DNA of 64,000 nt from positions 1 through 64,000 of the forward strand of contig CAJFGR010000021.1 in NCBI GenBank assembly GCA_904377845.1, in the 5' to 3' direction. The position numbers and the translations under genes were made by a program. This document shows positions 1 to 64,000 of this stretch, piece by piece. The stretch's first letter is position 1, and the number at the start of each line of letters is the position of its first letter. This stretch comes from an uncultured Ruminococcus sp. (GTDB lineage: Bacteria > Bacillota > Clostridia > Lachnospirales > Lachnospiraceae). The notes beneath the pieces were generated by a model, which worked only from the letters and a program-made list of their open reading frames with translations, searched no databases and was not told where the DNA came from.

Positions 1-390
1 GCCCGCAGATTGTGCATCAGATCAGACGTATTCGTTCGCTTTTCCAGGTGTTTCCAATCCTGAGACGGAACGATAAATGCTCATACAAACCGGTAGAAGC
101 CGGGACATACTTCCGAATAACCACGCCATACAGAGGGGAACTAAATCATCCTTTTTCTTGCCGGGAACCGTTTCCGGTTATAGAGATTTTGCGTATTGGG
201 CTGTAATAGGTAAAACGTCAAAAACGGACAGATACAGTTCATTTGCGGATTTAATCCTTGCGTTTGAAATTCAATTTTCGGGCTGGGAAAGAAAGCAGCC
301 GGGAGGCAGATACTTTATCAGTCCGGAAAATCGAAATTTATATTCATATTTTGCTGACCGCCACATATATTGTGTAAAGAGGTGGACAAG
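1..390. other. Leader region with no recognisable gene
   Basis: I cannot name a gene here. Short open frames cross the region (for example 12-206, and 77-472, which runs into spoIIIAA), but none has a good ribosome-binding site or a recognisable family signature. Bases 2-76 could be the last 24 codons of an upstream gene cut by the window edge, which I cannot confirm. The only supported element is the candidate sporulation promoter just before spoIIIAA. Confidence 0.4.
344..371 (+). promoter_or_regulatory. Candidate SigE promoter of the spoIIIA operon
   Basis: TCATATT (344-350) and CATATATT (364-371) are 13 bases apart. They resemble the SigE consensus (KMATATT, 13-14 bases, CATACANT) with one or two mismatches. 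spoIIIA is a mother-cell SigE operon in Bacillus, so the position fits. The predicted start near 378 leaves a very short leader, because the ribosome-binding site lies at about 376-385. That makes the call tentative. Confidence 0.5.
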
Positions 391-1347
391 ATGGAAAGAA
401 GTGATAGAAGAGAGAAAACAGGCAGATATGAACAGATATTGGGCATTCTTGCCAAAAGCATCAGAAAAGTGATAAGAGAAGAAACAGACAGTCTTGACGG
501 ACTGCAGGAGATACGCCTCCGGACAGGACAGCCCATACGGATTGTCCGCTGCAACAGGGAGAAGATACTGCCGACGGAGGCGGAACCCCATATTATTACA
601 AAAGAGGAATTGAGGGAGACGATGGACTATATAAGCCATTTCTCCCTCTATGCATATGAGAATGAACTTCGGCAGGGATTTCTGACTGTGGAGGGAGGGC
701 ACAGAGTAGGCGTGGCTGGAAAAGTGATCATGGAAAAAGACAGAGTAAAGAATATCCAATACATATCGTCAGTTAATATCAGAGTTTCCCATGAAGTAAT
801 CGGGTGTGCCGACAGTCTGCTTCCATATATCACAAAAAATATGCAGATATGTCATACATTGATTATTTCACCCCCGTGCTGCGGCAAGACCACATTAATC
901 CGGGATCTGATCCGCCAGATATCTGACGGAAACAAATATGTAAAAGGATGTTCCGTGGGAGTTGTCGATGAGCGTTCGGAGCTGGGCGGCTGTTATCTTG
1001 GAATTGCCCAGAATCATCTGGGATCAAGGACAGACATACTGGACTGCTGTCCCAAAGCGGAGGGAATGATTATGCTGATCCGCTCCATGGCTCCCCAGGT
1101 AATTGCGGTTGATGAAATCGGTACAAGCGAAGACATTCATGCGATAGAGTATGCGATGCAGTGCGGCTGCAAGCTGATTGCAAGCGTACATGGTCTTGAT
1201 ATGGACGAGGCCAAGAAGAAACCGGTTCTCGGAGAGATGATACGCAGAAGAATGTTTGAGCGGTATGTAGTGCTCGGGAACGGTGTGCATCCCGGAGAGA
1301 TCCGGGGAATCTATGATGAGCGGGGGAGTGTGCTGTGCAGAGAGTGA
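391..1347 (+). CDS. spoIIIAA: Stage III sporulation protein AA (ATPase)
   Basis: 318 aa cytoplasmic ATPase, first gene of the spoIIIA operon. By family knowledge it powers the SpoIIIA-SpoIIQ channel linking mother cell and forespore, and it resembles secretion ATPases. A P-loop (SPPCCGKTT) sits near residues 160-168, and a Walker B-like stretch (VIAVDEIGT) near 236. I start at ATG 391 because AAAGAGGTGG lies about 6 bases upstream; an in-frame TTG at 370 would add seven residues but lacks a good site. The end overlaps spoIIIAB by 13 bases, which suggests translational coupling. Gene order AA-AH supports the assignment. Confidence 0.95.
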   Translation: MERSDRREKTGRYEQILGILAKSIRKVIREETDSLDGLQEIRLRTGQPIRIVRCNREKILPTEAEPHIITKEELRETMDYISHFSLYAYENELRQGFLTVEGGHRVGVAGKVIMEKDRVKNIQYISSVNIRVSHEVIGCADSLLPYITKNMQICHTLIISPPCCGKTTLIRDLIRQISDGNKYVKGCSVGVVDERSELGGCYLGIAQNHLGSRTDILDCCPKAEGMIMLIRSMAPQVIAVDEIGTSEDIHAIEYAMQCGCKLIASVHGLDMDEAKKKPVLGEMIRRRMFERYVVLGNGVHPGEIRGIYDERGSVLCRE

Positions 1348-1853
1348 TAGGCGCTATTCTGATTCTGACGGCGACCAGTGGAGCAGGATATGTTTACTGC
1401 CGGGATCTGAAAACTTATCTTGGCAGAATGTTATACCTGAGATATATATTCAGCCTGATTAAGGGAGAGATCGGTTATACCCATGCTCCTCTGCCTGAAG
1501 TGTTCCGGGAAGTGGCCGGTCGTATAAAAAAACCGTACTGTATATGGCTTCTGGAAGCCGCAAATGATCTGGAGACGAGAGAAGAGACAGGATTTGCAAG
1601 AGTCTGGAACCGTTGTGTTGACCGGTATCTGAAGCCTCTGGAATTAAAGACGGAACATTCAATACTGATCAAAGAGCCCGGCACGTTTCTGGGCAGTCTG
1701 GAGAGAACCACATTAGATCATACTCTGCAGATGTACCTGAATCGTTTGGATCTGGAGATAGAGAAGATTCGGGAGGGACTTGCTGCCAAGATGAGGATAG
1801 GAAGATGTCTGGGGGTGATGAGCGGCATTTTTCTTATTGTAATCCTGATCTGA
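1335..1853 (+). CDS. spoIIIAB: Stage III sporulation protein AB
   Basis: 172 aa membrane protein of the SpoIIIA channel, resembling GspF-type inner-membrane platform proteins. A hydrophobic N-terminal segment (residues 3-20) and a C-terminal one (about 155-172) flank a soluble helical middle, as in the family. The start is GTG 1335, inside the end of spoIIIAA. spoIIIAC follows within 14 bases, so the genes form one transcript. Length and synteny match the family. Confidence 0.92.
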   Translation: MQRVIGAILILTATSGAGYVYCRDLKTYLGRMLYLRYIFSLIKGEIGYTHAPLPEVFREVAGRIKKPYCIWLLEAANDLETREETGFARVWNRCVDRYLKPLELKTEHSILIKEPGTFLGSLERTTLDHTLQMYLNRLDLEIEKIREGLAAKMRIGRCLGVMSGIFLIVILI

Positions 1854-1866
1854 GATGGGAGGAGAC

Positions 1867-2061
1867 ATGGACATTAATCTAATCTTTCGAATAGCGGCGG
1901 TAGGAATACTTGTATCCATCTTAAGTCAGGTATTAAAACACAGCGGAAGAGAGGAACAGGCTTTTCTGGCAAGCCTTGCAGGACTGATACTGGTTCTTAC
2001 ATGGGTTCTACCCTATATTTATGATCTGTTCCAGACCATCCGCAGATTGTTTGCATTGTAA
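1867..2061 (+). CDS. spoIIIAC: Stage III sporulation protein AC
   Basis: Small 64 aa, almost wholly hydrophobic protein with two predicted membrane helices, as usual for SpoIIIAC of the feeding-tube channel. An earlier in-frame ATG lies at 1855. I prefer ATG 1867, since GGGAGG sits just upstream and the resulting N terminus (MDINLIFRIA) fits the family. It lies between spoIIIAB and spoIIIAD. Confidence 0.9.
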   Translation: MDINLIFRIAAVGILVSILSQVLKHSGREEQAFLASLAGLILVLTWVLPYIYDLFQTIRRLFAL

Positions 2062-2160
2062 CGGATCAGGGATGAAGAATCCGGACAGATGCATTGGCCT
2101 TTAATAGCTTGTGGAGTATGGCAGATACCGGGAATTAAGAAAAAGGAGGAGGGGACAGAA

Positions 2161-2547
2161 TTGAGCATGATACAGGCGGGGCTTATCGGAGTGATCGGCG
2201 CAGTCCTGGCTATACAGCTGAAGGCCGGGCGAGCAGAGTACGGCATCTATGTCTGTGTAGCTGCAGGTGTGATTCTCTTTTCCATGATTGTAGACCGGCT
2301 CGGGATCTTCATACGGACAGTAGAGCAGATTACATCTTATATTAATCTGGATGCTGAATATCTGGCCACACTGTTTAAAATGATCGGCGTTACTTATATT
2401 GCCGAATTCTCAGCCGGTATCTGCAGGGACGCAGGGTATCAGACACTGGCCGGGCAGATAGAGATCTTCGGAAAGCTCACGATACTGGTAATGGGGCTGC
2501 CGGTACTCCTTGCACTGCTGCAGACGATACAGGAGTTCCTGTCATGA
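2161..2547 (+). CDS. spoIIIAD: Stage III sporulation protein AD
   Basis: 128 aa integral membrane protein of the SpoIIIA complex with about four hydrophobic segments. The open frame extends upstream to 2089, but the strong site AGGAGGAGGGG (2144-2153) points to TTG 2161, and the resulting length is typical. ATG 2167 is an alternative two codons later. The stop overlaps the spoIIIAE start (ATGA type, 2544-2547). Confidence 0.9.
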   Translation: MSMIQAGLIGVIGAVLAIQLKAGRAEYGIYVCVAAGVILFSMIVDRLGIFIRTVEQITSYINLDAEYLATLFKMIGVTYIAEFSAGICRDAGYQTLAGQIEIFGKLTILVMGLPVLLALLQTIQEFLS

Positions 2548-3719
2548 GAGGAAAGCCAGGGAGAATTCTGTTTACTATGCTTCTGGTCCTTCTTGTATTC
2601 GGACTGGGGACCAAAATTGTGGAGGCTTCAGAGAACGATGATATGCAGCAGAGTGATGACGTTCAGGAAGAAGTTCAGAATGCCCTTCTCTCGGAGTTCG
2701 ATTTCAGCGGAATCGAAAAAAGCCTGAACCGGATGTTCCCTCAGGAGAAGATTACCTTCAGTGAGGTTGTTTCTGCCCTGATGTCCGGAAATATGGAGGA
2801 GACAATCCGGATATTTCTAGGGTTTCTTGGCGATCAGGTGTTCTATGAATTTAACTATAACCGACAGAACCTTGTATACGTGCTGCTTGTAGCATTGACT
2901 GCCGCAGTGTTCAGCAATTTTGCCGGAGCGTTTAAGAGCAGACAGATATCCGATATCAGCTTTTACATTATGTATATGCTGCTGATTACATTATGCCTGA
3001 CTTCCTTTCGGACGTCCGCAGTGGGACTGGAGGAAAAACTGTCCATGCTCGTGGATTTTATGCGGGTGCTCTGCCCAAGCTATTTCCTCGCAGTAGCATT
3101 TGCTTCCGGAAGCGTGACTTCCATTTTTTTTTATAATGTGATTCTCTTCCTGATTTATGTAGTGGAACTGGTGATTGTACGTTTTTTGCTTCCTGTTGTC
3201 AATATTTACATTATGGTTCTGGTGCTCGGCAATCTGACCGGGGAAGATTTTCTGTCGGAATTTGCAGGCCTGATCAGGAAGATTGTGACGTGGACACTGA
3301 AAACACTTCTGATCTGTGTAGTCAGTGTGAATGTAATACAGGGGCTGCTTGCCCCTGCGATCGATGCGGTTAAGAGGAGTGCCCTTACACGTACCGCTGA
3401 GGCGCTTCCGTGGGTGGGAAATGCCGTTGGCGGAGCTGCCGAGATTGTTCTGGGAACGGCGGTTCTTATTAAAAACGGGATCGGAATGGCCGGTGCCGTG
3501 ATCTCGGTTGCTATTTGTGCAGTACCGATTCTGCAGATGCTGATTATGGCGTTTATGTATAAGCTTGCGGCTGCTCTTGTTCAGCCGGTATCCGATAAAA
3601 GGATTACCGCCTGTATCAGTGGAGTAAGTGAAGGGTACGAAATTATGGTCAGGATAATTTTTACAACAGGTATGCTTTTCCTGCTGACCGTTGCGATCGT
3701 AGCGGCATCCACTTCCTGA
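2544..3719 (+). CDS. spoIIIAE: Stage III sporulation protein AE
   Basis: 391 aa polytopic membrane protein, the largest membrane component of the SpoIIIA channel. It begins with a signal-like hydrophobic stretch (residues 8-28, ending near EASEND), then an acidic segment of about 60 residues, then at least six hydrophobic helices. ATG 2544 overlaps the end of spoIIIAD, indicating coupling. A large antisense open frame across this gene is a shadow. Confidence 0.93.
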   Translation: MRGKPGRILFTMLLVLLVFGLGTKIVEASENDDMQQSDDVQEEVQNALLSEFDFSGIEKSLNRMFPQEKITFSEVVSALMSGNMEETIRIFLGFLGDQVFYEFNYNRQNLVYVLLVALTAAVFSNFAGAFKSRQISDISFYIMYMLLITLCLTSFRTSAVGLEEKLSMLVDFMRVLCPSYFLAVAFASGSVTSIFFYNVILFLIYVVELVIVRFLLPVVNIYIMVLVLGNLTGEDFLSEFAGLIRKIVTWTLKTLLICVVSVNVIQGLLAPAIDAVKRSALTRTAEALPWVGNAVGGAAEIVLGTAVLIKNGIGMAGAVISVAICAVPILQMLIMAFMYKLAAALVQPVSDKRITACISGVSEGYEIMVRIIFTTGMLFLLTVAIVAASTS

Positions 3720-3734
3720 GGAAAGGGGGCTCTT

Positions 3735-4118
3735 ATGTTTCAGCAGATTTACGGATGGATACAGAACATTACGGTATATCTGATTGTCACGGCGGCCGTG
3801 CTGTATGCAGTACCGGGGAAGGATTACGGGAAATATATAAAATTCTTTACAGGCCTGATACTGATCCTTCTCCTCGCGACACCGGTTTTGAGCCTGACCG
3901 GTATGAAAGGAACGTTCAAGGATATATACAAAAGCAGCGAATATGAACTTCAAAAAAGAGATATCGAGAATGTGGAGGAACTTTACAGAAATTCGGGACT
4001 GGCAGATTATATATCCGGCGGAGAGAGCGGGCAAGAAACGGGTGAAACAGAAGATGCAGAAAGAATGCATGGGACAGGACAGATCAGTGTGGGGGAGATA
4101 GAGATTGGAGAAAAATAA
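3735..4118 (+). CDS. spoIIIAF: Stage III sporulation protein AF
   Basis: 127 aa protein with two N-terminal membrane helices (about residues 10-28 and 35-55) and a soluble, charged C-terminal domain rich in Glu and Gly. In the family this ring-building-like domain faces the intermembrane space. AAAGGGGG precedes ATG 3735. The last 14 bases overlap spoIIIAG. The C-terminal half is shorter than in Bacillus, which is common in clostridia. Confidence 0.88.
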   Translation: MFQQIYGWIQNITVYLIVTAAVLYAVPGKDYGKYIKFFTGLILILLLATPVLSLTGMKGTFKDIYKSSEYELQKRDIENVEELYRNSGLADYISGGESGQETGETEDAERMHGTGQISVGEIEIGEK

Positions 4119-4701
4119 ATGGAAGGAATGGTTTTCAGATCTGCGGTCAGGGAAGAAAATTCCGAAGAAAAACCATCTTCTTATCCTGTTTCTGACAGGC
4201 CTGCTTCTTTTTATCGCCGTAGTACCGTTTCCCTCTCCAGAAAAAGATGAAAGCGAAAATGAAACTTCCATATCCGCAGGAAGCGTTTCAGAAACGGATA
4301 TGGGGGAATATGAGACATATCTGGAGAAAAAGACAGCTGATATTCTGAGACAGGTGGATGGTGTCGGTGAAGTGACTGTTATGATCACCCTGAAATCAGG
4401 CGGGCAGAAGATTATTGAAAAAGACCAGTCCAGCACATCCCAGACTACAGAGGAATCCGACAGCGCCGGCGGCGTCCGCACTGTAGAGGATACCGTTTCG
4501 GATAAAACAAGCATCTATGAACAGCAGTCGGACGGTTCGTCAGTTCCTTATGTGAGTAAAGAATTGTCACCGGAGGTGGAAGGCGTTGTTGTAATTGCAG
4601 ACGGAGGCGACAATGCTGTGACGGCCAAAAGTATAACCGAGGCGGTTCAGGCATTATTCGGCGTAGAAGCGCATAAGATTAAAATAATGAAACGGGCCTG
4701 A
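4105..4701 (+). CDS. spoIIIAG: Stage III sporulation protein AG
   Basis: 198 aa protein with one membrane helix near residues 24-40 and a soluble domain. SpoIIIAG forms the large ring of the forespore channel. The later part (residues about 75-198) holds the ring-building-motif type sequence ending in a family-typical segment (VVVIADGGDNA). The acidic, Ser/Thr-rich insertion near residues 110-150 fits the beta-triangle insertion region. It starts at TTG 4105 after GGGGGAG, overlapping spoIIIAF. Confidence 0.9.
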   Translation: MEKNKWKEWFSDLRSGKKIPKKNHLLILFLTGLLLFIAVVPFPSPEKDESENETSISAGSVSETDMGEYETYLEKKTADILRQVDGVGEVTVMITLKSGGQKIIEKDQSSTSQTTEESDSAGGVRTVEDTVSDKTSIYEQQSDGSSVPYVSKELSPEVEGVVVIADGGDNAVTAKSITEAVQALFGVEAHKIKIMKRA

Positions 4702-4724
4702 TACATAAAAGGAGGATGGAGAAA

Positions 4725-5336
4725 GTGAAACGGCTGTTGAAAAAAAATCAGATTATTATCGCGACATTGGCGGTGATGATCGCTATTGCCGGATACCTGA
4801 ATTATTCCGGCATACTGTTCGGAGAAAACGAGGATGGTACGGCAGAGGCAAATGCGGATCTGGCAAATCAGGAACTTCTGGATATCTCGGAAGATGATAT
4901 CGAAAGTTCTACCGAAGATATCGAAAGCAATGATTCGGATGTGGAAGGGACGCCCGGCGAGGCGGTTCTGACAAGCGGCTCTGCTGAGACTACAGTGGCA
5001 CAGGCAAAGGTGACAAGAGAACAGGTGAGAGCCGAGAATAAAGAGACCCTTCAGGGAATCATTGATAATAAAAATCTGAGCGATGCAGAAAAGCAAAGTG
5101 CGGTTGACCAGCTCGTGCAGATGACAGAGATCGCCGAACAGGAGGCGGCGATCGAAACACTGATGGCCTCAAAAGGATTTTCAGAATCTGTCGTCAGTCT
5201 GGATGCCGATTCGGCAGACGTAGTGGTAAAAGCAGATGAACTTACGGACGCAAACCGGGCACAGATCGAAGATATTGTCACACGAAAGACGGAGATAGCC
5301 CCGGAAAATATTGTGATTACGCCGATCCGTGAGTGA
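4725..5336 (+). CDS. spoIIIAH: Stage III sporulation protein AH
   Basis: 203 aa single-pass protein. A positively charged N terminus and a membrane helix (about residues 9-28) precede an acidic linker and a C-terminal YscJ/FliF-like domain that, in the family, binds SpoIIQ from the forespore. AAGGAGG (4709-4715) is one base from ATG 4716 but nine bases from GTG 4725, so I take GTG 4725. Last gene of the operon. Confidence 0.9.
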   Translation: MKRLLKKNQIIIATLAVMIAIAGYLNYSGILFGENEDGTAEANADLANQELLDISEDDIESSTEDIESNDSDVEGTPGEAVLTSGSAETTVAQAKVTREQVRAENKETLQGIIDNKNLSDAEKQSAVDQLVQMTEIAEQEAAIETLMASKGFSESVVSLDADSADVVVKADELTDANRAQIEDIVTRKTEIAPENIVITPIRE

Positions 5337-5369
5337 GATATTTATGCAGTGTGTACTGGAAATTTTGTA

Positions 5370-5398
5370 TTGCACGTGATATAAAAAACGAGTATAAT
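5370..5398 (+). promoter_or_regulatory. SigA-type promoter of prfC
   Basis: TTGCAC (5370-5375) and TATAAT (5393-5398) are separated by 17 bases. A near-perfect inverted repeat, 5401-5407 against 5412-5418, overlaps the expected start site and could be an operator. Confidence 0.8.
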
Positions 5399-5421
5399 AG
5401 CGTCGGTATATATCGACGGCG

Positions 5422-5450
5422 GAGAATCCTGCTGTGCGGGATTCTCTTTT
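5422..5450 (+). terminator. Hairpin with T-run between promoter and prfC
   Basis: GAGAATCC (5422-5429) pairs with GGATTCTC (5439-5446), followed by TTTT. It may end the spoIIIA transcript, but it also lies inside the leader of any transcript starting at the prfC promoter, so it may attenuate prfC. Confidence 0.6.
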
Positions 5451-5481
5451 ATGCTGCTTACAATAGAAACAGGGGTAAATT

Positions 5482-7074
5482 ATGTCTGATATTAGAAACG
5501 AAATAAAAAAGAGAAGAACATTCGCCATTATCTCTCATCCGGATGCAGGTAAGACTACTCTTACAGAGAAATTCCTTCTCTACGGAGGCGTCATCAATAC
5601 AGCAGGTTCGGTAAAGGGAAAAGCGACGGCAAAGCACGCAGTGTCTGACTGGATGGAGATTGAAAAGGAGAGAGGTATCTCAGTGACATCTTCGGTTCTG
5701 CAGTTTAATTATGGCGGATACTGTATTAATATTCTGGACACGCCCGGACATCAGGATTTCTCGGAGGATACTTACCGTACTCTTATGGCTGCGGATTCGG
5801 CGGTTATGGTGATCGATGCGTCAAAAGGCGTGGAGGCACAGACGAGAAAACTTTTCAAAGTTTGTGCTATGAGACACATTCCTATTTTTACTTTTATTAA
5901 CAAAATGGACAGAGATGCGAAGGATACTTTTGACCTTCTGGACGATATTGAAAAAGAACTGGGAATTCCGACCTGCCCTGTTAACTGGCCGATCGGATCA
6001 GGAAAAGCATTTAAAGGCGTCTATGACCGACAGGAAAAGGAAGTAGATATTTTCTCGGATACAAGAAAAGGCACTTCCATGGGAGAGGTAAAGAAGGTTT
6101 CCATTAATAATCCGGAGGTGGACTGGCTGATCGGAACAGAGGCTAAAGTTACATTGGAGGAGGAAATCGAGCTGCTGGACGGAGCATCGGCGGAATTTGA
6201 TCAGAAGCTCGTGGATGAGGGGAAACTTTCCCCGGTATTTTTCGGCTCTGCGCTGACAAATTTCGGTGTTGAAACATTCCTTCGCCATTTCCTGAAGATG
6301 ACCACATCTCCGCTGCCGCGCAGATCGGATCACGGGGAGATCGATCCTATGACAGAGGAGAGTTTTTCGGCATTTGTATTTAAAATTCAGGCGAACATGA
6401 ATAAAGCGCACCGGGACAGAATTGCATTCATGCGCATCTGTTCCGGTGAGTTCGATGCCGGAATGACTGTATACCATGTTCAGGGCGGAAAGGATGTCAG
6501 GCTGTCCCAGCCTCAGCAGATGATGGCAAGCGAAAGAAAGATTATTGATAAGGCTTATGCGGGAGACGTGATTGGAGTATTTGACCCCGGCATATTCTCC
6601 ATCGGTGATACGCTGACAACATCAAAGGAAAAGTTCGCCTATGAGGGAATTCCTACTTTTGCTCCCGAGCACTTTGCAAGAGTCCGGCAGGTGGACACAA
6701 TGAAGCGTAAACAGTTCGTAAAAGGAATCAATCAGATCGCACAGGAAGGTGCAATCCAGATTTTTCAGGAGTACAATACCGGTATGGAAGAGATTATCGT
6801 AGGTGTTGTGGGTGTCCTGCAGTTCGATGTACTGAAATATCGTCTGAAAAACGAGTATAACGTGGAGATTATTCTGGAGAATCTTCCGTACGAGCATATC
6901 CGCTGGATCGAGAATGAGAATATTGATCTTGATCATGTCAGCGGTACCTCGGATATGAAGAAGATCAAAGACTTAAAAGACCGGCCGCTGCTGCTGTTTG
7001 TTCACGAATGGAGCATCCGCATGACGCAGGAAAGAAACGAAGGACTGATCCTCTCGGAATTCGGACGTTCCTAG
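5482..7074 (+). CDS. prfC: Peptide chain release factor 3
   Basis: 530 aa translational GTPase that recycles RF1/RF2 from the ribosome after termination. The G1 motif (SHPDAGKTT, residues 18-26), G3 (DTPGHQDF, near 86) and G4 (NKMD, near 140) are intact, and overall length is that of RF3. ATG 5482 lies downstream of its own promoter and leader hairpin, so it is transcribed separately from the spoIIIA operon. Elongation-factor-like relatives are excluded by the RF3-type N terminus and length. Confidence 0.95.
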   Translation: MSDIRNEIKKRRTFAIISHPDAGKTTLTEKFLLYGGVINTAGSVKGKATAKHAVSDWMEIEKERGISVTSSVLQFNYGGYCINILDTPGHQDFSEDTYRTLMAADSAVMVIDASKGVEAQTRKLFKVCAMRHIPIFTFINKMDRDAKDTFDLLDDIEKELGIPTCPVNWPIGSGKAFKGVYDRQEKEVDIFSDTRKGTSMGEVKKVSINNPEVDWLIGTEAKVTLEEEIELLDGASAEFDQKLVDEGKLSPVFFGSALTNFGVETFLRHFLKMTTSPLPRRSDHGEIDPMTEESFSAFVFKIQANMNKAHRDRIAFMRICSGEFDAGMTVYHVQGGKDVRLSQPQQMMASERKIIDKAYAGDVIGVFDPGIFSIGDTLTTSKEKFAYEGIPTFAPEHFARVRQVDTMKRKQFVKGINQIAQEGAIQIFQEYNTGMEEIIVGVVGVLQFDVLKYRLKNEYNVEIILENLPYEHIRWIENENIDLDHVSGTSDMKKIKDLKDRPLLLFVHEWSIRMTQERNEGLILSEFGRS

Positions 7075-7085
7075 AAGGTTTCCCT

Positions 7086-7113
7086 TTGCAAACCGAGTGA
7101 TCTTTGCTATAAT
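7086..7113 (+). promoter_or_regulatory. SigA-type promoter of the Asp23-family gene
   Basis: TTGCAA (7086-7091), 16 bases, TATAAT (7108-7113), starting immediately after the prfC stop. GGGAGG at 7136-7141 serves the next gene. Confidence 0.75.
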
Positions 7114-7149
7114 GAGTGAAGAGATTAGACAAAACGGGAGGTTTTGAAG

Positions 7150-7533
7150 ATGGCTAAGGACGAAAAGAACACTTATACGATACAGAACGAGGCAAGTCTC
7201 GGCGAAGTGAAGATTGCCGATGAAGTAGTTGCCATTATTGCAGCGCTGGCAGCTACGGAAGTAGAGGGAGTCGCTTCCATGGCCGGAAATATTACGAACG
7301 AAGTAATCGGAAAGCTTGGAATCAAGAATCTTTCCAAAGGCGTAAAAGTAGATGTCCTCGAGGGTGTGGTAACTGTATCGCTTGCACTGAATATTAAATA
7401 TAATTACAGTATTGTAGATGTGACAGGAAAGGTTCAGGAGAAAGTCAAAAACGCCGTAGAGAATATGACAGGGCTTGAGGTTGCTGACGTCAACATCAAA
7501 GTGGCCGGAGTCGAGATGGAGAAACAGGACTGA
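7150..7533 (+). CDS. Asp23/Gls24 family envelope stress protein
   Basis: 127 aa cytoplasmic protein of the Asp23 (DUF322) family, usually encoded before nusB in clostridia. The core features GEVKIADEVV near residue 15 and VEGVASMAG near residue 38 are visible. Members are membrane-associated and linked to alkaline or cell-wall stress, but the molecular role is unclear. I choose ATG 7150, eight bases after GGGAGG, over TTG 7144. Confidence 0.88.
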   Translation: MAKDEKNTYTIQNEASLGEVKIADEVVAIIAALAATEVEGVASMAGNITNEVIGKLGIKNLSKGVKVDVLEGVVTVSLALNIKYNYSIVDVTGKVQEKVKNAVENMTGLEVADVNIKVAGVEMEKQD

Positions 7534-7549
7534 TCCGTTTGGGGTGTTA

Positions 7550-7579
7550 TTGCAAATTAAGCACCCGGTGTTGTATAAT
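7550..7579 (+). promoter_or_regulatory. SigA-type promoter of nusB
   Basis: TTGCAA (7550-7555), 18 bases, TATAAT (7574-7579). The expected transcription start near 7585-7587 falls inside the first arm of the next hairpin. Confidence 0.7.
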
Positions 7580-7582
7580 AGA

Positions 7583-7605
7583 GGATGTCGCAAGACATCC
7601 TTTTT
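7583..7605 (+). terminator. Intrinsic terminator of the Asp23-family gene
   Basis: GGATGTC, loop GCAA, GACATCC, then TTTTT. A seven-base stem with a GNRA-type loop. It follows the Asp23-family gene but also follows the nusB promoter, so the two elements overlap. Confidence 0.75.
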
Positions 7606-7635
7606 CTATAGTTAAGACAGAAGGAGAAAATTAGT

Positions 7636-8043
7636 ATGACAAGATCAGAGCTGAGAGAGCATATATTTAAAATGCTTTTCCAGATTGAGTTTAACGATGA
7701 GACAGATATGCAGGAGCATCTTCAGTACTATCTGGAGACACTGGAAGGAGCAAAAGACCAGGACAAAGCGTACATACAGCAGAAATACAGGGCTGTCAAT
7801 TCACATACGGAAGAGATTGACAAGCTGCTGAACGAGGCTGCTAAAGGATGGAAGACTACAAGAATGGGGAAAGTTGATCTGACGATTCTGCGTCTGGCAG
7901 TTTATGAGATGAAGTGGGATGAAGACGTGCCGGAGAGAGTTGCCATCAATGAGGCTGTGGAACTGGCAAAGCGGTTCGGAGGAGAAAACAGTGCATCCTT
8001 TGTAAACGGAGTCCTCGGAAAACTGGCGAAACAGGAGTCCTGA
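7636..8043 (+). CDS. nusB: Transcription antitermination factor NusB
   Basis: 135 aa all-helical RNA-binding protein that acts with NusE/S10 on ribosomal RNA antitermination. The N-terminal pattern (SELREHIFKMLFQ) and the C-terminal VAINEAVELAKRFG and SFVNGVLGKL motifs are characteristic. AGAAGGAG precedes ATG 7636. xseA begins two bases after the stop, so nusB probably heads a transcript running on through xseA, xseB, ispA and dxs. Confidence 0.95.
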   Translation: MTRSELREHIFKMLFQIEFNDETDMQEHLQYYLETLEGAKDQDKAYIQQKYRAVNSHTEEIDKLLNEAAKGWKTTRMGKVDLTILRLAVYEMKWDEDVPERVAINEAVELAKRFGGENSASFVNGVLGKLAKQES

Positions 8044-8045
8044 AA

Positions 8046-9251
8046 ATGAAAAATGTCTACACGGTGAGACAGGTCAATTCTTATATCAAAAATATGTTTG
8101 CACAGGATTTCATGCTCAGCCGCATCTATGTAAAAGGCGAAATATCCAACTGCAAATATCATACATCGGGTCACATATATTTTTCTCTAAAAGATGAGTC
8201 CGGCACGATTGCCTGTGTCATGTTTGCAGGCCAAAGGTCAGGGCTTTCTTTTCGACTGCAGGAAGGTCAGCAGGTAATTGTGCTCGGCTCGGTCAGCGTA
8301 TATGAGCGGAACGGACAGTATCAGCTCTATGCAAGGGAAATCATGCTTGACGGCGCCGGTGCGCTTTACGAGAAGTTTGAGGCACTGAAGAAAGAACTGG
8401 AAGAGATGGGAATGTTCGCTCAGGAATACAAACAGGCAATTCCGAAGTACATCCGTACCCTTGGAATTGTCACCGCACCTACGGGAGCTGCAGTCCGTGA
8501 TATTATCAATATTTCCGGAAGAAGGAATCCGTATGTGCAGCTGATTCTGTTTCCAGCACAGGTTCAGGGGGAAGGCGCTGCGGACAGTATTGTAAAAGGA
8601 ATCCGCGCACTGGAAAAAAAGAATGTTGATGTTATAATCGTCGGGCGCGGCGGAGGAAGTATCGAGGATCTGTGGGCATTTAATGAGGAGAAAGTGGCAA
8701 GAGCTATCTTTGAGTGCAGCGTTCCTGTTATCTCCGCGGTCGGACATGAAACAGATACGACAATTGCAGATTTCGTGGCAGATCTGCGCGCACCGACCCC
8801 GTCTGCAGCAGCAGAGCTTGCAGTCTATGACTTCCGTGAGGCCAGAGAAAAGATGAATGCGTACAGGGAGTCTATATACCGGCAGATTACACTGAAGATC
8901 GCGGAAAAACGCTCGTTTCTGGAACAGCTGAAGATGAGACTGAATTATGCGCATCCGAGGCAGAAGTTAAATGAGAGCAGACAGTATTCGGCGGAGCTGG
9001 AGCACCGTCTCAGACAGAAAATGAAAGACAGACTGGACAAAGACAGGCACAGACTTGAAATATATGTGGAGAAAATGAAGAGACTTTCACCTCTTGACAA
9101 GCTGAGCAGCGGATATTCCTATGTGCGCGGTGCAAACGGAGAAAATATCCGGAGTATCCGGCAGGTAACAGAAGGATCAGAGATCGAGATCTATGTCCGG
9201 GACGGAAAAATCAGTGCGGAAATCACCGCAACTGAAGAAGTCAGTATATAA
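8046..9251 (+). CDS. xseA: Exodeoxyribonuclease VII large subunit
   Basis: 401 aa catalytic subunit of a bidirectional single-strand exonuclease used in DNA repair. The N-terminal OB-fold (about residues 5-100) and the conserved block GRGGGSIEDLW near residues 200-210 are present, followed by a coiled-coil-rich C terminus. It starts two bases after nusB and ends 18 bases before xseB, its partner subunit. Confidence 0.95.
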   Translation: MKNVYTVRQVNSYIKNMFAQDFMLSRIYVKGEISNCKYHTSGHIYFSLKDESGTIACVMFAGQRSGLSFRLQEGQQVIVLGSVSVYERNGQYQLYAREIMLDGAGALYEKFEALKKELEEMGMFAQEYKQAIPKYIRTLGIVTAPTGAAVRDIINISGRRNPYVQLILFPAQVQGEGAADSIVKGIRALEKKNVDVIIVGRGGGSIEDLWAFNEEKVARAIFECSVPVISAVGHETDTTIADFVADLRAPTPSAAAELAVYDFREAREKMNAYRESIYRQITLKIAEKRSFLEQLKMRLNYAHPRQKLNESRQYSAELEHRLRQKMKDRLDKDRHRLEIYVEKMKRLSPLDKLSSGYSYVRGANGENIRSIRQVTEGSEIEIYVRDGKISAEITATEEVSI

Positions 9252-9269
9252 CATTCGGGGAGGCGCAAA

Positions 9270-9524
9270 TTGGAAGGGATAAAAAACGGGGCTGTAACTG
9301 AAGAAACAGCAGAGGATACAGAACAGAGGGAAAACCTTGAAGAAATGTTTCAGGATCTTGAGAAGGTAATCATGGCAATGGAGGACAGCGATGTGACGCT
9401 GGAGAAATCCTTTGACCTGTACAACAGAGGAATGGAACTCTTAAAAAAGTGTAACCGGACAATCGATGAAGTTGAAAAGAAAGTCCTTGTTCTGGATGAA
9501 GATGGAGAGACGCATGAATTTTAA
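9270..9524 (+). CDS. xseB: Exodeoxyribonuclease VII small subunit
   Basis: 84 aa helical partner of XseA. The core ENLEEMFQDLEKVI to LYNRGMELLKKC is the family signature; about 20 extra acidic residues precede it. The start is TTG 9270 after GGGGAGG. The 3-prime end overlaps ispA by 11 bases, as in many clostridia. Confidence 0.92.
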   Translation: MEGIKNGAVTEETAEDTEQRENLEEMFQDLEKVIMAMEDSDVTLEKSFDLYNRGMELLKKCNRTIDEVEKKVLVLDEDGETHEF

Positions 9525-10404
9525 AGAGGAATATCAGAAAAGAGTTGAATCAATCGAAGAAATACTCAAGAGGTATCTTCCTGCCAGGGAAGGGTATCAG
9601 GAAATTATCACAGAAGCCATGGAATACAGCCTGATGGCAGGCGGCAAACGTCTCCGTCCCATGCTGATGCGGGAATCATATGAACTCTTCGGAGGAAAAG
9701 GAAGGCTTGTGGAGCCGTTTATGGCAGCTATCGAGATGATCCATACGTATTCTCTTGTACATGACGATCTGCCGGCCATGGATAATGATGATTACCGCCG
9801 GGGAAGAAAGACAACTCATGTGGTGTACGGAGAAGATATGGGAATTCTTGCGGGTGACGCGCTTCTCAATTATGCGTTTGAGACAGCCTGCACAGCCTTT
9901 GACCTTGAGCCGGAGCACAGTCTGCTCATTGGAAAGGCACTTCAGATCCTTGCGCGCAAAGCGGGGATTTTCGGAATGCTTGGCGGACAGGTAGTGGATG
10001 TCAAAGAATCAGGACACAGGATAACAGGAGACGTGCTTGATTTTATCTATCGGTTAAAAACTGGCGCCCTTATCGAATCTTCCGTTATGATCGGCGCTGT
10101 CCTTGCAGGTGCATCGGACAGTGAGACGGCAGAGATAGAAAATATCGCTGCAAAAGTCGGTATGGCTTTCCAGATCCAGGATGACATTCTTGACGTTACG
10201 AGCACAACGGAAATGCTCGGAAAGCCGGTACACAGTGATGAAAAGAACGAGAAAACTACCTATGTGACATTAAAAGGCCTGGACGAGGCAGGAAAAGAAG
10301 TGGAACGTCTGACTTCGGAGGCACTCTGCGGTCTCAGCAGACTCGGTCATGAAAATGAATTTCTGGAAGCATTGCTGAAATGGCTTGTATACAGGGAAAA
10401 ATAA
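9514..10404 (+). CDS. ispA: Polyprenyl (farnesyl/geranyl) diphosphate synthase
   Basis: 296 aa prenyltransferase condensing isopentenyl and allylic diphosphates. The first aspartate-rich motif (DDLPAMDND) and the second (DDILD) are intact. The frame extends upstream to 9466, but MNFKEEYQ at ATG 9514 matches family length, with GGAGAG just before it. It overlaps xseB and precedes dxs, grouping isoprenoid genes. Confidence 0.93.
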   Translation: MNFKEEYQKRVESIEEILKRYLPAREGYQEIITEAMEYSLMAGGKRLRPMLMRESYELFGGKGRLVEPFMAAIEMIHTYSLVHDDLPAMDNDDYRRGRKTTHVVYGEDMGILAGDALLNYAFETACTAFDLEPEHSLLIGKALQILARKAGIFGMLGGQVVDVKESGHRITGDVLDFIYRLKTGALIESSVMIGAVLAGASDSETAEIENIAAKVGMAFQIQDDILDVTSTTEMLGKPVHSDEKNEKTTYVTLKGLDEAGKEVERLTSEALCGLSRLGHENEFLEALLKWLVYREK

Positions 10405-10428
10405 TCGGGACAGACAAGGGGGATCGTC

Positions 10429-12303
10429 ATGATACTTGAATTGATCCATCAGGCAAATGATATAAAAAAATTAAACGGCGAACAGCTTAAAATCCTTGCA
10501 GACGAGATCCGGCAGTTCCTTATTGAGAAGATCAGCAGAACCGGGGGACATCTTGCCTCTAATCTGGGAGTTGTGGAACTCACCATGGCACTCCATCTGA
10601 CGCTCGATTTTCCTGAGGATAAGCTGATCTGGGACGTGGGACATCAGTCCTATACGCATAAACTGCTGACAGGACGCAAAGATGGTTTTGACGTGCTGCG
10701 CAAATATGGCGGTATGAGCGGATTCCCGAAGAGGAAAGAAAGCGACTGCGATGCTTTTGATACAGGGCACAGTTCGACTTCAATTTCCGCCGGACTCGGT
10801 TATGTGGCGGCCAGGGAACTGCTCCATGAAAAATATAACGTAGTATCCGTAATCGGAGACGGGGCAATGACCGGAGGTATGGCGTACGAAGCGCTCAATA
10901 ATGCTTCCCGGTTAAAAAGCAATTTTATCATAGTGCTGAATGATAATAATATGTCAATATCGGAGAATGTGGGCGGTATGTCCAGATATCTGAACGGGAT
11001 CCGGACTGCGCAGGCATATACAGATATCAAACGCGGAGTGGAGGATACGCTGAAGAAAATCCCCCGCAGAGGTGAACAGATTGTCAGTCAGATACGAAGA
11101 ACAAAGAGCGGCATCAAGCAGCTTCTTGTTCCGGGAATGTTTTTTGAGGATATGGATATTACCTATCTGGGACCGGTGGACGGACATGACATACGTAAAC
11201 TCGTGAAAGTATTTAACGAGGCGAAACGGGTAGACCATGCAGTACTTGTCCATGTGATTACAAAAAAAGGAAAAGGATATCCGCCGGCGGAAGAGAATCC
11301 TGCAAAGTTTCACGGTACGGGACCATTTAACATTGAAACCGGTGAAGCGACAGAAATCAGTACAACGGACAGCTATACGCAGGTATTCTCAAAAGTGTTA
11401 ACAGACATTGCAAAAAAGGATGATAAAGTTGTGGCGATTACTGCTGCCATGGCTGACGGAACCGGTCTTTCCACATTTGCAAAACACTTTCCCAACCGTT
11501 TCTTTGATGTAGGAATTGCAGAAGAGCACGCTATGACATTTGCGGCAGGTCTTGCCGCAGGCGGTATGAAACCGGTGTTTGCTGTCTATTCTTCTTTCCT
11601 TCAGAGATCTTATGACCAGACTCTGCATGATGTCTGTCTACAGAATCTTCCTGTTGTAATTGCAGTGGACCGTGCCGGCCTGGTGGGAAGTGACGGGGAG
11701 ACGCATCAGGGAGTTTTTGATCTGTCATTTCTTTCTACGATTCCGAATATGACAGTTATTTCTCCGAAGAACAGATGGGAAATGGCGGATATGCTCCGCT
11801 TCGCCGTAGACTTTCCGTATCCGATAGCTATCCGTTATCCGAGAGGCAGCGCATATGAGGGGATGAGAGAATTCCGTGCTCCGGTAGAATACGGAAAAAG
11901 CGAGATTCTCTATGAAGAGGAAGATATAGCAGTCATCTTTGTAGGGCATATGGCAGAACTTGCGGACCGTGTCAGAAGAAAGCTGAAAGATACCGGTTAC
12001 AACTGCAGCCTTGTGAATGCAAGATTCGTAAAGCCTTTCGACAGGAAAATGCTGGAATATCTTGCGAAAGATCACTGCCTGTTTGTGACAATTGAGGAGA
12101 ATGTTCTTACAGGCGGATTCGGCGAACAGGTTATGGACTATGTATTTTCCGCGAAACTGAATGTGCACGTACGCAATATCGGGATTTCCGATGATTATGT
12201 GGAGCATGGCAATGTGGAAATTTTGAGAAAAGAAGTCGGCCTGGACTGCGACACGATTGTAAAGCAGACGATTTCCGACTATTTGATGATAAAGGACAGA
12301 TAA
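10429..12303 (+). CDS. dxs: 1-deoxy-D-xylulose-5-phosphate synthase
   Basis: 624 aa thiamine-diphosphate enzyme making DXP from pyruvate and glyceraldehyde 3-phosphate, the entry step of the MEP isoprenoid pathway. The thiamine-binding motif GDGAMTGG (near residue 143) and the conserved GHSSTSIS upstream of it are visible. The transketolase-type C-terminal half is complete. tlyA starts two bases after the stop. ispH near the end of the window belongs to the same pathway. Confidence 0.97.
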   Translation: MILELIHQANDIKKLNGEQLKILADEIRQFLIEKISRTGGHLASNLGVVELTMALHLTLDFPEDKLIWDVGHQSYTHKLLTGRKDGFDVLRKYGGMSGFPKRKESDCDAFDTGHSSTSISAGLGYVAARELLHEKYNVVSVIGDGAMTGGMAYEALNNASRLKSNFIIVLNDNNMSISENVGGMSRYLNGIRTAQAYTDIKRGVEDTLKKIPRRGEQIVSQIRRTKSGIKQLLVPGMFFEDMDITYLGPVDGHDIRKLVKVFNEAKRVDHAVLVHVITKKGKGYPPAEENPAKFHGTGPFNIETGEATEISTTDSYTQVFSKVLTDIAKKDDKVVAITAAMADGTGLSTFAKHFPNRFFDVGIAEEHAMTFAAGLAAGGMKPVFAVYSSFLQRSYDQTLHDVCLQNLPVVIAVDRAGLVGSDGETHQGVFDLSFLSTIPNMTVISPKNRWEMADMLRFAVDFPYPIAIRYPRGSAYEGMREFRAPVEYGKSEILYEEEDIAVIFVGHMAELADRVRRKLKDTGYNCSLVNARFVKPFDRKMLEYLAKDHCLFVTIEENVLTGGFGEQVMDYVFSAKLNVHVRNIGISDDYVEHGNVEILRKEVGLDCDTIVKQTISDYLMIKDR

Positions 12304-12304
12304 T

Positions 12305-13111
12305 ATGAAAGAACGTTTGGATGTAATGCTTGTAAAGAGAAACCTTGCAGAATCCCGTGAAAAGGCGAAAGCGGTGATTATGGCGGGAAATGTTTTCGTG
12401 GACGGACAGAGGGAGGATAAGGCAGGAAGCACCTTTTCTCCGGATGTAAACATTGAAGTAAGAGGACATACACTGCCATATGTGAGCCGAGGAGGCCTCA
12501 AGCTTGAAAAGGCGCTTGCCAATTTTGATGTGGATGTAAATGGCAGCGTCTGTACAGATGTGGGATCATCCACCGGAGGATTTACTGACTGTATGCTGCA
12601 GAACGGTGCGAAAAAAGTGTTCGCTATCGATGTGGGACGCGGTCAGCTGGACTGGAAGCTGCGCAATGATCCCAGAGTCATCTGTATGGAAAAGACGAAT
12701 ATTCGCTATGTTACACCGGAGGATATAGGAGAACCGGTCGATTTTTCATCTATTGACGTATCATTCATTTCGCTGACCAAGGTGCTTGTTCCGATCCGGA
12801 ATTATCTGAAGGAAGATGGTGAGATCGTCGCCCTGATCAAGCCGCAGTTTGAAGCGGGCAGGGAAAAGGTGGGCAAGAAAGGTGTAGTGCGTGAGAAAAG
12901 CACACACCTGGAGGTGATACACAAAATAATGGATTATGCGATGTCAGTCGGATTCGATCTTTGTGCGCTTGACTTTTCGCCGATCAGAGGTCCGGAAGGA
13001 AATATTGAATATCTGATTCACCTCAGAAAGTGCGGCGGAGACACAGGAGTAAATTACGGGATCGATGCGGATGCGGTCACTGCCCGGGCATTCGAAACAC
13101 TTGCAAAATAA
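12305..13111 (+). CDS. tlyA: TlyA family rRNA 2-prime-O-methyltransferase
   Basis: 268 aa protein with an N-terminal S4 RNA-binding domain (residues 1-60) and an FtsJ/RrmJ-like methyltransferase domain. The SAM-binding loop DVGSSTGGFTD lies near residues 81-91. Some family members methylate 16S and 23S rRNA; many are labelled hemolysin A, a name this sequence does not support. It lies between dxs and nadK. Confidence 0.9.
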   Translation: MKERLDVMLVKRNLAESREKAKAVIMAGNVFVDGQREDKAGSTFSPDVNIEVRGHTLPYVSRGGLKLEKALANFDVDVNGSVCTDVGSSTGGFTDCMLQNGAKKVFAIDVGRGQLDWKLRNDPRVICMEKTNIRYVTPEDIGEPVDFSSIDVSFISLTKVLVPIRNYLKEDGEIVALIKPQFEAGREKVGKKGVVREKSTHLEVIHKIMDYAMSVGFDLCALDFSPIRGPEGNIEYLIHLRKCGGDTGVNYGIDADAVTARAFETLAK

Positions 13112-13128
13112 ATTACACGAGGTACAGG

Positions 13129-13962
13129 ATGGACTGCTTTTATATTATTACAAATAAATTGAAAGATCCTGATTTTGCGATCACAAATGAGATCAGACAC
13201 TATATTGAAAGTAAAAGAAAGGTCTGTTATATTTCAGAAAAGGACAGTGAAGGCCACATTATTCCGGGAACAGTCCCCGGCGATGCTCAGTGCGGTCTTG
13301 TGCTTGGAGGAGACGGGACGCTTATCCGTGCTGTCCGCGATCTTGGCGAAAACAGCCTGCCTCTGCTCGGAATTAATCTGGGAACTCTGGGTTATCTGAC
13401 AGATGTAGAACTTAAAGACTTCCGGGAAGCGCTTGACCGTCTCTTTGAAGGCGAACCGGAGATAGAAGAGCGCATGATGCTTGAAGGAGCATTCCGGAAC
13501 TCCCGGACGGATATTGCCATGAACGATATTGTTCTGGCGCGAGAAGGCAAAGTCCGGATTGTAAGTTTTAATATTTATGTCAACGGAACTCTCCTCAATA
13601 CTTATCATGCCGATGGTGTGATTCTGTCAACTCCCACCGGCAGTACGGGCTATAATCTCTCGGCAGGCGGCCCTGTGGTAGAACCGACTGCACAGATGAT
13701 CGTAATTACACCGATCTGTTCCCATGCGCTTAATACGAGCAGCGTGGTTCTTTCCGCTGATGATACCATTGAGGTAGAGATTTGTGAAGGACGCTATGGG
13801 AGACAGGAACAAGTCTCTCTATGCTTTGACGGAGCTGAACAGACAACCCTGGTCACAGGTGAGAGGGTCTGTATAAGAAAAGCAGGTAAGACAGCACGGC
13901 TCATTAAACTGAACCGTGAAAGCTTTATGATAACAATGCGCAGAAAGATGAAAGGAAATTAG
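13129..13962 (+). CDS. nadK: NAD kinase
   Basis: 277 aa enzyme phosphorylating NAD to NADP. The GGDGT motif (near residue 60), NDIVLAR and TPTGSTGY motifs are intact. The open frame extends to 13030 inside tlyA, but MDCFYIITNK at ATG 13129 is the sensible start by length and position. argR follows six bases after the stop. Confidence 0.95.
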   Translation: MDCFYIITNKLKDPDFAITNEIRHYIESKRKVCYISEKDSEGHIIPGTVPGDAQCGLVLGGDGTLIRAVRDLGENSLPLLGINLGTLGYLTDVELKDFREALDRLFEGEPEIEERMMLEGAFRNSRTDIAMNDIVLAREGKVRIVSFNIYVNGTLLNTYHADGVILSTPTGSTGYNLSAGGPVVEPTAQMIVITPICSHALNTSSVVLSADDTIEVEICEGRYGRQEQVSLCFDGAEQTTLVTGERVCIRKAGKTARLIKLNRESFMITMRRKMKGN

Positions 13963-13968
13963 AAGAAG

Positions 13969-14433
13969 ATGAAAGTCAGCCGACACGCAAAAATCATTGA
14001 ACTGATCAGTCAGTATGATATCGAAACTCAGGAAGAACTGGCGGAATATCTGAACAGTGCTGGATTTAAAGTGACGCAGGCTACTGTCTCCAGAGACATC
14101 CGCGACCTGAAACTCACAAAAGTCTCAGTAAGCGGAGGGAGACAGAAGTATGTCATCCACAGGCAGGAAGAACCTGAAATGAATGAAAAGTATATCCGTG
14201 TGCTGCGTGACGGATACGTATCCATGGATAAAGCGCAGAATATCCTTGTGATTAAAACGGTATCCGGTATGGCGATGGCTGTTGCCGCAGCGGTTGACGC
14301 CATGAAATGGCATGAAGTAGTCGGATGTATTGCCGGAGATGATACGATTATGTGCGCTATACGTACAGCAGAAGACACATCGGTTGTCATGGAGAAGATC
14401 CGCAGGATTGTTTCAAAAGGGGTACAGGTATAA
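13969..14433 (+). CDS. argR: Arginine repressor family regulator
   Basis: 154 aa regulator. The N-terminal winged helix (residues 1-70, ending near TVSRDIRDLKLTKV) binds DNA, and the C-terminal domain (ending around GDDTIMCAIR) hexamerises and binds arginine. argR-recN adjacency is widespread in Firmicutes. recN starts three bases later. Confidence 0.95.
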   Translation: MKVSRHAKIIELISQYDIETQEELAEYLNSAGFKVTQATVSRDIRDLKLTKVSVSGGRQKYVIHRQEEPEMNEKYIRVLRDGYVSMDKAQNILVIKTVSGMAMAVAAAVDAMKWHEVVGCIAGDDTIMCAIRTAEDTSVVMEKIRRIVSKGVQV

Positions 14434-14436
14434 ACT

Positions 14437-16113
14437 ATGTTACAGAATCTTCATGTAAAAAATCTCGCGCTCATTGATGAGACAGAGGTTGATTTCGGAC
14501 CGGGGCTTAATATTCTTACCGGAGAGACGGGCGCAGGAAAATCCATTCTCATGGGTTCGGTCGGCCTGGCTCTGGGGGGAAAATACAGTGCTGATATGCT
14601 CCGAAACGGCGCTGCCAGCGGTCTTGTCGAACTTACTTTTACGATAGAGGATGACAGGATCCGGGAAAAATTAGAGAAGATGGATGTTTTTCCGGAGAAT
14701 GATATGGTAACGCTGAGCCGGAGACTTATGGAGGGCAGAAGTGTCAGCCGGATCAACGGAGAAACTGTCAGTATGTCCACTTTGAGGAATGCCGCCTCCC
14801 TGCTGATTGACATTCACGGCCAGCATGATAATCAGACTCTGCTCAACAAACGGAATCATCTTGCACTTCTGGATCTGTTCGCAGGGGCGGAAATCCGTCC
14901 TGTCAAAGAACATATGGCAGAGGCGTACGGTATATATCAGGAAATCAGCCGCCGTCTGGAGGCATCTTCTCTTGATGATGAGAGCAGACGAAGAGAGCTG
15001 TCGCTTGCCGAATTCGAAGTAAATGAAATTGAGGAAGCCGCTCTTACAGAGGGAGAGGACGAGGAACTTGAACAGCTTTATCGCAGAATGACAGAAAGCA
15101 GGAAAGTAACAGAAGCTGTGGCTGAGACTTACCGCTATACAGCGGAGGACTCCTCGGCAAATGCAAGTGACTGTCTGAGCCGCGCTATACGCGCGCTTCA
15201 GGAAATTTCTGATTTTGACGAAAACGCCTCTCAGCTTTACAGCCAGCTTCTGGATGCTGACAGTCTTCTCAATGATTTTAACAGGGAACTCTCCGAATAT
15301 GCAAAGAGCTTTGAATTTTCAGAAGACGAATTCAAAGAGACGGAAGACCGGTTGAACCTGATAAATCATCTAAAGGCAAAATATGGAAAAACTGTAAGTG
15401 ACATTCTTGCATACTCTGCGCAGAAAAAGCAGAGAATAGAAGAGCTGAATGATTATGATACTTTTATAAAAGAACTGGAAGATCAGAAAGTACGGGCACA
15501 GGCTGAAACAGATTCTGTGGCGGAAGAACTTCACGTAATGCGTGTGAAATACGCGGCAGACTTTGCTTCAGAGATTGCAGCGCAGCTCAAAGAGCTGAAT
15601 TTCCTTGACACGAGACTGGAAATGCACATTACAGATACCGGGAGATACAGCGCAGGCGGTAAAGATCAGGCAGAGTTTTACATTGCGCTCAATCCGGGAG
15701 AACCACTCCGCCCGTTAGCGAATATTGCCTCGGGAGGCGAACTCTCGAGAATTATGCTTGCAGTCAAGACTGTGCTTGCCGATGAAGAGGATACACCAAC
15801 GCTGATCTTTGATGAGATTGATGCGGGAATCTCCGGGATTACGGCTGACAGAGTCGGAGAAAAGCTGCATCTTATCGGAAAGAGCAGACAGGTTATATGC
15901 ATTACGCACCTGCCCCAGATCGCAGCAGCTGCAGATGTACATTTCCTGATTGAAAAAAATGCAAAAGGGAATTCTGTCTCTACCGGAATCGAACGACTGA
16001 ATTATGAATCTTCGGTGAGAGAGCTTGCGAGAATTCTCGGAGGTTCAAAAATCACAGAGAAAATTATGGAAAGTGCCAGAGAGATGAAAGAACTGGCAAA
16101 GAGTGATAGATAA
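14437..16113 (+). CDS. recN: DNA repair protein RecN
   Basis: 558 aa SMC-like ATPase recruited to double-strand breaks. Walker A (GETGAGKS, near residues 29-36) lies at the N terminus; the ABC signature region and Walker B (LIFDEIDAGISG) lie near residues 455-466, with a long coiled-coil middle (about 150-380). Length is normal. A strong terminator follows. Confidence 0.96.
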   Translation: MLQNLHVKNLALIDETEVDFGPGLNILTGETGAGKSILMGSVGLALGGKYSADMLRNGAASGLVELTFTIEDDRIREKLEKMDVFPENDMVTLSRRLMEGRSVSRINGETVSMSTLRNAASLLIDIHGQHDNQTLLNKRNHLALLDLFAGAEIRPVKEHMAEAYGIYQEISRRLEASSLDDESRRRELSLAEFEVNEIEEAALTEGEDEELEQLYRRMTESRKVTEAVAETYRYTAEDSSANASDCLSRAIRALQEISDFDENASQLYSQLLDADSLLNDFNRELSEYAKSFEFSEDEFKETEDRLNLINHLKAKYGKTVSDILAYSAQKKQRIEELNDYDTFIKELEDQKVRAQAETDSVAEELHVMRVKYAADFASEIAAQLKELNFLDTRLEMHITDTGRYSAGGKDQAEFYIALNPGEPLRPLANIASGGELSRIMLAVKTVLADEEDTPTLIFDEIDAGISGITADRVGEKLHLIGKSRQVICITHLPQIAAAADVHFLIEKNAKGNSVSTGIERLNYESSVRELARILGGSKITEKIMESAREMKELAKSDR

Positions 16114-16148
16114 TACCAGTGTGAAATAAGAAAAAAGCACATATACTA

Positions 16149-16183
16149 GAAACGGATACGGCAAAAGGTATCCGTTTCTTTTT
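16149..16183 (+). terminator. Intrinsic terminator after recN
   Basis: GAAACGGATAC and GTATCCGTTTC form an 11-base perfect stem with an eight-base loop, followed by TTTTT. It separates the housekeeping run from spoIVB. Confidence 0.88.
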
Positions 16184-16274
16184 GCGTTTGCGGGAAAGTC
16201 CGTCGGGCTTGCCTGTTATACGCTCCGATTTTAAGAAAACGGAGAACAAAATAACCAGGAAAGGATGTGGAAGT

Positions 16275-17384
16275 ATGTCAATAAGCCGGAAAAAAAGGGC
16301 GGGACGGGTATTACTGATGCTTTTTCTTTTTCTTTCCGGCGTAGTTGTATGGGATCAGGTACAGACATGGCAGGAAGAGAAAAATCTCTGGCAGACAGAG
16401 GCAAGCACATCATCAGATAAAAATAATACTGTGCTTCTGGGTGGTATGCCGGTAGGAATCTATATGGAAACAGACGGGGTAATGGTTCTGAGTACAGAAA
16501 AAATTAAAGGAACAGACGGAAATGAATACGAGCCTGCCGTTTATGCGGTAGAGACGGGAGACTACATTACGGCAGTAAACCACCACGCTATAGAAGGCAA
16601 AGCAGATCTCCTGGATGAAGTGGAGCAGATTGACGGAGAGGATGTAATTCTGACTCTGCGAAGAGGCGATGAGACCATGGATACAAAAGTAAGTCCCGTG
16701 GAATATGAACCAGGTCAATACAGACTGGGAATCTGGGTGCGGGATAATGTACAGGGACTTGGCACGATCACTTTTCTCACGGAGCAGAGCAGATTCGGTG
16801 CGCTGGGACATGGAATCAGTGATACGGATACAAATATGCTTATGTCAATTGGAGGAGGAAGAATCTATCGTACAAGCATACAGGACATCACGAAAGGATA
16901 CAGTGGTTCACCAGGCACAATGGAGGGAATTATCGTATATAACAAATATAATATTCTCGGAAGCATCGATAAAAACACTGAGGCAGGTATCTATGGTACG
17001 GTCGACAGGATCGATGAACTTTTTGAGGAACAGATTCCCATAGAGACCGCATCGAGGGATGAAATAAAGACAGGAGACGCCACGATACGCTGCTATATCG
17101 ACAATGAGATCAAAGAGTATGACATTCAGGTGACAGATATCGACGCAGATTCTGCAGAGATTAATAAAGGACTGGTAATTCAGGTGACCGACCCGGAACT
17201 GCTGGAAAAAACAGGCGGTATCATACAGGGAATGAGCGGAAGTCCGATCATACAGAACGGGAAACTGATCGGTGCGGTCACACACGTGTTCGTGCAGGAT
17301 TCGACAAAGGGATATGGCATTTTTATAGATAATATGTTAAATCAGGTCGAATCGTCTGAAACGTCGAATATTGTGTCGAATTAG
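16275..17384 (+). CDS. spoIVB: SpoIVB serine peptidase
   Basis: 369 aa forespore-secreted S55 peptidase. In the family it signals across the septum to activate SigK processing in the mother cell. An N-terminal membrane helix (about residues 12-30) is followed by a PDZ domain (about 55-130) and the peptidase domain. ALGHGISD carries the expected His and GMSGSPI the nucleophile Ser. I start at MSISRKK (ATG 16275), after AGGAAAGG; the frame upstream to 16182 overlaps the recN terminator and is not coding. spo0A follows, the conserved clostridial order. Confidence 0.94.
   Translation: MSISRKKRAGRVLLMLFLFLSGVVVWDQVQTWQEEKNLWQTEASTSSDKNNTVLLGGMPVGIYMETDGVMVLSTEKIKGTDGNEYEPAVYAVETGDYITAVNHHAIEGKADLLDEVEQIDGEDVILTLRRGDETMDTKVSPVEYEPGQYRLGIWVRDNVQGLGTITFLTEQSRFGALGHGISDTDTNMLMSIGGGRIYRTSIQDITKGYSGSPGTMEGIIVYNKYNILGSIDKNTEAGIYGTVDRIDELFEEQIPIETASRDEIKTGDATIRCYIDNEIKEYDIQVTDIDADSAEINKGLVIQVTDPELLEKTGGIIQGMSGSPIIQNGKLIGAVTHVFVQDSTKGYGIFIDNMLNQVESSETSNIVSN
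17346..17381 (+). promoter_or_regulatory. Three GTCGAAT repeats (candidate Spo0A boxes)
   Basis: GTCGAAT occurs at 17346-17352, 17363-17369 and 17375-17381. The last is part of a perfect 0A box, TGTCGAA (17374-17380); the other two differ at the first base. They lie in the final codons of spoIVB, roughly 55-90 bases upstream of the predicted spo0A start site. Confidence 0.55.
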
Positions 17385-17399
17385 AGCTACAAAAACTCC

Positions 17400-17428
17400 T
17401 TGATTCTGCAAATTTGCACAGATATAAT
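17400..17428 (+). promoter_or_regulatory. Promoter of spo0A with palindromic spacer
   Basis: TTGATT (17400-17405), 17 bases, TATAAT (17423-17428). The spacer holds a perfect 12-base palindrome, TGCAAATTTGCA (17407-17418), well placed for a repressor. Confidence 0.7.
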
Positions 17429-17478
17429 AAGCAAGTGGCGTTTTAAGAAGAGGTCTCAGATCTAAAGGAGAGGAGAAA

Positions 17479-18270
17479 ATGGAGCATTTGCGCGTGGCTG
17501 TTGCCGACGATAATCAGAAGATTCTGGATGTTCTCGACGAGATCATCAGTACAGATAAAGAACTGGATCTGGTCGGTAAGGCCAAAAATGGCGAGGAAAT
17601 GTGTCAGATCATCAAGGACAGAAAGCCAGATGTTGTTCTTCTCGATCTGATCATGCCGAAAATGGACGGGCTGACAGTAATGGAAAAAGTCGGACAGGAC
17701 AAAACTGTCGGAAAACGCCCGTATTTTATCGTGATCACGGCGGTAGGCCAGGAAAAGATTACGGAAGATGCCTTTAACAAAGGCGCAAATTACTATGTAA
17801 TGAAACCGTTTAACAACAGTATGCTGCTGGAACGGATAAAGTCCGTAAGAAATGTGTCAAGAACCCCGGAAAGGAAGAATGACGAGAGTACTGCAGAAAA
17901 CAGTATGAAAACAGAGAATCTGGAGAACCGTGTGACTAATATGCTCCATGAGATAGGAATACCCGCACACATTAAAGGTTATCATTATCTGAGGGATGCC
18001 ATTATAATGGCAGTAAATGATATGGATGTATTAAATGCCATAACCAAGATTCTTTATCCTACGGTGGCAAAGAAGTATCAGACAACTTCAAGCCGTGTGG
18101 AGCGGGCCATACGGCACGCCATCGAGGTGGCATGGAGCAGAGGCAAACTCGATACGCTGGACGAGCTCTTCGGCTATACAGTAAGTACAGGAAAAGGAAA
18201 ACCGACGAACTCCGAATTTATCGCACTTATCGCGGATACAATACAGCTCGAATACCGCCATAAAAGCTGA
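17479..18270 (+). CDS. spo0A: Sporulation master regulator Spo0A
   Basis: 263 aa response regulator that commits cells to sporulation. The receiver domain (residues 1-125) has acidic residues D10 and D11 and the phosphoacceptor D56 ([11 protein letters not shown]). A variable linker (about 125-150) leads to the Spo0A effector domain, with the recognition region [25 protein letters not shown] lies before ATG 17479. Candidate Spo0A boxes upstream suggest autoregulation. Confidence 0.97.
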
Positions 18271-18325
18271 AGACAGAAAAACCGCTAAATTCTGGTTAAA
18301 TATCACTGTAATACGATAAAATCCT

Positions 18326-18353
18326 TTGCAATACGCGGGGAATGGGGTATAAT
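18326..18353 (+). promoter_or_regulatory. SigA-type promoter of glgA
   Basis: TTGCAA (18326-18331), 16 bases, TATAAT (18348-18353). A small inverted repeat, TGCCTT (18368-18373) with AAGGCA (18385-18390), lies in the leader without a T-run. Confidence 0.7.
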
Positions 18354-18410
18354 AGCAAGTGATAAAATGCCTTTTGCGGTTTGGAAGGCAGAAAATGGAG
18401 GATCGTAAAT

Positions 18411-19859
18411 ATGAAAAACATTTTGTTTGCTGCATCAGAGTGTGTCCCGTTTATCAAGACAGGAGGCCTTGCCGATGTTGTCGGTTCGCTTCCGAAAGAT
18501 TTTGACAAAACGAAGTATGATGTCCGTGTAGTAATTCCAAAATACACCTGCATGAAGCAGGAATGGAAAGACAGAATGGAATATGTCACGCATTTCTATA
18601 TGGATATCGCGGGACAGAATCAGTACGTGGGCGTAATGAAGACAGTGCTCAACGATATTACATTTTACTTTATTGACAATGAGCACTATTTCAGCGGATT
18701 TGCACCCTACGACGGAGATCCGAAATGGGAAATTGAGAAATTCGCTTTCTTTTCAAAAGCCGTTCTGAGTATTCTGCCCGTGATAGGATTCAGGCCGGAT
18801 CTCATTCACTGCCATGACTGGCAGACAGGACTCATTCCGGTATATCTCGATAATTTCAGATACCTGGGTGAATATTACCGTGGGATCAAGACAATCATGA
18901 CCATACATAACCTGAAGTTCCAGGGAGTGTGGGATACAAAGACGGTAAGGGGAATCACCGGACTTCCGGAGTATTACTTTGTGCCGGATAAGATGGAAGC
19001 CTACAAGGATGCCAACCTGCTTAAGGGCGGTATTGTTTATGCGGATAAAGTGACGACCGTCAGCAGCAGCTATGCAGAAGAAATAAAGACGCCGTTTTAC
19101 GGAGAGGGACTTGACGGACTTATGTCTGCCAGATCCGGCGATCTGTGCGGTATTGTAAACGGCCTGGATTATGATGACTGGAATCCGGCAACTGACTACC
19201 GTATTGCGAAGAACTTTACGATCGACGATTTTAGGAAAAATAAACCGATTAACAAGACATCACTTCAGGAAGAGCTGGGACTTGAGAAAGATCCGAAAGT
19301 AATGCTGATCGGTATGGTTTCCCGCCTGACTGACCAGAAGGGATTCGATCTGGTTGACTATATTATGGACGAACTTTGCCAGGATGCAGTGCAGATTGTA
19401 GTGCTTGGAACAGGCGATGTAAAATATGAAAATATGTTCCGTCACTTTGCATGGAAATATTCCGGGCGTGTATCGGCAAACATCTACTATTCTGATGATC
19501 TGTCCCACAGGATTTATGCATCCTGTGATACGTTCCTGATGCCGTCACTTTTTGAGCCCTGCGGATTAAGCCAGCTTATGAGCCTCAGATACGGAACTCT
19601 TCCGATTGTTCGTGAGACGGGCGGCCTTAAAGATACTGTTGAACCGTACAATGAATATGAGAAGACCGGAACCGGATTCAGTTTCTGCAACTATAATGCA
19701 CATGAGATGCTTAACACAATACGGTATGCTGAGAGGATTTATTACGATAAGAAACGTGACTGGAATAAGATTGTTGAACGCGCTATGAGCAAGGATTTCT
19801 CGTGGAAGAATTCTGCGAGACAATATGAAGATCTTTACAGAAGTCTGATCGGCGAGTAA
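18411..19859 (+). CDS. glgA: Glycogen (starch) synthase
   Basis: 482 aa GT5 glycosyltransferase adding glucose from ADP-glucose to glycogen. KTGGLADVVGSLPK near the N terminus binds the nucleotide sugar, and the C-terminal block PSLFEPCGLSQLMSLRYG is the catalytic EX7E-type region. The frame extends to 18381, but ATG 18411 lies nine bases after GGAGG. No other glg gene is nearby, so it stands alone. Confidence 0.95.
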   Translation: MKNILFAASECVPFIKTGGLADVVGSLPKDFDKTKYDVRVVIPKYTCMKQEWKDRMEYVTHFYMDIAGQNQYVGVMKTVLNDITFYFIDNEHYFSGFAPYDGDPKWEIEKFAFFSKAVLSILPVIGFRPDLIHCHDWQTGLIPVYLDNFRYLGEYYRGIKTIMTIHNLKFQGVWDTKTVRGITGLPEYYFVPDKMEAYKDANLLKGGIVYADKVTTVSSSYAEEIKTPFYGEGLDGLMSARSGDLCGIVNGLDYDDWNPATDYRIAKNFTIDDFRKNKPINKTSLQEELGLEKDPKVMLIGMVSRLTDQKGFDLVDYIMDELCQDAVQIVVLGTGDVKYENMFRHFAWKYSGRVSANIYYSDDLSHRIYASCDTFLMPSLFEPCGLSQLMSLRYGTLPIVRETGGLKDTVEPYNEYEKTGTGFSFCNYNAHEMLNTIRYAERIYYDKKRDWNKIVERAMSKDFSWKNSARQYEDLYRSLIGE

Positions 19860-19892
19860 GTTCATTACAGAAGACAGGAGTAATCAGACTGA

Positions 19893-20762
19893 ATGAAAAT
19901 AATTGACAGATTAAATGAAGATAACATCCACATTTCTTTTGAGGTGTTTCCGCCCAAGACAGATGAAGGGTATGATAATGTAATCGCTGCAGTGGATAAG
20001 ATTGCAGAGCTTAATCCTGCATTTATCAGTGTAACATATGGAGCAGGCGGCGGAACAAGCAAAAATACGGCAAAGATTGCATCGCATATTAAAGATGATC
20101 TCAATGTCTTAAGCCTTGCACACCTGACCTGTGCTTCCTCTACAAAAGAGGAAGTAAGGAATGTGATCGGGAACCTGAAAAAACTTGGAATAGAAAATAT
20201 ACTCGCGCTGCGCGGAGACATTCCGGAGGGGATGAAGTTTCCGGATTCGAACCGGTTCAGATATGCATATGAGCTTGTAGAGGAAATAAGGAGATATGGC
20301 GATTTCTGTATCGGTGCAGCGTGTTATCCGGAAGGTCATGTGGAAACCGAACATAAGTCGGATGATATCCGTTATCTGAAACAGAAGGTAGACCGCGGAG
20401 TTGATTTTCTGACGACACAGATGTTTTTTGATAATGACATTCACTATAATTTCCTTTACCGGATCCGGGAAGCGGGCATTACGGTTCCAGTGCTTCCGGG
20501 AATTATGCCGATCACAAGCGCGGCCCAAATGAAAAAAAGCCAGCAGCTGTCCGGCACGGTATTTCCCCGCAGATTTCTGGCGATACTGGATCGTTTCGGC
20601 AGTTCTCCGGCAGCAATGAGACAGGCGGGAATCGCATATGCGACTGATCAGATTATCGATCTTCTTGCAAATGGAGTAAAGAATATACATATTTATTCTA
20701 TGAACAGACCGGATGTTGCGGCAGCGATCATGGATAATTTATCAGAGATCATAAAGGCATAA
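19893..20762 (+). CDS. metF: Methylenetetrahydrofolate reductase
   Basis: 289 aa flavoprotein reducing 5,10-methylene-THF to 5-methyl-THF, the methyl donor for MetH. The TIM-barrel motifs FEVFPPKT (N terminus), HLTCAS and LRGDIP are present. The next genes are the MetH reactivation domain and metH, so these form a methionine-regeneration unit. I see no S-box riboswitch in the 33 bases upstream. Confidence 0.95.
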   Translation: MKIIDRLNEDNIHISFEVFPPKTDEGYDNVIAAVDKIAELNPAFISVTYGAGGGTSKNTAKIASHIKDDLNVLSLAHLTCASSTKEEVRNVIGNLKKLGIENILALRGDIPEGMKFPDSNRFRYAYELVEEIRRYGDFCIGAACYPEGHVETEHKSDDIRYLKQKVDRGVDFLTTQMFFDNDIHYNFLYRIREAGITVPVLPGIMPITSAAQMKKSQQLSGTVFPRRFLAILDRFGSSPAAMRQAGIAYATDQIIDLLANGVKNIHIYSMNRPDVAAAIMDNLSEIIKA

Positions 20763-20769
20763 GGTATAA

Positions 20770-21414
20770 ATGATGGATAAACGGATGAAAGAAGCCATCC
20801 GCTATCTGGGATATGGAAAAAATACGGCAGATGAGAGGACCCGTATAATGATAAAGAACGCTTTTACCGAAGTGGAAAAAGTGTCCGGGCCCAAATCCAT
20901 CTGCCGCGTTTTTGCTGTTGAGCAGTCAGCGGATGAGATAATAAAAATAGAAAACATGGAAATTACCAGCAGGAGTCTTTCCAGAAATCTGAAAGGTTGT
21001 ACGAAAGCTGTGCTTTTCGGAGCCACACTGGGTTCCGGTGTTGATCGGCTGATCAGACGCACTTCGCTGACTGATATGAGCCGGGCAGTGATACAGCAGG
21101 CGTGTGCAGCTGCATTTCTGGAAGAATACTGTGATGAGAAACAGCTGGAAATCGGACGGAAGATGGAAAAGGAGGGGCTTTATCTCAGACCGAGATTCAG
21201 TCCCGGATACGGCGACTTTGACATCCATTATCAGGAACCGATCATGAGGATGCTTGACTGTGCAAAGAATATCGGGCTTACAATAACGGACAGTTATATG
21301 ATGACCCCGACCAAATCCGTGACTGCTGTGATCGGAGCAAGCCCGGTAAAAGAACGCTGCCCGGTCGCAGGTTGTGAGGCGTGCAGTAAGACAGACTGCG
21401 AGTATCGCAGATAA
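20770..21414 (+). CDS. Stand-alone MetH reactivation-domain protein
   Basis: 214 aa protein resembling the C-terminal SAM-dependent reactivation domain of cobalamin methionine synthase. The RPRFSPGYGDFD block (near residues 137-148) and the MMTPTKSVTAVIG block (near 177-189) are typical. In E. coli this domain is part of MetH; the neighbouring metH lacks it. It would reductively methylate oxidised cob(II)alamin using SAM. The C terminus is Cys-rich (CPVAGCEACSKTDC), which may bind a metal or cluster. Confidence 0.88.
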   Translation: MMDKRMKEAIRYLGYGKNTADERTRIMIKNAFTEVEKVSGPKSICRVFAVEQSADEIIKIENMEITSRSLSRNLKGCTKAVLFGATLGSGVDRLIRRTSLTDMSRAVIQQACAAAFLEEYCDEKQLEIGRKMEKEGLYLRPRFSPGYGDFDIHYQEPIMRMLDCAKNIGLTITDSYMMTPTKSVTAVIGASPVKERCPVAGCEACSKTDCEYRR

Positions 21415-21489
21415 GTGACCTGCTTCGCCCGGCAAAGCAAATTACAATAAGATGCTAACGATAAGAACAAGATAAGAAAGGACCAGAAT

Positions 21490-23928
21490 ATGATCAGAGA
21501 GAAATTGGGAAATGAACTGCTTTTCTTCGATGGCGGAATGGGCACACTTCTTCAGGAACGGGGACTGGCCCCTGGAGAACTTCCGGAGACGTGGAATCTG
21601 ACTCATCCGGAGCAGATCAGAGAAATTCACAGAGGCTACATTGAGGCTGGCAGCGACATTGTGCTGACAAACACATTCGGCGCAAATGCGCTGAAATTCC
21701 ATGCCGACGGATATTCTCTGGAAGAGACTGTCAAAAGAGCGGTACAACTTGTCAGGGAGGCTGCTGAGAAAGCAGGTACAGGAACCGGGGAAGAGACCGA
21801 AACCACCGGAAAGCGCAGAATTTACACAGCCCTTGATATAGGCCCTACCGGCAAACTGCTCAAACCAATGGGTGACCTTGACTTTGAAGATGCTTATGAG
21901 GCTTTCAAAGAGGTTATGGTGTGGGGAGAAGAAGCAGGCGCCGATCTGATCCATATTGAGACGATGAGCGACACATATGAGCTGAAAGCGGCGGTCCTTG
22001 CGGCTAAGGAGAATACGTCACTTCCGGTTTTTGCAACTGCAATCTATGACGAGCGCAGAAAACTTCTTACAGGCGCTGACGTTCCGTCTGTTATTGCACT
22101 TCTTGAAGGACTGAGAGTGGACGCGCTTGGTATTAACTGCGGCATGGGCCCGGAACAGATGATGCCTGTACTGGAGGAATATGTTAAATATTCGTCACTT
22201 CCCATTATAGTAAAACCGAATGCAGGTCTCCCAAAACAGAAGGACGGAAGGACTTACTATGATGTGTCACCGGAAGACTTTGCTGGATATATGGAGCGGA
22301 TCGTGTCCATGGGAGCCTGTGTGATCGGCGGCTGCTGCGGTACTACCCCTGAACATATCAGTGCAGCAGTTCAAAGGTGCAGAGGGATGAAGATCACTGA
22401 GCCGGAAGAAAAAGATTATACAATTATTTCTTCTTACGGGCAGAGCGTTCTTCTGGGAGAAGGTTCAAAGATCATCGGCGAACGGATTAATCCTACCGGA
22501 AAGAAAAAGTTCAAACAGGCGTTAAAAGAACATGATCTGGATTATATTCTGCGAGAGGGAATTACCCAGCAGGACAATGGTGCCCATATCCTTGATGTAA
22601 ATGTAGGACTCCCGGATATTGATGAGCCGGCCATGATGAAGGAAACCGTGCAGGAACTTCAGAGCGTAGTTAATCTTCCTCTTCAGATTGATACTGTAGA
22701 TGCGGAAGCAATGGAACAGGCACTCCGCATTTATAATGGAAAGGCCATGGTTAATTCGGTCAGCGGCAAGCAGGAATCCATGGACAAAGTTTTTCCTCTG
22801 ATACGCCATTACGGAGGTGTAGTTATCGGCCTTACACTGGATGAGAATGGCATCCCTTCTGATACCGAGGGAAGAGTGCAGATTGCGCGCAGGATTATCG
22901 AAGAGGCGGCAAAGTACGGAATCCGCAAGAAAGATATTATAATCGATGCCCTTGCCATGACGATCAGTTCTGAGCCGGAGGGGGCCAAAGTTACGTTGGA
23001 AACTCTCCGCCGTCTCCGGGATGAAGTCGGTGTAAAAACCGTTCTCGGTGTTTCCAATATATCCTTCGGACTTCCGTCCCGTCCTGTAATTAATGCGGCG
23101 TTCTATACTATGGCGATGATGAATGGACTAAGCGCAGGAATTATCAACCCTTTATCGGAGGATATGATGAAAGCATGGTATGCATACCATGCACTCATGG
23201 GGCTGGATGCAAACTGTGAACGTTATATCAGGCATTACAGCAGTATACAAACCTCCGGTTCCGGAACAGGTTCTGCGCCGGGGAGAGATTGCAGAGGCTC
23301 AATCAGTCTGAAAGAATCCATAGAAAAAGGCCTGAAAGAGGATGCGGCCTCGATTACTGCAGAACTTTCTGAAACACAGGATCCACTGGATATTATCAAT
23401 GCGGAGCTTATTCCTGCCCTTAATTATGTCGGGGACGGGTTTGAAAAAGGCACTGTCTTTCTCCCGCAGCTTCTTATGAGCGCCGAGGCGGCAAAAAGTG
23501 CATTTGCAATACTGAAAGACAAAATGGATAAGAGCGGGGAAGTACAGGAAAAGATCGGTACAATCGTACTTGCCACAGTCAAAGGGGATATCCATGATAT
23601 CGGCAAGAATATTGTCAGGGTGCTGCTTGAAAACTACAGTTTTGATGTGATTGATCTGGGAAAAGATGTCCCGTCTGAACAGATTGCCGAAATCGTTGCG
23701 GAAAAGAAAATACGTCTTGTCGGTCTGAGCGCGCTGATGACGACGACGGTTGTCAGTATGGAGGATACGATCCGGCTGCTCCGTGAAAAAGCCCCCTGGT
23801 GTAAAGTAATGGTGGGCGGTGCTGTCCTGAATCAGGATTATGCTGATATGATCGGAGCTGATTTCTACGGAAAGGATGCAATGCAGTCTGTCAGATACGC
23901 ACAGGAGGTCTTTAACGACGAAAAGTAA
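21490..23928 (+). CDS. metH: Cobalamin-dependent methionine synthase (three-domain form)
   Basis: 812 aa. Domains in order: homocysteine-binding barrel with zinc Cys (GINCGMG and GGCCGTTPEH, residues 1-300), pterin-binding domain (about 315-590), then cobalamin cap and binding domains (about 610-812) with the cobalt-ligand motif DIHDIGKNI near residue 700. The reactivation domain is absent and supplied by the gene just upstream. Two Gly/Ser/Thr-rich linkers (near residues 97-113 and 590-605) look like flexible hinges. Confidence 0.95.
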   Translation: MIREKLGNELLFFDGGMGTLLQERGLAPGELPETWNLTHPEQIREIHRGYIEAGSDIVLTNTFGANALKFHADGYSLEETVKRAVQLVREAAEKAGTGTGEETETTGKRRIYTALDIGPTGKLLKPMGDLDFEDAYEAFKEVMVWGEEAGADLIHIETMSDTYELKAAVLAAKENTSLPVFATAIYDERRKLLTGADVPSVIALLEGLRVDALGINCGMGPEQMMPVLEEYVKYSSLPIIVKPNAGLPKQKDGRTYYDVSPEDFAGYMERIVSMGACVIGGCCGTTPEHISAAVQRCRGMKITEPEEKDYTIISSYGQSVLLGEGSKIIGERINPTGKKKFKQALKEHDLDYILREGITQQDNGAHILDVNVGLPDIDEPAMMKETVQELQSVVNLPLQIDTVDAEAMEQALRIYNGKAMVNSVSGKQESMDKVFPLIRHYGGVVIGLTLDENGIPSDTEGRVQIARRIIEEAAKYGIRKKDIIIDALAMTISSEPEGAKVTLETLRRLRDEVGVKTVLGVSNISFGLPSRPVINAAFYTMAMMNGLSAGIINPLSEDMMKAWYAYHALMGLDANCERYIRHYSSIQTSGSGTGSAPGRDCRGSISLKESIEKGLKEDAASITAELSETQDPLDIINAELIPALNYVGDGFEKGTVFLPQLLMSAEAAKSAFAILKDKMDKSGEVQEKIGTIVLATVKGDIHDIGKNIVRVLLENYSFDVIDLGKDVPSEQIAEIVAEKKIRLVGLSALMTTTVVSMEDTIRLLREKAPWCKVMVGGAVLNQDYADMIGADFYGKDAMQSVRYAQEVFNDEK

Positions 23929-24072
23929 GCTGCTGCATTGTACATCAATTAGTACAGCGGCCGTTAAAAAATCACTGGGAAAAATGCTTTCACCATGGTA
24001 TATTAGTGGAAGGGAAGTATGTGTAACCGTACTTTGTAACGTTAAAAATTATTGTTATGGAGGAAAAGAGTT

Positions 24073-25521
24073 TTGAGGTACGCAGATGCAAATGTAATTA
24101 AAATCAAACACGCAGTTCTGGAAGAAGTGGCAAGACTGGCTTTTGCAGGCGAACTGGAGGAGCGCAAAGATGATATCCCGTTTAAGCTGATTCCGGGACC
24201 GACACCACAGTTCCGCTGCTGCATTTATAAAGAGAGAGAGATCATCAGGCAGCGTGTACGCCTTGCCGAAGGTAAAGCACCCGGGATGAATGATGACGGA
24301 AACATTATCCAGGTTATTAATTCAGCCTGCGAAGACTGTCCGATCTCCAGCTATACTGTTACGGAAAACTGCCAGAACTGTCTGGGTAAGGCCTGCATTA
24401 ATGCCTGTAAGTTCGGCGCAATCGAAGCAGGACGCCATCGCTCGCATATCGATCCTTCCAAATGTAAAGAGTGTGGTAAATGTGCCGATGCCTGTCCGTA
24501 TAATGCCATCGCCCATCTTCAGAGACCGTGTAAATTCAGCTGTCCTGTAGACGCGATCTCCTATGACGAGTATGGCATTTCCGTGATTGATGAAGAAAAA
24601 TGTATCCGCTGTGGGAAATGTATCCACAGCTGTCCGTTCGGTGCGATCGGTTCCAAGACATGGATCGTGGATGTTATCAGGGCAATCAGGTCAGGAAAAC
24701 ACGTCTATGCAATGCTGGCTCCGGCGACAGAAGGACAGTTCGGACCGGATATAACAATGGCAAGCTGGAGAAAGGCCATGAAGGAACTGGGCTTCACGGA
24801 ATTCGTTGAAGTCGGATTGGGTGGAGACCTTACCGCTAAATATGAGGCGGAAGAATGGCGCGAGGCATATCAGGAAGGCAAGAAGAAAGTAACATCATGC
24901 TGTCCGGGATTTGTAAATATGGTGCGTAAACATTATCCTGAACTGAACGATGCAGTTTCTACGACAGTGTCTCCGATGTGTGCAGTCTCACGTATGATCA
25001 AGGCAAAAGACCCGGAGGCGGTGACTGTATTTATCGGGCCATGCCTTGCAAAGAAATCTGAGATTGTAGACCAGAAGATCGAGGGTAACGCTGATTATGC
25101 CATGACATACAGTGAGATCCGTGCCATGATGAGGGCAAAAGGCGTGGCTTTAGAGCCGGTCGAAAATACATACCAGGAAGCATCCGTATTCGGAAAGAGA
25201 TTCGGAAATTCCGGCGGTGTTGCAGCTGCCGTACAGGAGAGCCTGAAAGAATCCGGCAATAATATCGATGTAAATGTATACAAAGCAAACGGTGCAGCTG
25301 AATGTAAAAAGGCATTGCTGCTCATGAAAGTCGGAAGACTTCCTGAAGACTTTATTGAGGGTATGGCATGCGACGGAGGCTGTGTCGGCGGGCCGAGCTC
25401 ATTCAAAGATCAGATGCTTGCCAAGAAATCAAGAGATGCTCTGATCAAAGAGGCGGACGACAGAGGCATTTACAAGAATCTGAGCAACTATGACGAAGAT
25501 TCTTTCTCCATGCACAGATAA
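24073..25521 (+). CDS. [FeFe]-hydrogenase-type protein, paralogue 1
   Basis: 482 aa iron-sulfur protein. After an N-terminal stretch of about 85 residues come Cys clusters of ferredoxin type (CKECGKCADACP and CIRCGKCIHSCP). The H-cluster domain follows: TSCCPGF (motif 1), FIGPCLAKKSE (motif 2) and EGMACDGGC (motif 3). The motifs resemble the group B form rather than classical HydA. The frame extends to 24052, but GGAGG (24059-24063) points to TTG 24073. It would exchange electrons between ferredoxin and protons; activity is unproven. Confidence 0.8.
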   Translation: MRYADANVIKIKHAVLEEVARLAFAGELEERKDDIPFKLIPGPTPQFRCCIYKEREIIRQRVRLAEGKAPGMNDDGNIIQVINSACEDCPISSYTVTENCQNCLGKACINACKFGAIEAGRHRSHIDPSKCKECGKCADACPYNAIAHLQRPCKFSCPVDAISYDEYGISVIDEEKCIRCGKCIHSCPFGAIGSKTWIVDVIRAIRSGKHVYAMLAPATEGQFGPDITMASWRKAMKELGFTEFVEVGLGGDLTAKYEAEEWREAYQEGKKKVTSCCPGFVNMVRKHYPELNDAVSTTVSPMCAVSRMIKAKDPEAVTVFIGPCLAKKSEIVDQKIEGNADYAMTYSEIRAMMRAKGVALEPVENTYQEASVFGKRFGNSGGVAAAVQESLKESGNNIDVNVYKANGAAECKKALLLMKVGRLPEDFIEGMACDGGCVGGPSSFKDQMLAKKSRDALIKEADDRGIYKNLSNYDEDSFSMHR

Positions 25522-25543
25522 GAAACAGAGGAGGATTTTGCGA

Positions 25544-27064
25544 ATGGAAATGAACATGAGAGGACTGCAGACTACAGTAAGAGCCATCCGCAGACGTGTA
25601 TTTACCGAAGTTGCAAAGCTTGGATTTAAGGCAGATGCAGATACACTTCTTGACGATATGGAGGCAATTCCTTATATGATCGTCAATGACGACACTGAAA
25701 AATATCGTGAGAGTACATACCGTTCCCGTGCAATTGTAAGAGAACGGCTGCGTCTGGCGATGGGACTGTCTCTCCGACCGGAGAACAAACCGGTACATCT
25801 GACCGCCGGCGTGGAGGCAAGCAATATTTCCGAAAAGTATTATGAGCCCCCGCTTATGCAGGTGATCCCGTCTGCCTGTGAGAGCTGCGAGGAGAATATG
25901 TATGAAGTGAGCAATATGTGCAAGGGGTGTCTTGCACATCCGTGTCAGGAGGTCTGTCCGAGAGGGGCGATTTCCATGGTAAACGGACGTTCTCACATCG
26001 ATCAGGAGAAATGCATCAAATGCGGGAAATGTAAATCTGTATGTCCTTACGACGCTATCGCAAAGAAAGAACGCCCGTGCAAAAAAGCCTGCGGCGTAAA
26101 TGCAATTGTTTCGGATAAATACGGGCGCGCATTCATTGATAATGACAAATGTGTATCCTGCGGTATGTGTATGGTGAGCTGTCCGTTTGGAGCAATTTCT
26201 GACAAATCACAGATCTTCCAGCTTGCAAGGGCTCTCTCGGAAGGAGAGGAGATCATCGCCGAGATCGCACCGGCATTTGTAGGGCAGTTCGGGGACAATA
26301 TTACTCCCCGAAACATTAAGGCAGCACTCCGGGAACTGGGATTTTCAGAAGTCTTTGAAGTGGCTCTGGGAGCGGACATCGGCGCCATTGCCGAGGCACA
26401 TCATTATGTGGACAAGGTGGCTACGGGAGAGCTTCCTTTCCTGCTCACATCCTGCTGTCCTTCATGGGCAATGCTTGCGAAAAAGTTCTTCCCGGACGTG
26501 ATCGACGAGATATCTCAGGAGCTCACTCCTATGGTGGCGACTGCAAGAACGATCAAGCAGAAACATCCGAATGCCAGAGTAGTATTCATCGGCCCCTGTG
26601 CCTCCAAAAAGCTGGAGGCATCGCGCCGGAGCGTGCGAAGTGATGTTGATTTCGTCGTGACTTTTGAGGAACTGCAGGCAATGTTCGATGCAAAGGGGAT
26701 TGACCTCACCACATACGAGGCGGAATCTTCTTTCCACGATGCGACAGGAGCCGGACGAGGCTACGCATGCGCAGGAGGAGTTGCCGCAGCCATTGAAAAA
26801 TGTATTAACGAATACTACCCGGACGTGCAGGTCAATATCGAGCACGCGGAAGGGCTTTCAGACTGTAAGAAAATACTGGCGCTTGCAAAGGCGGGCAAGC
26901 TGAACGGCTGCCTGATAGAGGGAATGGGATGCCCGGGCGGCTGCATCGCAGGTGCCGGCACCAATATACCGGTTGCGAAAGCAAAGAAAAACCTGCAGAA
27001 CTTTGTAAACAAATCAAGCCGTGCAGTACCTCCGGAGGAACTCATCGAGATCGATCTGGAATAG
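25544..27064 (+). CDS. [FeFe]-hydrogenase-type protein, paralogue 2
   Basis: 506 aa homologue of the preceding gene, 22 bases downstream, same domain order: N-terminal region, Cys-rich ferredoxin clusters (CIKCGKCKSVCP, CVSCGMCMVSCP), then the H-cluster domain with TSCCPSW, FIGPCASKKLE and EGMGCPGGC. All expected cluster Cys are visible. ATG 25544 has AGAGGAGG nine bases upstream. Motif differences from paralogue 1 (WAM against FVN after motif 1, and motif 3) suggest an old duplication with divergent roles. Confidence 0.8.
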   Translation: MEMNMRGLQTTVRAIRRRVFTEVAKLGFKADADTLLDDMEAIPYMIVNDDTEKYRESTYRSRAIVRERLRLAMGLSLRPENKPVHLTAGVEASNISEKYYEPPLMQVIPSACESCEENMYEVSNMCKGCLAHPCQEVCPRGAISMVNGRSHIDQEKCIKCGKCKSVCPYDAIAKKERPCKKACGVNAIVSDKYGRAFIDNDKCVSCGMCMVSCPFGAISDKSQIFQLARALSEGEEIIAEIAPAFVGQFGDNITPRNIKAALRELGFSEVFEVALGADIGAIAEAHHYVDKVATGELPFLLTSCCPSWAMLAKKFFPDVIDEISQELTPMVATARTIKQKHPNARVVFIGPCASKKLEASRRSVRSDVDFVVTFEELQAMFDAKGIDLTTYEAESSFHDATGAGRGYACAGGVAAAIEKCINEYYPDVQVNIEHAEGLSDCKKILALAKAGKLNGCLIEGMGCPGGCIAGAGTNIPVAKAKKNLQNFVNKSSRAVPPEELIEIDLE

Positions 27065-27103
27065 CTGTTCTGCCGGACAAAAAGTCGCATATACAGCTCA
27101 TAC

Positions 27104-27132
27104 AAAGCGGACGCATTTTCTGCGTCCGCTTT
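27104..27132 (+). terminator. Strong hairpin after the hydrogenase pair
   Basis: AAAGCGGACGCA and TGCGTCCGCTTT form a perfect 12-base stem with loop TTTTC. The T-run after it is poor, so termination may be partial. Confidence 0.6.
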
Positions 27133-27198
27133 ACAAATGAATAAGGCTGTGATATATTATAAAACAGGCTTTTTGAGCGAAAGAGGAGGATATTTAAT

Positions 27199-29838
27199 AT
27201 GCAGCCATATGGAGTAAACCAGCTTAGAAAAATGTTTCTGGAGTTCTTCGAGAGCAAAGGACACCTTGCAATGAAGAGCTTTTCTCTGGTGCCGCATAAT
27301 GATAAGAGCTTGCTGCTCATCAATTCAGGAATGGCACCTTTAAAACCATATTTTACCGGACAGGAAATCCCGCCGAGAAGAAGGGTTACAACCTGTCAGA
27401 AATGTATCCGTACCGGAGATATCGAGAATGTAGGAAAGACCGCGCGTCACGGCACATTCTTTGAGATGCTCGGCAACTTTTCTTTCGGTGACTATTTTAA
27501 AACCGAGGCGATCCACTGGACATGGGAGTTTCTGACCGAGGTTGTTGGACTTGATCCAGACCGTCTGTATCCGTCTGTCTATGTAGATGATGACGAGGCT
27601 TTCGAGATCTGGAATAAAGAGATCGGAATTCCTGCCGACAGGATTTTTAAATTCGGAAAAGAAGATAACTTCTGGGAGCATGGTTCAGGTCCATGCGGTC
27701 CCTGCTCCGAGGTGTATTACGACAGAGGAGAGAAATACGGATGCGGCAGGCCGGACTGTACGGTGGGCTGCGACTGCGATCGCTATATGGAAATCTGGAA
27801 TGACGTGTTTACACAGTTTGACAATGACGGGAACGGCCATTACACCGAGCTGGAGCAGAAGAATATCGATACCGGTATGGGACTGGAGCGTCTCGCAAGT
27901 GTTGTACAGGATGTAGATTCTATCTTTGACGTAGATACTATAAAGGCACTCAGGGACCACGTATGCCGTCTGGCAGATAAAGAATACGGAAAAGAATATA
28001 AAGATGATGTGTCTATCCGTGTTATCACGGATCATATCCGTTCTGTGACGTTTATGATCTCCGACGGAATCATGCCGTCCAACGAGGGACGCGGATATGT
28101 ACTCCGCCGTCTGTTAAGAAGAGCCTGCCGTCACGGAAGACTGCTCGGCATCCACAAGGGATTCCTTCCGGAACTGGCCGAGAATGTGATAGAGGGATCC
28201 AAGGACGGATATCCGGAACTTGAGGAAAAGAAAGAGTTCATTCTCAAAGTAATTGCAAAAGAGGAAGAGCAGTTCAATAAGACAATTGACCAGGGACTCG
28301 GTATCCTGGCTGATATGATCTCCGACATGGAGACAAAAGGTGAGAAAACATTGAACGGCGAAGATGCATTCCGCCTTTATGACACATACGGATTCCCTCT
28401 GGATCTGACAAAGGAGATCCTTGAGGAAAAAGAGCTCGGTGTGGATGAAGAAGGATTCCATGCGTGCATGGAAGTACAGAGGAAGAAAGCCCGCGATGCC
28501 CGTGAAGTGACAAACTATATGGGTGCTGATGTCACAGTATATGAGTCCATCGATCCGAGTGTGACAAGTACTTTTGTCGGATACGACAATCTGACATATG
28601 AGTCTCATGTGACTGTGCTCACCACTGAAGACGAGATCGTCGAGGCACTTTCCGAAGGACAGAAAGGAACGATTTTTGTACAGGAAACACCGTTCTATGC
28701 AACGAGCGGAGGCCAGGAGGCTGATACAGGATATATCCGCACAGCAGAAGGCGAATTTAAAGTCGAAGATACTGTGAAACTTCTCGGCGGAAAGATCGGC
28801 CACATCGGCGTAATGACAAAAGGCATGATCAAAAACGGCGATAAAGTTACCCTTGAAGTAAATGCAAAGAAACGCGCACTTTCCGCCAGAAATCACAGCG
28901 CGACCCATCTGCTTCAGAAAGCACTGCGCACAGTGCTGGGAACACACGTAGAACAGGCGGGCTCCAGTGTGAATGAGGACAGACTGAGATTTGACTTTAC
29001 TCATTTCTCTGCAATGACTCCGGAAGAACTGCAGAAAGTAGAAGATATGGTAAATGAGCAGATCTCGAACGGTCTGGATGTTGTTATAAAGAATATGCCG
29101 ATCGAAGAGGCAAAAAAGACCGGCGCCCAGGCACTGTTTGGCGAGAAATACGGAGATATTGTCCGTGTTGTCAATATGGGAGACTTTTCTACTGAATTCT
29201 GCGGCGGAACTCATGTAAAGAATACTTCTGAGATCATGGCATTTAAGATTATTTCCGAGAGCGGTGTGGCTGCGGGTGTCCGCCGTATCGAAGCACTCAC
29301 ATCTGACGGACTTATGAAGTACTATGCACATATAGAAGAGACACTGAAAAATGCAGCTCATCTTCTGAAAGCCACTCCGGAGAACCTTGCAGACAAGATT
29401 ACTCATATGATGGCAGAGAACAAATCTCTCCACGGCGAGGTGGAGAGCCTGAAGAGCAAAATGGCTCAGGAAGCTGCCGGTGATGTAATGGATCAGGTAA
29501 AAGAGGTAAAAGGAGTTAAATTGCTCGCAGCACAGCTTGATGGTATCGACATGAACGGACTGCGAGATCTCGGCGACCAGCTCAAAGCAAAACTTGGCGA
29601 GGGAGTTGTTGTTCTTGCATCGGCAAACGACGGCAAAGTCAGCCTTATGGTAACTGCCACGGACGAGGCGATGAAGAAAGGCGCCCATGCCGGAAATCTT
29701 GTAAAGGCGATTGCAGGATGTGTCGGCGGTGGCGGCGGCGGACGCCCGAATATGGCCCAGGCAGGCGGCAAAAATCCGGCGGGCATTCCGGATGCTCTCG
29801 CTAAAGTTCCCGAAGTGCTGGAGTCACAGATCAAATAG
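27199..29838 (+). CDS. alaS: Alanine-tRNA ligase
   Basis: 879 aa class II synthetase. The editing-domain zinc motifs HSATHLL and CGGTHV are present, the aminoacylation core is N-terminal, and a Gly-rich C-terminal region (GGGGGGRPNMAQAGG) belongs to the C-Ala domain. GAGGAGG precedes ATG 27199. No T-box leader is recognisable in the 134 bases upstream. Confidence 0.97.
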   Translation: MQPYGVNQLRKMFLEFFESKGHLAMKSFSLVPHNDKSLLLINSGMAPLKPYFTGQEIPPRRRVTTCQKCIRTGDIENVGKTARHGTFFEMLGNFSFGDYFKTEAIHWTWEFLTEVVGLDPDRLYPSVYVDDDEAFEIWNKEIGIPADRIFKFGKEDNFWEHGSGPCGPCSEVYYDRGEKYGCGRPDCTVGCDCDRYMEIWNDVFTQFDNDGNGHYTELEQKNIDTGMGLERLASVVQDVDSIFDVDTIKALRDHVCRLADKEYGKEYKDDVSIRVITDHIRSVTFMISDGIMPSNEGRGYVLRRLLRRACRHGRLLGIHKGFLPELAENVIEGSKDGYPELEEKKEFILKVIAKEEEQFNKTIDQGLGILADMISDMETKGEKTLNGEDAFRLYDTYGFPLDLTKEILEEKELGVDEEGFHACMEVQRKKARDAREVTNYMGADVTVYESIDPSVTSTFVGYDNLTYESHVTVLTTEDEIVEALSEGQKGTIFVQETPFYATSGGQEADTGYIRTAEGEFKVEDTVKLLGGKIGHIGVMTKGMIKNGDKVTLEVNAKKRALSARNHSATHLLQKALRTVLGTHVEQAGSSVNEDRLRFDFTHFSAMTPEELQKVEDMVNEQISNGLDVVIKNMPIEEAKKTGAQALFGEKYGDIVRVVNMGDFSTEFCGGTHVKNTSEIMAFKIISESGVAAGVRRIEALTSDGLMKYYAHIEETLKNAAHLLKATPENLADKITHMMAENKSLHGEVESLKSKMAQEAAGDVMDQVKEVKGVKLLAAQLDGIDMNGLRDLGDQLKAKLGEGVVVLASANDGKVSLMVTATDEAMKKGAHAGNLVKAIAGCVGGGGGGRPNMAQAGGKNPAGIPDALAKVPEVLESQIK

Positions 29839-29901
29839 AAGAAAAACACAGCTTCGCGTTGATGTGATTACGATGTTTTCAGAGTTTTTTGATCAAAACA
29901 G

Positions 29902-29929
29902 TTGACGGGAAAGAAAAATATGATATAAT
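29902..29929 (+). promoter_or_regulatory. SigA-type promoter of rpsU
   Basis: TTGACG (29902-29907), 16 bases, TATAAT (29924-29929). The downstream leader has GGGGAGG and AAGGTG before ATG 30009. Confidence 0.75.
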
Positions 29930-30008
29930 CTTTGTTAGTGCAATAAAAATACCCGAACAGTCGTATTATGCACAATACAAGGCTGGAGGGGAGGTAAGGT
30001 GTGAGACT

Positions 30009-30126
30009 ATGTCAAATGTAATCGTTAAAGAAAACGAGACGTTATCGCAAAAGAGAACACTATGAAAAGCCAAGCGTAAGACGTAAGAAAAAATCTGAAG
30101 CTGCTAGAAAACGTAAATATAATTAA
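30009..30126 (+). pseudogene. rpsU: Ribosomal protein bS21 with internal frame-breaking deletion
   Basis: From ATG 30009 the frame reads the normal S21 start (MSNVIVKENETL) but stops at 30063-30065. From about 30043, in the +1 frame, the normal S21 C terminus reads through (KREHYEKPSVRRKKKS to KRKYN) and stops at 30124-30126. The middle of the protein, roughly 20 residues in an expected 58, is missing: about 59 bases if the family length applies. As written it makes no intact S21. Either a true deletion or an assembly error. Confidence 0.85.
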
Positions 30127-30138
30127 TAAGTGCACTTT

Positions 30139-30173
30139 AAACAGGATGTCATACTCAGTGGCATCCTGTTTTT
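30139..30173 (+). terminator. Intrinsic terminator after rpsU
   Basis: AAACAGGATG pairs with CATCCTGTTT around a 13-base loop, followed by TTT. Confidence 0.88.
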
Positions 30174-30343
30174 GCTGTATTCTCTTTGCTGAAAGTGAGA
30201 TAATAAATAAACAGGAAAGTGTCCGGCAGAAATACCGGCGATTTTTATTACTCTTGCAGAATAAAGATTGCAACATATATATATAATTTCCTGCAATTTC
30301 ACCAAGATAAAGTGATAAAACTGCAAATTACTGAAAGTTATGA

Positions 30344-30372
30344 TTGACAATAATTCATTTTCTTTATAAAAT
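30344..30372 (+). promoter_or_regulatory. Promoter of gdhA
   Basis: TTGACA (30344-30349), 17 bases, TAAAAT (30367-30372). Start expected near 30379, just before the leader hairpins. Confidence 0.7.
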
Positions 30373-30380
30373 ATACGAGT

Positions 30381-31783
<1,403 letters not shown>

Positions 31784-31825
31784 GATTGATTCTGACAGCA
31801 AACGATGAAAAAAATGTGAAATTTG

Positions 31826-31854
31826 TTGACACATTCTGAAAATTCCTTTATAGT
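31826..31854 (+). promoter_or_regulatory. SigA-type promoter of the riboswitch-ATPase unit
   Basis: TTGACA (31826-31831), 17 bases, TATAGT (31849-31854). Confidence 0.8.
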
Positions 31855-31861
31855 AAACATT

Positions 31862-32003
31862 GGTAAAAGGGAGTAACTGGCGCTTGTGTCAAGCGTTTGC
31901 GATATCGTCAGTACGATGACAGTGTCATCCGTATCGCGATTAAACGGTGAGACTTTTATTGCATTACATAACAACGTTGTGCAATAGAAGTCTCATTTTT
32001 TAT
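31862..32003 (+). ncRNA. yybP-ykoY-type (Mn2+) riboswitch with terminator
   Basis: The leader has the two conserved elements of the yybP-ykoY aptamer, GGGAGTAAC (about 31869-31877) and GGTGAGAC (about 31947-31954), with stems between them. Immediately downstream, 31949-31963 pairs with 31980-31994 in a 15-base stem (one G-U pair), then ATTTTTTATT. The terminator uses the GAGAC of the aptamer, so folding is mutually exclusive: ligand-bound aptamer should permit read-through. The following gene, a P-type cation ATPase, is a known target class. Confidence 0.85.
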
Positions 32004-32036
32004 TGCACTGCGCAAGTTACAGGAGGAGAGACAAAG

Positions 32037-34655
32037 ATGAAACAGTATTATCAATTATCCGGTGAAGAGACAATCATGCAGATCAACGGATCCCTGGAGC
32101 CTCTCACCGAAGAGCAGGTATTGGAACATCAGGAAAAATACGGCCCGAATGAACTGGTAGAAGGCAAAAAGAAGACAGTCCTTCAGATCTTTCTCGAGCA
32201 GTACAAGGATTTCCTTGTTATCATCCTGATTATTGCGGCAATTGCATCCGGATTTATGGGCGATATGGAGAGTGCGCTTGTAATTCTGATCGTAATTACG
32301 ATGAATGCAATTCTTGGAACTGTTCAGACAATTAAAGCAGAGCAGTCACTGGCCAGTCTGAAGAAACTGTCCGGTCCGGAAGCAAAAGTACTCCGCAACG
32401 GAAATGTCGTACAGATTCCGTCATCCGAAGTGACAGTGGGAGACATTGTGATGCTGGATGCAGGTGACTACATTCCGGCCGACGGGCGTCTGACAGAATG
32501 TGCCAGCCTTAAAGTCGATGAGAGTGCCCTGACAGGCGAAAGCCTCGGCGTTGAAAAGACAACTGAAATTATAAATGAGGAAGAAGTTCCTCTTGGTGAC
32601 CGCATCAATATGGTATATTCCGGAAGCTTTGTGACATACGGACGCGGTGCTTTTGTAGTTACCGGTATCGGTATGGAGACAGAAGTCGGCAAGATAGCAA
32701 GTCTGTTAAAGACAACTTCTGAGAAGAGAACACCGCTTCAGATCAATCTTGATCAGTTCGGACAGAAACTTTCTATTCTGATCCTCGTATTCTGTGCGAT
32801 CCTGTTCGGAATCAGTATTTTCAGGGGAGACAACATCGGAGATGCATTCCTCTTTGCAGTTGCTCTTGCTGTTGCGGCAATTCCGGAGGCATTAAGCTCT
32901 ATCGTAACGATCGTGCTTTCTTTCGGTACACAGAAGATGGCAAAAGAACATGCAATTATGCGTAAGCTTCAGGCTGTAGAAGGACTCGGAAGCGTGTCAG
33001 TTATCTGTTCTGATAAGACAGGCACACTGACGCAGAATAAAATGACAGTAGAAGACTACTATGTAGATGAGAAGTGTATTAAAGCTGCAGATGTAGATAT
33101 CAATGATCCGTCACAGAGCCGCCTGCTCATCAGCAGTATGCTCTGCAATGACTCAAAAAACACAGATGGTGTGGAAATCGGAGATCCTACTGAGACAGCC
33201 CTGATCAATCTTGGCAGCAAGCTGGGGCTTGATCCGGAGGCGGTCCGTGCGAAATATCCGCGTGAAAGTGAAAATCCGTTTGACAGCGACAGAAAGCTGA
33301 TGTCCACAAAACACACGATGGAAGGCGTGCCGACTATGGTGATTAAGGGAGCCGTGGATGTACTCCTTGACCGCATGACCCAGATTCAGATCGGCGATGA
33401 AATCCGGCCGCTGACCGGCACTGACCGTAAAAATATCGAAGATCAGAATCAGAAATTCTCCAGAGAAGGACTTCGTGTACTGGCATTTGGATATAAAGTT
33501 GTATCAGATGAGGAAGAGCTGACTCTTGATGATGAATACGATCTGACATTTATAGGTCTGATCGCTATGATGGATCCGCCGCGTGAGGAGTCCAAGGCTG
33601 CCGTCGCAGAATGTAAGAAGGCCGGCATCCGTCCGATCATGATTACAGGCGACCATAAAGTAACCGCAGCGGCAATTGCAAAACGTATCGGTATTCTTGA
33701 AAATGAATCCGAGGCGTGCGAAGGCGCTGAAATTGATAAGATGTCTGATGAAGAACTGAAAGATTTTGTAGAAGGTATTTCTGTATATGCCCGTGTATCA
33801 CCGGAGCACAAGATCCGTATTGTACGTGCATGGCAGGATAAAGGGAACATTGTATCCATGACCGGAGACGGTGTTAACGATGCTCCGGCACTGAAACAGG
33901 CAGACATCGGTGTAGCCATGGGTATTACCGGAAGTGAGGTATCCAAAGACGCAGCGGCAATGGTGCTGACAGACGACAACTTTGCTACAATTGTAAAAGC
34001 GGTCGAGAATGGCCGAAATATATACCGCAATATCAAAGCGGCTATCCAGTTCCTGCTTTCAGGTAACTTCGGCGCTATTCTTGCCGTGCTCTATGCATCG
34101 ATCATGGCGCTTCCAGTACCGTTTGCACCTGTTCATCTGCTGTTTATCAATCTTCTGACAGACAGTCTCCCGGCAATTGCACTTGGCCTGGAACCGGGCT
34201 CTAAAGAGGTGATGAACGAGAAGCCAAGACCGATGAACGAGTCAATCCTGACCAAAGACTTTCTGATCAAGATCGGAACAGAAGGATTATCAATCGCCGT
34301 AACAACCATGATCGCGTTTATGATCGGTTACCATGGTAATAACGAACTGCTTGGAAGTACAATGGCATTTGCAACATTATGTTCTGCTCGTCTGTTCCAC
34401 GGATTTAACTGTAAATCCGACAGACCGGTCGTATTTACACGCAGAGTAGTAAATAACAAATTCCTGATCGGCGCATTTGTCCTCGGAATCATCCTGATAA
34501 CAGCTGTCGTTATGATACCTGGACTTCACAATATGTTTAAAGTACAGACACTTACACTGACGCAGCTCCTTATCGTATATGGACTTGCAGCAGTAAACAT
34601 TCCGATCATTCAGGCAATGAAAGGAATCCGTCTTCTGTTTAAGAAGAAGAAATAA
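32037..34655 (+). CDS. P-type cation ATPase (Ca2+/Mn2+ type)
   Basis: 872 aa P2-type pump. It has the actuator motif (TGES), the phosphorylation motif DKTGTLT, the hinge TGDGVNDAPAL and about ten membrane helices. The Pro-containing helix IPEALSS is of Ca2+-pump type. AGGAGGAGAG precedes ATG 32037. The Mn2+-type riboswitch upstream argues for manganese export, with calcium possible. ftsH follows 11 bases after the stop. Confidence 0.88.
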   Translation: MKQYYQLSGEETIMQINGSLEPLTEEQVLEHQEKYGPNELVEGKKKTVLQIFLEQYKDFLVIILIIAAIASGFMGDMESALVILIVITMNAILGTVQTIKAEQSLASLKKLSGPEAKVLRNGNVVQIPSSEVTVGDIVMLDAGDYIPADGRLTECASLKVDESALTGESLGVEKTTEIINEEEVPLGDRINMVYSGSFVTYGRGAFVVTGIGMETEVGKIASLLKTTSEKRTPLQINLDQFGQKLSILILVFCAILFGISIFRGDNIGDAFLFAVALAVAAIPEALSSIVTIVLSFGTQKMAKEHAIMRKLQAVEGLGSVSVICSDKTGTLTQNKMTVEDYYVDEKCIKAADVDINDPSQSRLLISSMLCNDSKNTDGVEIGDPTETALINLGSKLGLDPEAVRAKYPRESENPFDSDRKLMSTKHTMEGVPTMVIKGAVDVLLDRMTQIQIGDEIRPLTGTDRKNIEDQNQKFSREGLRVLAFGYKVVSDEEELTLDDEYDLTFIGLIAMMDPPREESKAAVAECKKAGIRPIMITGDHKVTAAAIAKRIGILENESEACEGAEIDKMSDEELKDFVEGISVYARVSPEHKIRIVRAWQDKGNIVSMTGDGVNDAPALKQADIGVAMGITGSEVSKDAAAMVLTDDNFATIVKAVENGRNIYRNIKAAIQFLLSGNFGAILAVLYASIMALPVPFAPVHLLFINLLTDSLPAIALGLEPGSKEVMNEKPRPMNESILTKDFLIKIGTEGLSIAVTTMIAFMIGYHGNNELLGSTMAFATLCSARLFHGFNCKSDRPVVFTRRVVNNKFLIGAFVLGIILITAVVMIPGLHNMFKVQTLTLTQLLIVYGLAAVNIPIIQAMKGIRLLFKKKK

Positions 34656-34666
34656 GGAGATATTGA

Positions 34667-36523
34667 ATGAAAAAAGTACAGAAGCCAAGAAAACCACTGA
34701 TCGTTTATTACCTGATCGTGCTGGCTGTGCTGATCGTATTTAATTTTATTGTATTCCCTATGATGACAAGAGGGAATATCGAGGAAGTAGATTACGGGAC
34801 TTTCCTGACAATGGTAGATGAGAAGCAGGTCTCCAAAGTCCAGTTGGAGGGAGAAACGATCTATTTTACAGACAAGAGTGAGACTCCTCAGCAGTATGAG
34901 ACGACCAGATTCGAAGATCCGGATCTGGTCAACCGGCTGCAGGAATCAGGCTGCGAGTTCGGCAGAGTAGCAGAGGAACAGATGAATCCGTTTTTAAGTA
35001 TGCTGCTCTCACTTGTGATCCCGATCGTAGTATTTATCGTTATAGGGCAGCTCCTTTCCAGACAGCTCATGAAAAAAATGGGCGAGGGATCCGGCGGAGG
35101 CCCGTTCATGCAGTTCGGAAAAAGTAATGCGAAGATGTATGTGCAGTCCGAGACAGGCATCACATTCAATGATGTGGCCGGGGAGGACGAGGCAAAGGAG
35201 CTTCTCACAGAAATCGTTGACTTTCTCCATAATCCGCAGAAATATCAGGAGATCGGTGCGATCTGCCCGAAAGGAGCGCTGCTCGTAGGACCTCCGGGTA
35301 CCGGTAAGACACTGCTGGCAAAAGCAGTTGCAGGGGAGGCTGGAGTTCCCTTCTTCTCCATTTCCGGATCTGAATTTGTAGAAATGTTTGTCGGTATGGG
35401 AGCCTCAAAAGTCCGCGATCTGTTTAAGCAGGCAAATGAAAAGGCGCCGTGTATCGTATTTATCGATGAGATCGATACGATCGGAAAGAAACGTGACAGC
35501 CAGGGATTTGCCGGGAACGATGAGCGTGAGCAGACTCTGAACCAGCTTCTGACTGAAATGGACGGATTCGATGCGTCCAAAGGCGTTGTGATCCTGGCGG
35601 CAACGAACCGTCCGGACACTTTGGATCCTGCTCTTTTAAGACCGGGAAGATTTGACCGGAGAATTCCGGTAGAACTGCCGGATCTGAAAGGCAGGGAAGA
35701 GATTCTGAAAGTTCATGCAAAAAAGATCAAAGTCGGAGATGACGTAGATTTCAGCGCCATCGCAAGAGCGGCATCGGGAGCCTCCGGTGCAGAACTTGCA
35801 AATATGGTAAATGAAGCTGCGTTAAGGGCAGTACGCGAGAATCGTAAATTTGTAACTCAATCTGATCTGGAAGAGAGTATTGAGGTCGTGATTGCAGGCT
35901 ATCAGAAGAAAAACAAGGTGCTCTCTACAAAAGAGAAACTGATCGTGGCATATCACGAGATCGGGCATGCTCTTGTAGCTGCCCTGCAGACCAATTCTGC
36001 GCCTGTTACGAAAATTACGATTATACCGAGGACTTCAGGAGCACTCGGATATACCATGCAGGTGGATGAAGAAGAAAGAAACCTGATGTCGAAAGAAGAG
36101 CTGGCAAATAAGATTGCCACCCTGACAGGAGGTCGCTGCGCAGAGGAGTTGGTATTCGGCTCAGTTACCACAGGCGCTTCTAACGATATTGAGCAGGCGA
36201 CTAAGCTGGCACGTGCCATGATCACACGTTATGGTATGAGCGACAAGTTCGGTATGGTGGCGCTCGAAACCCAGGCCAACCCATATCTGGGCGGGGACAG
36301 CAGTTTAAGCTGTTCGCCGGAAACTGCCGCAGTGATTGATGATATGGTGGTGGATACTGTAAAGGATGCCTATGACAGGGCAATGAAACTGCTCAGGGAT
36401 AATCAGGGGAAACTCCATGAACTCGCAAAATACCTGTATGAGAAAGAGACAATCACGGGAGAAGAGTTCATGGGAATTCTGACCCGCAAAGCTATTCCCG
36501 AAGAGGAGCAACACGAATCATAG
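34667..36523 (+). CDS. ftsH: ATP-dependent zinc metalloprotease FtsH
   Basis: 618 aa membrane AAA+ protease. Two N-terminal membrane helices (about residues 12-32 and 108-130) flank an extracytoplasmic domain. The AAA module has Walker A GPPGTGKT and the second-region block RPGRFDRRIPV, and the zinc site is HEIGH. AAGGAGAT precedes the start. It lies between two P-type ATPase genes and probably shares transcription with both. Confidence 0.96.
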   Translation: MKKVQKPRKPLIVYYLIVLAVLIVFNFIVFPMMTRGNIEEVDYGTFLTMVDEKQVSKVQLEGETIYFTDKSETPQQYETTRFEDPDLVNRLQESGCEFGRVAEEQMNPFLSMLLSLVIPIVVFIVIGQLLSRQLMKKMGEGSGGGPFMQFGKSNAKMYVQSETGITFNDVAGEDEAKELLTEIVDFLHNPQKYQEIGAICPKGALLVGPPGTGKTLLAKAVAGEAGVPFFSISGSEFVEMFVGMGASKVRDLFKQANEKAPCIVFIDEIDTIGKKRDSQGFAGNDEREQTLNQLLTEMDGFDASKGVVILAATNRPDTLDPALLRPGRFDRRIPVELPDLKGREEILKVHAKKIKVGDDVDFSAIARAASGASGAELANMVNEAALRAVRENRKFVTQSDLEESIEVVIAGYQKKNKVLSTKEKLIVAYHEIGHALVAALQTNSAPVTKITIIPRTSGALGYTMQVDEEERNLMSKEELANKIATLTGGRCAEELVFGSVTTGASNDIEQATKLARAMITRYGMSDKFGMVALETQANPYLGGDSSLSCSPETAAVIDDMVVDTVKDAYDRAMKLLRDNQGKLHELAKYLYEKETITGEEFMGILTRKAIPEEEQHES

Positions 36524-36547
36524 TTTTACGAAAAAAGAAGGTAGAAT

Positions 36548-38980
36548 ATGCCAAGGAGAAAACCAGCGCAGACAGAAGAAAAAAAAGACAGAAGAATACC
36601 TACTACAAGATACAATCCCGAATACAAAAAGGGTCTGACCAGCCAGCAGGTGCAGGAACACCGCCTGCACGGCTGGCTTAACCGTTCTGTGGAACCGCCT
36701 TCCAAGACGACAAAGGAAATCATACACGAAAATGTCTTTACATACTTTAACCTGATTTTTGCGAGTCTGGCAGTACTGCTTATTCTGGTCGGATCATTTC
36801 GCGATCTGACATTTCTGCCGGTTATCATTGCCAATACACTGATCGGTATTATACAGGAGATCCGCGCAAAACAGGTACTGGATAAGCTGACCATGCTGAA
36901 TGCTCCTCACGCCACGGTCGTACGCGACGGGAAGAAGTCAGTCATTGATGCTGAAGAACTGGTGATTGATGATATTGTTATTTTTAAGGCGGGAAATCAG
37001 GTCTGTGCTGACGCTGTTGTCAGCGCAGGTGAAGTGCAGGTTAATGAGTCACTCCTGACGGGGGAGTCAGATGAGATCACTAAACGAAGAGGCGACAAAC
37101 TGATGTCCGGAAGCTTTATCGTATCCGGTCAGTGTCACGCAAGACTGGACCGGGTTGGAGAGGATTCGTATATTTCCAAACTTACACTGCAGGCAAAGCA
37201 GATGCAGTCGGGTGAGCAGTCCGAGATGATACGCTCTCTCGACAAACTGGTAAAATGGGTCGGTGTAGCAATTATTCCGATCGGGCTTGTTCTGTTTTCA
37301 CAGGCATTCTTCTTCCAGCATGACGGATTCCGCGAAAGCGTGACTTCTATGATCGCTGCCGTAATCGGCATGATTCCTGAGGGATTATATCTGCTGGCCA
37401 GTGTAGCCCTTGCGGTAAGCTCCATCCGCCTGGCTCAGAAGAAAGTTCTGCTCCACGATATGAAATGTATTGAGACGCTTGCACGTGTTGACGTGCTTTG
37501 CGTCGATAAGACCGGAACGATTACCGAGAATACGATGAAGGTTCAGGATGTAATCGAGACAGAAGAGTATGACTCTGATACAATGGCTCCGCTCCGGACA
37601 ATGCTCAGTGATTTTTCGGCTGCCATGACAAGAGATAATATCACTATGGCAGCTATGAAGGAATATTTTACAAACGGATCCGGAAAGAAACCGGTTTCAA
37701 AGACAGGATTTTCTTCCGCAACAAAGTACAGCAGCGTCACTTTCGAAGATGGTGTATATGTACTGGGTGCGCCGGAATTCGTCCTGAAAGAGAAATACGG
37801 AGTTTATGCGGAAGAAATTACGGAGCACGCTTCTACCGGTGCACGAGTCCTTGTGTTCGGCTCTTATGATGACGAAGTGGACGGAAAGCCTCTGGATCAC
37901 GGTATTACACCGCTTGGGTTTGTCCTTCTGGCGAATCCGATCCGTGAGGCCGCAAAAGAGACATTTGAATATTTTGCGGAGCAGGGAGTCGAAGTAAAAG
38001 TCATATCAGGAGATAATCCTGTCACGGTATCTAAGGTGGCGAGACAGGCGGGTATTAAAAATGCGGACAGATATGTGGATGCATCTGAACTGGAAAATGA
38101 GAGAGAGCTTGAGAAAGCAGTTCTTAATAATACGGTATTCGGACGTGTCACTCCGGACCAGAAGAGAAAATTTGTACGGATCCTGAAACAGGCAGGACAT
38201 ACAGTGGCAATGACCGGAGACGGTGTCAACGATGTACTTGCCCTTAAAGATGCGGACTGCAGTATCGCTATGGCTTCGGGAAGTGATGCGGCGGCTCAGG
38301 CCTCTCAGCTCGTGCTTCTGGAATCAGACTTCTCCTGTATGCCACAGGTTGTGTTAGAGGGCAGAAGGGTAGTCAATAACATTCAGCGATCAGCAAGTCT
38401 TTTCCTTGTTAAGAACATTTTTTCGTTCCTGCTGAGCCTGATCTCGGTAGTATTCATGTTCACTTATCCGCTGGAGCCGTCGCAAATCTCACTGATCAGT
38501 ATGTTTACGATCGGTATACCGGCGTTCTTCCTTGCGCTTGAGCCGAACAAAAATATAATTAAAGGCCATTTCCTTACGAATGTATTCCTGAAGGCACTGC
38601 CTGCCGCGATCACAGACGCTCTGGCGGTCGGTGCACTTGTAATCTTCGGACGTACATTCGGGGTGGACTCGACAGATATTTCCACAGCAGCTACCATGCT
38701 GCTTGCAATCGTAGGATTTATGATTCTGTATAAGATCAGCGCACCAATGAATAAGATCCGTGCGGCGATCCTTGCCGGATGTGCTGTCGGACTTATATTC
38801 TGCAGTATTTTCCTGAACGACCTCTTTGCCATTACGGGAATGACGACGGAATGCGTTATGCTTTTTGTTGTATTTGCCATAGCGACAGAACCCGTTCTGA
38901 GATACCTGACTTTACTCGTAGGGAAGCTTAGATTCTACTATCAGAGACTAAGAGGAAGGCTTCCTGAAGAAGATTCATAA
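36548..38980 (+). CDS. P-type cation ATPase, second type
   Basis: 810 aa HAD-type pump. It has TGES in the actuator domain, DKTGTIT as phosphorylation motif and TGDGVNDVLALKDAD as hinge. The IPEGLY helix and short N terminus resemble the CtpE-like subgroup rather than the first pump. Substrate cannot be set from sequence; calcium is reported for mycobacterial CtpE. A long bidirectional terminator follows. Confidence 0.85.
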   Translation: MPRRKPAQTEEKKDRRIPTTRYNPEYKKGLTSQQVQEHRLHGWLNRSVEPPSKTTKEIIHENVFTYFNLIFASLAVLLILVGSFRDLTFLPVIIANTLIGIIQEIRAKQVLDKLTMLNAPHATVVRDGKKSVIDAEELVIDDIVIFKAGNQVCADAVVSAGEVQVNESLLTGESDEITKRRGDKLMSGSFIVSGQCHARLDRVGEDSYISKLTLQAKQMQSGEQSEMIRSLDKLVKWVGVAIIPIGLVLFSQAFFFQHDGFRESVTSMIAAVIGMIPEGLYLLASVALAVSSIRLAQKKVLLHDMKCIETLARVDVLCVDKTGTITENTMKVQDVIETEEYDSDTMAPLRTMLSDFSAAMTRDNITMAAMKEYFTNGSGKKPVSKTGFSSATKYSSVTFEDGVYVLGAPEFVLKEKYGVYAEEITEHASTGARVLVFGSYDDEVDGKPLDHGITPLGFVLLANPIREAAKETFEYFAEQGVEVKVISGDNPVTVSKVARQAGIKNADRYVDASELENERELEKAVLNNTVFGRVTPDQKRKFVRILKQAGHTVAMTGDGVNDVLALKDADCSIAMASGSDAAAQASQLVLLESDFSCMPQVVLEGRRVVNNIQRSASLFLVKNIFSFLLSLISVVFMFTYPLEPSQISLISMFTIGIPAFFLALEPNKNIIKGHFLTNVFLKALPAAITDALAVGALVIFGRTFGVDSTDISTAATMLLAIVGFMILYKISAPMNKIRAAILAGCAVGLIFCSIFLNDLFAITGMTTECVMLFVVFAIATEPVLRYLTLLVGKLRFYYQRLRGRLPEEDS

Positions 38981-38995
38981 TTAGTAAATATTCAT

Positions 38996-39033
38996 AGAAT
39001 AAAGCGTCCCGCAGATACAGGACGCTTTATTCT
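38996..39033. terminator. Bidirectional terminator
   Basis: AGAATAAAGCGTCC (38996-39009) pairs with GGACGCTTTATTCT (39020-39033), a 14-base perfect stem. A/T-rich arms on both sides suit the convergent genes on either side. Confidence 0.85.
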
Positions 39034-39057
39034 ATATTTGCAAGGCTTACACTCATA

Positions 39058-40233
39058 TTACAGAAGTAAAAATAAATCTTCCAGTCCGAAAATCTCTTCA
39101 TTGCAAAGCAGCTGTTCCATTGTTACTTTATTGTAATCGGAATGTTCGATTTCACGGCAATAGCGGACTGCAGTCATAATCATCTTCTTCGGATCAAGCC
39201 TGCCTGCGTGCTGAATCCACTGTGCGCGGACGAGCTCCCGTATAAGAATGAAGCCGGCAGCAGCGAATTTCATTTTCCCATATGCATTTCCATTATAGAC
39301 AGCACCACAGAAATAAGTAAATACAAAATAGACAAGAATCTGTTCCCCTGTAATATCATCGAAAACTTCTTCAAACACATTTTTGACTTCTTTATCAAAG
39401 GGATGGTATGTGTATTCTGTAAGCGCCCTGCGGGCAGCTGCCAGATGGGAAGTCCATTCTTTTTGCAGTACCTCCATCCGATTAAAAAGAGAGAATAATT
39501 TGTCCAGTGTCTGTCCTGCGTTCTCTGACTTCTGCCCGAAACTTTCTTCATCAGAGCACAGCTTTTCCAGCCGCTCTTCAAACCATCTCCACATCTGGGG
39601 AGAAGAATACCGTTCCAGAAGTTTATCAGCGTCAAAGAGCGCGTTCCTGTCGATTCTTTCCTGCAGATCGTGGGAGAGAGCAAGAGCGGCTGCAGCACGC
39701 AGTCTCAGCGGATAGGCCCTGTTCTGAAGAATTTGTAATATAAGACTTCTTGCATCCATCAGTTTTGTAAACAGAAAATAGTCAAAGTCTTCATAATCTT
39801 TTTCACAAGGTTCATCCAGTTCCGGGTTTTCTGCATGAAGGAAGCGCACCGGCTCTTTGCTGCCGAGAATGATTTTTGCAGCCGCAGGACATGACAGGGA
39901 GAGAGAAATTTCCCTGAGTCCTTCAAATTCCTCGATATGGCGGGGGTATGTCCTGCAGGTTCTGCAGAAAGCCTTCTCACCGCCGCCCTCCAGATAAAGA
40001 TCGCACAGATTGTCCTCATTCAGGAATGCACATCGTCCGTTGTATCGTCGGAAGCATCCTTCTTTCCAGTCAATTTCATTTTTCAGACGATTCCCGAAGG
40101 CGCCCCGTATCTTTCGGTATTTTTTCATTGATGCGGGATCTATCTGTATCTGCCATCCGGCACAGCAGGTGTCCGGGCAGTCTCCGGCAGTACATCTGAA
40201 TTTTTTATAATAATGAGGTGCCGTATACTGCAT
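39058..40233 (-). CDS. FliB-like putative lysine N-methylase / Cys-rich protein
   Basis: 391 aa protein of the family annotated as flagellin lysine-N-methylase (FliB). The N-terminal Cys pattern (CTAGDCPDTCCAGW near residues 14-27, then CAFL, CDLY, CRTCRTYPR, and SCPAAAK) suggests a metal or iron-sulfur site. AAAGGAG lies upstream of ATG at 40233. I see no flagellar gene in the window, so flagellin may not be the substrate. Read on the - strand, converging with the ATPase. Confidence 0.75.
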   Translation of the reverse strand: MQYTAPHYYKKFRCTAGDCPDTCCAGWQIQIDPASMKKYRKIRGAFGNRLKNEIDWKEGCFRRYNGRCAFLNEDNLCDLYLEGGGEKAFCRTCRTYPRHIEEFEGLREISLSLSCPAAAKIILGSKEPVRFLHAENPELDEPCEKDYEDFDYFLFTKLMDARSLILQILQNRAYPLRLRAAAALALSHDLQERIDRNALFDADKLLERYSSPQMWRWFEERLEKLCSDEESFGQKSENAGQTLDKLFSLFNRMEVLQKEWTSHLAAARRALTEYTYHPFDKEVKNVFEEVFDDITGEQILVYFVFTYFCGAVYNGNAYGKMKFAAAGFILIRELVRAQWIQHAGRLDPKKMIMTAVRYCREIEHSDYNKVTMEQLLCNEEIFGLEDLFLLL

Positions 40234-40332
40234 AGTTAATAAACTCCTTTCGCAGTGTATACTCTTTGGTACACTGATGTCATTAATCTATATTATAAAC
40301 AGGACCGATGTATTTTTAAAGACAGGATTTTC

Positions 40333-40361
40333 TTGTATTTCATATAGTCCGGGTATATTAT
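40333..40361 (+). promoter_or_regulatory. Promoter before the TrmH-like remnant
   Basis: TTGTAT (40333-40338), 17 bases, TATTAT (40356-40361). Divergent from the FliB-like gene. Confidence 0.55.
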
Positions 40362-40395
40362 TGTTGATGAAAAATGTTTAGAAAGAAGAAAAAGC

Positions 40396-40647
40396 ATGAA
40401 GAATATAATAATAGAAATCACGGATTTTAACGCGCCAGAACTGGATATTTATGCTCGTCTGACCGAGGCACAGCTGCTGAAAGAGACAGCGAAACTTGCA
40501 GTCATACTCTGCACTGAAGGTGACGGACTCTGCGACAAAACGATCGAAGCCAGCGATTATATCATAAAGATCCCGATGTCCCACGGCGTAGATTCCCTGA
40601 ATGTTGCCTCAGCCAGTGCAGTTGCATTTTGGGAACTGGGAAAATAA
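40396..40647 (+). pseudogene. TrmH-family RNA methyltransferase with large in-frame internal deletion
   Basis: 83 codons. Residues 1-28 (ending RLTEAQLL) match the N terminus of a TrmH/SpoU-type rRNA methyltransferase, and residues about 31-83 match its extreme C terminus: the SPOUT motifs TEGDGL and IPMSHGVDSLNVA are visible. The middle, roughly 180-190 residues in a 260-270 residue family, is absent. The frame survives, so a small product could be made, but most of the SAM-binding knot and substrate part is missing. Family recalled, not searched. Confidence 0.75.
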
Positions 40648-40665
40648 AAAAGGAAGTGAATAGCT

Positions 40666-41835
40666 GTGAAACAAAAAATCTATTCAAAGGATATTATTCT
40701 TGTTCTTGCCGCCAGCTTCTTCTATATGGCAAGTCCCATGCTTGTAACGCCGCTGATTACAGGCTTTACGGAAAGCATCGGCGCCTCTGCGGCACTGATG
40801 GGACTGGTGGGAGGAATGATGAATCTCGTATCCCTGGTCTGCCGGCCTGCTGCGGGTAATCTGGCAGACCGGATAAGCAAATATAAACTTTCCTTTGCAG
40901 GCGCGGTATTTATGACGATTGCATGTGTCGGTTATATTTTTGCTCCAAACGAAGCTGTAGTGGCTGTCGCGAGGATTATAAACGGCTTTGGATTTGCCTG
41001 CTGTTCCGTCTGTATGGCGACATGGATGTCCAATATGCTCCCGAAAGAGAAAATCGGATCAGGCATGGGATTTTACGGGACTATGAATGCCCTCGCAATG
41101 GCAGTAGCACCAGCTATCGGCGTATGCGCATATCAGGCGTTCGGATACCGGGCCGCATTTGTAATTGCCCTCATTTTTTCTGTGGCAATTATCATAGTCA
41201 TTCAGTTGATCGGGGACAAAGGGGAACCGGAAGAGGCATCTGTTTCTACCGATGCAGGGCGCAGTCACATTGAACTGATCGATGTCAAGGTAGTCCCCAT
41301 CGCGCTGATCATCATGCTGTTTGCGATCCCATACTGTGCAACCCAGTCATTTCTCGTAACTTACGCGGAAACCCGGGAGCTCCATATTATGGTCGGTATG
41401 TTTTTCCCTGCGTATGCAGCCGTACTGATCGTGTTAAGACTTTCGCTCAGGAATCTGTTCGATAAGCTGCCGTTTCAGGTGTTTCTGCTGGCGAGTACTC
41501 TCAGCGAACTTATGGCAATCCTGCTGTTGACCGTGATGAATAATAATGTAATAATGATTTTAGCATCCTGCTTCCTGGCCGGCGGATACGGGATTATGAG
41601 CTCCGTATGCCAGTCTACGGCAATTCTGCTGGCAGGCAAAGAAAAAAGAGGACTTGCAAACAGCACATACTATATCGGTCTGGATCTGGGGATGACGCTC
41701 GGACCGTTTATCGGCGGCATACTGTACGGCGGGCTTGATATAGGATGGTTCTACCCTGTACTTATGGTGACAATGCCTCTGGCGGCGGCAGTATATTTGT
41801 TTAGCAGAAAAAGATTGAAAGGCGAGAGAAAATAA
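40666..41835 (+). CDS. Major facilitator superfamily transporter
   Basis: 389 aa with about 12 hydrophobic helices. The loop between helices 2 and 3 has the MFS-type motif (GNLADRISKY). Start GTG 40666, after AAGGAAGTG. Substrate not predictable; drug-exporter-like. The next gene, a phosphoesterase, starts one base after its stop. Confidence 0.85.
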   Translation: MKQKIYSKDIILVLAASFFYMASPMLVTPLITGFTESIGASAALMGLVGGMMNLVSLVCRPAAGNLADRISKYKLSFAGAVFMTIACVGYIFAPNEAVVAVARIINGFGFACCSVCMATWMSNMLPKEKIGSGMGFYGTMNALAMAVAPAIGVCAYQAFGYRAAFVIALIFSVAIIIVIQLIGDKGEPEEASVSTDAGRSHIELIDVKVVPIALIIMLFAIPYCATQSFLVTYAETRELHIMVGMFFPAYAAVLIVLRLSLRNLFDKLPFQVFLLASTLSELMAILLLTVMNNNVIMILASCFLAGGYGIMSSVCQSTAILLAGKEKRGLANSTYYIGLDLGMTLGPFIGGILYGGLDIGWFYPVLMVTMPLAAAVYLFSRKRLKGERK

Positions 41836-41836
41836 T

Positions 41837-42577
41837 ATGGCACTTTATGCAATGGGCGATCTGCACCTGAGTTTCCAGTCAGATAAGCCGATGGACCCTT
41901 TTGGACGCGTCTGGAGGCACCACGAACGTAAGATCGCAAAATATGTAAATCAGATTGTAAAATCTGAAGATACACTTGTACTTACCGGAGATCATTCATG
42001 GGGCAGAAAGCTTGAGGAAAGCAGAGATGATCTGGCCTTTATCGAAAAACTTCCGGGGAACAAGATCCTGCTTCGGGGCAACCATGATATGTTCTGGGAC
42101 GCAAAAAAGACAAATAAGCTGAACGAGGAATACAAAGGCCGGCTTTTCTTCCTGCAGAATAATTTTGCTGCATATAAGGATTACGCCCTTGTCGGCACAA
42201 AAGGATTTACATTTGAAGGGCCTTTCTATCTGGACAGATGGGGGAATATCACCGGCTGGGACGAAGAAAGAGAAGAACACGCCAAAAAGCTGATATCGCG
42301 GGAACTGAAGCGTCTGCGCGAGTCCTTCCGGCTGGCCCAAGAAGCAGGGTACAGAAAGTTTGTCATGTTTCTGCATTATCCGCCAACCAGTATACTTGAG
42401 AAAACATCCCCTTTTACGGAAATAGCAGAGGAATATAAAGTCTCTGCTGTCGTGTATTCGCACTGTCATGGCGAGCGCCGGTTCGGGGACAGCATCCGCG
42501 GTAATTATCATGGTATCAATTATATGCTTGTGTCAGGAGATTATCTGAACTTCCGGCCGGCATTTGTGATGAATTGA
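41837..42577 (+). CDS. Calcineurin-like metallophosphoesterase
   Basis: 246 aa cytoplasmic phosphoesterase. The metal-binding motifs appear in order: GDLHLS (residues 7-12), TGDHSWG (near 50), GNHDMFWD (near 78) and HCHGE (near 210). Substrate unknown. Probably co-transcribed with the transporter, which starts one gene earlier. Confidence 0.85.
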   Translation: MALYAMGDLHLSFQSDKPMDPFGRVWRHHERKIAKYVNQIVKSEDTLVLTGDHSWGRKLEESRDDLAFIEKLPGNKILLRGNHDMFWDAKKTNKLNEEYKGRLFFLQNNFAAYKDYALVGTKGFTFEGPFYLDRWGNITGWDEEREEHAKKLISRELKRLRESFRLAQEAGYRKFVMFLHYPPTSILEKTSPFTEIAEEYKVSAVVYSHCHGERRFGDSIRGNYHGINYMLVSGDYLNFRPAFVMN

Positions 42578-42608
42578 TGTTAAGAAAATGAAGAGGAGAA
42601 AATAATCA

Positions 42609-43373
42609 ATGATGACAGATTATGCAGGAAATATAAAACTCTTAAACCGTGATGCAATCAAATATATTGCGATGTTCACCATGTTCCTGAATCATGTGGC
42701 AAATATTTTTCTGGATCCGGGGACAGTGCTTTTTACAATTCTTGTCGATATCGGATATTTTACAGCACCGGTCATGTGCTATTTTCTCGTAGAAGGCTAT
42801 CATTACACAAGGTCAAAGAAAAAATATGCCCGTCGGCTTGCTGTATTTGCCCTCATATCTGAGCTGCCGTTCTGCCTTGCATTTTCAGAAGTATATACAG
42901 GAGAGAAGATCATATCATTCTGCGGATTTAATATGATATTCACTCTTTTCCTCTGCTTTTGTATTCTGCTTGCCATAGACTATGTACAAAATGATCTTCT
43001 GCAGATTTTTCTTATTGCCGGCCTGTTTGTATTGTCACTATTTTCCGACTGGGCTCTCGTAGCTCCACTGTTCACCGTATTGTTTGCCCGAGCGGGAAAA
43101 GATAAAAGGCGTATCAGAAATGCATATCTGACTGGTGCGGGACTCTTTGCCATAATGAATTTCAGCCCCGGCACTGGTTTATCGGGAATATTGATCGGGC
43201 TCGTCTATGCACTGATGTCGGCTGTCGGCATTCTGGCGGCGGGAGCAGTAATTGTATGGCTGTATAACGGAAAAAGAATGGAACACGGAAAGACATTCTC
43301 AAAATGGTTCTTTTACTGGTTCTATCCGGTGCATCTGCTTATACTTGGAATAATCAGGGTATGCTTTTTCTAG
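42609..43373 (+). CDS. TraX family membrane protein
   Basis: 254 aa polytopic protein of the TraX family (named for F-pilin acetylation; most members are chromosomal and of unknown role). About eight hydrophobic segments. Features such as LNRDAIKYIAMFTMFLNH near the start and FYWFYPVHLLIL at the end are typical. GAGGAG precedes the start. Confidence 0.8.
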   Translation: MMTDYAGNIKLLNRDAIKYIAMFTMFLNHVANIFLDPGTVLFTILVDIGYFTAPVMCYFLVEGYHYTRSKKKYARRLAVFALISELPFCLAFSEVYTGEKIISFCGFNMIFTLFLCFCILLAIDYVQNDLLQIFLIAGLFVLSLFSDWALVAPLFTVLFARAGKDKRRIRNAYLTGAGLFAIMNFSPGTGLSGILIGLVYALMSAVGILAAGAVIVWLYNGKRMEHGKTFSKWFFYWFYPVHLLILGIIRVCFF

Positions 43374-43735
43374 CCTGGCAGAAGAACTTGCAGATTACCG
43401 GCGTTTCTTTGTTGTTTACTGTTGAGTGTATCTGCAAGGACATCTTGCAGCAGTACTATCAGATATTCAGCGGAGCCGGAACAGCAGTGGGCAACAAACT
43501 GACAGACGTGCTGTCCACTGCTGACCCGATCGTGATCTTTTTCTCTAATTCCTGGCTGACAGAAAGAGGAATGTACAGCCGCTACACAGAGACATTTGTT
43601 CCCGCGGACGGTGTCAGTATGAGTGAGGAAGAGAAGAACGTGTATGTCGAGAATATAAAATACATTGTGAACAGCCGGCTGAAGCTGGGACAGCTGATCA
43701 TTGAAAATGATTACTACCGGCAGGCTCTGGAATAA
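43361..43735 (+). CDS. Unrecognised protein, doubtful start
   Basis: Up to 124 aa. The first ATG (43361) overlaps the end of traX by 13 bases and has no convincing ribosome-binding site. The sequence is amphipathic with a hydrophobic start (GVSLLF), and the C-terminal half is charged and helical. I do not recognise the family. It could be a genuine small coupled gene or the 3-prime part of a gene whose start is lost, as with other broken genes in this window. Confidence 0.5.
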
Positions 43736-43749
43736 ATAAGGAGGAAAAT

Positions 43750-44205
43750 ATGGCAAGGATCAGAATTATAAAGAAAAACGATGAGTTTAACAGCGATTAT
43801 GATATTGGAGATATCTTTGAGATCACGGGTACATGGTATGGCGGCGTGCATATTAAAGGTAAGTCCGGAGTACCGGTCTCTCTGGATAAGGACGAGTATG
43901 TTGAACTGGATACTGAGCCGGAACCGGCTGTGGAAGAACCTGAAATACAGAGAGACATATTCGTCGGCGATATTGTGCGGCATTTTAAAAGAGAATGGGT
44001 TTCTGCTGAAACATCCGAATATCTATATAAAGTACTCGCTTTTGCGCAGCACACGGAAACCGGTGAAAAACTGGTCATTTATCAGGCGCTGTATTCTCCC
44101 TTTAAAGTCTGCGCCAGACCTTACGCCATGTTTATGAGCGAAATTGACAGAGAAAAATATCCGGATATCAAACAGCAGTACCGGTTTGAGAAAGTGCAGG
44201 TGTAA
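43750..44205 (+). CDS. DUF1653 domain protein
   Basis: 151 aa. The C-terminal part (about residues 75-148, beginning [11 protein letters not shown]) is a DUF1653 domain; the N-terminal part (residues 1-60) forms a small beta-rich domain. AGGAGG lies before ATG 43750. Function unknown. Confidence 0.8.
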
Positions 44206-44210
44206 AGAGT

Positions 44211-44483
44211 ATGTCATCAGAGAGAACGGACGAATTGTACAGACTTCTGCTGAGTAAAGGATACCCGAAAGAATTCTGTGCAGAGATTGCATATAAAAAT
44301 ATGAATACAGACTATACCGCCACCAGAATGCTTGGATATCTGTACCGGGTGACCAATCCCAGAATTGAAGATCTGGTGGATGAGATGCTGGCAATCCTAA
44401 GTGACCGGGATGCGATCATACAGAAGAAAGAGATGGAACAGGCACAGGCCGTGCTCAATGATATTTATAACAACGGCCTGTAA
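44211..44483 (+). CDS. Small conserved helical protein
   Basis: 90 aa, largely helical and charged, starting five bases after the DUF1653 stop, so probably in the same operon. I do not recognise a domain. The sequence is compact and well formed (start MSSERTDELYRLLL), so it looks real. Confidence 0.65.
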   Translation: MSSERTDELYRLLLSKGYPKEFCAEIAYKNMNTDYTATRMLGYLYRVTNPRIEDLVDEMLAILSDRDAIIQKKEMEQAQAVLNDIYNNGL

Positions 44484-44541
44484 ACACAGGACAAGAGGCG
44501 TAACAGGAACAGGAAAATAGAAGTATCAGGAGAGGTTAGAG

Positions 44542-44979
44542 ATGAGCAGATTACAGCGGTTTACAGAGGCTCAGGAAAGAGATTTTGAGACAGCTTTGTC
44601 AGAAATCCGGAACGGACATAAGCGAAGTCACTGGATGTGGTATATATTTCCTCAGATCCATGGCCTTGGCTTCAGCAGCACTTCAGCCTATTATGCGATA
44701 CAGAGTATGGCGGAAGCAAAAGATTTTTTGAATGACCAATATCTTGGTACTAATCTTAGAACGATCAGCGAAGCTCTGCTTGAACTGGATACAGATGATC
44801 CTTATCAGGTCTTCGGAAGTCCCGATCATCTGAAACTGCTTTCCTGTATGACGCTGTTCGAGGCGGCTGAAGGAGAAGGCGGAGTATTTACGCAGGTGAT
44901 TGATAAGTATTACAACGGAAGACGGGATGATAAAACGTTAAAAATCCTGAAACAGGAAGAAAATTATGAGTCTGAATAA
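44542..44979 (+). CDS. DUF1810 family protein
   Basis: 145 aa of the DUF1810 family. The segment SHWMWYIFPQIHGLG near residues 30-44 is the family hallmark. AGGAGAGG precedes the start. Function unknown. A bidirectional terminator follows. Confidence 0.85.
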   Translation: MSRLQRFTEAQERDFETALSEIRNGHKRSHWMWYIFPQIHGLGFSSTSAYYAIQSMAEAKDFLNDQYLGTNLRTISEALLELDTDDPYQVFGSPDHLKLLSCMTLFEAAEGEGGVFTQVIDKYYNGRRDDKTLKILKQEENYESE

Positions 44980-44982
44980 GAT

Positions 44983-45021
44983 AAAAGCGCTGTTCGGCCT
45001 ATTGCCTTACAGCGCACTTTT
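44983..45021. terminator. Bidirectional terminator
   Basis: AAAAGCGCTGT (44983-44993) pairs with ACAGCGCACTTTT (45009-45021) with a two-base bulge, between convergent genes. Confidence 0.75.
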
Positions 45022-45030
45022 AACGTTTTG

Positions 45031-46410
45031 TTATTTCAGGAAAAATCTCACCATTTTCTCATGCAGCTTTCGATAAGGCTGATACCGCATCGGGAGATCG
45101 ATCCATGTCTTCTTATCTACAATGCTCTTATAATGTGAGAACGTATCAAAACCGGTCTTTCCGTGGTATGCACCCATTCCGCTTTCACCGAATCCGCCGA
45201 ATCCCATCTCCGTGGTTGCCAGATGGATAATGGTATCGTTGATGCAGCCTCCCCCGAACCCGCAGCGTGAGGTTACTTTCTTTACAGCTGCCTTGTCGGA
45301 TGTAAAGAAGTAAAGAGCCAGAGGATGGGGCATAATATTGATGCGGCGGATCACTTCATCCAGGTTGTCATACATCAGGATCGGCATAACAGGGCCGAAG
45401 ATTTCTTCCTGCATGACCGCGTCGGAAAATGTTACGTTATCCATAACCGTCGGTTCAATACGGAGCGTTTTGCGCTCAGAATTTCCGCCGTGTACAACTT
45501 TCTTTTCATCGATCAGACCCGTGATTCTGTCAAAATGCTTTTCATTGATGATCTTCCCGTAATTTGGATTATGAAGCGGCTGTTTTCCGTACTGTTTCTG
45601 GATTTGTTTCTTTACTTCTTTTATCAGCTTGTCTTTTATAGACCGGTGGCAGTACACATAATCCGGTGCAACACAGGTCTGTCCGCAGTTCAGGTATTTC
45701 CCGAAGACGATCCTTCTTGCTGCAAGTTTAATGTCAGCCGTCTGATCCACAATGCACGGACTCTTTCCTCCCAGTTCAAGAGTCACCGGCGTCAGATATT
45801 CTGCCGCATTCCGCATCACCTCTTTTCCGACAGCCTGACTTCCGGTGAAGAAGATATAGTCGAAGTGTTCATGAAGGAGACAGGTGTTTTCTGCCCGTCC
45901 GCCGGTTACCACAGCCACATACTGGGGCTCAAAGCACTCGGAAAGGATGTGACGGATCACTTCGCTGGTATGCGGAGAATAAGCGCTGGGCTTTACTACC
46001 GCCGTATTTCCGGCAGCCAGTGCGTCTACAAGCGGAGAGAGAGTCAGCATAAAAGGATAATTCCACGGACTCATGATCAGCGTCACCCCATACGGCGACG
46101 GCTTCTTATAGCTCCGGGAATGAAACTGCGCCAGCGGTGTCCGGACTCTTTTTTCTCCTGCAAACCGTTTGGTATGCTTCATCATATAGCTGATCTCTTC
46201 CAGTACAAGGCCGGTTTCGCACATATAACTTTCAAATCCGCTTTTCCCCAGATCTTTTTTCAGGGCGTCATGGATCTCCGCCTCGTGGCCGGAAATGGCG
46301 TTATAGAGTTTCTGAAGCGCCGCAAGACGTGTGCTGACCGGAAGTGTGGCACCGGTGTAAAAATATTTTCTCTGTTTCGTTACGATATCTTTAATTTCCT
46401 GTTCCGTCAT
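45031..46410 (-). CDS. Aldehyde dehydrogenase (class 3 type)
   Basis: 459 aa NAD(P)-dependent dehydrogenase oxidising aldehydes to acids. SPWNYPF (N-terminal half), the Glu motif LELGGKS and the catalytic Cys motif NCGQTCV are intact. I start at MTEQEIKD (46410), which has AAAAGGAG upstream; the frame extends to 46449. It overlaps the upstream alcohol dehydrogenase by 20 bases, so the two form an operon. The class 3 form often handles fatty or aromatic aldehydes. Confidence 0.92.
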   Translation of the reverse strand: MTEQEIKDIVTKQRKYFYTGATLPVSTRLAALQKLYNAISGHEAEIHDALKKDLGKSGFESYMCETGLVLEEISYMMKHTKRFAGEKRVRTPLAQFHSRSYKKPSPYGVTLIMSPWNYPFMLTLSPLVDALAAGNTAVVKPSAYSPHTSEVIRHILSECFEPQYVAVVTGGRAENTCLLHEHFDYIFFTGSQAVGKEVMRNAAEYLTPVTLELGGKSPCIVDQTADIKLAARRIVFGKYLNCGQTCVAPDYVYCHRSIKDKLIKEVKKQIQKQYGKQPLHNPNYGKIINEKHFDRITGLIDEKKVVHGGNSERKTLRIEPTVMDNVTFSDAVMQEEIFGPVMPILMYDNLDEVIRRINIMPHPLALYFFTSDKAAVKKVTSRCGFGGGCINDTIIHLATTEMGFGGFGESGMGAYHGKTGFDTFSHYKSIVDKKTWIDLPMRYQPYRKLHEKMVRFFLK

Positions 46411-47677
46411 GTTCAACTGCTCCTTTTCCCGAAATATTGTTTTCTGCATCCGGTCTTTTGTCCGGATCTTCCCCGGTATCTGTCATCAGCATCCGATAGA
46501 ACGGCTCCAGTTCCGATGCATCCATGAGAACCGGAACAGGGTAGAGCGGATTGGCCTCTTTGTCCGCGTAATGTGCAAGCTTTGGAATATCTGTCTCCTG
46601 AATCTCAGGGATTTTGTCGCCGATGCCGAAGCGTTTTTTCATGTCTTTGATGGCCTGTATAAACCTGCCGGCAGCCTCGTCGCATGGAGTGTCCTCATCT
46701 GCCAGTCCGGCAGCAATTGCCAGACGCGAGAGCTTCCTGTGAATCTTTTCGCCGTAGGCTTCCAGAAGCATGGGAAGGATCACTGCATTGGCAAGTCCGT
46801 GGGGGACATTATATTCTCCGCCCAGAGAGTGGGCGATCGCATGGGCATAGCCTACATAGGATTTGGTAAATGCACATCCGGCATAGAACGAAGCGTGAAG
46901 CATATTGCGGCGCGCTTCCACATTACTGCCGTCATTGTAGGCGGTATCGATATTTTCAAAAATCAGCTGCACAGCCAGCAGGGCATCCTTACGTGTACCG
47001 TAAGTGGTAGAATTCCCTATGTAAGCCTCTACCGCATGGGTCAGGGCGTCCATACCAGTCGTCGCCGTGATAAACGGAGGCAGGCTCAGTGTAACTTTGG
47101 GATCGAGAACCGCATATCTTGGAATCAGCGGGAAATCATTGATGGCATATTTATAACGTGTCTGCGCATCCGTGATGACTGCTGCCAGCGTCGTCTCACT
47201 TCCGGTACCTGCAGTAGTGGGAACCGCCATCAGAAGCGGCAGTCTTTTATGTACTTTTAAAATCCCCTTCATTTTCGCCAGAGACTGTTTCGGCTTAGCA
47301 ATGCGGGCGCCCACAGCCTTGGCACAGTCCATGCTGGATCCGCCGCCAAAACCGATGATACAGTCGCAGCCTTCATTCTGATATATCTCCATTGCCTCTG
47401 CCACATTATCGGTGGTGGGATTGGCTACCGTCTTGTCATAAATGCAGCAGGGAATATCTGCATTCACAAGCGCCTTTTCCAGACGGCGCGTCAGTCCCAG
47501 TTTCCGGATGCCTGCATCCGTGATGATCAGGACTTTGCTGCATTTCTTTTTCTGGATAACTTCCGGCAGAGCTTTTACACTGCCGACGATCTTGGGTTTT
47601 CGATAGGGCAGGAACGGCAGGGCAATTTTTAATCCTGTCTGAAAGGTCCTGCAGTAGATTTTCTTTAGAGGGTTCAT
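46391..47677 (-). CDS. Iron-containing alcohol dehydrogenase
   Basis: 428 aa. GGGSSMDCAK binds the nucleotide; the metal-binding His (HAIAHSLGG, HGLANA) are present. Start MNPLKK (47677), with a weak AAAGGA upstream. It precedes the aldehyde dehydrogenase with overlap, so the pair would interconvert an alcohol, aldehyde and acid. Substrate not predictable. Confidence 0.9.
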   Translation of the reverse strand: MNPLKKIYCRTFQTGLKIALPFLPYRKPKIVGSVKALPEVIQKKKCSKVLIITDAGIRKLGLTRRLEKALVNADIPCCIYDKTVANPTTDNVAEAMEIYQNEGCDCIIGFGGGSSMDCAKAVGARIAKPKQSLAKMKGILKVHKRLPLLMAVPTTAGTGSETTLAAVITDAQTRYKYAINDFPLIPRYAVLDPKVTLSLPPFITATTGMDALTHAVEAYIGNSTTYGTRKDALLAVQLIFENIDTAYNDGSNVEARRNMLHASFYAGCAFTKSYVGYAHAIAHSLGGEYNVPHGLANAVILPMLLEAYGEKIHRKLSRLAIAAGLADEDTPCDEAAGRFIQAIKDMKKRFGIGDKIPEIQETDIPKLAHYADKEANPLYPVPVLMDASELEPFYRMLMTDTGEDPDKRPDAENNISGKGAVEHDGTGN

Positions 47678-47735
47678 GTAACAGATCCTTTCCGGCGCAG
47701 TTACACCGCTTCTTATTATAATGTATTTCCTGAAA

Positions 47736-47764
47736 ATATTAGCAGTTGCGATTTTATTTGTCAA
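47736..47764 (-). promoter_or_regulatory. Promoter of the alcohol/aldehyde dehydrogenase operon
   Basis: On the - strand TTGACA (47759-47764) and TAATAT (47736-47741) are 17 bases apart. Confidence 0.7.
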
Positions 47765-47803
47765 TAAATCAAGTATTGACATTATCAGCGGAATGGCGAT
47801 AAT
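47759..47803 (+). promoter_or_regulatory. Divergent promoter of the NifX-SlyD gene with shared inverted repeat
   Basis: TTGACA (47776-47781), 16 bases, GATAAT (47798-47803). The two opposing -35 elements form the inverted repeat TGTCAATA (47759-47766) / TATTGACA (47774-47781), a plausible common operator. Confidence 0.55.
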
Positions 47804-47843
47804 GGATAAAGGAAGAAATATACAAAACAGGAGAGTTAAAGAG

Positions 47844-48701
47844 ATGAAAATAGCTGTAACATATGATAACGGAAAGATTTTTCAGCATTTTGGAAGAACA
47901 GAGCAGTTTAAGGTGTATGAAGTCGAGGATAATAAAGTAGTTTCCAGCGAAGTGATCGGTTCCAACGGAGTCGGACATGGTGCACTGGCAGGGCTCCTGT
48001 CTGACCGTTCTGTAGACGTGCTGATCTGCGGCGGTATCGGAGGAGGAGCTCAGGCAGCTCTTGCCGAGGCAGGCGTAGAATTGTGCGCAGGCGCTCAGGG
48101 AGACGCGGATCAGGCAGTGGAAGCCTATCTGAAAGGTGAACTGGTATCTACCGGTGCAAACTGTGACCATCACGGCGAAGGGCACACCTGCGGCGACCAC
48201 GAGGAAGGACATTCCTGCGGTTCCGGATGCGGAGACAGCTGCGGAGGCGGATGCGGCGCTCATACAACACTGACCGGACGCAATGTAGGAAAAACCTGCC
48301 GCACACATTACAGAGGAACATTTAACGACGGAACTCAGTTTGATTCCTCCTATGACCGCGGAGAGCCGCTTGAATTCGTATGCGGCGCCGGCCAGATGAT
48401 CAAAGGATTCGATGCAGCTGTGGCTGATATGGAAGTGGGACAGGTAGTGGATGTGCACCTGATGCCGGAAGAAGCTTACGGTATGCCGGATCCGAATGCA
48501 ATCTTTACCCTTGAAATCGCACAGCTTCCGGGTTCAGAGGAGCTGGAGGCAGGGCAGCAGGTATATCTTACGAACCAGTTCGGACAGCCATTCCCTGTTA
48601 AAGTGACGGCAAAAGATGATACAACGATCACCTTTGATGCAAACCATGAGATGGCCGGAAAAGAACTGAACTTCAGGATTGAACTTGTTGAGGTGAAATA
48701 G
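47844..48701 (+). CDS. NifX-like / Cys-His-rich / SlyD-like fusion protein
   Basis: 285 aa. Residues 1-105 match the dinitrogenase iron-molybdenum cofactor-binding (NifX/NifB C-terminal) family (MKIAVTYDNGKIFQHFGRTE). Residues 107-139 are Cys/His-rich (six Cys and six His in that stretch). Residues about 148-285 match an FKBP-type prolyl isomerase of the SlyD class (GAGQMIKGFDAAV, EEAYGMPD). ATG 47844 after AGGAGAG; upstream in-frame sequence is promoter. No nitrogenase gene is visible. The order suggests a metal-handling chaperone or isomerase. No family with this full architecture comes to mind. Confidence 0.85.
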   Translation: MKIAVTYDNGKIFQHFGRTEQFKVYEVEDNKVVSSEVIGSNGVGHGALAGLLSDRSVDVLICGGIGGGAQAALAEAGVELCAGAQGDADQAVEAYLKGELVSTGANCDHHGEGHTCGDHEEGHSCGSGCGDSCGGGCGAHTTLTGRNVGKTCRTHYRGTFNDGTQFDSSYDRGEPLEFVCGAGQMIKGFDAAVADMEVGQVVDVHLMPEEAYGMPDPNAIFTLEIAQLPGSEELEAGQQVYLTNQFGQPFPVKVTAKDDTTITFDANHEMAGKELNFRIELVEVK

Positions 48702-48702
48702 G

Positions 48703-49167
48703 ATGATTCGGGTACTTTTTATTTGTCACGGCAATATATGCCGCTCAACCATGGCCCAGTCTGTCTTCCAGCAGATGGTCGATCAGGCCGGCCTTTCCGA
48801 CCAGTTTTATATCGATTCCGCCGCAACCAGCCGTGAGGAGATCGGCAATCCGCCGCATCATGGTACACAGAGGAAGCTTCGTCAGGTCGGAATCCCGTGT
48901 GTCCCTCACCGTGCCCGCCAGATGAGCAGGGGAGAATACGACCAGTTCGACTATATTATCGGAATGGATACATGGAACATCCGCAATATCAACCGTATCA
49001 TCGGAAACGGTGATCCTGACGGGAAAGTCAGCAAACTGCTTGATTTTACGGAACGGAGAGAGGAAGATATTGCTGATCCGTGGTATACAGGGAATTTTGA
49101 TGAAACTTACAGAGATGTAAAGGAGGGCTGTGAGGCCCTCCTTCAGGACTGCCTTCTACGCCTCTAA
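48703..49167 (+). CDS. Low-molecular-weight protein tyrosine phosphatase
   Basis: 154 aa. The CX5R loop CHGNICRST (residues 8-16) and the general-acid motif DPWYTGNFDETY near residue 126 are intact. The start is one base after the fusion gene stop. Overlaps the convergent J-domain gene by 12 bases. Confidence 0.92.
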   Translation: MIRVLFICHGNICRSTMAQSVFQQMVDQAGLSDQFYIDSAATSREEIGNPPHHGTQRKLRQVGIPCVPHRARQMSRGEYDQFDYIIGMDTWNIRNINRIIGNGDPDGKVSKLLDFTERREEDIADPWYTGNFDETYRDVKEGCEALLQDCLLRL

Positions 49168-49872
49168 AGCGTAGGAGAGCAGTTTTTTTAAATTGTTGTG
49201 GAACTGGCGCTTCTGTGATTTAAGGCGCATTTTCTCGGTTCCTGTCTTTGTCTCTTCTATATAGGAATCATATCGTGAAAACAGTATGTGGAAGTCCATG
49301 GTCTGTTTCTGTCCCCAGCGGATCAGCACCCAGTTCATAGCGTCCGGAGACCAGTATTTCATCGGTATGCCGGCCATCTTAAGAACAGTAATGTACTGCA
49401 TTGCCTGTTCGCAGAGCTTTGACATCTGACGATTCCGCAGACTGTCTTCGTTTTTTTTGCTTTTGCCGATTTTCCGGAAAATGCGCTGCGGAAGATTCTT
49501 TTTCTGCTCCCCGTGCTTCATAAGACGGATACTTCTTCCGATTACTTCATGCAGCCGGTTTGCTGTATTCCAGTAAGTGACAAAAGATGTTGTCTCTTCC
49601 TCTTGACCGTTTTCAGGACCTACTGTAAATGTCCGGAATACACGTTCGCTCTCGCCGAACATTTCCCGGTTATATGCCTTGCGCTTCTCCGGATTAGAAA
49701 GCACTCTGTAGGCCTCAAGAATGTTCTGCATCTGTTCGGTTGTGTCAATATCTTTATGTACATTTGCATCAGGATGATACACTTTCGCCAATGCATTTTT
49801 TGCTGTCGTGATTTCTTCTAAAGTCGCATCTCTTGAAACACCTAATACATCATAATAAGTGTGAGATTTCAT
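49156..49872 (-). CDS. J-domain protein with unknown C-terminal domain
   Basis: 238 aa. Residues 1-65 are a J domain with HPD (VYHPDANVHKD) and would stimulate a DnaK-type chaperone. No Gly/Phe region or zinc-finger region follows; the remaining 170 residues are basic, helical and not recognised. I start at MKSHTYYD (49872), with AAGGAGG just upstream; the frame reaches 49899. Read opposite to its neighbours. Confidence 0.8.
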   Translation of the reverse strand: MKSHTYYDVLGVSRDATLEEITTAKNALAKVYHPDANVHKDIDTTEQMQNILEAYRVLSNPEKRKAYNREMFGESERVFRTFTVGPENGQEEETTSFVTYWNTANRLHEVIGRSIRLMKHGEQKKNLPQRIFRKIGKSKKNEDSLRNRQMSKLCEQAMQYITVLKMAGIPMKYWSPDAMNWVLIRWGQKQTMDFHILFSRYDSYIEETKTGTEKMRLKSQKRQFHNNLKKLLSYALEA

Positions 49873-49909
49873 TGTGACCTCCTTATTAAACTTGTTCATT
49901 TAAACTCCC

Positions 49910-49945
49910 ACTGGTAAATATACGCCAGGAACTGGTAAAAGTCAA
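49910..49945 (-). promoter_or_regulatory. Promoter of the J-domain gene with direct repeats
   Basis: On the - strand TTGACT (49940-49945), 17 bases, TATATT (49917-49922). ACTGGTAAA occurs at 49910-49918 and 49931-49939, 21 bases apart, overlapping the spacer and downstream edge of the promoter. Confidence 0.6.
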
Positions 49946-49953
49946 TTGTTCTT

Positions 49954-49984
49954 AAGGACGGAAATGTCATATATTTTCGTCCTT
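49954..49984 (+). terminator. Hairpin upstream of the D,D-carboxypeptidase gene
   Basis: A 12-base stem (one G-T pair) between 49954-49965 and 49973-49984, followed by TTAT. It lies between divergent genes, so its role is unclear; perhaps a leader hairpin. Confidence 0.4.
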
Positions 49985-50051
49985 TTATCGGCATATTTCC
50001 AACTGCTGCTGATTATATTATTAACAGACATATTATGCGGCGAGGTTTGCA

Positions 50052-51254
50052 ATGAAAAGAATTCAGGCATTTCTGATCGCACTTATGATAATTCTTACCT
50101 GTGTCTGTGTACCGTCAGAGGTTTATGCTGACAACGAAGAACAATCTGAGAATACACAGAACGGGGCTGAGACTGCAGTGGAGGTTTCGGCACCTTCAGT
50201 GATTCTGATGGAGACATCGACCGGGACTGTGATCTATGAAAAGGATGCAGATACAGCACGTCCGCCTGCCAGCATAACTAAAATAATGACAATGCTGCTG
50301 ATATTCGATGCACTGGAGGCCGGACAGATAGGGCTTGAAGATCAGGTGACAGTTTCAGAATACGCTGCGTCTATGGGCGGCTCTCAGGTATTTCTGGAGC
50401 CCGGCGAAGTGCAGACAGTAGACACAATGCTCAAGTGTATCGCAGTAGCAAGCGCGAATGACGCCTGTGTCGCCATGGCAGAATACATATGCGGAAACGA
50501 AGAGGAGTTTGTAAACCGGATGAACGAGCGGGCGGCGGGACTCGGAATGGAGAATACGCATTTTGTCAACTGCAACGGGCTGGACGCGGAAGGGCATATA
50601 ATAAGCGCCCGGGATATTGCGCTCATGTCACGGGAACTGATCACAAAATATCCGCAGATTCACGACTATTCTATGATCTGGATGGAAAATATTACTCACA
50701 CAACCAAAAAAGGAACATCTGAATTCGGCCTTACAAATACAAATAAACTTGTCAGACAATATGAATATGCAACAGGACTGAAGACCGGCTCAACAGGAGA
50801 TGCGAAATTCTGTGTATCAGCTACTGCAGAGAAAAACGGTATTGAGCTGATTGCTGTGGTAATGGCCGCTGAAAACTCTAAAGAACGCTTTGCAGATGCG
50901 GTAAAACTGCTTAATTACGGGTTCGGCAGATGCCAGTTATATAAGGATGACAGCAGTGACGGCCTTCAGCCGGCGAAGGTGGAAAACGGAGTAGAAGATA
51001 CGGTTGATGTCCGCCGGGCAGAATCCTTTTCTTATCTGAACACTGACGGAGCCAATATCAACGGAATCGAACGGTCAATAGAAATGAATCAAAAGATAAA
51101 AGCACCTGTCAGAGAAGGCGATATCGTCGGAAATATTATTTATACACTTGATAATACTGAAATCGGACGTACTGCAGTTGTTGCAGCGGAGAACCTGAAA
51201 GAAGCATCATTTCTGGATTACCTGCAGGATGCAGCTGGACAGTGGATGATTTAA
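50052..51254 (+). CDS. D-alanyl-D-alanine carboxypeptidase, copy 1
   Basis: 400 aa secreted penicillin-binding protein that trims peptidoglycan stem peptides. A signal peptide (about residues 1-26, ending near VYADN) and the active-site motifs SITK (SxxK), SAND (SxN) and KTGSTG (KTG) are intact. A C-terminal beta-domain completes the DacA/DacF type. In spore formers such enzymes act in cortex synthesis; a role here is inferred. Confidence 0.92.
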   Translation: MKRIQAFLIALMIILTCVCVPSEVYADNEEQSENTQNGAETAVEVSAPSVILMETSTGTVIYEKDADTARPPASITKIMTMLLIFDALEAGQIGLEDQVTVSEYAASMGGSQVFLEPGEVQTVDTMLKCIAVASANDACVAMAEYICGNEEEFVNRMNERAAGLGMENTHFVNCNGLDAEGHIISARDIALMSRELITKYPQIHDYSMIWMENITHTTKKGTSEFGLTNTNKLVRQYEYATGLKTGSTGDAKFCVSATAEKNGIELIAVVMAAENSKERFADAVKLLNYGFGRCQLYKDDSSDGLQPAKVENGVEDTVDVRRAESFSYLNTDGANINGIERSIEMNQKIKAPVREGDIVGNIIYTLDNTEIGRTAVVAAENLKEASFLDYLQDAAGQWMI

Positions 51255-51267
51255 ATTATGATGTTAC

Positions 51268-51296
51268 TTGTTCTTCACAAAGCAATCGATTATAAT
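51268..51296 (+). promoter_or_regulatory. Promoter of the phosphoesterase gene
   Basis: TTGTTC (51268-51273), 17 bases, TATAAT (51291-51296). Confidence 0.7.
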
Positions 51297-51318
51297 GAAC
51301 TGAGCTGGAGGAAACAAT

Positions 51319-52233
51319 ATGAAAGTACTGATGATTCTTGCTGCCTTGATTATTCTGGCAGCTGCTGCAGTTTTTTTTGAGATATACAGAGAAGTTCACC
51401 ATTTCCGGATAACCCGGTATGAGATAAAGTCATCCCGGCTGTCAGGACTGCGCCGGGAGACAAAAATACTGTTTCTCAGTGATCTTCACAACCGTGTTTA
51501 CGGATATGGCAACCGGGACCTGCTGCAGGCAGTGCGTGATGAAAAGCCGGATCTGATCCTGATCGGAGGAGATATGCTGATCGGGAAAGAAAACACACCT
51601 TTTGATACAGCCCTTGATTTTGTCAGGCAGCTTCCGTCTGTCTGCCGTGTTTTCTATGTAAACGGCAATCATGAAGGGCGCATGAAAGAGTATTCCGAAA
51701 TATATAAAGGAGCTTATAAAAAATACAGATGTTCTCTGAAAGAAGCCGGGGTTGTTTTTCTGGAAAATGAGATTTGCGATATAAACCTGAACGGACAGAA
51801 ACTGTCAGTCTGCGGACTTGAGCTTCCGGTCTGCACATACAGAAAGTTCCATAAATCCGACATTAATGCCGGTATTATTACAGAATATCTGGGACGTTTC
51901 CCTGAAAAAGACAGATCAAAGACAGATCCCGAATCGAAACAAAACAGTTGTTATACGATTCTTCTCGCACATAATCCTGCGTATATGGACGCATATCTGG
52001 ATTGGGGGGCTGACCTGATTTTGTCGGGGCATCTCCACGGAGGGCTGGTCCGGATGCCGGGAATTGGCGGCATCGTAACGCCGCAGGGCTTTTTCTTTCC
52101 GAAATATTCCGGAGAGATGACACGAGAGGGCGGACAGACTGTGATTGTGAGCAGGGGACTTGGCTCACACACACTTAATATCCGGCTTTTTAATACTCCA
52201 GAGCTGATTTCGATCACTCTTGCCCCTGAATAA
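51319..52233 (+). CDS. Membrane-anchored metallophosphoesterase
   Basis: 304 aa. An N-terminal hydrophobic helix (residues 2-20) is followed by the phosphoesterase domain: FLSDLHN (near residue 52), GGDML, GNHEGR and HLHGG. Substrate unknown; related to the YkuE/YaeI group. GGAGG precedes ATG 51319. Confidence 0.85.
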   Translation: MKVLMILAALIILAAAAVFFEIYREVHHFRITRYEIKSSRLSGLRRETKILFLSDLHNRVYGYGNRDLLQAVRDEKPDLILIGGDMLIGKENTPFDTALDFVRQLPSVCRVFYVNGNHEGRMKEYSEIYKGAYKKYRCSLKEAGVVFLENEICDINLNGQKLSVCGLELPVCTYRKFHKSDINAGIITEYLGRFPEKDRSKTDPESKQNSCYTILLAHNPAYMDAYLDWGADLILSGHLHGGLVRMPGIGGIVTPQGFFFPKYSGEMTREGGQTVIVSRGLGSHTLNIRLFNTPELISITLAPE

Positions 52234-52238
52234 AACTA

Positions 52239-52267
52239 TTGTAAACCATACCGGTTTCCGCTATAAT
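52239..52267 (+). promoter_or_regulatory. SigA-type promoter of scpA
   Basis: TTGTAA (52239-52244), 17 bases, TATAAT (52262-52267). CCGGCG (52298-52303) and CGCCGG (52321-52326) could form a leader hairpin. Confidence 0.75.
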
Positions 52268-52340
52268 ATATGATTGGCACTTTAGAAAATATACGCTCCG
52301 GCGAGGAAAGTATACACTTGCGCCGGCAGAGGAGCAGGCA

Positions 52341-53120
52341 ATGGGAATTCCGGTTAAACTGGAAGTATTTGAAGGTCCGCTTGACCTTCTGCTTCATTTG
52401 ATTGACAAAAATAAAATAGACATATATGACATTCCGATTGTTGAGATCACAAATCAGTATATGGAATATATCCGGAATATGCAGAGAGAAGATCTGAACA
52501 TTATGAGTGAGTTCCTTGTCATGGCAGCAACCCTCCTTGACATTAAATGCCGGATGCTTCTGCCAAAGGAAATAAACGAGGAAGGCGAGGAGGAAGATCC
52601 GCGTCAGGAGCTTGTGGAGCAGCTCCTGCAATACAAGATGTACAAATATATATCCTATGAGCTGAAAGACCGGGAACAGGATGCAGATATGGTACTGTAC
52701 AGACAACCCACCATACCGGAAGAGGTCGCAGAATATGTGGAGCCGGTCGATCTGGACAGGCTTCTGGGCGATCTTACACTTCAGAAGCTTAATGCTATCT
52801 TTAAAGATGTAATGAAGCGTCAGACGGATAAGATCGATCCGGTCAGAAGCAGATTCGGAAAGATAGAAAAAGAAGAGGTTACGCTTTCCGGCAAATTTAC
52901 ATATATTCACAGTTATATGAAAGATCATAAGAAGTTCAGTTTTCGTCAGCTTCTGGAAAAGCAGCACTCCAAGATGCATATTGTTGTTACATTTCTTGCT
53001 GTTCTGGAAATGATGAAACTTGGAGAAATCAGGGTTCAGCAGGAAGAGACGTGCGGGGATATTATGATCGAGACAACAGGCATACTGATTGAAAGGACTG
53101 AAGAAGCGGATGGAAATTGA
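52341..53120 (+). CDS. scpA: Segregation and condensation protein A
   Basis: 259 aa kleisin of the SMC-ScpA-ScpB complex for chromosome organisation. The N-terminal signature KLEVFEGPLDLLLHLI and the C-terminal winged helix (from about residue 190) are present. GAGGAG precedes the start. The gene overlaps scpB by 11 bases. Confidence 0.95.
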   Translation: MGIPVKLEVFEGPLDLLLHLIDKNKIDIYDIPIVEITNQYMEYIRNMQREDLNIMSEFLVMAATLLDIKCRMLLPKEINEEGEEEDPRQELVEQLLQYKMYKYISYELKDREQDADMVLYRQPTIPEEVAEYVEPVDLDRLLGDLTLQKLNAIFKDVMKRQTDKIDPVRSRFGKIEKEEVTLSGKFTYIHSYMKDHKKFSFRQLLEKQHSKMHIVVTFLAVLEMMKLGEIRVQQEETCGDIMIETTGILIERTEEADGN

Positions 53121-53679
53121 AAAATATCAGGCAGCTATCGAGGCAATTCTTTTTACAATGGGAGATTCTGTAGAGATCGGAAAGCTGGCTGCAGCTATCG
53201 GGCACGATGAAGACACAACCCGGAAACTGCTTCACAATATGATGGACAGGTACGAGGAAGAAGACCGGGGAATCCGCATCATAGAGCTGGATAATTCCTA
53301 CCAGTTCTGTACGAAAAAGGAAATGTACGAGTATCTGATCCGCGTTGCAAAGCAGCCCCGAAGGTATACTCTGACGGACGTACTTCTGGAGACACTGTCC
53401 ATTGTGGCATACCGTCAGCCCGTCACAAAGCTGGAGATAGAGAAGATCCGGGGAGTAAAATCCGACCACGCGGTGAACAAGCTGGTAGAATATGGGCTGA
53501 TTGAGGAAGCCGGACGTCTGGACGCTCCGGGCCGGCCGATTCTTTTTGGTACAACGGAAGAGTTCCTGCGCCGTTTCAGTCTTCAGTCTCTGGACGAGCT
53601 GCCCACGGTGGATCATGAAAAGATAGAACACTTTAAGGAAGAAGCCGAGGACGAGGCCCAGCTAAAACTTGATATATAG
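53110..53679 (+). CDS. scpB: Segregation and condensation protein B
   Basis: 189 aa winged-helix partner of ScpA. Motifs EAILFTMGDSV near the start and LSIVAYRQPVTKLEIEKIRG are typical. I use ATG 53110 (MEIEKYQ), although the frame begins at TTG 53089. It overlaps scpA, suggesting coupling. Confidence 0.94.
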   Translation: MEIEKYQAAIEAILFTMGDSVEIGKLAAAIGHDEDTTRKLLHNMMDRYEEEDRGIRIIELDNSYQFCTKKEMYEYLIRVAKQPRRYTLTDVLLETLSIVAYRQPVTKLEIEKIRGVKSDHAVNKLVEYGLIEEAGRLDAPGRPILFGTTEEFLRRFSLQSLDELPTVDHEKIEHFKEEAEDEAQLKLDI

Positions 53680-53733
53680 TCTGCAATTCTATTTTAAAGG
53701 ATGTTTTCATATACTCAATGTAAGAGAGGAAAT

Positions 53734-55005
53734 ATGAGGCATCCTTTTATGATGAAAAAACATATCAGAAATGCAGGAGTGTTTCTTCTTCTGCTCATTC
53801 TGGAAATCACGTTTATTTCTGCATGGCCGTCATATTCGGATGCGGCGGATGCAGCTGCGGACATTTCCGGTACAGAGCTGAGACCCTCCGAATTATACGC
53901 ACGCTATGCAGTCCTGATGGACGCCGAAAGCGGGCGTATTTTATTTTCAAAGAGCGGGGATACCGCGGCACCCATGGCAAGCACAACCAAGATCATGACC
54001 TGTATTCTGGCATTGGAAAACGGTGGCCTTACAGATGAGGTAACTGCAAGTAATGAAGCGGCAGCACAGCCGGAAGTAAAGCTCGGGATGCGCGAGGGGC
54101 AGAAATTTCTCCTCAGAGACCTTCTTTATTCGCTTATGCTTGAATCCCATAATGATACAGCCGTTGCAATCGCGGAGCATATCGGCGGAAGTGTGAAAGG
54201 GTTCGCAGAAATGATGAACACCAGAGCTCGTGAACTCGAATGCACATCCTCTTATTTTATTACACCTAACGGACTTGATGCAAAAGATGAGATCGGATTT
54301 CATCATACGACTGCCGCAGATCTGGCGCGTATTATGAAATACTGCATTATGGAATCGCCGATGAAAGAAAAGTTTCTGGAAATAACACGGACAGATACAT
54401 ATACATTTTCAGACTGTAACAACAGTGGTTCATATGTATGTACAAATCACAACGCTTTTCTGAAAATGATGGACGGGGCGCTTACCGGAAAGACCGGTTT
54501 TACGGCGGATGCAGGCTACTGTTATGTCGGGGCACTGGAAAGCAAAGGGCGCACGTTCATCGCAGCACTGCTCGCCTGCGGCTGGCCTAATAATAAAGGA
54601 TATAAATGGGCTGACACAAGGAAGCTTATGTCTTACGGCATGGAGAATTTCTTCTATCGTGAAGCAGGACCGTCTTCCGACATCTCCGGTTTTCTGACTG
54701 TATCAAATGGCTATATCGAGGGCTTCCCGGACAGCCGTTCTGTAAATATAACGGTTTTCGAGCAGGGGGAGCCAGTGCGTGTTCTGCTGAGAAAGGATGA
54801 GCAGATCGAAAGAGAGCTGCAGACTGCAGAAAATATTACTGCTCCGGTTTCCGCCGGTGACAGGCTTGGAGAAGCTGTATATTCAGTCAGCGGAATCAGG
54901 ATCGCATCCTATCCCGTTCTCGCGAAAGAACCGGTGGAAGAACGTACTTTTCACGTATGTCTTCGATATGTTTTCAGACTGTTTTTCTTATCCGGAATGC
55001 AGTAA
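53734..55005 (+). CDS. D-alanyl-D-alanine carboxypeptidase, copy 2
   Basis: 423 aa secreted penicillin-binding protein. A basic start and hydrophobic stretch (about residues 10-30) form a signal peptide or anchor; SxxK (STTK), SxN (SHND) and KTG (KTGFTA) are intact. A hydrophobic C terminus could be an amphipathic membrane anchor. GAGAGGAAAT precedes ATG 53734. Next to scpAB, the usual neighbourhood in clostridia. Confidence 0.92.
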   Translation: MRHPFMMKKHIRNAGVFLLLLILEITFISAWPSYSDAADAAADISGTELRPSELYARYAVLMDAESGRILFSKSGDTAAPMASTTKIMTCILALENGGLTDEVTASNEAAAQPEVKLGMREGQKFLLRDLLYSLMLESHNDTAVAIAEHIGGSVKGFAEMMNTRARELECTSSYFITPNGLDAKDEIGFHHTTAADLARIMKYCIMESPMKEKFLEITRTDTYTFSDCNNSGSYVCTNHNAFLKMMDGALTGKTGFTADAGYCYVGALESKGRTFIAALLACGWPNNKGYKWADTRKLMSYGMENFFYREAGPSSDISGFLTVSNGYIEGFPDSRSVNITVFEQGEPVRVLLRKDEQIERELQTAENITAPVSAGDRLGEAVYSVSGIRIASYPVLAKEPVEERTFHVCLRYVFRLFFLSGMQ

Positions 55006-55039
55006 TTTTACAACAATATTAAAAAATATCAAGCGAAAT

Positions 55040-55120
55040 GATTAATTTTGCCACTGGTTTACAATGCATTCATATGATAGTATTAGTGAGGATAAAATAA
55101 AACAATAAAATTGATTAATT
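55040..55120 (+). promoter_or_regulatory. Leader of leuA-araC with GATTAATT repeats
   Basis: GATTAATT occurs at 55040-55047 and 55113-55120, 73 bases apart. Possible direct-repeat binding sites for the fused HTH domain, but AT-rich sequence makes chance likely. A weak TTTACA / TATTAG promoter lies between. No T-box or leader peptide with leucine codons was seen. Confidence 0.3.
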
Positions 55121-55138
55121 ATAAGGAGATGTACTGAA

Positions 55139-57133
55139 ATGGAAAACTGGAAGAAATACGAAAAGACCTATTTTATGCCGCCTGAGCCGTGCTATGACTG
55201 GGTAAAAAAAGATGCGATCGACAAGGCTCCCATCTGGTGCAGTGTTGATCTCCGCGATGGCAATCAGGCACTCATCGAGCCCATGAGTCTTGATGAAAAA
55301 CTGGAATTCTTCCAGCTGCTCGTAGATGTAGGATTTAAAGTAATTGAAGTAGGGTTCCCGGCTGCTTCTGAGACAGAATATCAGTTTCTGCGTACTTTGA
55401 TCGAACAGAACATGATTCCGGAGGATGTGACAATTCAGGTGCTGACACAGGCACGCGAACATATCATCAAGAGAACATTCGAGGCAGTAAAAGGAGCGCC
55501 TCATGCAATTATTCATGTATACAATTCTACATCCGTTGCTCAGAGAGAGCAGGTGTTTAAGAAAAACAAAGAGGAGATTAAAAAAATCGCAACCGATGGT
55601 GCAGAGCTTCTGAAAAAACTGGCTGATGAGACATCCGGAAACTTCACTTTTGAGTACAGTCCGGAAAGCTTTCAGGGAACAGAGGTAGATTATGCCCTTG
55701 AGGTGTGCAATGCGGTTCTTGATATCTGGAAACCGACAAAAGACAACAAGGCAATCATTAATCTTCCGACCACAGTAGAAAATGCGATGCCTCATGTATT
55801 TGCAAGCCAGGTTGAGTATTTCAATAAGCATCTGCGCGACAGAGAAAATGTGATCCTTTCGCTTCATCCGCACAATGACCGCGGTTCAGGAATCAGCGAT
55901 GCAGAGCTTGGAATCCTTGCGGGAGCCGACCGTATTGAAGGTACACTGTTCGGAAACGGAGAACGTACCGGAAATGTGGATATCATTACACTTGCAATGA
56001 ATATGTTCTCACAGGGTGTGAACCCGGAGCTTGATTTCTCCAATATGAGCGATATCTGCGAAGTATATGAGCGCGTAACGAGAATGAAAGTATCTCCCCG
56101 TCAGCCGTACGCCGGAGAACTGGTTTTCACTGCATTTTCCGGATCACATCAGGATGCCATCGCAAAAGGGATGGCATGGAGAGAGGAACACAACCTTTAC
56201 AAGTGGAATGTTCCGTATCTGCCGATCGATCCGCAGGATGTGGGGAGAAGATACGATTCCGATGTTATCCGCATCAACAGCCAGTCCGGAAAAGGCGGCG
56301 TAAACTATATCCTGAAACAGAGCTTCGGCATCAGTCTTCCGGAGAAGATGCGGGAAGAGGTCGGCTACCTTATCAAAGATGTATCCGATAAGGCTCATAA
56401 AGAGCTTACTCCTGATCTTATTTACCGTATTTTTGAAGACCACTATATTAATGCAAAACCGGTATTTACAGTAGACGAATGCCACTTTAAACAGGAGGAC
56501 GGCATAATTGCGGAGGCTTCCATACATCATAATAACAACACATTCAAAATTACCGGCGTAGGGAACGGACGTCTGGATGCTGTCAGCAATGCTATCAAAC
56601 ACTACTTCGATATCAGCTATGAACTTTCCTTCTACGAGGAACATTCGCTGACAAAAGGCTCCTCCTCAAGAGCGGTTGCGTATGTGGGAGTAATCTGCAA
56701 CAAAAAACGGTACTGGGGCGTCGGAATAGATGCCGATATCATTAAAGCCTCCATTGAAGCTCTCGTAGTGGCGGTTAACAAGATCAAAGAGATTGCGGAA
56801 TCTCAGGCAGGAAAAGATGAAAGACTTCTGGAAATCACGAACTATATCTACGCAAATTATAAAGATGTAACGCTTGATGACCTGGCAGAAAAATTCTATC
56901 TTTCCAAACCGTATCTTTCAAAATACATTAAAGAAAAATCCGGTATGACATTCGGTGATATCCTGAAAAAAATCCGGATGAAAAAAGCACGCGCAATGCT
57001 CAAAGGCAGTACGGCAACTGTAGAAAGCATCGCGGAATCAGTGGGATATCAGAATGTAGAACACTTTAATCGAGTGTTCAAGAAAATGTATAACATCACA
57101 CCGGTACAGTACCGGAACCAGAAATCTCTATAA
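55139..57133 (+). CDS. leuA: 2-isopropylmalate synthase fused to AraC-type HTH domain
   Basis: 664 aa. Residues 1 to about 420 are the catalytic barrel ([11 protein letters not shown] near residue 35; zinc-type motif [10 protein letters not shown] near 243). About 420-555 is the LeuA C-terminal dimer/allosteric domain. Residues 561-664 are a full AraC/Xyl[24 protein letters not shown] and the signature [23 protein letters not shown] precedes ATG 55139. The join is smooth and in frame. It would make 2-isopropylmalate from acetyl-CoA and 2-oxoisovalerate and perhaps bind DNA. No other leu gene is present nearby. Confidence 0.85.
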
Positions 57134-57157
57134 CCGGGAACGGTTCCCAGCAGCGTT

Positions 57158-57208
57158 AAGCGGACACTCGATGTTGTTTGAGTTTACGAATTCATCGGGT
57201 GTCCGCTT
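57158..57208 (+). terminator. Long hairpin after leuA-araC
   Basis: A 16-base stem between 57158-57173 and 57193-57208 with one T-G pair. The T-run is weak (TTGCATTTA). Confidence 0.6.
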
Positions 57209-57241
57209 TGCATTTAGCTGATTTCCTGATTCAATTCTTAT

Positions 57242-57270
57242 TTGTACAATTTCCGTTTTAGTGGTATCAT
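57242..57270 (+). promoter_or_regulatory. Promoter of the aminopeptidase P gene
   Basis: TTGTAC (57242-57247), 17 bases, TATCAT (57265-57270). Confidence 0.65.
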
Positions 57271-57332
57271 AATAAAGCAAAATTGAGGTGTCGGATTTTT
57301 CATTAATTACACGGTTTACGGGAGGAATTATT

Positions 57333-59165
57333 ATGAATATATCTGATCGGCTCGTAGCTCTGCGCCGCGAGATGGAATGTGAGAATATAGATATTTACAT
57401 TGTGCCGACAGATGATTATCATCAGAGTGAATATGTCGGTGAGTTTTTTAAATGCCGCCAGTTTATTTCGGGTTTTACAGGATCTGCCGGCATAGCAGCA
57501 GTTACGTTGGATAAAGCGGGGCTGTGGACAGACGGCAGATATTTTATTCAGGCTGAACATGAGCTTTCCGGCAGCGGCATTACCCTTTACAGATCCGGAG
57601 AACCGGGAGTGGATACATTGGATGAATTTCTGGAGAAAGAGCTTCCCGAAGGCGGTGTGATCGGCTTTGACGGCCGCACAGCAGGCGTAAATACCGGAAA
57701 GCGTTTCGCTATGGCAGCTATAAAGAAAAACGGAACTGTTTCTTACCGGAAGGACCTGATCGGCAGAATCTGGGCAGACCGCCCCGGTCTTCCGGAAGAA
57801 AAGGTCTGGCTGCTGGAAGAAAAATACAGCGGCGAAAGCTGTACCTCTAAACTGGAGCGGGTAAGACAGAAAATGAAGGAATCCTCTGCTGATGTCCATC
57901 TGCTTTCGAGTCTGGATGATATCGCATGGCTTCTGAATATCAGGGGCGGAGACATAGCATATTGTCCGCTTGTTCTTTCATATCTTCTTCTTTTTGAAGA
58001 CCATGCGGAACTTTTTGCAGACGCAGACAAATTTCCAGAGAATGTGCGGGAAGAACTGGGGAAAAATAATGTCATTCTTAAACCGTATGACGGGATATAT
58101 GCGGCGGTCAGCAGTCTGCCTTCCGGCATTACAATACTGATTGATCCCGAACGGGTAAACTATACACTTTATAAGAGCATACCGGAAGGAACAGGAATCA
58201 TCGAGAAAGAGAATCCGGAAGTGATGATGAAATGTATGAAAAATGATATTGAAATCAGTAATATCCGGAATGCCCATATAAAGGATGCTGTCGCACATAC
58301 AAGATTTATGTACTGGCTGAAAACAGCTTTTGCAGCAGACGGGCAGTGTGCTGACAGTGTCATAAAAGATCCTCAGAGTGCAGCGCCTTTCACGGAGATT
58401 TCCGTCTCAGATAAACTGGAAGCTTTCCGTGCGGAAGAGGAAGGGTATCTGGGTGCCAGCTTTGCGCCGATCAGTGCGTTTGGAAGCCATGGAGCCATTG
58501 TGCATTACAGCGCTTCACCGGCATCAGATGCAGTTCTTACAAAAGGGAAAATGCTTCTCACTGACACAGGCGGTCATTACCGGGAGGGGTCCACGGATAT
58601 TACCCGTACTGTCGCACTGGGAGAAATTTCAACGAAAGAAAAAGAAGACTTTACCCTTGTTGCAAGAGCAATGCTGCGTCTGATGAACACAGTGTTTCTC
58701 CATGGCTGCAGCGGAGCTAATCTTGACTGTATCGCACGGGAAGTATTCTGGAAAGAGCGTGTAAACTTTAATCACGGTACCGGACACGGTGTAGGCTATC
58801 TGCTGAATGTCCATGAATCCCCTGTCAACTTCCGATGGAAGGAGGGAACTACTCCGGCACCTGCGTTGGAACGGAATATGATTATATCTGACGAACCGGG
58901 AATCTATATCGAAGGCTCACACGGTATCCGTTTGGAAAATATTCTCCTTGTGTGTGAGGACGGAGAGAATGAATACGGCAGGTTCATGCATTTTGAACCG
59001 CTCACATATGTCCCTATCGATCTCGATGCCCTGCTTCCTGAGCGTATGACGGCAGCGGAGCGTAATATGCTTAACTGCTATCACAGTGAAGTGTATAAAA
59101 ATGTGTCACCTTATCTGAACGAAAAAGAGAGAATATGGCTTAAGCAATATACAAGACCAGTATAA
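57333..59165 (+). CDS. Aminopeptidase P family protein
   Basis: 610 aa M24 metallopeptidase removing residues before proline. An N-terminal creatinase-like domain, a central second one (about residues 150-310), then the pita-bread domain with metal residues in LTDTGGHYREGSTDIT, HGTGHGVG and DEPGIY. This three-domain form matches eukaryotic-type and many Clostridia enzymes. GGGAGGAAT precedes ATG 57333; in-frame sequence upstream overlaps the promoter. Confidence 0.9.
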   Translation: MNISDRLVALRREMECENIDIYIVPTDDYHQSEYVGEFFKCRQFISGFTGSAGIAAVTLDKAGLWTDGRYFIQAEHELSGSGITLYRSGEPGVDTLDEFLEKELPEGGVIGFDGRTAGVNTGKRFAMAAIKKNGTVSYRKDLIGRIWADRPGLPEEKVWLLEEKYSGESCTSKLERVRQKMKESSADVHLLSSLDDIAWLLNIRGGDIAYCPLVLSYLLLFEDHAELFADADKFPENVREELGKNNVILKPYDGIYAAVSSLPSGITILIDPERVNYTLYKSIPEGTGIIEKENPEVMMKCMKNDIEISNIRNAHIKDAVAHTRFMYWLKTAFAADGQCADSVIKDPQSAAPFTEISVSDKLEAFRAEEEGYLGASFAPISAFGSHGAIVHYSASPASDAVLTKGKMLLTDTGGHYREGSTDITRTVALGEISTKEKEDFTLVARAMLRLMNTVFLHGCSGANLDCIAREVFWKERVNFNHGTGHGVGYLLNVHESPVNFRWKEGTTPAPALERNMIISDEPGIYIEGSHGIRLENILLVCEDGENEYGRFMHFEPLTYVPIDLDALLPERMTAAERNMLNCYHSEVYKNVSPYLNEKERIWLKQYTRPV

Positions 59166-59235
59166 ACTATTGCATTTAAATCCGGAGTCTGGTACAAATA
59201 TTCTGGTAAGACAAAAGTAAGGATTAGTAGTAAAT

Positions 59236-60204
59236 ATGGAACTAACAGAAACAACAACAAATGAACTGATTCTCCGGATGGAGGAGAAATACAGTAAAAT
59301 GAGTAAAGGACAGCGCAGACTTGCAGATTATGTCAGGGAAAATTACGATAAAGCCGTATTTCTGACCGCTGCAAAGCTTGGTGAAACGGTCGGTGTCAGT
59401 GAGTCCACAGTCGTACGTTTTGCCATTCAGCTTGGTTATAAAGGCTATCCGGGATTCCAGAAAGCGCTGGAAGAGCTTGTTAAAAACCGTCTGAATTCGA
59501 TTCAGCGCATGGAAGTGGCTTACGGAAGGATCAGCCAGAGCGAAATCCTCGAGACAGTTCTGCAGTCCGATATTGACAAAATCAAGCAGACACTTGCAGT
59601 GATTGACCATAAGGCGTTTAATCTCGCAATAGATACCATTTTAAATGCGCGCAAAATATATGTGATAGGCATCCGCAGCTGTGCCCCTCTTGCATCTTTC
59701 TTCAGTTTCTACCTTAATCTGGTCTGCGACAATGTGACACCGGTCACAACCAACAGTTCCAGCGAAATTTTTGAACAGCTTATACGTATCGATGAGGAGG
59801 ACGTCATTGTAGGCATCAGTTTCCCACGCTATTCCATGCGTACTTTGAAGGCACTGGAATTTGCCAGCAACCGCAAAGCGAAAGTGATCACGCTGACTGA
59901 CAGTATTCATTCACCCATGAATCTGTACTCATCCTGCAATCTCATCGCGCGAAGCGACATGGCATCTATCGTAGATTCACTGGTTGCACCGCTGAGTGTA
60001 ATCAATTCTCTTATCGTTGCGCTGTGTATGAAGAAACAGAAAGAGGTTGTCTCTACTCTGGAGACTCTTGAAAAGATCTGGGGAGAGTATCAGGTGTACA
60101 GCGGCGATGAGCTGAACCCGGTGGGAACTTCCCTTCCCGATGATACAGAAGAAGTCGCAAAAGATGCAGATACACCTGCAGTCAGCAGAAAGGAAGAAGA
60201 ATGA
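59236..60204 (+). CDS. MurR/RpiR family transcriptional regulator
   Basis: 322 aa. The N-terminal HTH (residues 1-77; VGVSESTVVRFAIQLGYKGYPGFQ) binds DNA, and the SIS domain (about 125-265) would bind a phosphosugar. An acidic tail of about 35 residues is unusual. Overlaps the next gene by four bases. Effector unknown. Confidence 0.9.
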   Translation: MELTETTTNELILRMEEKYSKMSKGQRRLADYVRENYDKAVFLTAAKLGETVGVSESTVVRFAIQLGYKGYPGFQKALEELVKNRLNSIQRMEVAYGRISQSEILETVLQSDIDKIKQTLAVIDHKAFNLAIDTILNARKIYVIGIRSCAPLASFFSFYLNLVCDNVTPVTTNSSSEIFEQLIRIDEEDVIVGISFPRYSMRTLKALEFASNRKAKVITLTDSIHSPMNLYSSCNLIARSDMASIVDSLVAPLSVINSLIVALCMKKQKEVVSTLETLEKIWGEYQVYSGDELNPVGTSLPDDTEEVAKDADTPAVSRKEEE

Positions 60205-61469
60205 GCAGAATTCTGATCACGGGCGGCGGTGCTGCCGGAATGATGGCGGCAGTTTTCGCTGCAAGGAACGGAAATCAGGTTGAATTATTCGAAAAAAACG
60301 AAAAACTTGGGAAAAAGCTTTTTATTACGGGAAAAGGGCGCTGTAATATCACGAACGCAGCAGATCTTGAAGATTTTTTTCCTGCCGTGATCAGCAATCC
60401 AAAATTTCTTTACAGTGCGTTTTACAGCTTTACTAATGAACAGGTTATTTCCTTTTTTGAGGCTCTTGGAGTAAAAACAAAAACAGAGCGCGGCGGCAGA
60501 GTCTTTCCCGTGTCAGATCATTCATCTGATGTAATACAGGCGCTCAAACGAGAGATGGACCGCCTTGGGGTAAAGGTAAATTTAAATGCTGAAGTAAAGG
60601 AACTGATTATTGAAGAATACGCCGACGGGAAACGTGCAAATGGAATAAGGCTTTCCTCGGGCGGGGAAATATCGGGAGACGCTGTCATTGTCGCAACCGG
60701 GGGTATATCCTATCCGTCCACAGGCTCTACGGGAGACGGATACCGCTTTGCAGGCAAATGCGGACATAAAGTGACAGAACTTTTCCCCTCCCTTGTTCCG
60801 ATGGAAGTAAAAGAATGGTATGCCGGCGAACTAATGGGACTTTCCCTTCGCAATATAGAAATCCGGATCACAGACGGTAAGAAAAAGCTGTATCAGGAGT
60901 TCGGCGAGATGCTTTTTACCCATTACGGCGTGACCGGACCGGTTATATTGAGTGCCAGCAGTATCGTCGGGAAAAGGCTCAAAGATAAAGAGCTCACGCT
61001 TCACATCGACCTGAAGCCAGCATTGACAGAAGACCAGCTGGACAAACGGGTACTGCGGGAGTTTGAAGCAAATCACAACCGGCAGTTCAAAAATGCGGTG
61101 GACAGTCTTTTTCCCTCCAAGCTCCGCCCGGTCATCGTAGAACTCTCAGGCATTCCCGAAGAGAAAAAAGTCCATGAAATTACGAAGGAAGAACGTCATA
61201 GATTCGTCCGGCTTATAAAAGATTTCACCATGACACTGACCGGACTTCGGGGCTATAATGAGGCAATTATTACCAAGGGCGGCGTGTCTGTCAGAGAAAT
61301 TGATCCCGGAACAATGGAATCCAGACTGGTAAATGGGCTTTATTTTGCCGGGGAAGTGCTTGATCTTGACGCAGTGACCGGCGGCTATAATCTCCAGATT
61401 GCATGGAGCACTGGGTATCTGGCAGGAGTCAATGCAGGTGCAGAAAGTATCCTAAAAGGGGCAAAATAA
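60201..61469 (+). CDS. HI0933/BaiN-like FAD-dependent oxidoreductase
   Basis: 422 aa. GGGAAGMMA (residues 7-15) is the dinucleotide-binding loop and GKGRCNITN (near 46) marks the family. The C terminus (GEVLDLDAVTGGYNLQIAWSTGY) is typical. Relatives include the bile-acid enzyme BaiN, but most are uncharacterised. ATGA overlap with the RpiR gene. Confidence 0.9.
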   Translation: MSRILITGGGAAGMMAAVFAARNGNQVELFEKNEKLGKKLFITGKGRCNITNAADLEDFFPAVISNPKFLYSAFYSFTNEQVISFFEALGVKTKTERGGRVFPVSDHSSDVIQALKREMDRLGVKVNLNAEVKELIIEEYADGKRANGIRLSSGGEISGDAVIVATGGISYPSTGSTGDGYRFAGKCGHKVTELFPSLVPMEVKEWYAGELMGLSLRNIEIRITDGKKKLYQEFGEMLFTHYGVTGPVILSASSIVGKRLKDKELTLHIDLKPALTEDQLDKRVLREFEANHNRQFKNAVDSLFPSKLRPVIVELSGIPEEKKVHEITKEERHRFVRLIKDFTMTLTGLRGYNEAIITKGGVSVREIDPGTMESRLVNGLYFAGEVLDLDAVTGGYNLQIAWSTGYLAGVNAGAESILKGAK

Positions 61470-61471
61470 GC

Positions 61472-61500
61472 TTGTCCATTCTATAGTATCAGGTTATACT
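61472..61500 (+). promoter_or_regulatory. Promoter of cmk-ispH-rpsA
   Basis: TTGTCC (61472-61477), 17 bases, TATACT (61495-61500). Confidence 0.65.
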
Positions 61501-61537
61501 TATTTGAGTTGAACAATGAAATACTGGGAGGATTAAC

Positions 61538-62194
61538 ATGGGATATAACGTAGCGATCGACGGACCGGCAGGGGCCGGAAAGAGCACCATCGCAAAGCTG
61601 GTGGCAAAAGAAAAAGGCTATATTTATGTAGATACAGGAGCAATGTATCGTGCGCTTGCCATCCATTTTCTAAAGAAAGGGGTCGCACCGGAGAATACGG
61701 GGGACGTCATTAATGCCTGCCGCGACGCGGATGTTTCTATCCGCTATGAGAGCGGGGTACAACAGGTATATTTAAACGGAGCAAATGTAACCGGTGAGCT
61801 CCGCACGGAGGAAGTCGGAAATATGGCATCCAGGACATCAGCAATACCGGAAGTAAGAGAGAAGCTTCTTGAACTTCAGAGAACACTCGCCAGAGAAAAT
61901 GATGTGATTATGGACGGACGTGATATCGGAACAAATATCCTTCCCGATGCAGATGTCAAAATCTATCTTACGGCCAGCGTGGAGACACGGGCAAAACGCC
62001 GTTACAATGAACTAAAAGAGAAAGGAGAAGACTGTGATCTCGAACAGATCGCTCAGGATATCAAAGAACGGGATGAACGCGATATGAACCGTGACACCGC
62101 ACCTCTTAAGAAAGCAGAAGATGCAATTCTCGTAGACAGTTCTGATATGACGATTCCTGAAGTCGTATCCGAGATCTGCAGCCATTGCAGATAA
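61538..62194 (+). CDS. cmk: Cytidylate kinase
   Basis: 218 aa. P-loop GPAGAGKST (residues 9-17) and the CMP-binding GRDIGTN motif are intact. GGGAGG precedes ATG 61538. cmk-ispH-rpsA is a standard Clostridia cluster. Confidence 0.95.
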   Translation: MGYNVAIDGPAGAGKSTIAKLVAKEKGYIYVDTGAMYRALAIHFLKKGVAPENTGDVINACRDADVSIRYESGVQQVYLNGANVTGELRTEEVGNMASRTSAIPEVREKLLELQRTLARENDVIMDGRDIGTNILPDADVKIYLTASVETRAKRRYNELKEKGEDCDLEQIAQDIKERDERDMNRDTAPLKKAEDAILVDSSDMTIPEVVSEICSHCR

Positions 62195-62199
62195 TCCAT

Positions 62200-63012
62200 A
62201 TGAAGGTAATAAAAGCAAAGACTGCCGGCTTCTGCTTCGGGGTAAAACGTGCTGTCGACACGGTTTATGAACAGGTCGATATGTGCAGCGGCCCTATCTA
62301 TACCTACGGCCCGATTATCCATAATGAAGAAGTCGTAAAGGATCTGGAGAACAGAGGAGTTATCGTACTGCGTTCCGAAGAGGCGCTGGATCATATTACA
62401 GAGGGGACAGTAATTATCCGTTCCCACGGAGTAGAAAAGAGGATCTATGACAAACTGGAAGCAAGAGGAATCCACATCGTAGATGCCACCTGTCCGTTTG
62501 TCAAAAAAATCCATAATATTGTCCAGAAGGAAAGTGCGCAGGGACGCTATATTTTAATCATAGGAAATCCCGATCATCCTGAAGTGATCGGAATCCGCGG
62601 CTGGGCGGGCAAAAATTCGTTGGTAATCCAGAACGCCGCCGATATTGAAAAAATCGATTTCAGTAAAATAAAGAAGATCTGTGTCGTTTCCCAAACGACA
62701 TTTAATTACAACAAATTTAAAGATTTAGTTGAAATTATCAAGAAAAAGAGTTATGATATTAGTGTTTTAAATACAATCTGCAATGCTACGAAAGAGCGTC
62801 AAACAGAAGCGCAAAGTATTGCAGAATCGGTGGATGCTATGATAGTTATTGGCGACAAACATAGTTCCAATACCCAGAAGTTATTTGAAATCTGCCGTAA
62901 GGCTTGTAACAATACGTACTATATACAGACACTTGACGATTTGGATTTGAATCAATTAGGGTCAGTGGAAACAGTAGGTATTACAGCAGGGGCATCCACG
63001 CCCGGTAGTTGA
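62200..63012 (+). CDS. ispH: HMB-PP reductase, C-terminal join abnormal
   Basis: 270 codons before a TGA. The iron-sulfur reductase of the MEP pathway makes IPP and DMAPP. The three cluster Cys regions (GFCFGVKRA, ATCPFVKK, NTICNATKE) and HGV are present up to GITAGASTP. In relatives known to me IspH continues another 15-20 residues and often runs directly into S1. Here the frame ends PGS and stops. Bases about 62690-63000 are near 35 percent GC by hand count (106 of 300), against about 50 percent in the 120 bases counted upstream. ATG 62200 is coupled to cmk. Confidence 0.8.
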   Translation: MKVIKAKTAGFCFGVKRAVDTVYEQVDMCSGPIYTYGPIIHNEEVVKDLENRGVIVLRSEEALDHITEGTVIIRSHGVEKRIYDKLEARGIHIVDATCPFVKKIHNIVQKESAQGRYILIIGNPDHPEVIGIRGWAGKNSLVIQNAADIEKIDFSKIKKICVVSQTTFNYNKFKDLVEIIKKKSYDISVLNTICNATKERQTEAQSIAESVDAMIVIGDKHSSNTQKLFEICRKACNNTYYIQTLDDLDLNQLGSVETVGITAGASTPGS

Positions 63013-64000
63013 AGGTACTGTAATCGATGTAAAACCGGATGAGATTATCCTGAACATCGGATACAAAGCTGACGGTATCATCACAAAGAATGAGTATTCT
63101 AATGATCAGTCGCTTGACCTTACAACAGTTGTTTCTGTTGGGGACAAAATGACAGTCAAAGTTCTGAAAGTAAATGACGGTGAGGGTCAGGTTCTTCTTA
63201 CATACAAGAGGCTTGCTGCTGAGAAAGGCAATGAGAGACTGCGTGAAGCATACGAGAATAAAGAGGTTCTTAAAGCAACAGTTACTCAGATCCTTGGCGG
63301 CGGTATCTGTGCAACTGTTGATGAGGTAAGAGTGTTTATTCCGGCGAGTCTTGTTTCTGACTCCTATGAAAAAGATCTCAGCAAATATGAAGGCAAAGAG
63401 ATTGAGTTCGTAATCAGCGAGTTTAATCCGAGAAGAAACCGCGTGATCGGTGACAGAAGACAGCTTCTTGTTGCTGAGCGTACTGAGAAACAGAAAGAAT
63501 TATTTGCAAAACTCAAAGTAGGCGACAGAATTGACGGCACTGTCAAGAATGTGACAGATTTCGGTGCTTTTGTTGACTTAGGCGGAGTTGACGGACTTCT
63601 GCACATTTCAGAAATGTCATGGGGCAGAGTTGACAATCCGAAAAAGCTTTTCCATGTAGGCGATCCGCTGACTGTTCTTGTTAAAGACATTCACGATACA
63701 AAAATCGCACTCAGTCTGAAGTTCCCGGAGACAAATCCGTGGGCAAATGCTGCTGAAGATTTTGCTGTTGGAAAGATCATTACAGGTAAAGTTGCCCGTA
63801 TGACAGATTTTGGTGCGTTTGTCGAGCTCGCACCGGGAGTTGACGCACTGCTTCATGTATCACAGATCTCCAGAACACACGTTGACAAGCCGTCAGACGT
63901 ACTTTCCATTGGTCAGGAGATCACAGCAAAGATCGTTGATCTTAATGAAGAGGAGAAGAAAATCAGTCTCAGTATGAAGGTTCTTGAGCCGGAGCATACG
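63005..64000 (+). CDS. rpsA: Ribosomal protein S1 domains, partial, out of frame with ispH
   Basis: Open frame of 332 codons to the window end, one base out of register with ispH. The first repeat begins VVEGTVIDVKPDEI; others include VFIPASLVSDSY, GTVKNVTDFGAFVDLGG and GKVARMTDFGAFVELAPGVD. No start codon or ribosome-binding site of its own is visible, so as written S1 would not be translated. In related genomes S1 is fused to IspH. Function: mRNA binding on the 30S subunit. The 3-prime end lies beyond the window. Confidence 0.8.

Follow-up and report, generated by a model that had tools for sequence, protein, structure and literature searches.

A 2-isopropylmalate synthase with an AraC-type DNA-binding domain and a candidate operator at its own promoter in Lachnospiraceae

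In a 64,000-nucleotide stretch of DNA from an uncultured Ruminococcus sp. (contig CAJFGR010000021.1), hereafter the window, we found a leuA gene whose 664-residue product has, as identified with Pfam, an AraC-type double helix-turn-helix (HTH) domain behind a type-2 LeuA, both of them complete. This domain order is conserved across genera, and a candidate operator, which goes with the HTH part, lies upstream of the gene at a fixed distance from the promoter. We propose, with a probability of about three in four, that a working LeuA acts as the transcription factor of its own gene, probably as a leucine-gated activator; the proposal is drawn from sequence comparisons. According to the original prediction for this DNA, the enzyme would also act as a leucine-responsive regulator. 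The regulator part is well supported by the HTH-linked operator at a fixed promoter distance, and the leucine response is suggested by the allosteric domain. The likely target, which had not been named before, is leuA's own promoter, joined in two genera by leuCD or leuDC-like genes.

The fused gene and its carriers

The leuA-HTH gene occupies positions 55139 to 57133 of the forward strand as a single open reading frame (ORF) with an ATG start. The protein comprises, all on the same strand, an HMGL-like catalytic domain (residues 31-307, 55229 to 56059; PF00682, E 1.9e-70), the post-catalytic domain IPMS_D2 (residues 327-393, 56117 to 56317; PF22615, E 1.5e-33), the allosteric domain LeuA_dimer (residues 422-549, 56402 to 56785; PF08502, E 3.1e-25) and the AraC/XylS double HTH (residues 561-664, 56819 to 57130). 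Within the latter, HTH_18 (PF12833, E 3.8e-21) matches residues 582-661 over its full 80 model positions, giving two HTH motifs in approx. 100 residues, and HTH_AraC matches residues 626-660. Every Pfam match was above the gathering score. The search bore out the earlier claim that LeuA and an AraC/XylS HTH are joined in one frame, as it returned this order within the 664-aa ORF. A terminator-like inverted repeat directly 3' of leuA (57158 to 57209, forward strand) was recognised by eye and not scored. The neighbouring genes, one on each side, encode a D-Ala-D-Ala carboxypeptidase and an M24 peptidase.

The enzyme part scored 805 bits against the NCBIfam model NF002991 (2-isopropylmalate synthase subfamily), with a cut-off of 455, and stayed slightly below the cut-off of the equivalog TIGR00970 leuA_yeast (675.4 versus 697.4). 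Eight residues, which we take to have the active-site roles of LeuA, were invariant in an alignment of 28 fused proteins: R39, D40, E176, H243, H245, N279, H337 and Y360. They align to the active site of LeuA from Mycobacterium tuberculosis (1SR9), the enzyme that also took ranks 1-12 in the fold search. In the 2.76 Mb genome to which the window belongs the only full LeuA match was the fused LeuA, and a loss of LeuA activity is therefore unlikely. An AlphaFold2 model from 28 sequences reached a mean pLDDT of 76.7 and a pTM of 0.53. It predicted seven HTH helices in residues 561-659 with pLDDT blocks of 80-90; residues 320-386 were poorly predicted and the domain packing was unreliable.

A frameshift or an assembly join between two genes had been named as what would overturn the fusion. 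Instead, a closed ORF of 661-676 aa with the same domain order was found in 68 loci, namely L001 and all of L009-L076 except L064, where the contig stops at residue 584. The same order was present in 77 of 80 named loci, the best 80 of 579 confirmed stretches; these were mostly near relatives of the window's genome and were retrieved with the linker and HTH as query, so that their fused state is partly a matter of selection. Two truncated contigs and one 560-aa ORF made up the remaining three. The 77 include the complete genome of Claveliimonas bilis. Since 68 loci of different genera and 77 of these best 80 named loci share this closed ORF, we regard the probability that an assembly or frameshift artefact joined two genes as negligible.

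The fusion is also not restricted to the window's genome. Sampling the family with one genome per genus, 299 in all, we found the order in at least 69: 68 had full ORFs of 661-676 aa, and in one the ORF was truncated where the contig stops. LeuA matches at 1e-100 were present, among the matches listed, in 270 of the 299. Of 391 genomes drawn across the class, 13 had the fusion, 10 in Lachnospiraceae and three in two other families, and in an order-wide draw all 11 carriers among 196 genomes were Lachnospiraceae. Among the best 80 of 579, the named carriers, all Lachnospiraceae, were Mediterraneibacter (the closest), Faecalicatena, Dorea, Coprococcus comes, Ruminococcus torques, Claveliimonas, Hespellia and Schaedlerella; the first four and R. 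torques are common gut bacteria. In two loci, L078 and L080, the LeuA ORF is 553 and 558 aa long, respectively, and the AraC HTH is encoded by an ORF of its own directly behind it. These splits are either real or sequencing errors. L252 (560 aa, operator 47.4 bits) resembles a third such case.

Candidate operator, promoter and T-box

Upstream of leuA in the window we identified the candidate operator TTAAAAAATATCAAGCGAAATGATTAATTTTGCCACT (55019 to 55055, forward strand), scoring 47.7 bits. The operator is approx. 37 bp long, with the consensus TTAAAAnAnATCAAnnnAAnTGATTAAAwTTnTCACT and a variant that ends in AATCAT. Read as a direct repeat, its half-sites in the window lie at 55019-55032 and 55042-55055; it may equally well be read as an inverted repeat. 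Self-similarity of the matrix peaked at shifts 22 and 23 for the direct repeat (9.2 and 8.2), and the inverted reading gave 11.3. At L015, L017, L020, L022 and L024-L026 the operator forms part of a longer dyad, with the sequence GGAAAGTGATTAAA...TCACTTTCC or one close to it, and this symmetry could help a symmetric dimer to bind. In genus g208 extra ATCAA-containing stretches were seen between promoter and leuA start codon (L060, L212, L213), one of them adjoining the ribosome-binding site.

The operator matrix has 46 columns and was built from 50 of the 69 fused loci. With each locus left out in turn, all 50 training loci scored at least 10 bits and 45 at least 20 bits. The best of 576 dinucleotide shuffles reached 8.5 bits, and the best score in 1.09 million positions of real flanking sequence (both strands counted, the 1000 bases before leuA left out) was 3.9 bits. 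All seven fused loci outside the matrix carried the operator at 27-48 bits; three of these came from other families and four from genus g208, of which one locus was in the training set. Among the best 80 of 579, 76 of the 77 named loci with at least 850 bases upstream had an operator of at least 20 bits, and the 77th had 8.2 bits at the usual place.

In the window's own genome the operator was the single match, with up to 3 mismatches, to each of two patterns, and it stands at leuA only. Of 70 HTH-bearing genomes (68 fused and two split), 49 matched the strict pattern (at most 3 mismatches), 47 of them at leuA; so did 10 of the other 229, with 3 mismatches each except one with 2; the 229 include one fused genome that has only 47 bases before leuA. 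The 70 genomes gave 55 matches, 8 of them away from leuA, and the reversed pattern gave three. Six matches lay away from any leu gene, all with 3 mismatches and scores of -11 to 22 bits. They were found at a BASS-type transporter (below the family cut-off), a PorC-like subunit and, by eye, nitroreductase-like, glycosidase-like and two other genes, and we treated them as unconfirmed or chance. A 21.9-bit operator-like site approx. 470 bases upstream of a BASS/PanS-like transporter gene (L189, genome G191) is possibly a further target or chance.

Other leu genes carry the operator in two genera. In g208 it precedes leuCD, at 12-41 bits in five of six genomes and at 6.9 bits with one extra base in the sixth; the -10 was at 48-50 in the five measured. 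In G202 it precedes leuD-like and leuC-like genes of the isopropylmalate/homoaconitate families (22.8 bits, -10 at 49). As a general rule an operator before leuC was rejected, since it occurred in 1/30 genomes in a first test, and none was seen at the leuC loci examined of G373, G509 and G511. Five HTH-bearing genomes (G078, G138, G171, G232, G202) have no LEU2-type leuC above cut-off, and instead two adjoining leuC-like genes below it.

The distance from operator to promoter hardly varied. In the window the extended -10 TGATAGTAT, from operator position 48, lies at 55075 to 55083 (forward strand), with a predicted transcription start at approx. 55090. Of 66 operators with at least 20 bits, 56 had an extended -10 (TGnTAnnnT) starting at position 48, five at 47 and two at 46, and three had none, against a background of 0.0014 per position; it was at 48 in 73 of 76 named loci (best 80 of 579). 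From this fixed spacing we conclude that the operator covers about -71 to -35, a place beside the -35 such as the tandem half-sites of AraC/XylS regulators, roughly two turns apart, also take. Matches to the -35 averaged 3.25 of 6 at operator promoters versus 2.58 in shuffles, and a perfect -35 (TTGACA) at the fixed place was found in 0/63. Downstream of the promoter a possible second half-site was detected in the window (55092 to 55116, forward strand; half matrix 21.3 bits, offset 73). In 32 of 66 loci such a half-site scored above the 99% level set by mononucleotide shuffles, at varying offsets, but these sites are weak, differ between lineages and are missing in many loci. As a fixed loop partner the second half-site was only partly supported.

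The operator accompanied the HTH. At least 10 bits were reached in 68 of 77 HTH-bearing loci and in none of the 19 unfused loci (Fisher p 1.2e-13, kinship ignored), the unfused loci being a non-random draw from the most query-like unfused LeuAs. The split loci L078 and L080 keep the operator, with 46.0 and 25.8 bits. Of the nine HTH-bearing loci without an operator of at least 10 bits, some had weaker sites (at most 8.9 bits) at the usual place and two had a T-box, one of which (L066) also has a TTGACA promoter. Of the 19 unfused loci, 17 have the T-box core ahead of leuA. Altogether, the 97 loci comprised fused loci with an operator and no T-box (57), with both (9), with neither (7), with a T-box only (2) and not scorable (1), split loci with an operator (2), and unfused loci with a T-box only (17) or neither (2). 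Where a locus has both elements (nine cases), the T-box lies downstream of the operator and the -10. An Rfam scan of 20 loci confirmed 14 T-boxes. Eight of them were in the 10 unfused loci and six in the 7 fused loci that lack a near operator; the 3 fused loci with a near operator had none. In the window Rfam gave no hit at gathering score, and no T-box core TGGNACCGCG was found within 600 bases upstream of leuA with one substitution allowed. At L091 (4739-4902) a Clostridiales-1 RNA (RF01699) adjoins the T-box upstream of the unfused leuA.

On a quick tree of the LeuA domain, in which 45 of 94 inner branches were open, the unfused state needed six changes. The well supported (starred) branches held three independent pairs with a change of the HTH; the operator followed in 2.7 of these on average and never opposed, and three pairs are too few for significance. 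Coevolution of HTH residues with operator bases was discarded as support, since columns of LeuA reached much the same values as those of the HTH, with means of 0.19 and 0.25 and maxima of 0.70 and 0.67. Likewise, a link between the 3' operator box and the residue at 590 (K or E) was uncontrolled for descent and discarded.

Proposed self-regulation and alternative readings

In the mechanism we propose, the two AraC-type HTH domains of a LeuA dimer would both bind the approx. 37-bp operator at about -71 to -35 of a leuA promoter with a predicted extended -10 and no good -35. Leucine-free LeuA would most likely activate leuA transcription, like AraC at promoter-proximal sites, and leucine on the LeuA_dimer domain would both inhibit catalysis and switch activation off. 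Binding of the candidate operator by the fused HTH is very probable. Leucine is probably the signal, judging from the allosteric domain of LeuA, and we lean towards activation rather than repression. The geometry of operator, -10 and -35, together with the place of the operator upstream of the T-box, may be taken to favour this direction. On a wider scale, the feedback-inhibited enzyme of the first committed step in an amino acid pathway would have become a ligand-gated activator of its own promoter, would have displaced the T-box in this family via an intermediate with both in series, and would have reached other families together with the operator; we hold this history in even balance.

Repression could work with the same parts. 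Leucine-bound LeuA on the operator and on the downstream half-site, perhaps with looping, would then block RNA polymerase at a promoter that is on by default. Repression is possible because extended -10 promoters can fire without an activator, and for a biosynthetic gene end-product repression would be the simplest logic. Moreover, the operator extends to the -35 region, and the second half-site often lies just past the transcription start (32/66 loci above the 99% shuffle level). However, this second site shifts its position and is lost in many loci, while the spacing of operator and -10 is exact across genera and in other families. Exact operator-promoter spacing is more typical of activators. 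TTGACA was present in 7 of 17 T-box promoters of unfused genes, counted as the best of a region, versus none of the 63 operator promoters, counted at a fixed place. We therefore consider autorepression rather unlikely, and prefer activation by leucine-free LeuA.

Both directions presume that the fused HTH is what binds the operator. In the window's own genome the HTH part gave 25 more matches, which lie in other AraC-type frames, and HTH-operator coevolution is inseparable from descent, so that another regulator might bind there and the fused HTH might have another role or none. This is improbable, as the operator tracks this very HTH, including the split genes and the fusions in other families, is near single-copy per genome, and the helix positions of the fused HTH are invariant across genera. 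The HTH might also be a relic, or it might serve oligomerisation or allostery only and have no function on DNA; this would fit its absence or separation in some lineages nested among fused ones. We find this more improbable still: HTH_18 and HTH_AraC both matched in 21 of 21 fused C-termini scanned, and the HTH is kept in at least 69 genera, with the operator alongside in nearly nine of ten.

Meaning and comparison with known systems

It is an old idea that the feedback-sensitive enzyme at the start of a pathway may be its own regulator (autogenous regulation). If our reading is true, the fused LeuA would be a natural case of it, and a single allosteric domain would couple control of flux with control of expression. 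The loci would then form a replacement series, from T-box through T-box with operator to operator only, in which a protein switch supplants an RNA switch. The LeuA-HTH protein and its operator could also serve as parts of a leucine biosensor. Enzymes with DNA-binding domains are already known. In the open-licence literature searched, no titles or abstract beginnings described a LeuA with a DNA-binding part.

The LeuA of M. tuberculosis (1SR9; 3FIG with leucine) has the same catalytic, post-catalytic and allosteric domains and was the best sequence match (E 6.7e-153). It stops after the allosteric domain without an HTH, and the fused LeuA adds one. Ada of Escherichia coli is a methyltransferase-AraC fusion that activates its own gene. 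Like the fused LeuA it is an enzyme with an AraC-type HTH; unlike LeuA it serves DNA repair, takes its own methylation as the signal and is no biosynthetic enzyme under end-product control. PutA, NadR and BirA are "trigger enzymes", which combine an enzyme with DNA binding and regulate genes of their own pathway. The fused LeuA likewise has an enzyme and a DNA-binding domain in one chain, whereas those three differ from it in enzyme, DNA-binding fold and signal.

Control of branched-chain amino acid synthesis by T-boxes is known in Clostridia, as far as the available part of the source describes it (PMC2494555; Rfam RF00230). The T-box responds to amino acid supply by tRNA-dependent attenuation of an RNA, and precedes leuA in most unfused loci examined; none was found upstream of leuA in the window. 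E. coli AraC shares the HTH family with the fused LeuA. At araBAD it has two promoter-proximal sites, araI1 and araI2, of which araI2 when bound recruits polymerase, and it loops to a further site, according to the part of PMC4760080 available. AraC differs in that its sensor is a non-catalytic sugar-binding domain and in that the protein controls another operon, and the direct-repeat reading of the operator is uncertain for the fused LeuA. In BzdR a DNA-binding domain is fused to a shikimate-kinase-like enzyme domain, and the evolutionary model in the part of the source at hand has the enzyme activity lost (PMC3602430). The fused LeuA differs from BzdR as described there in that its catalytic residues are kept.
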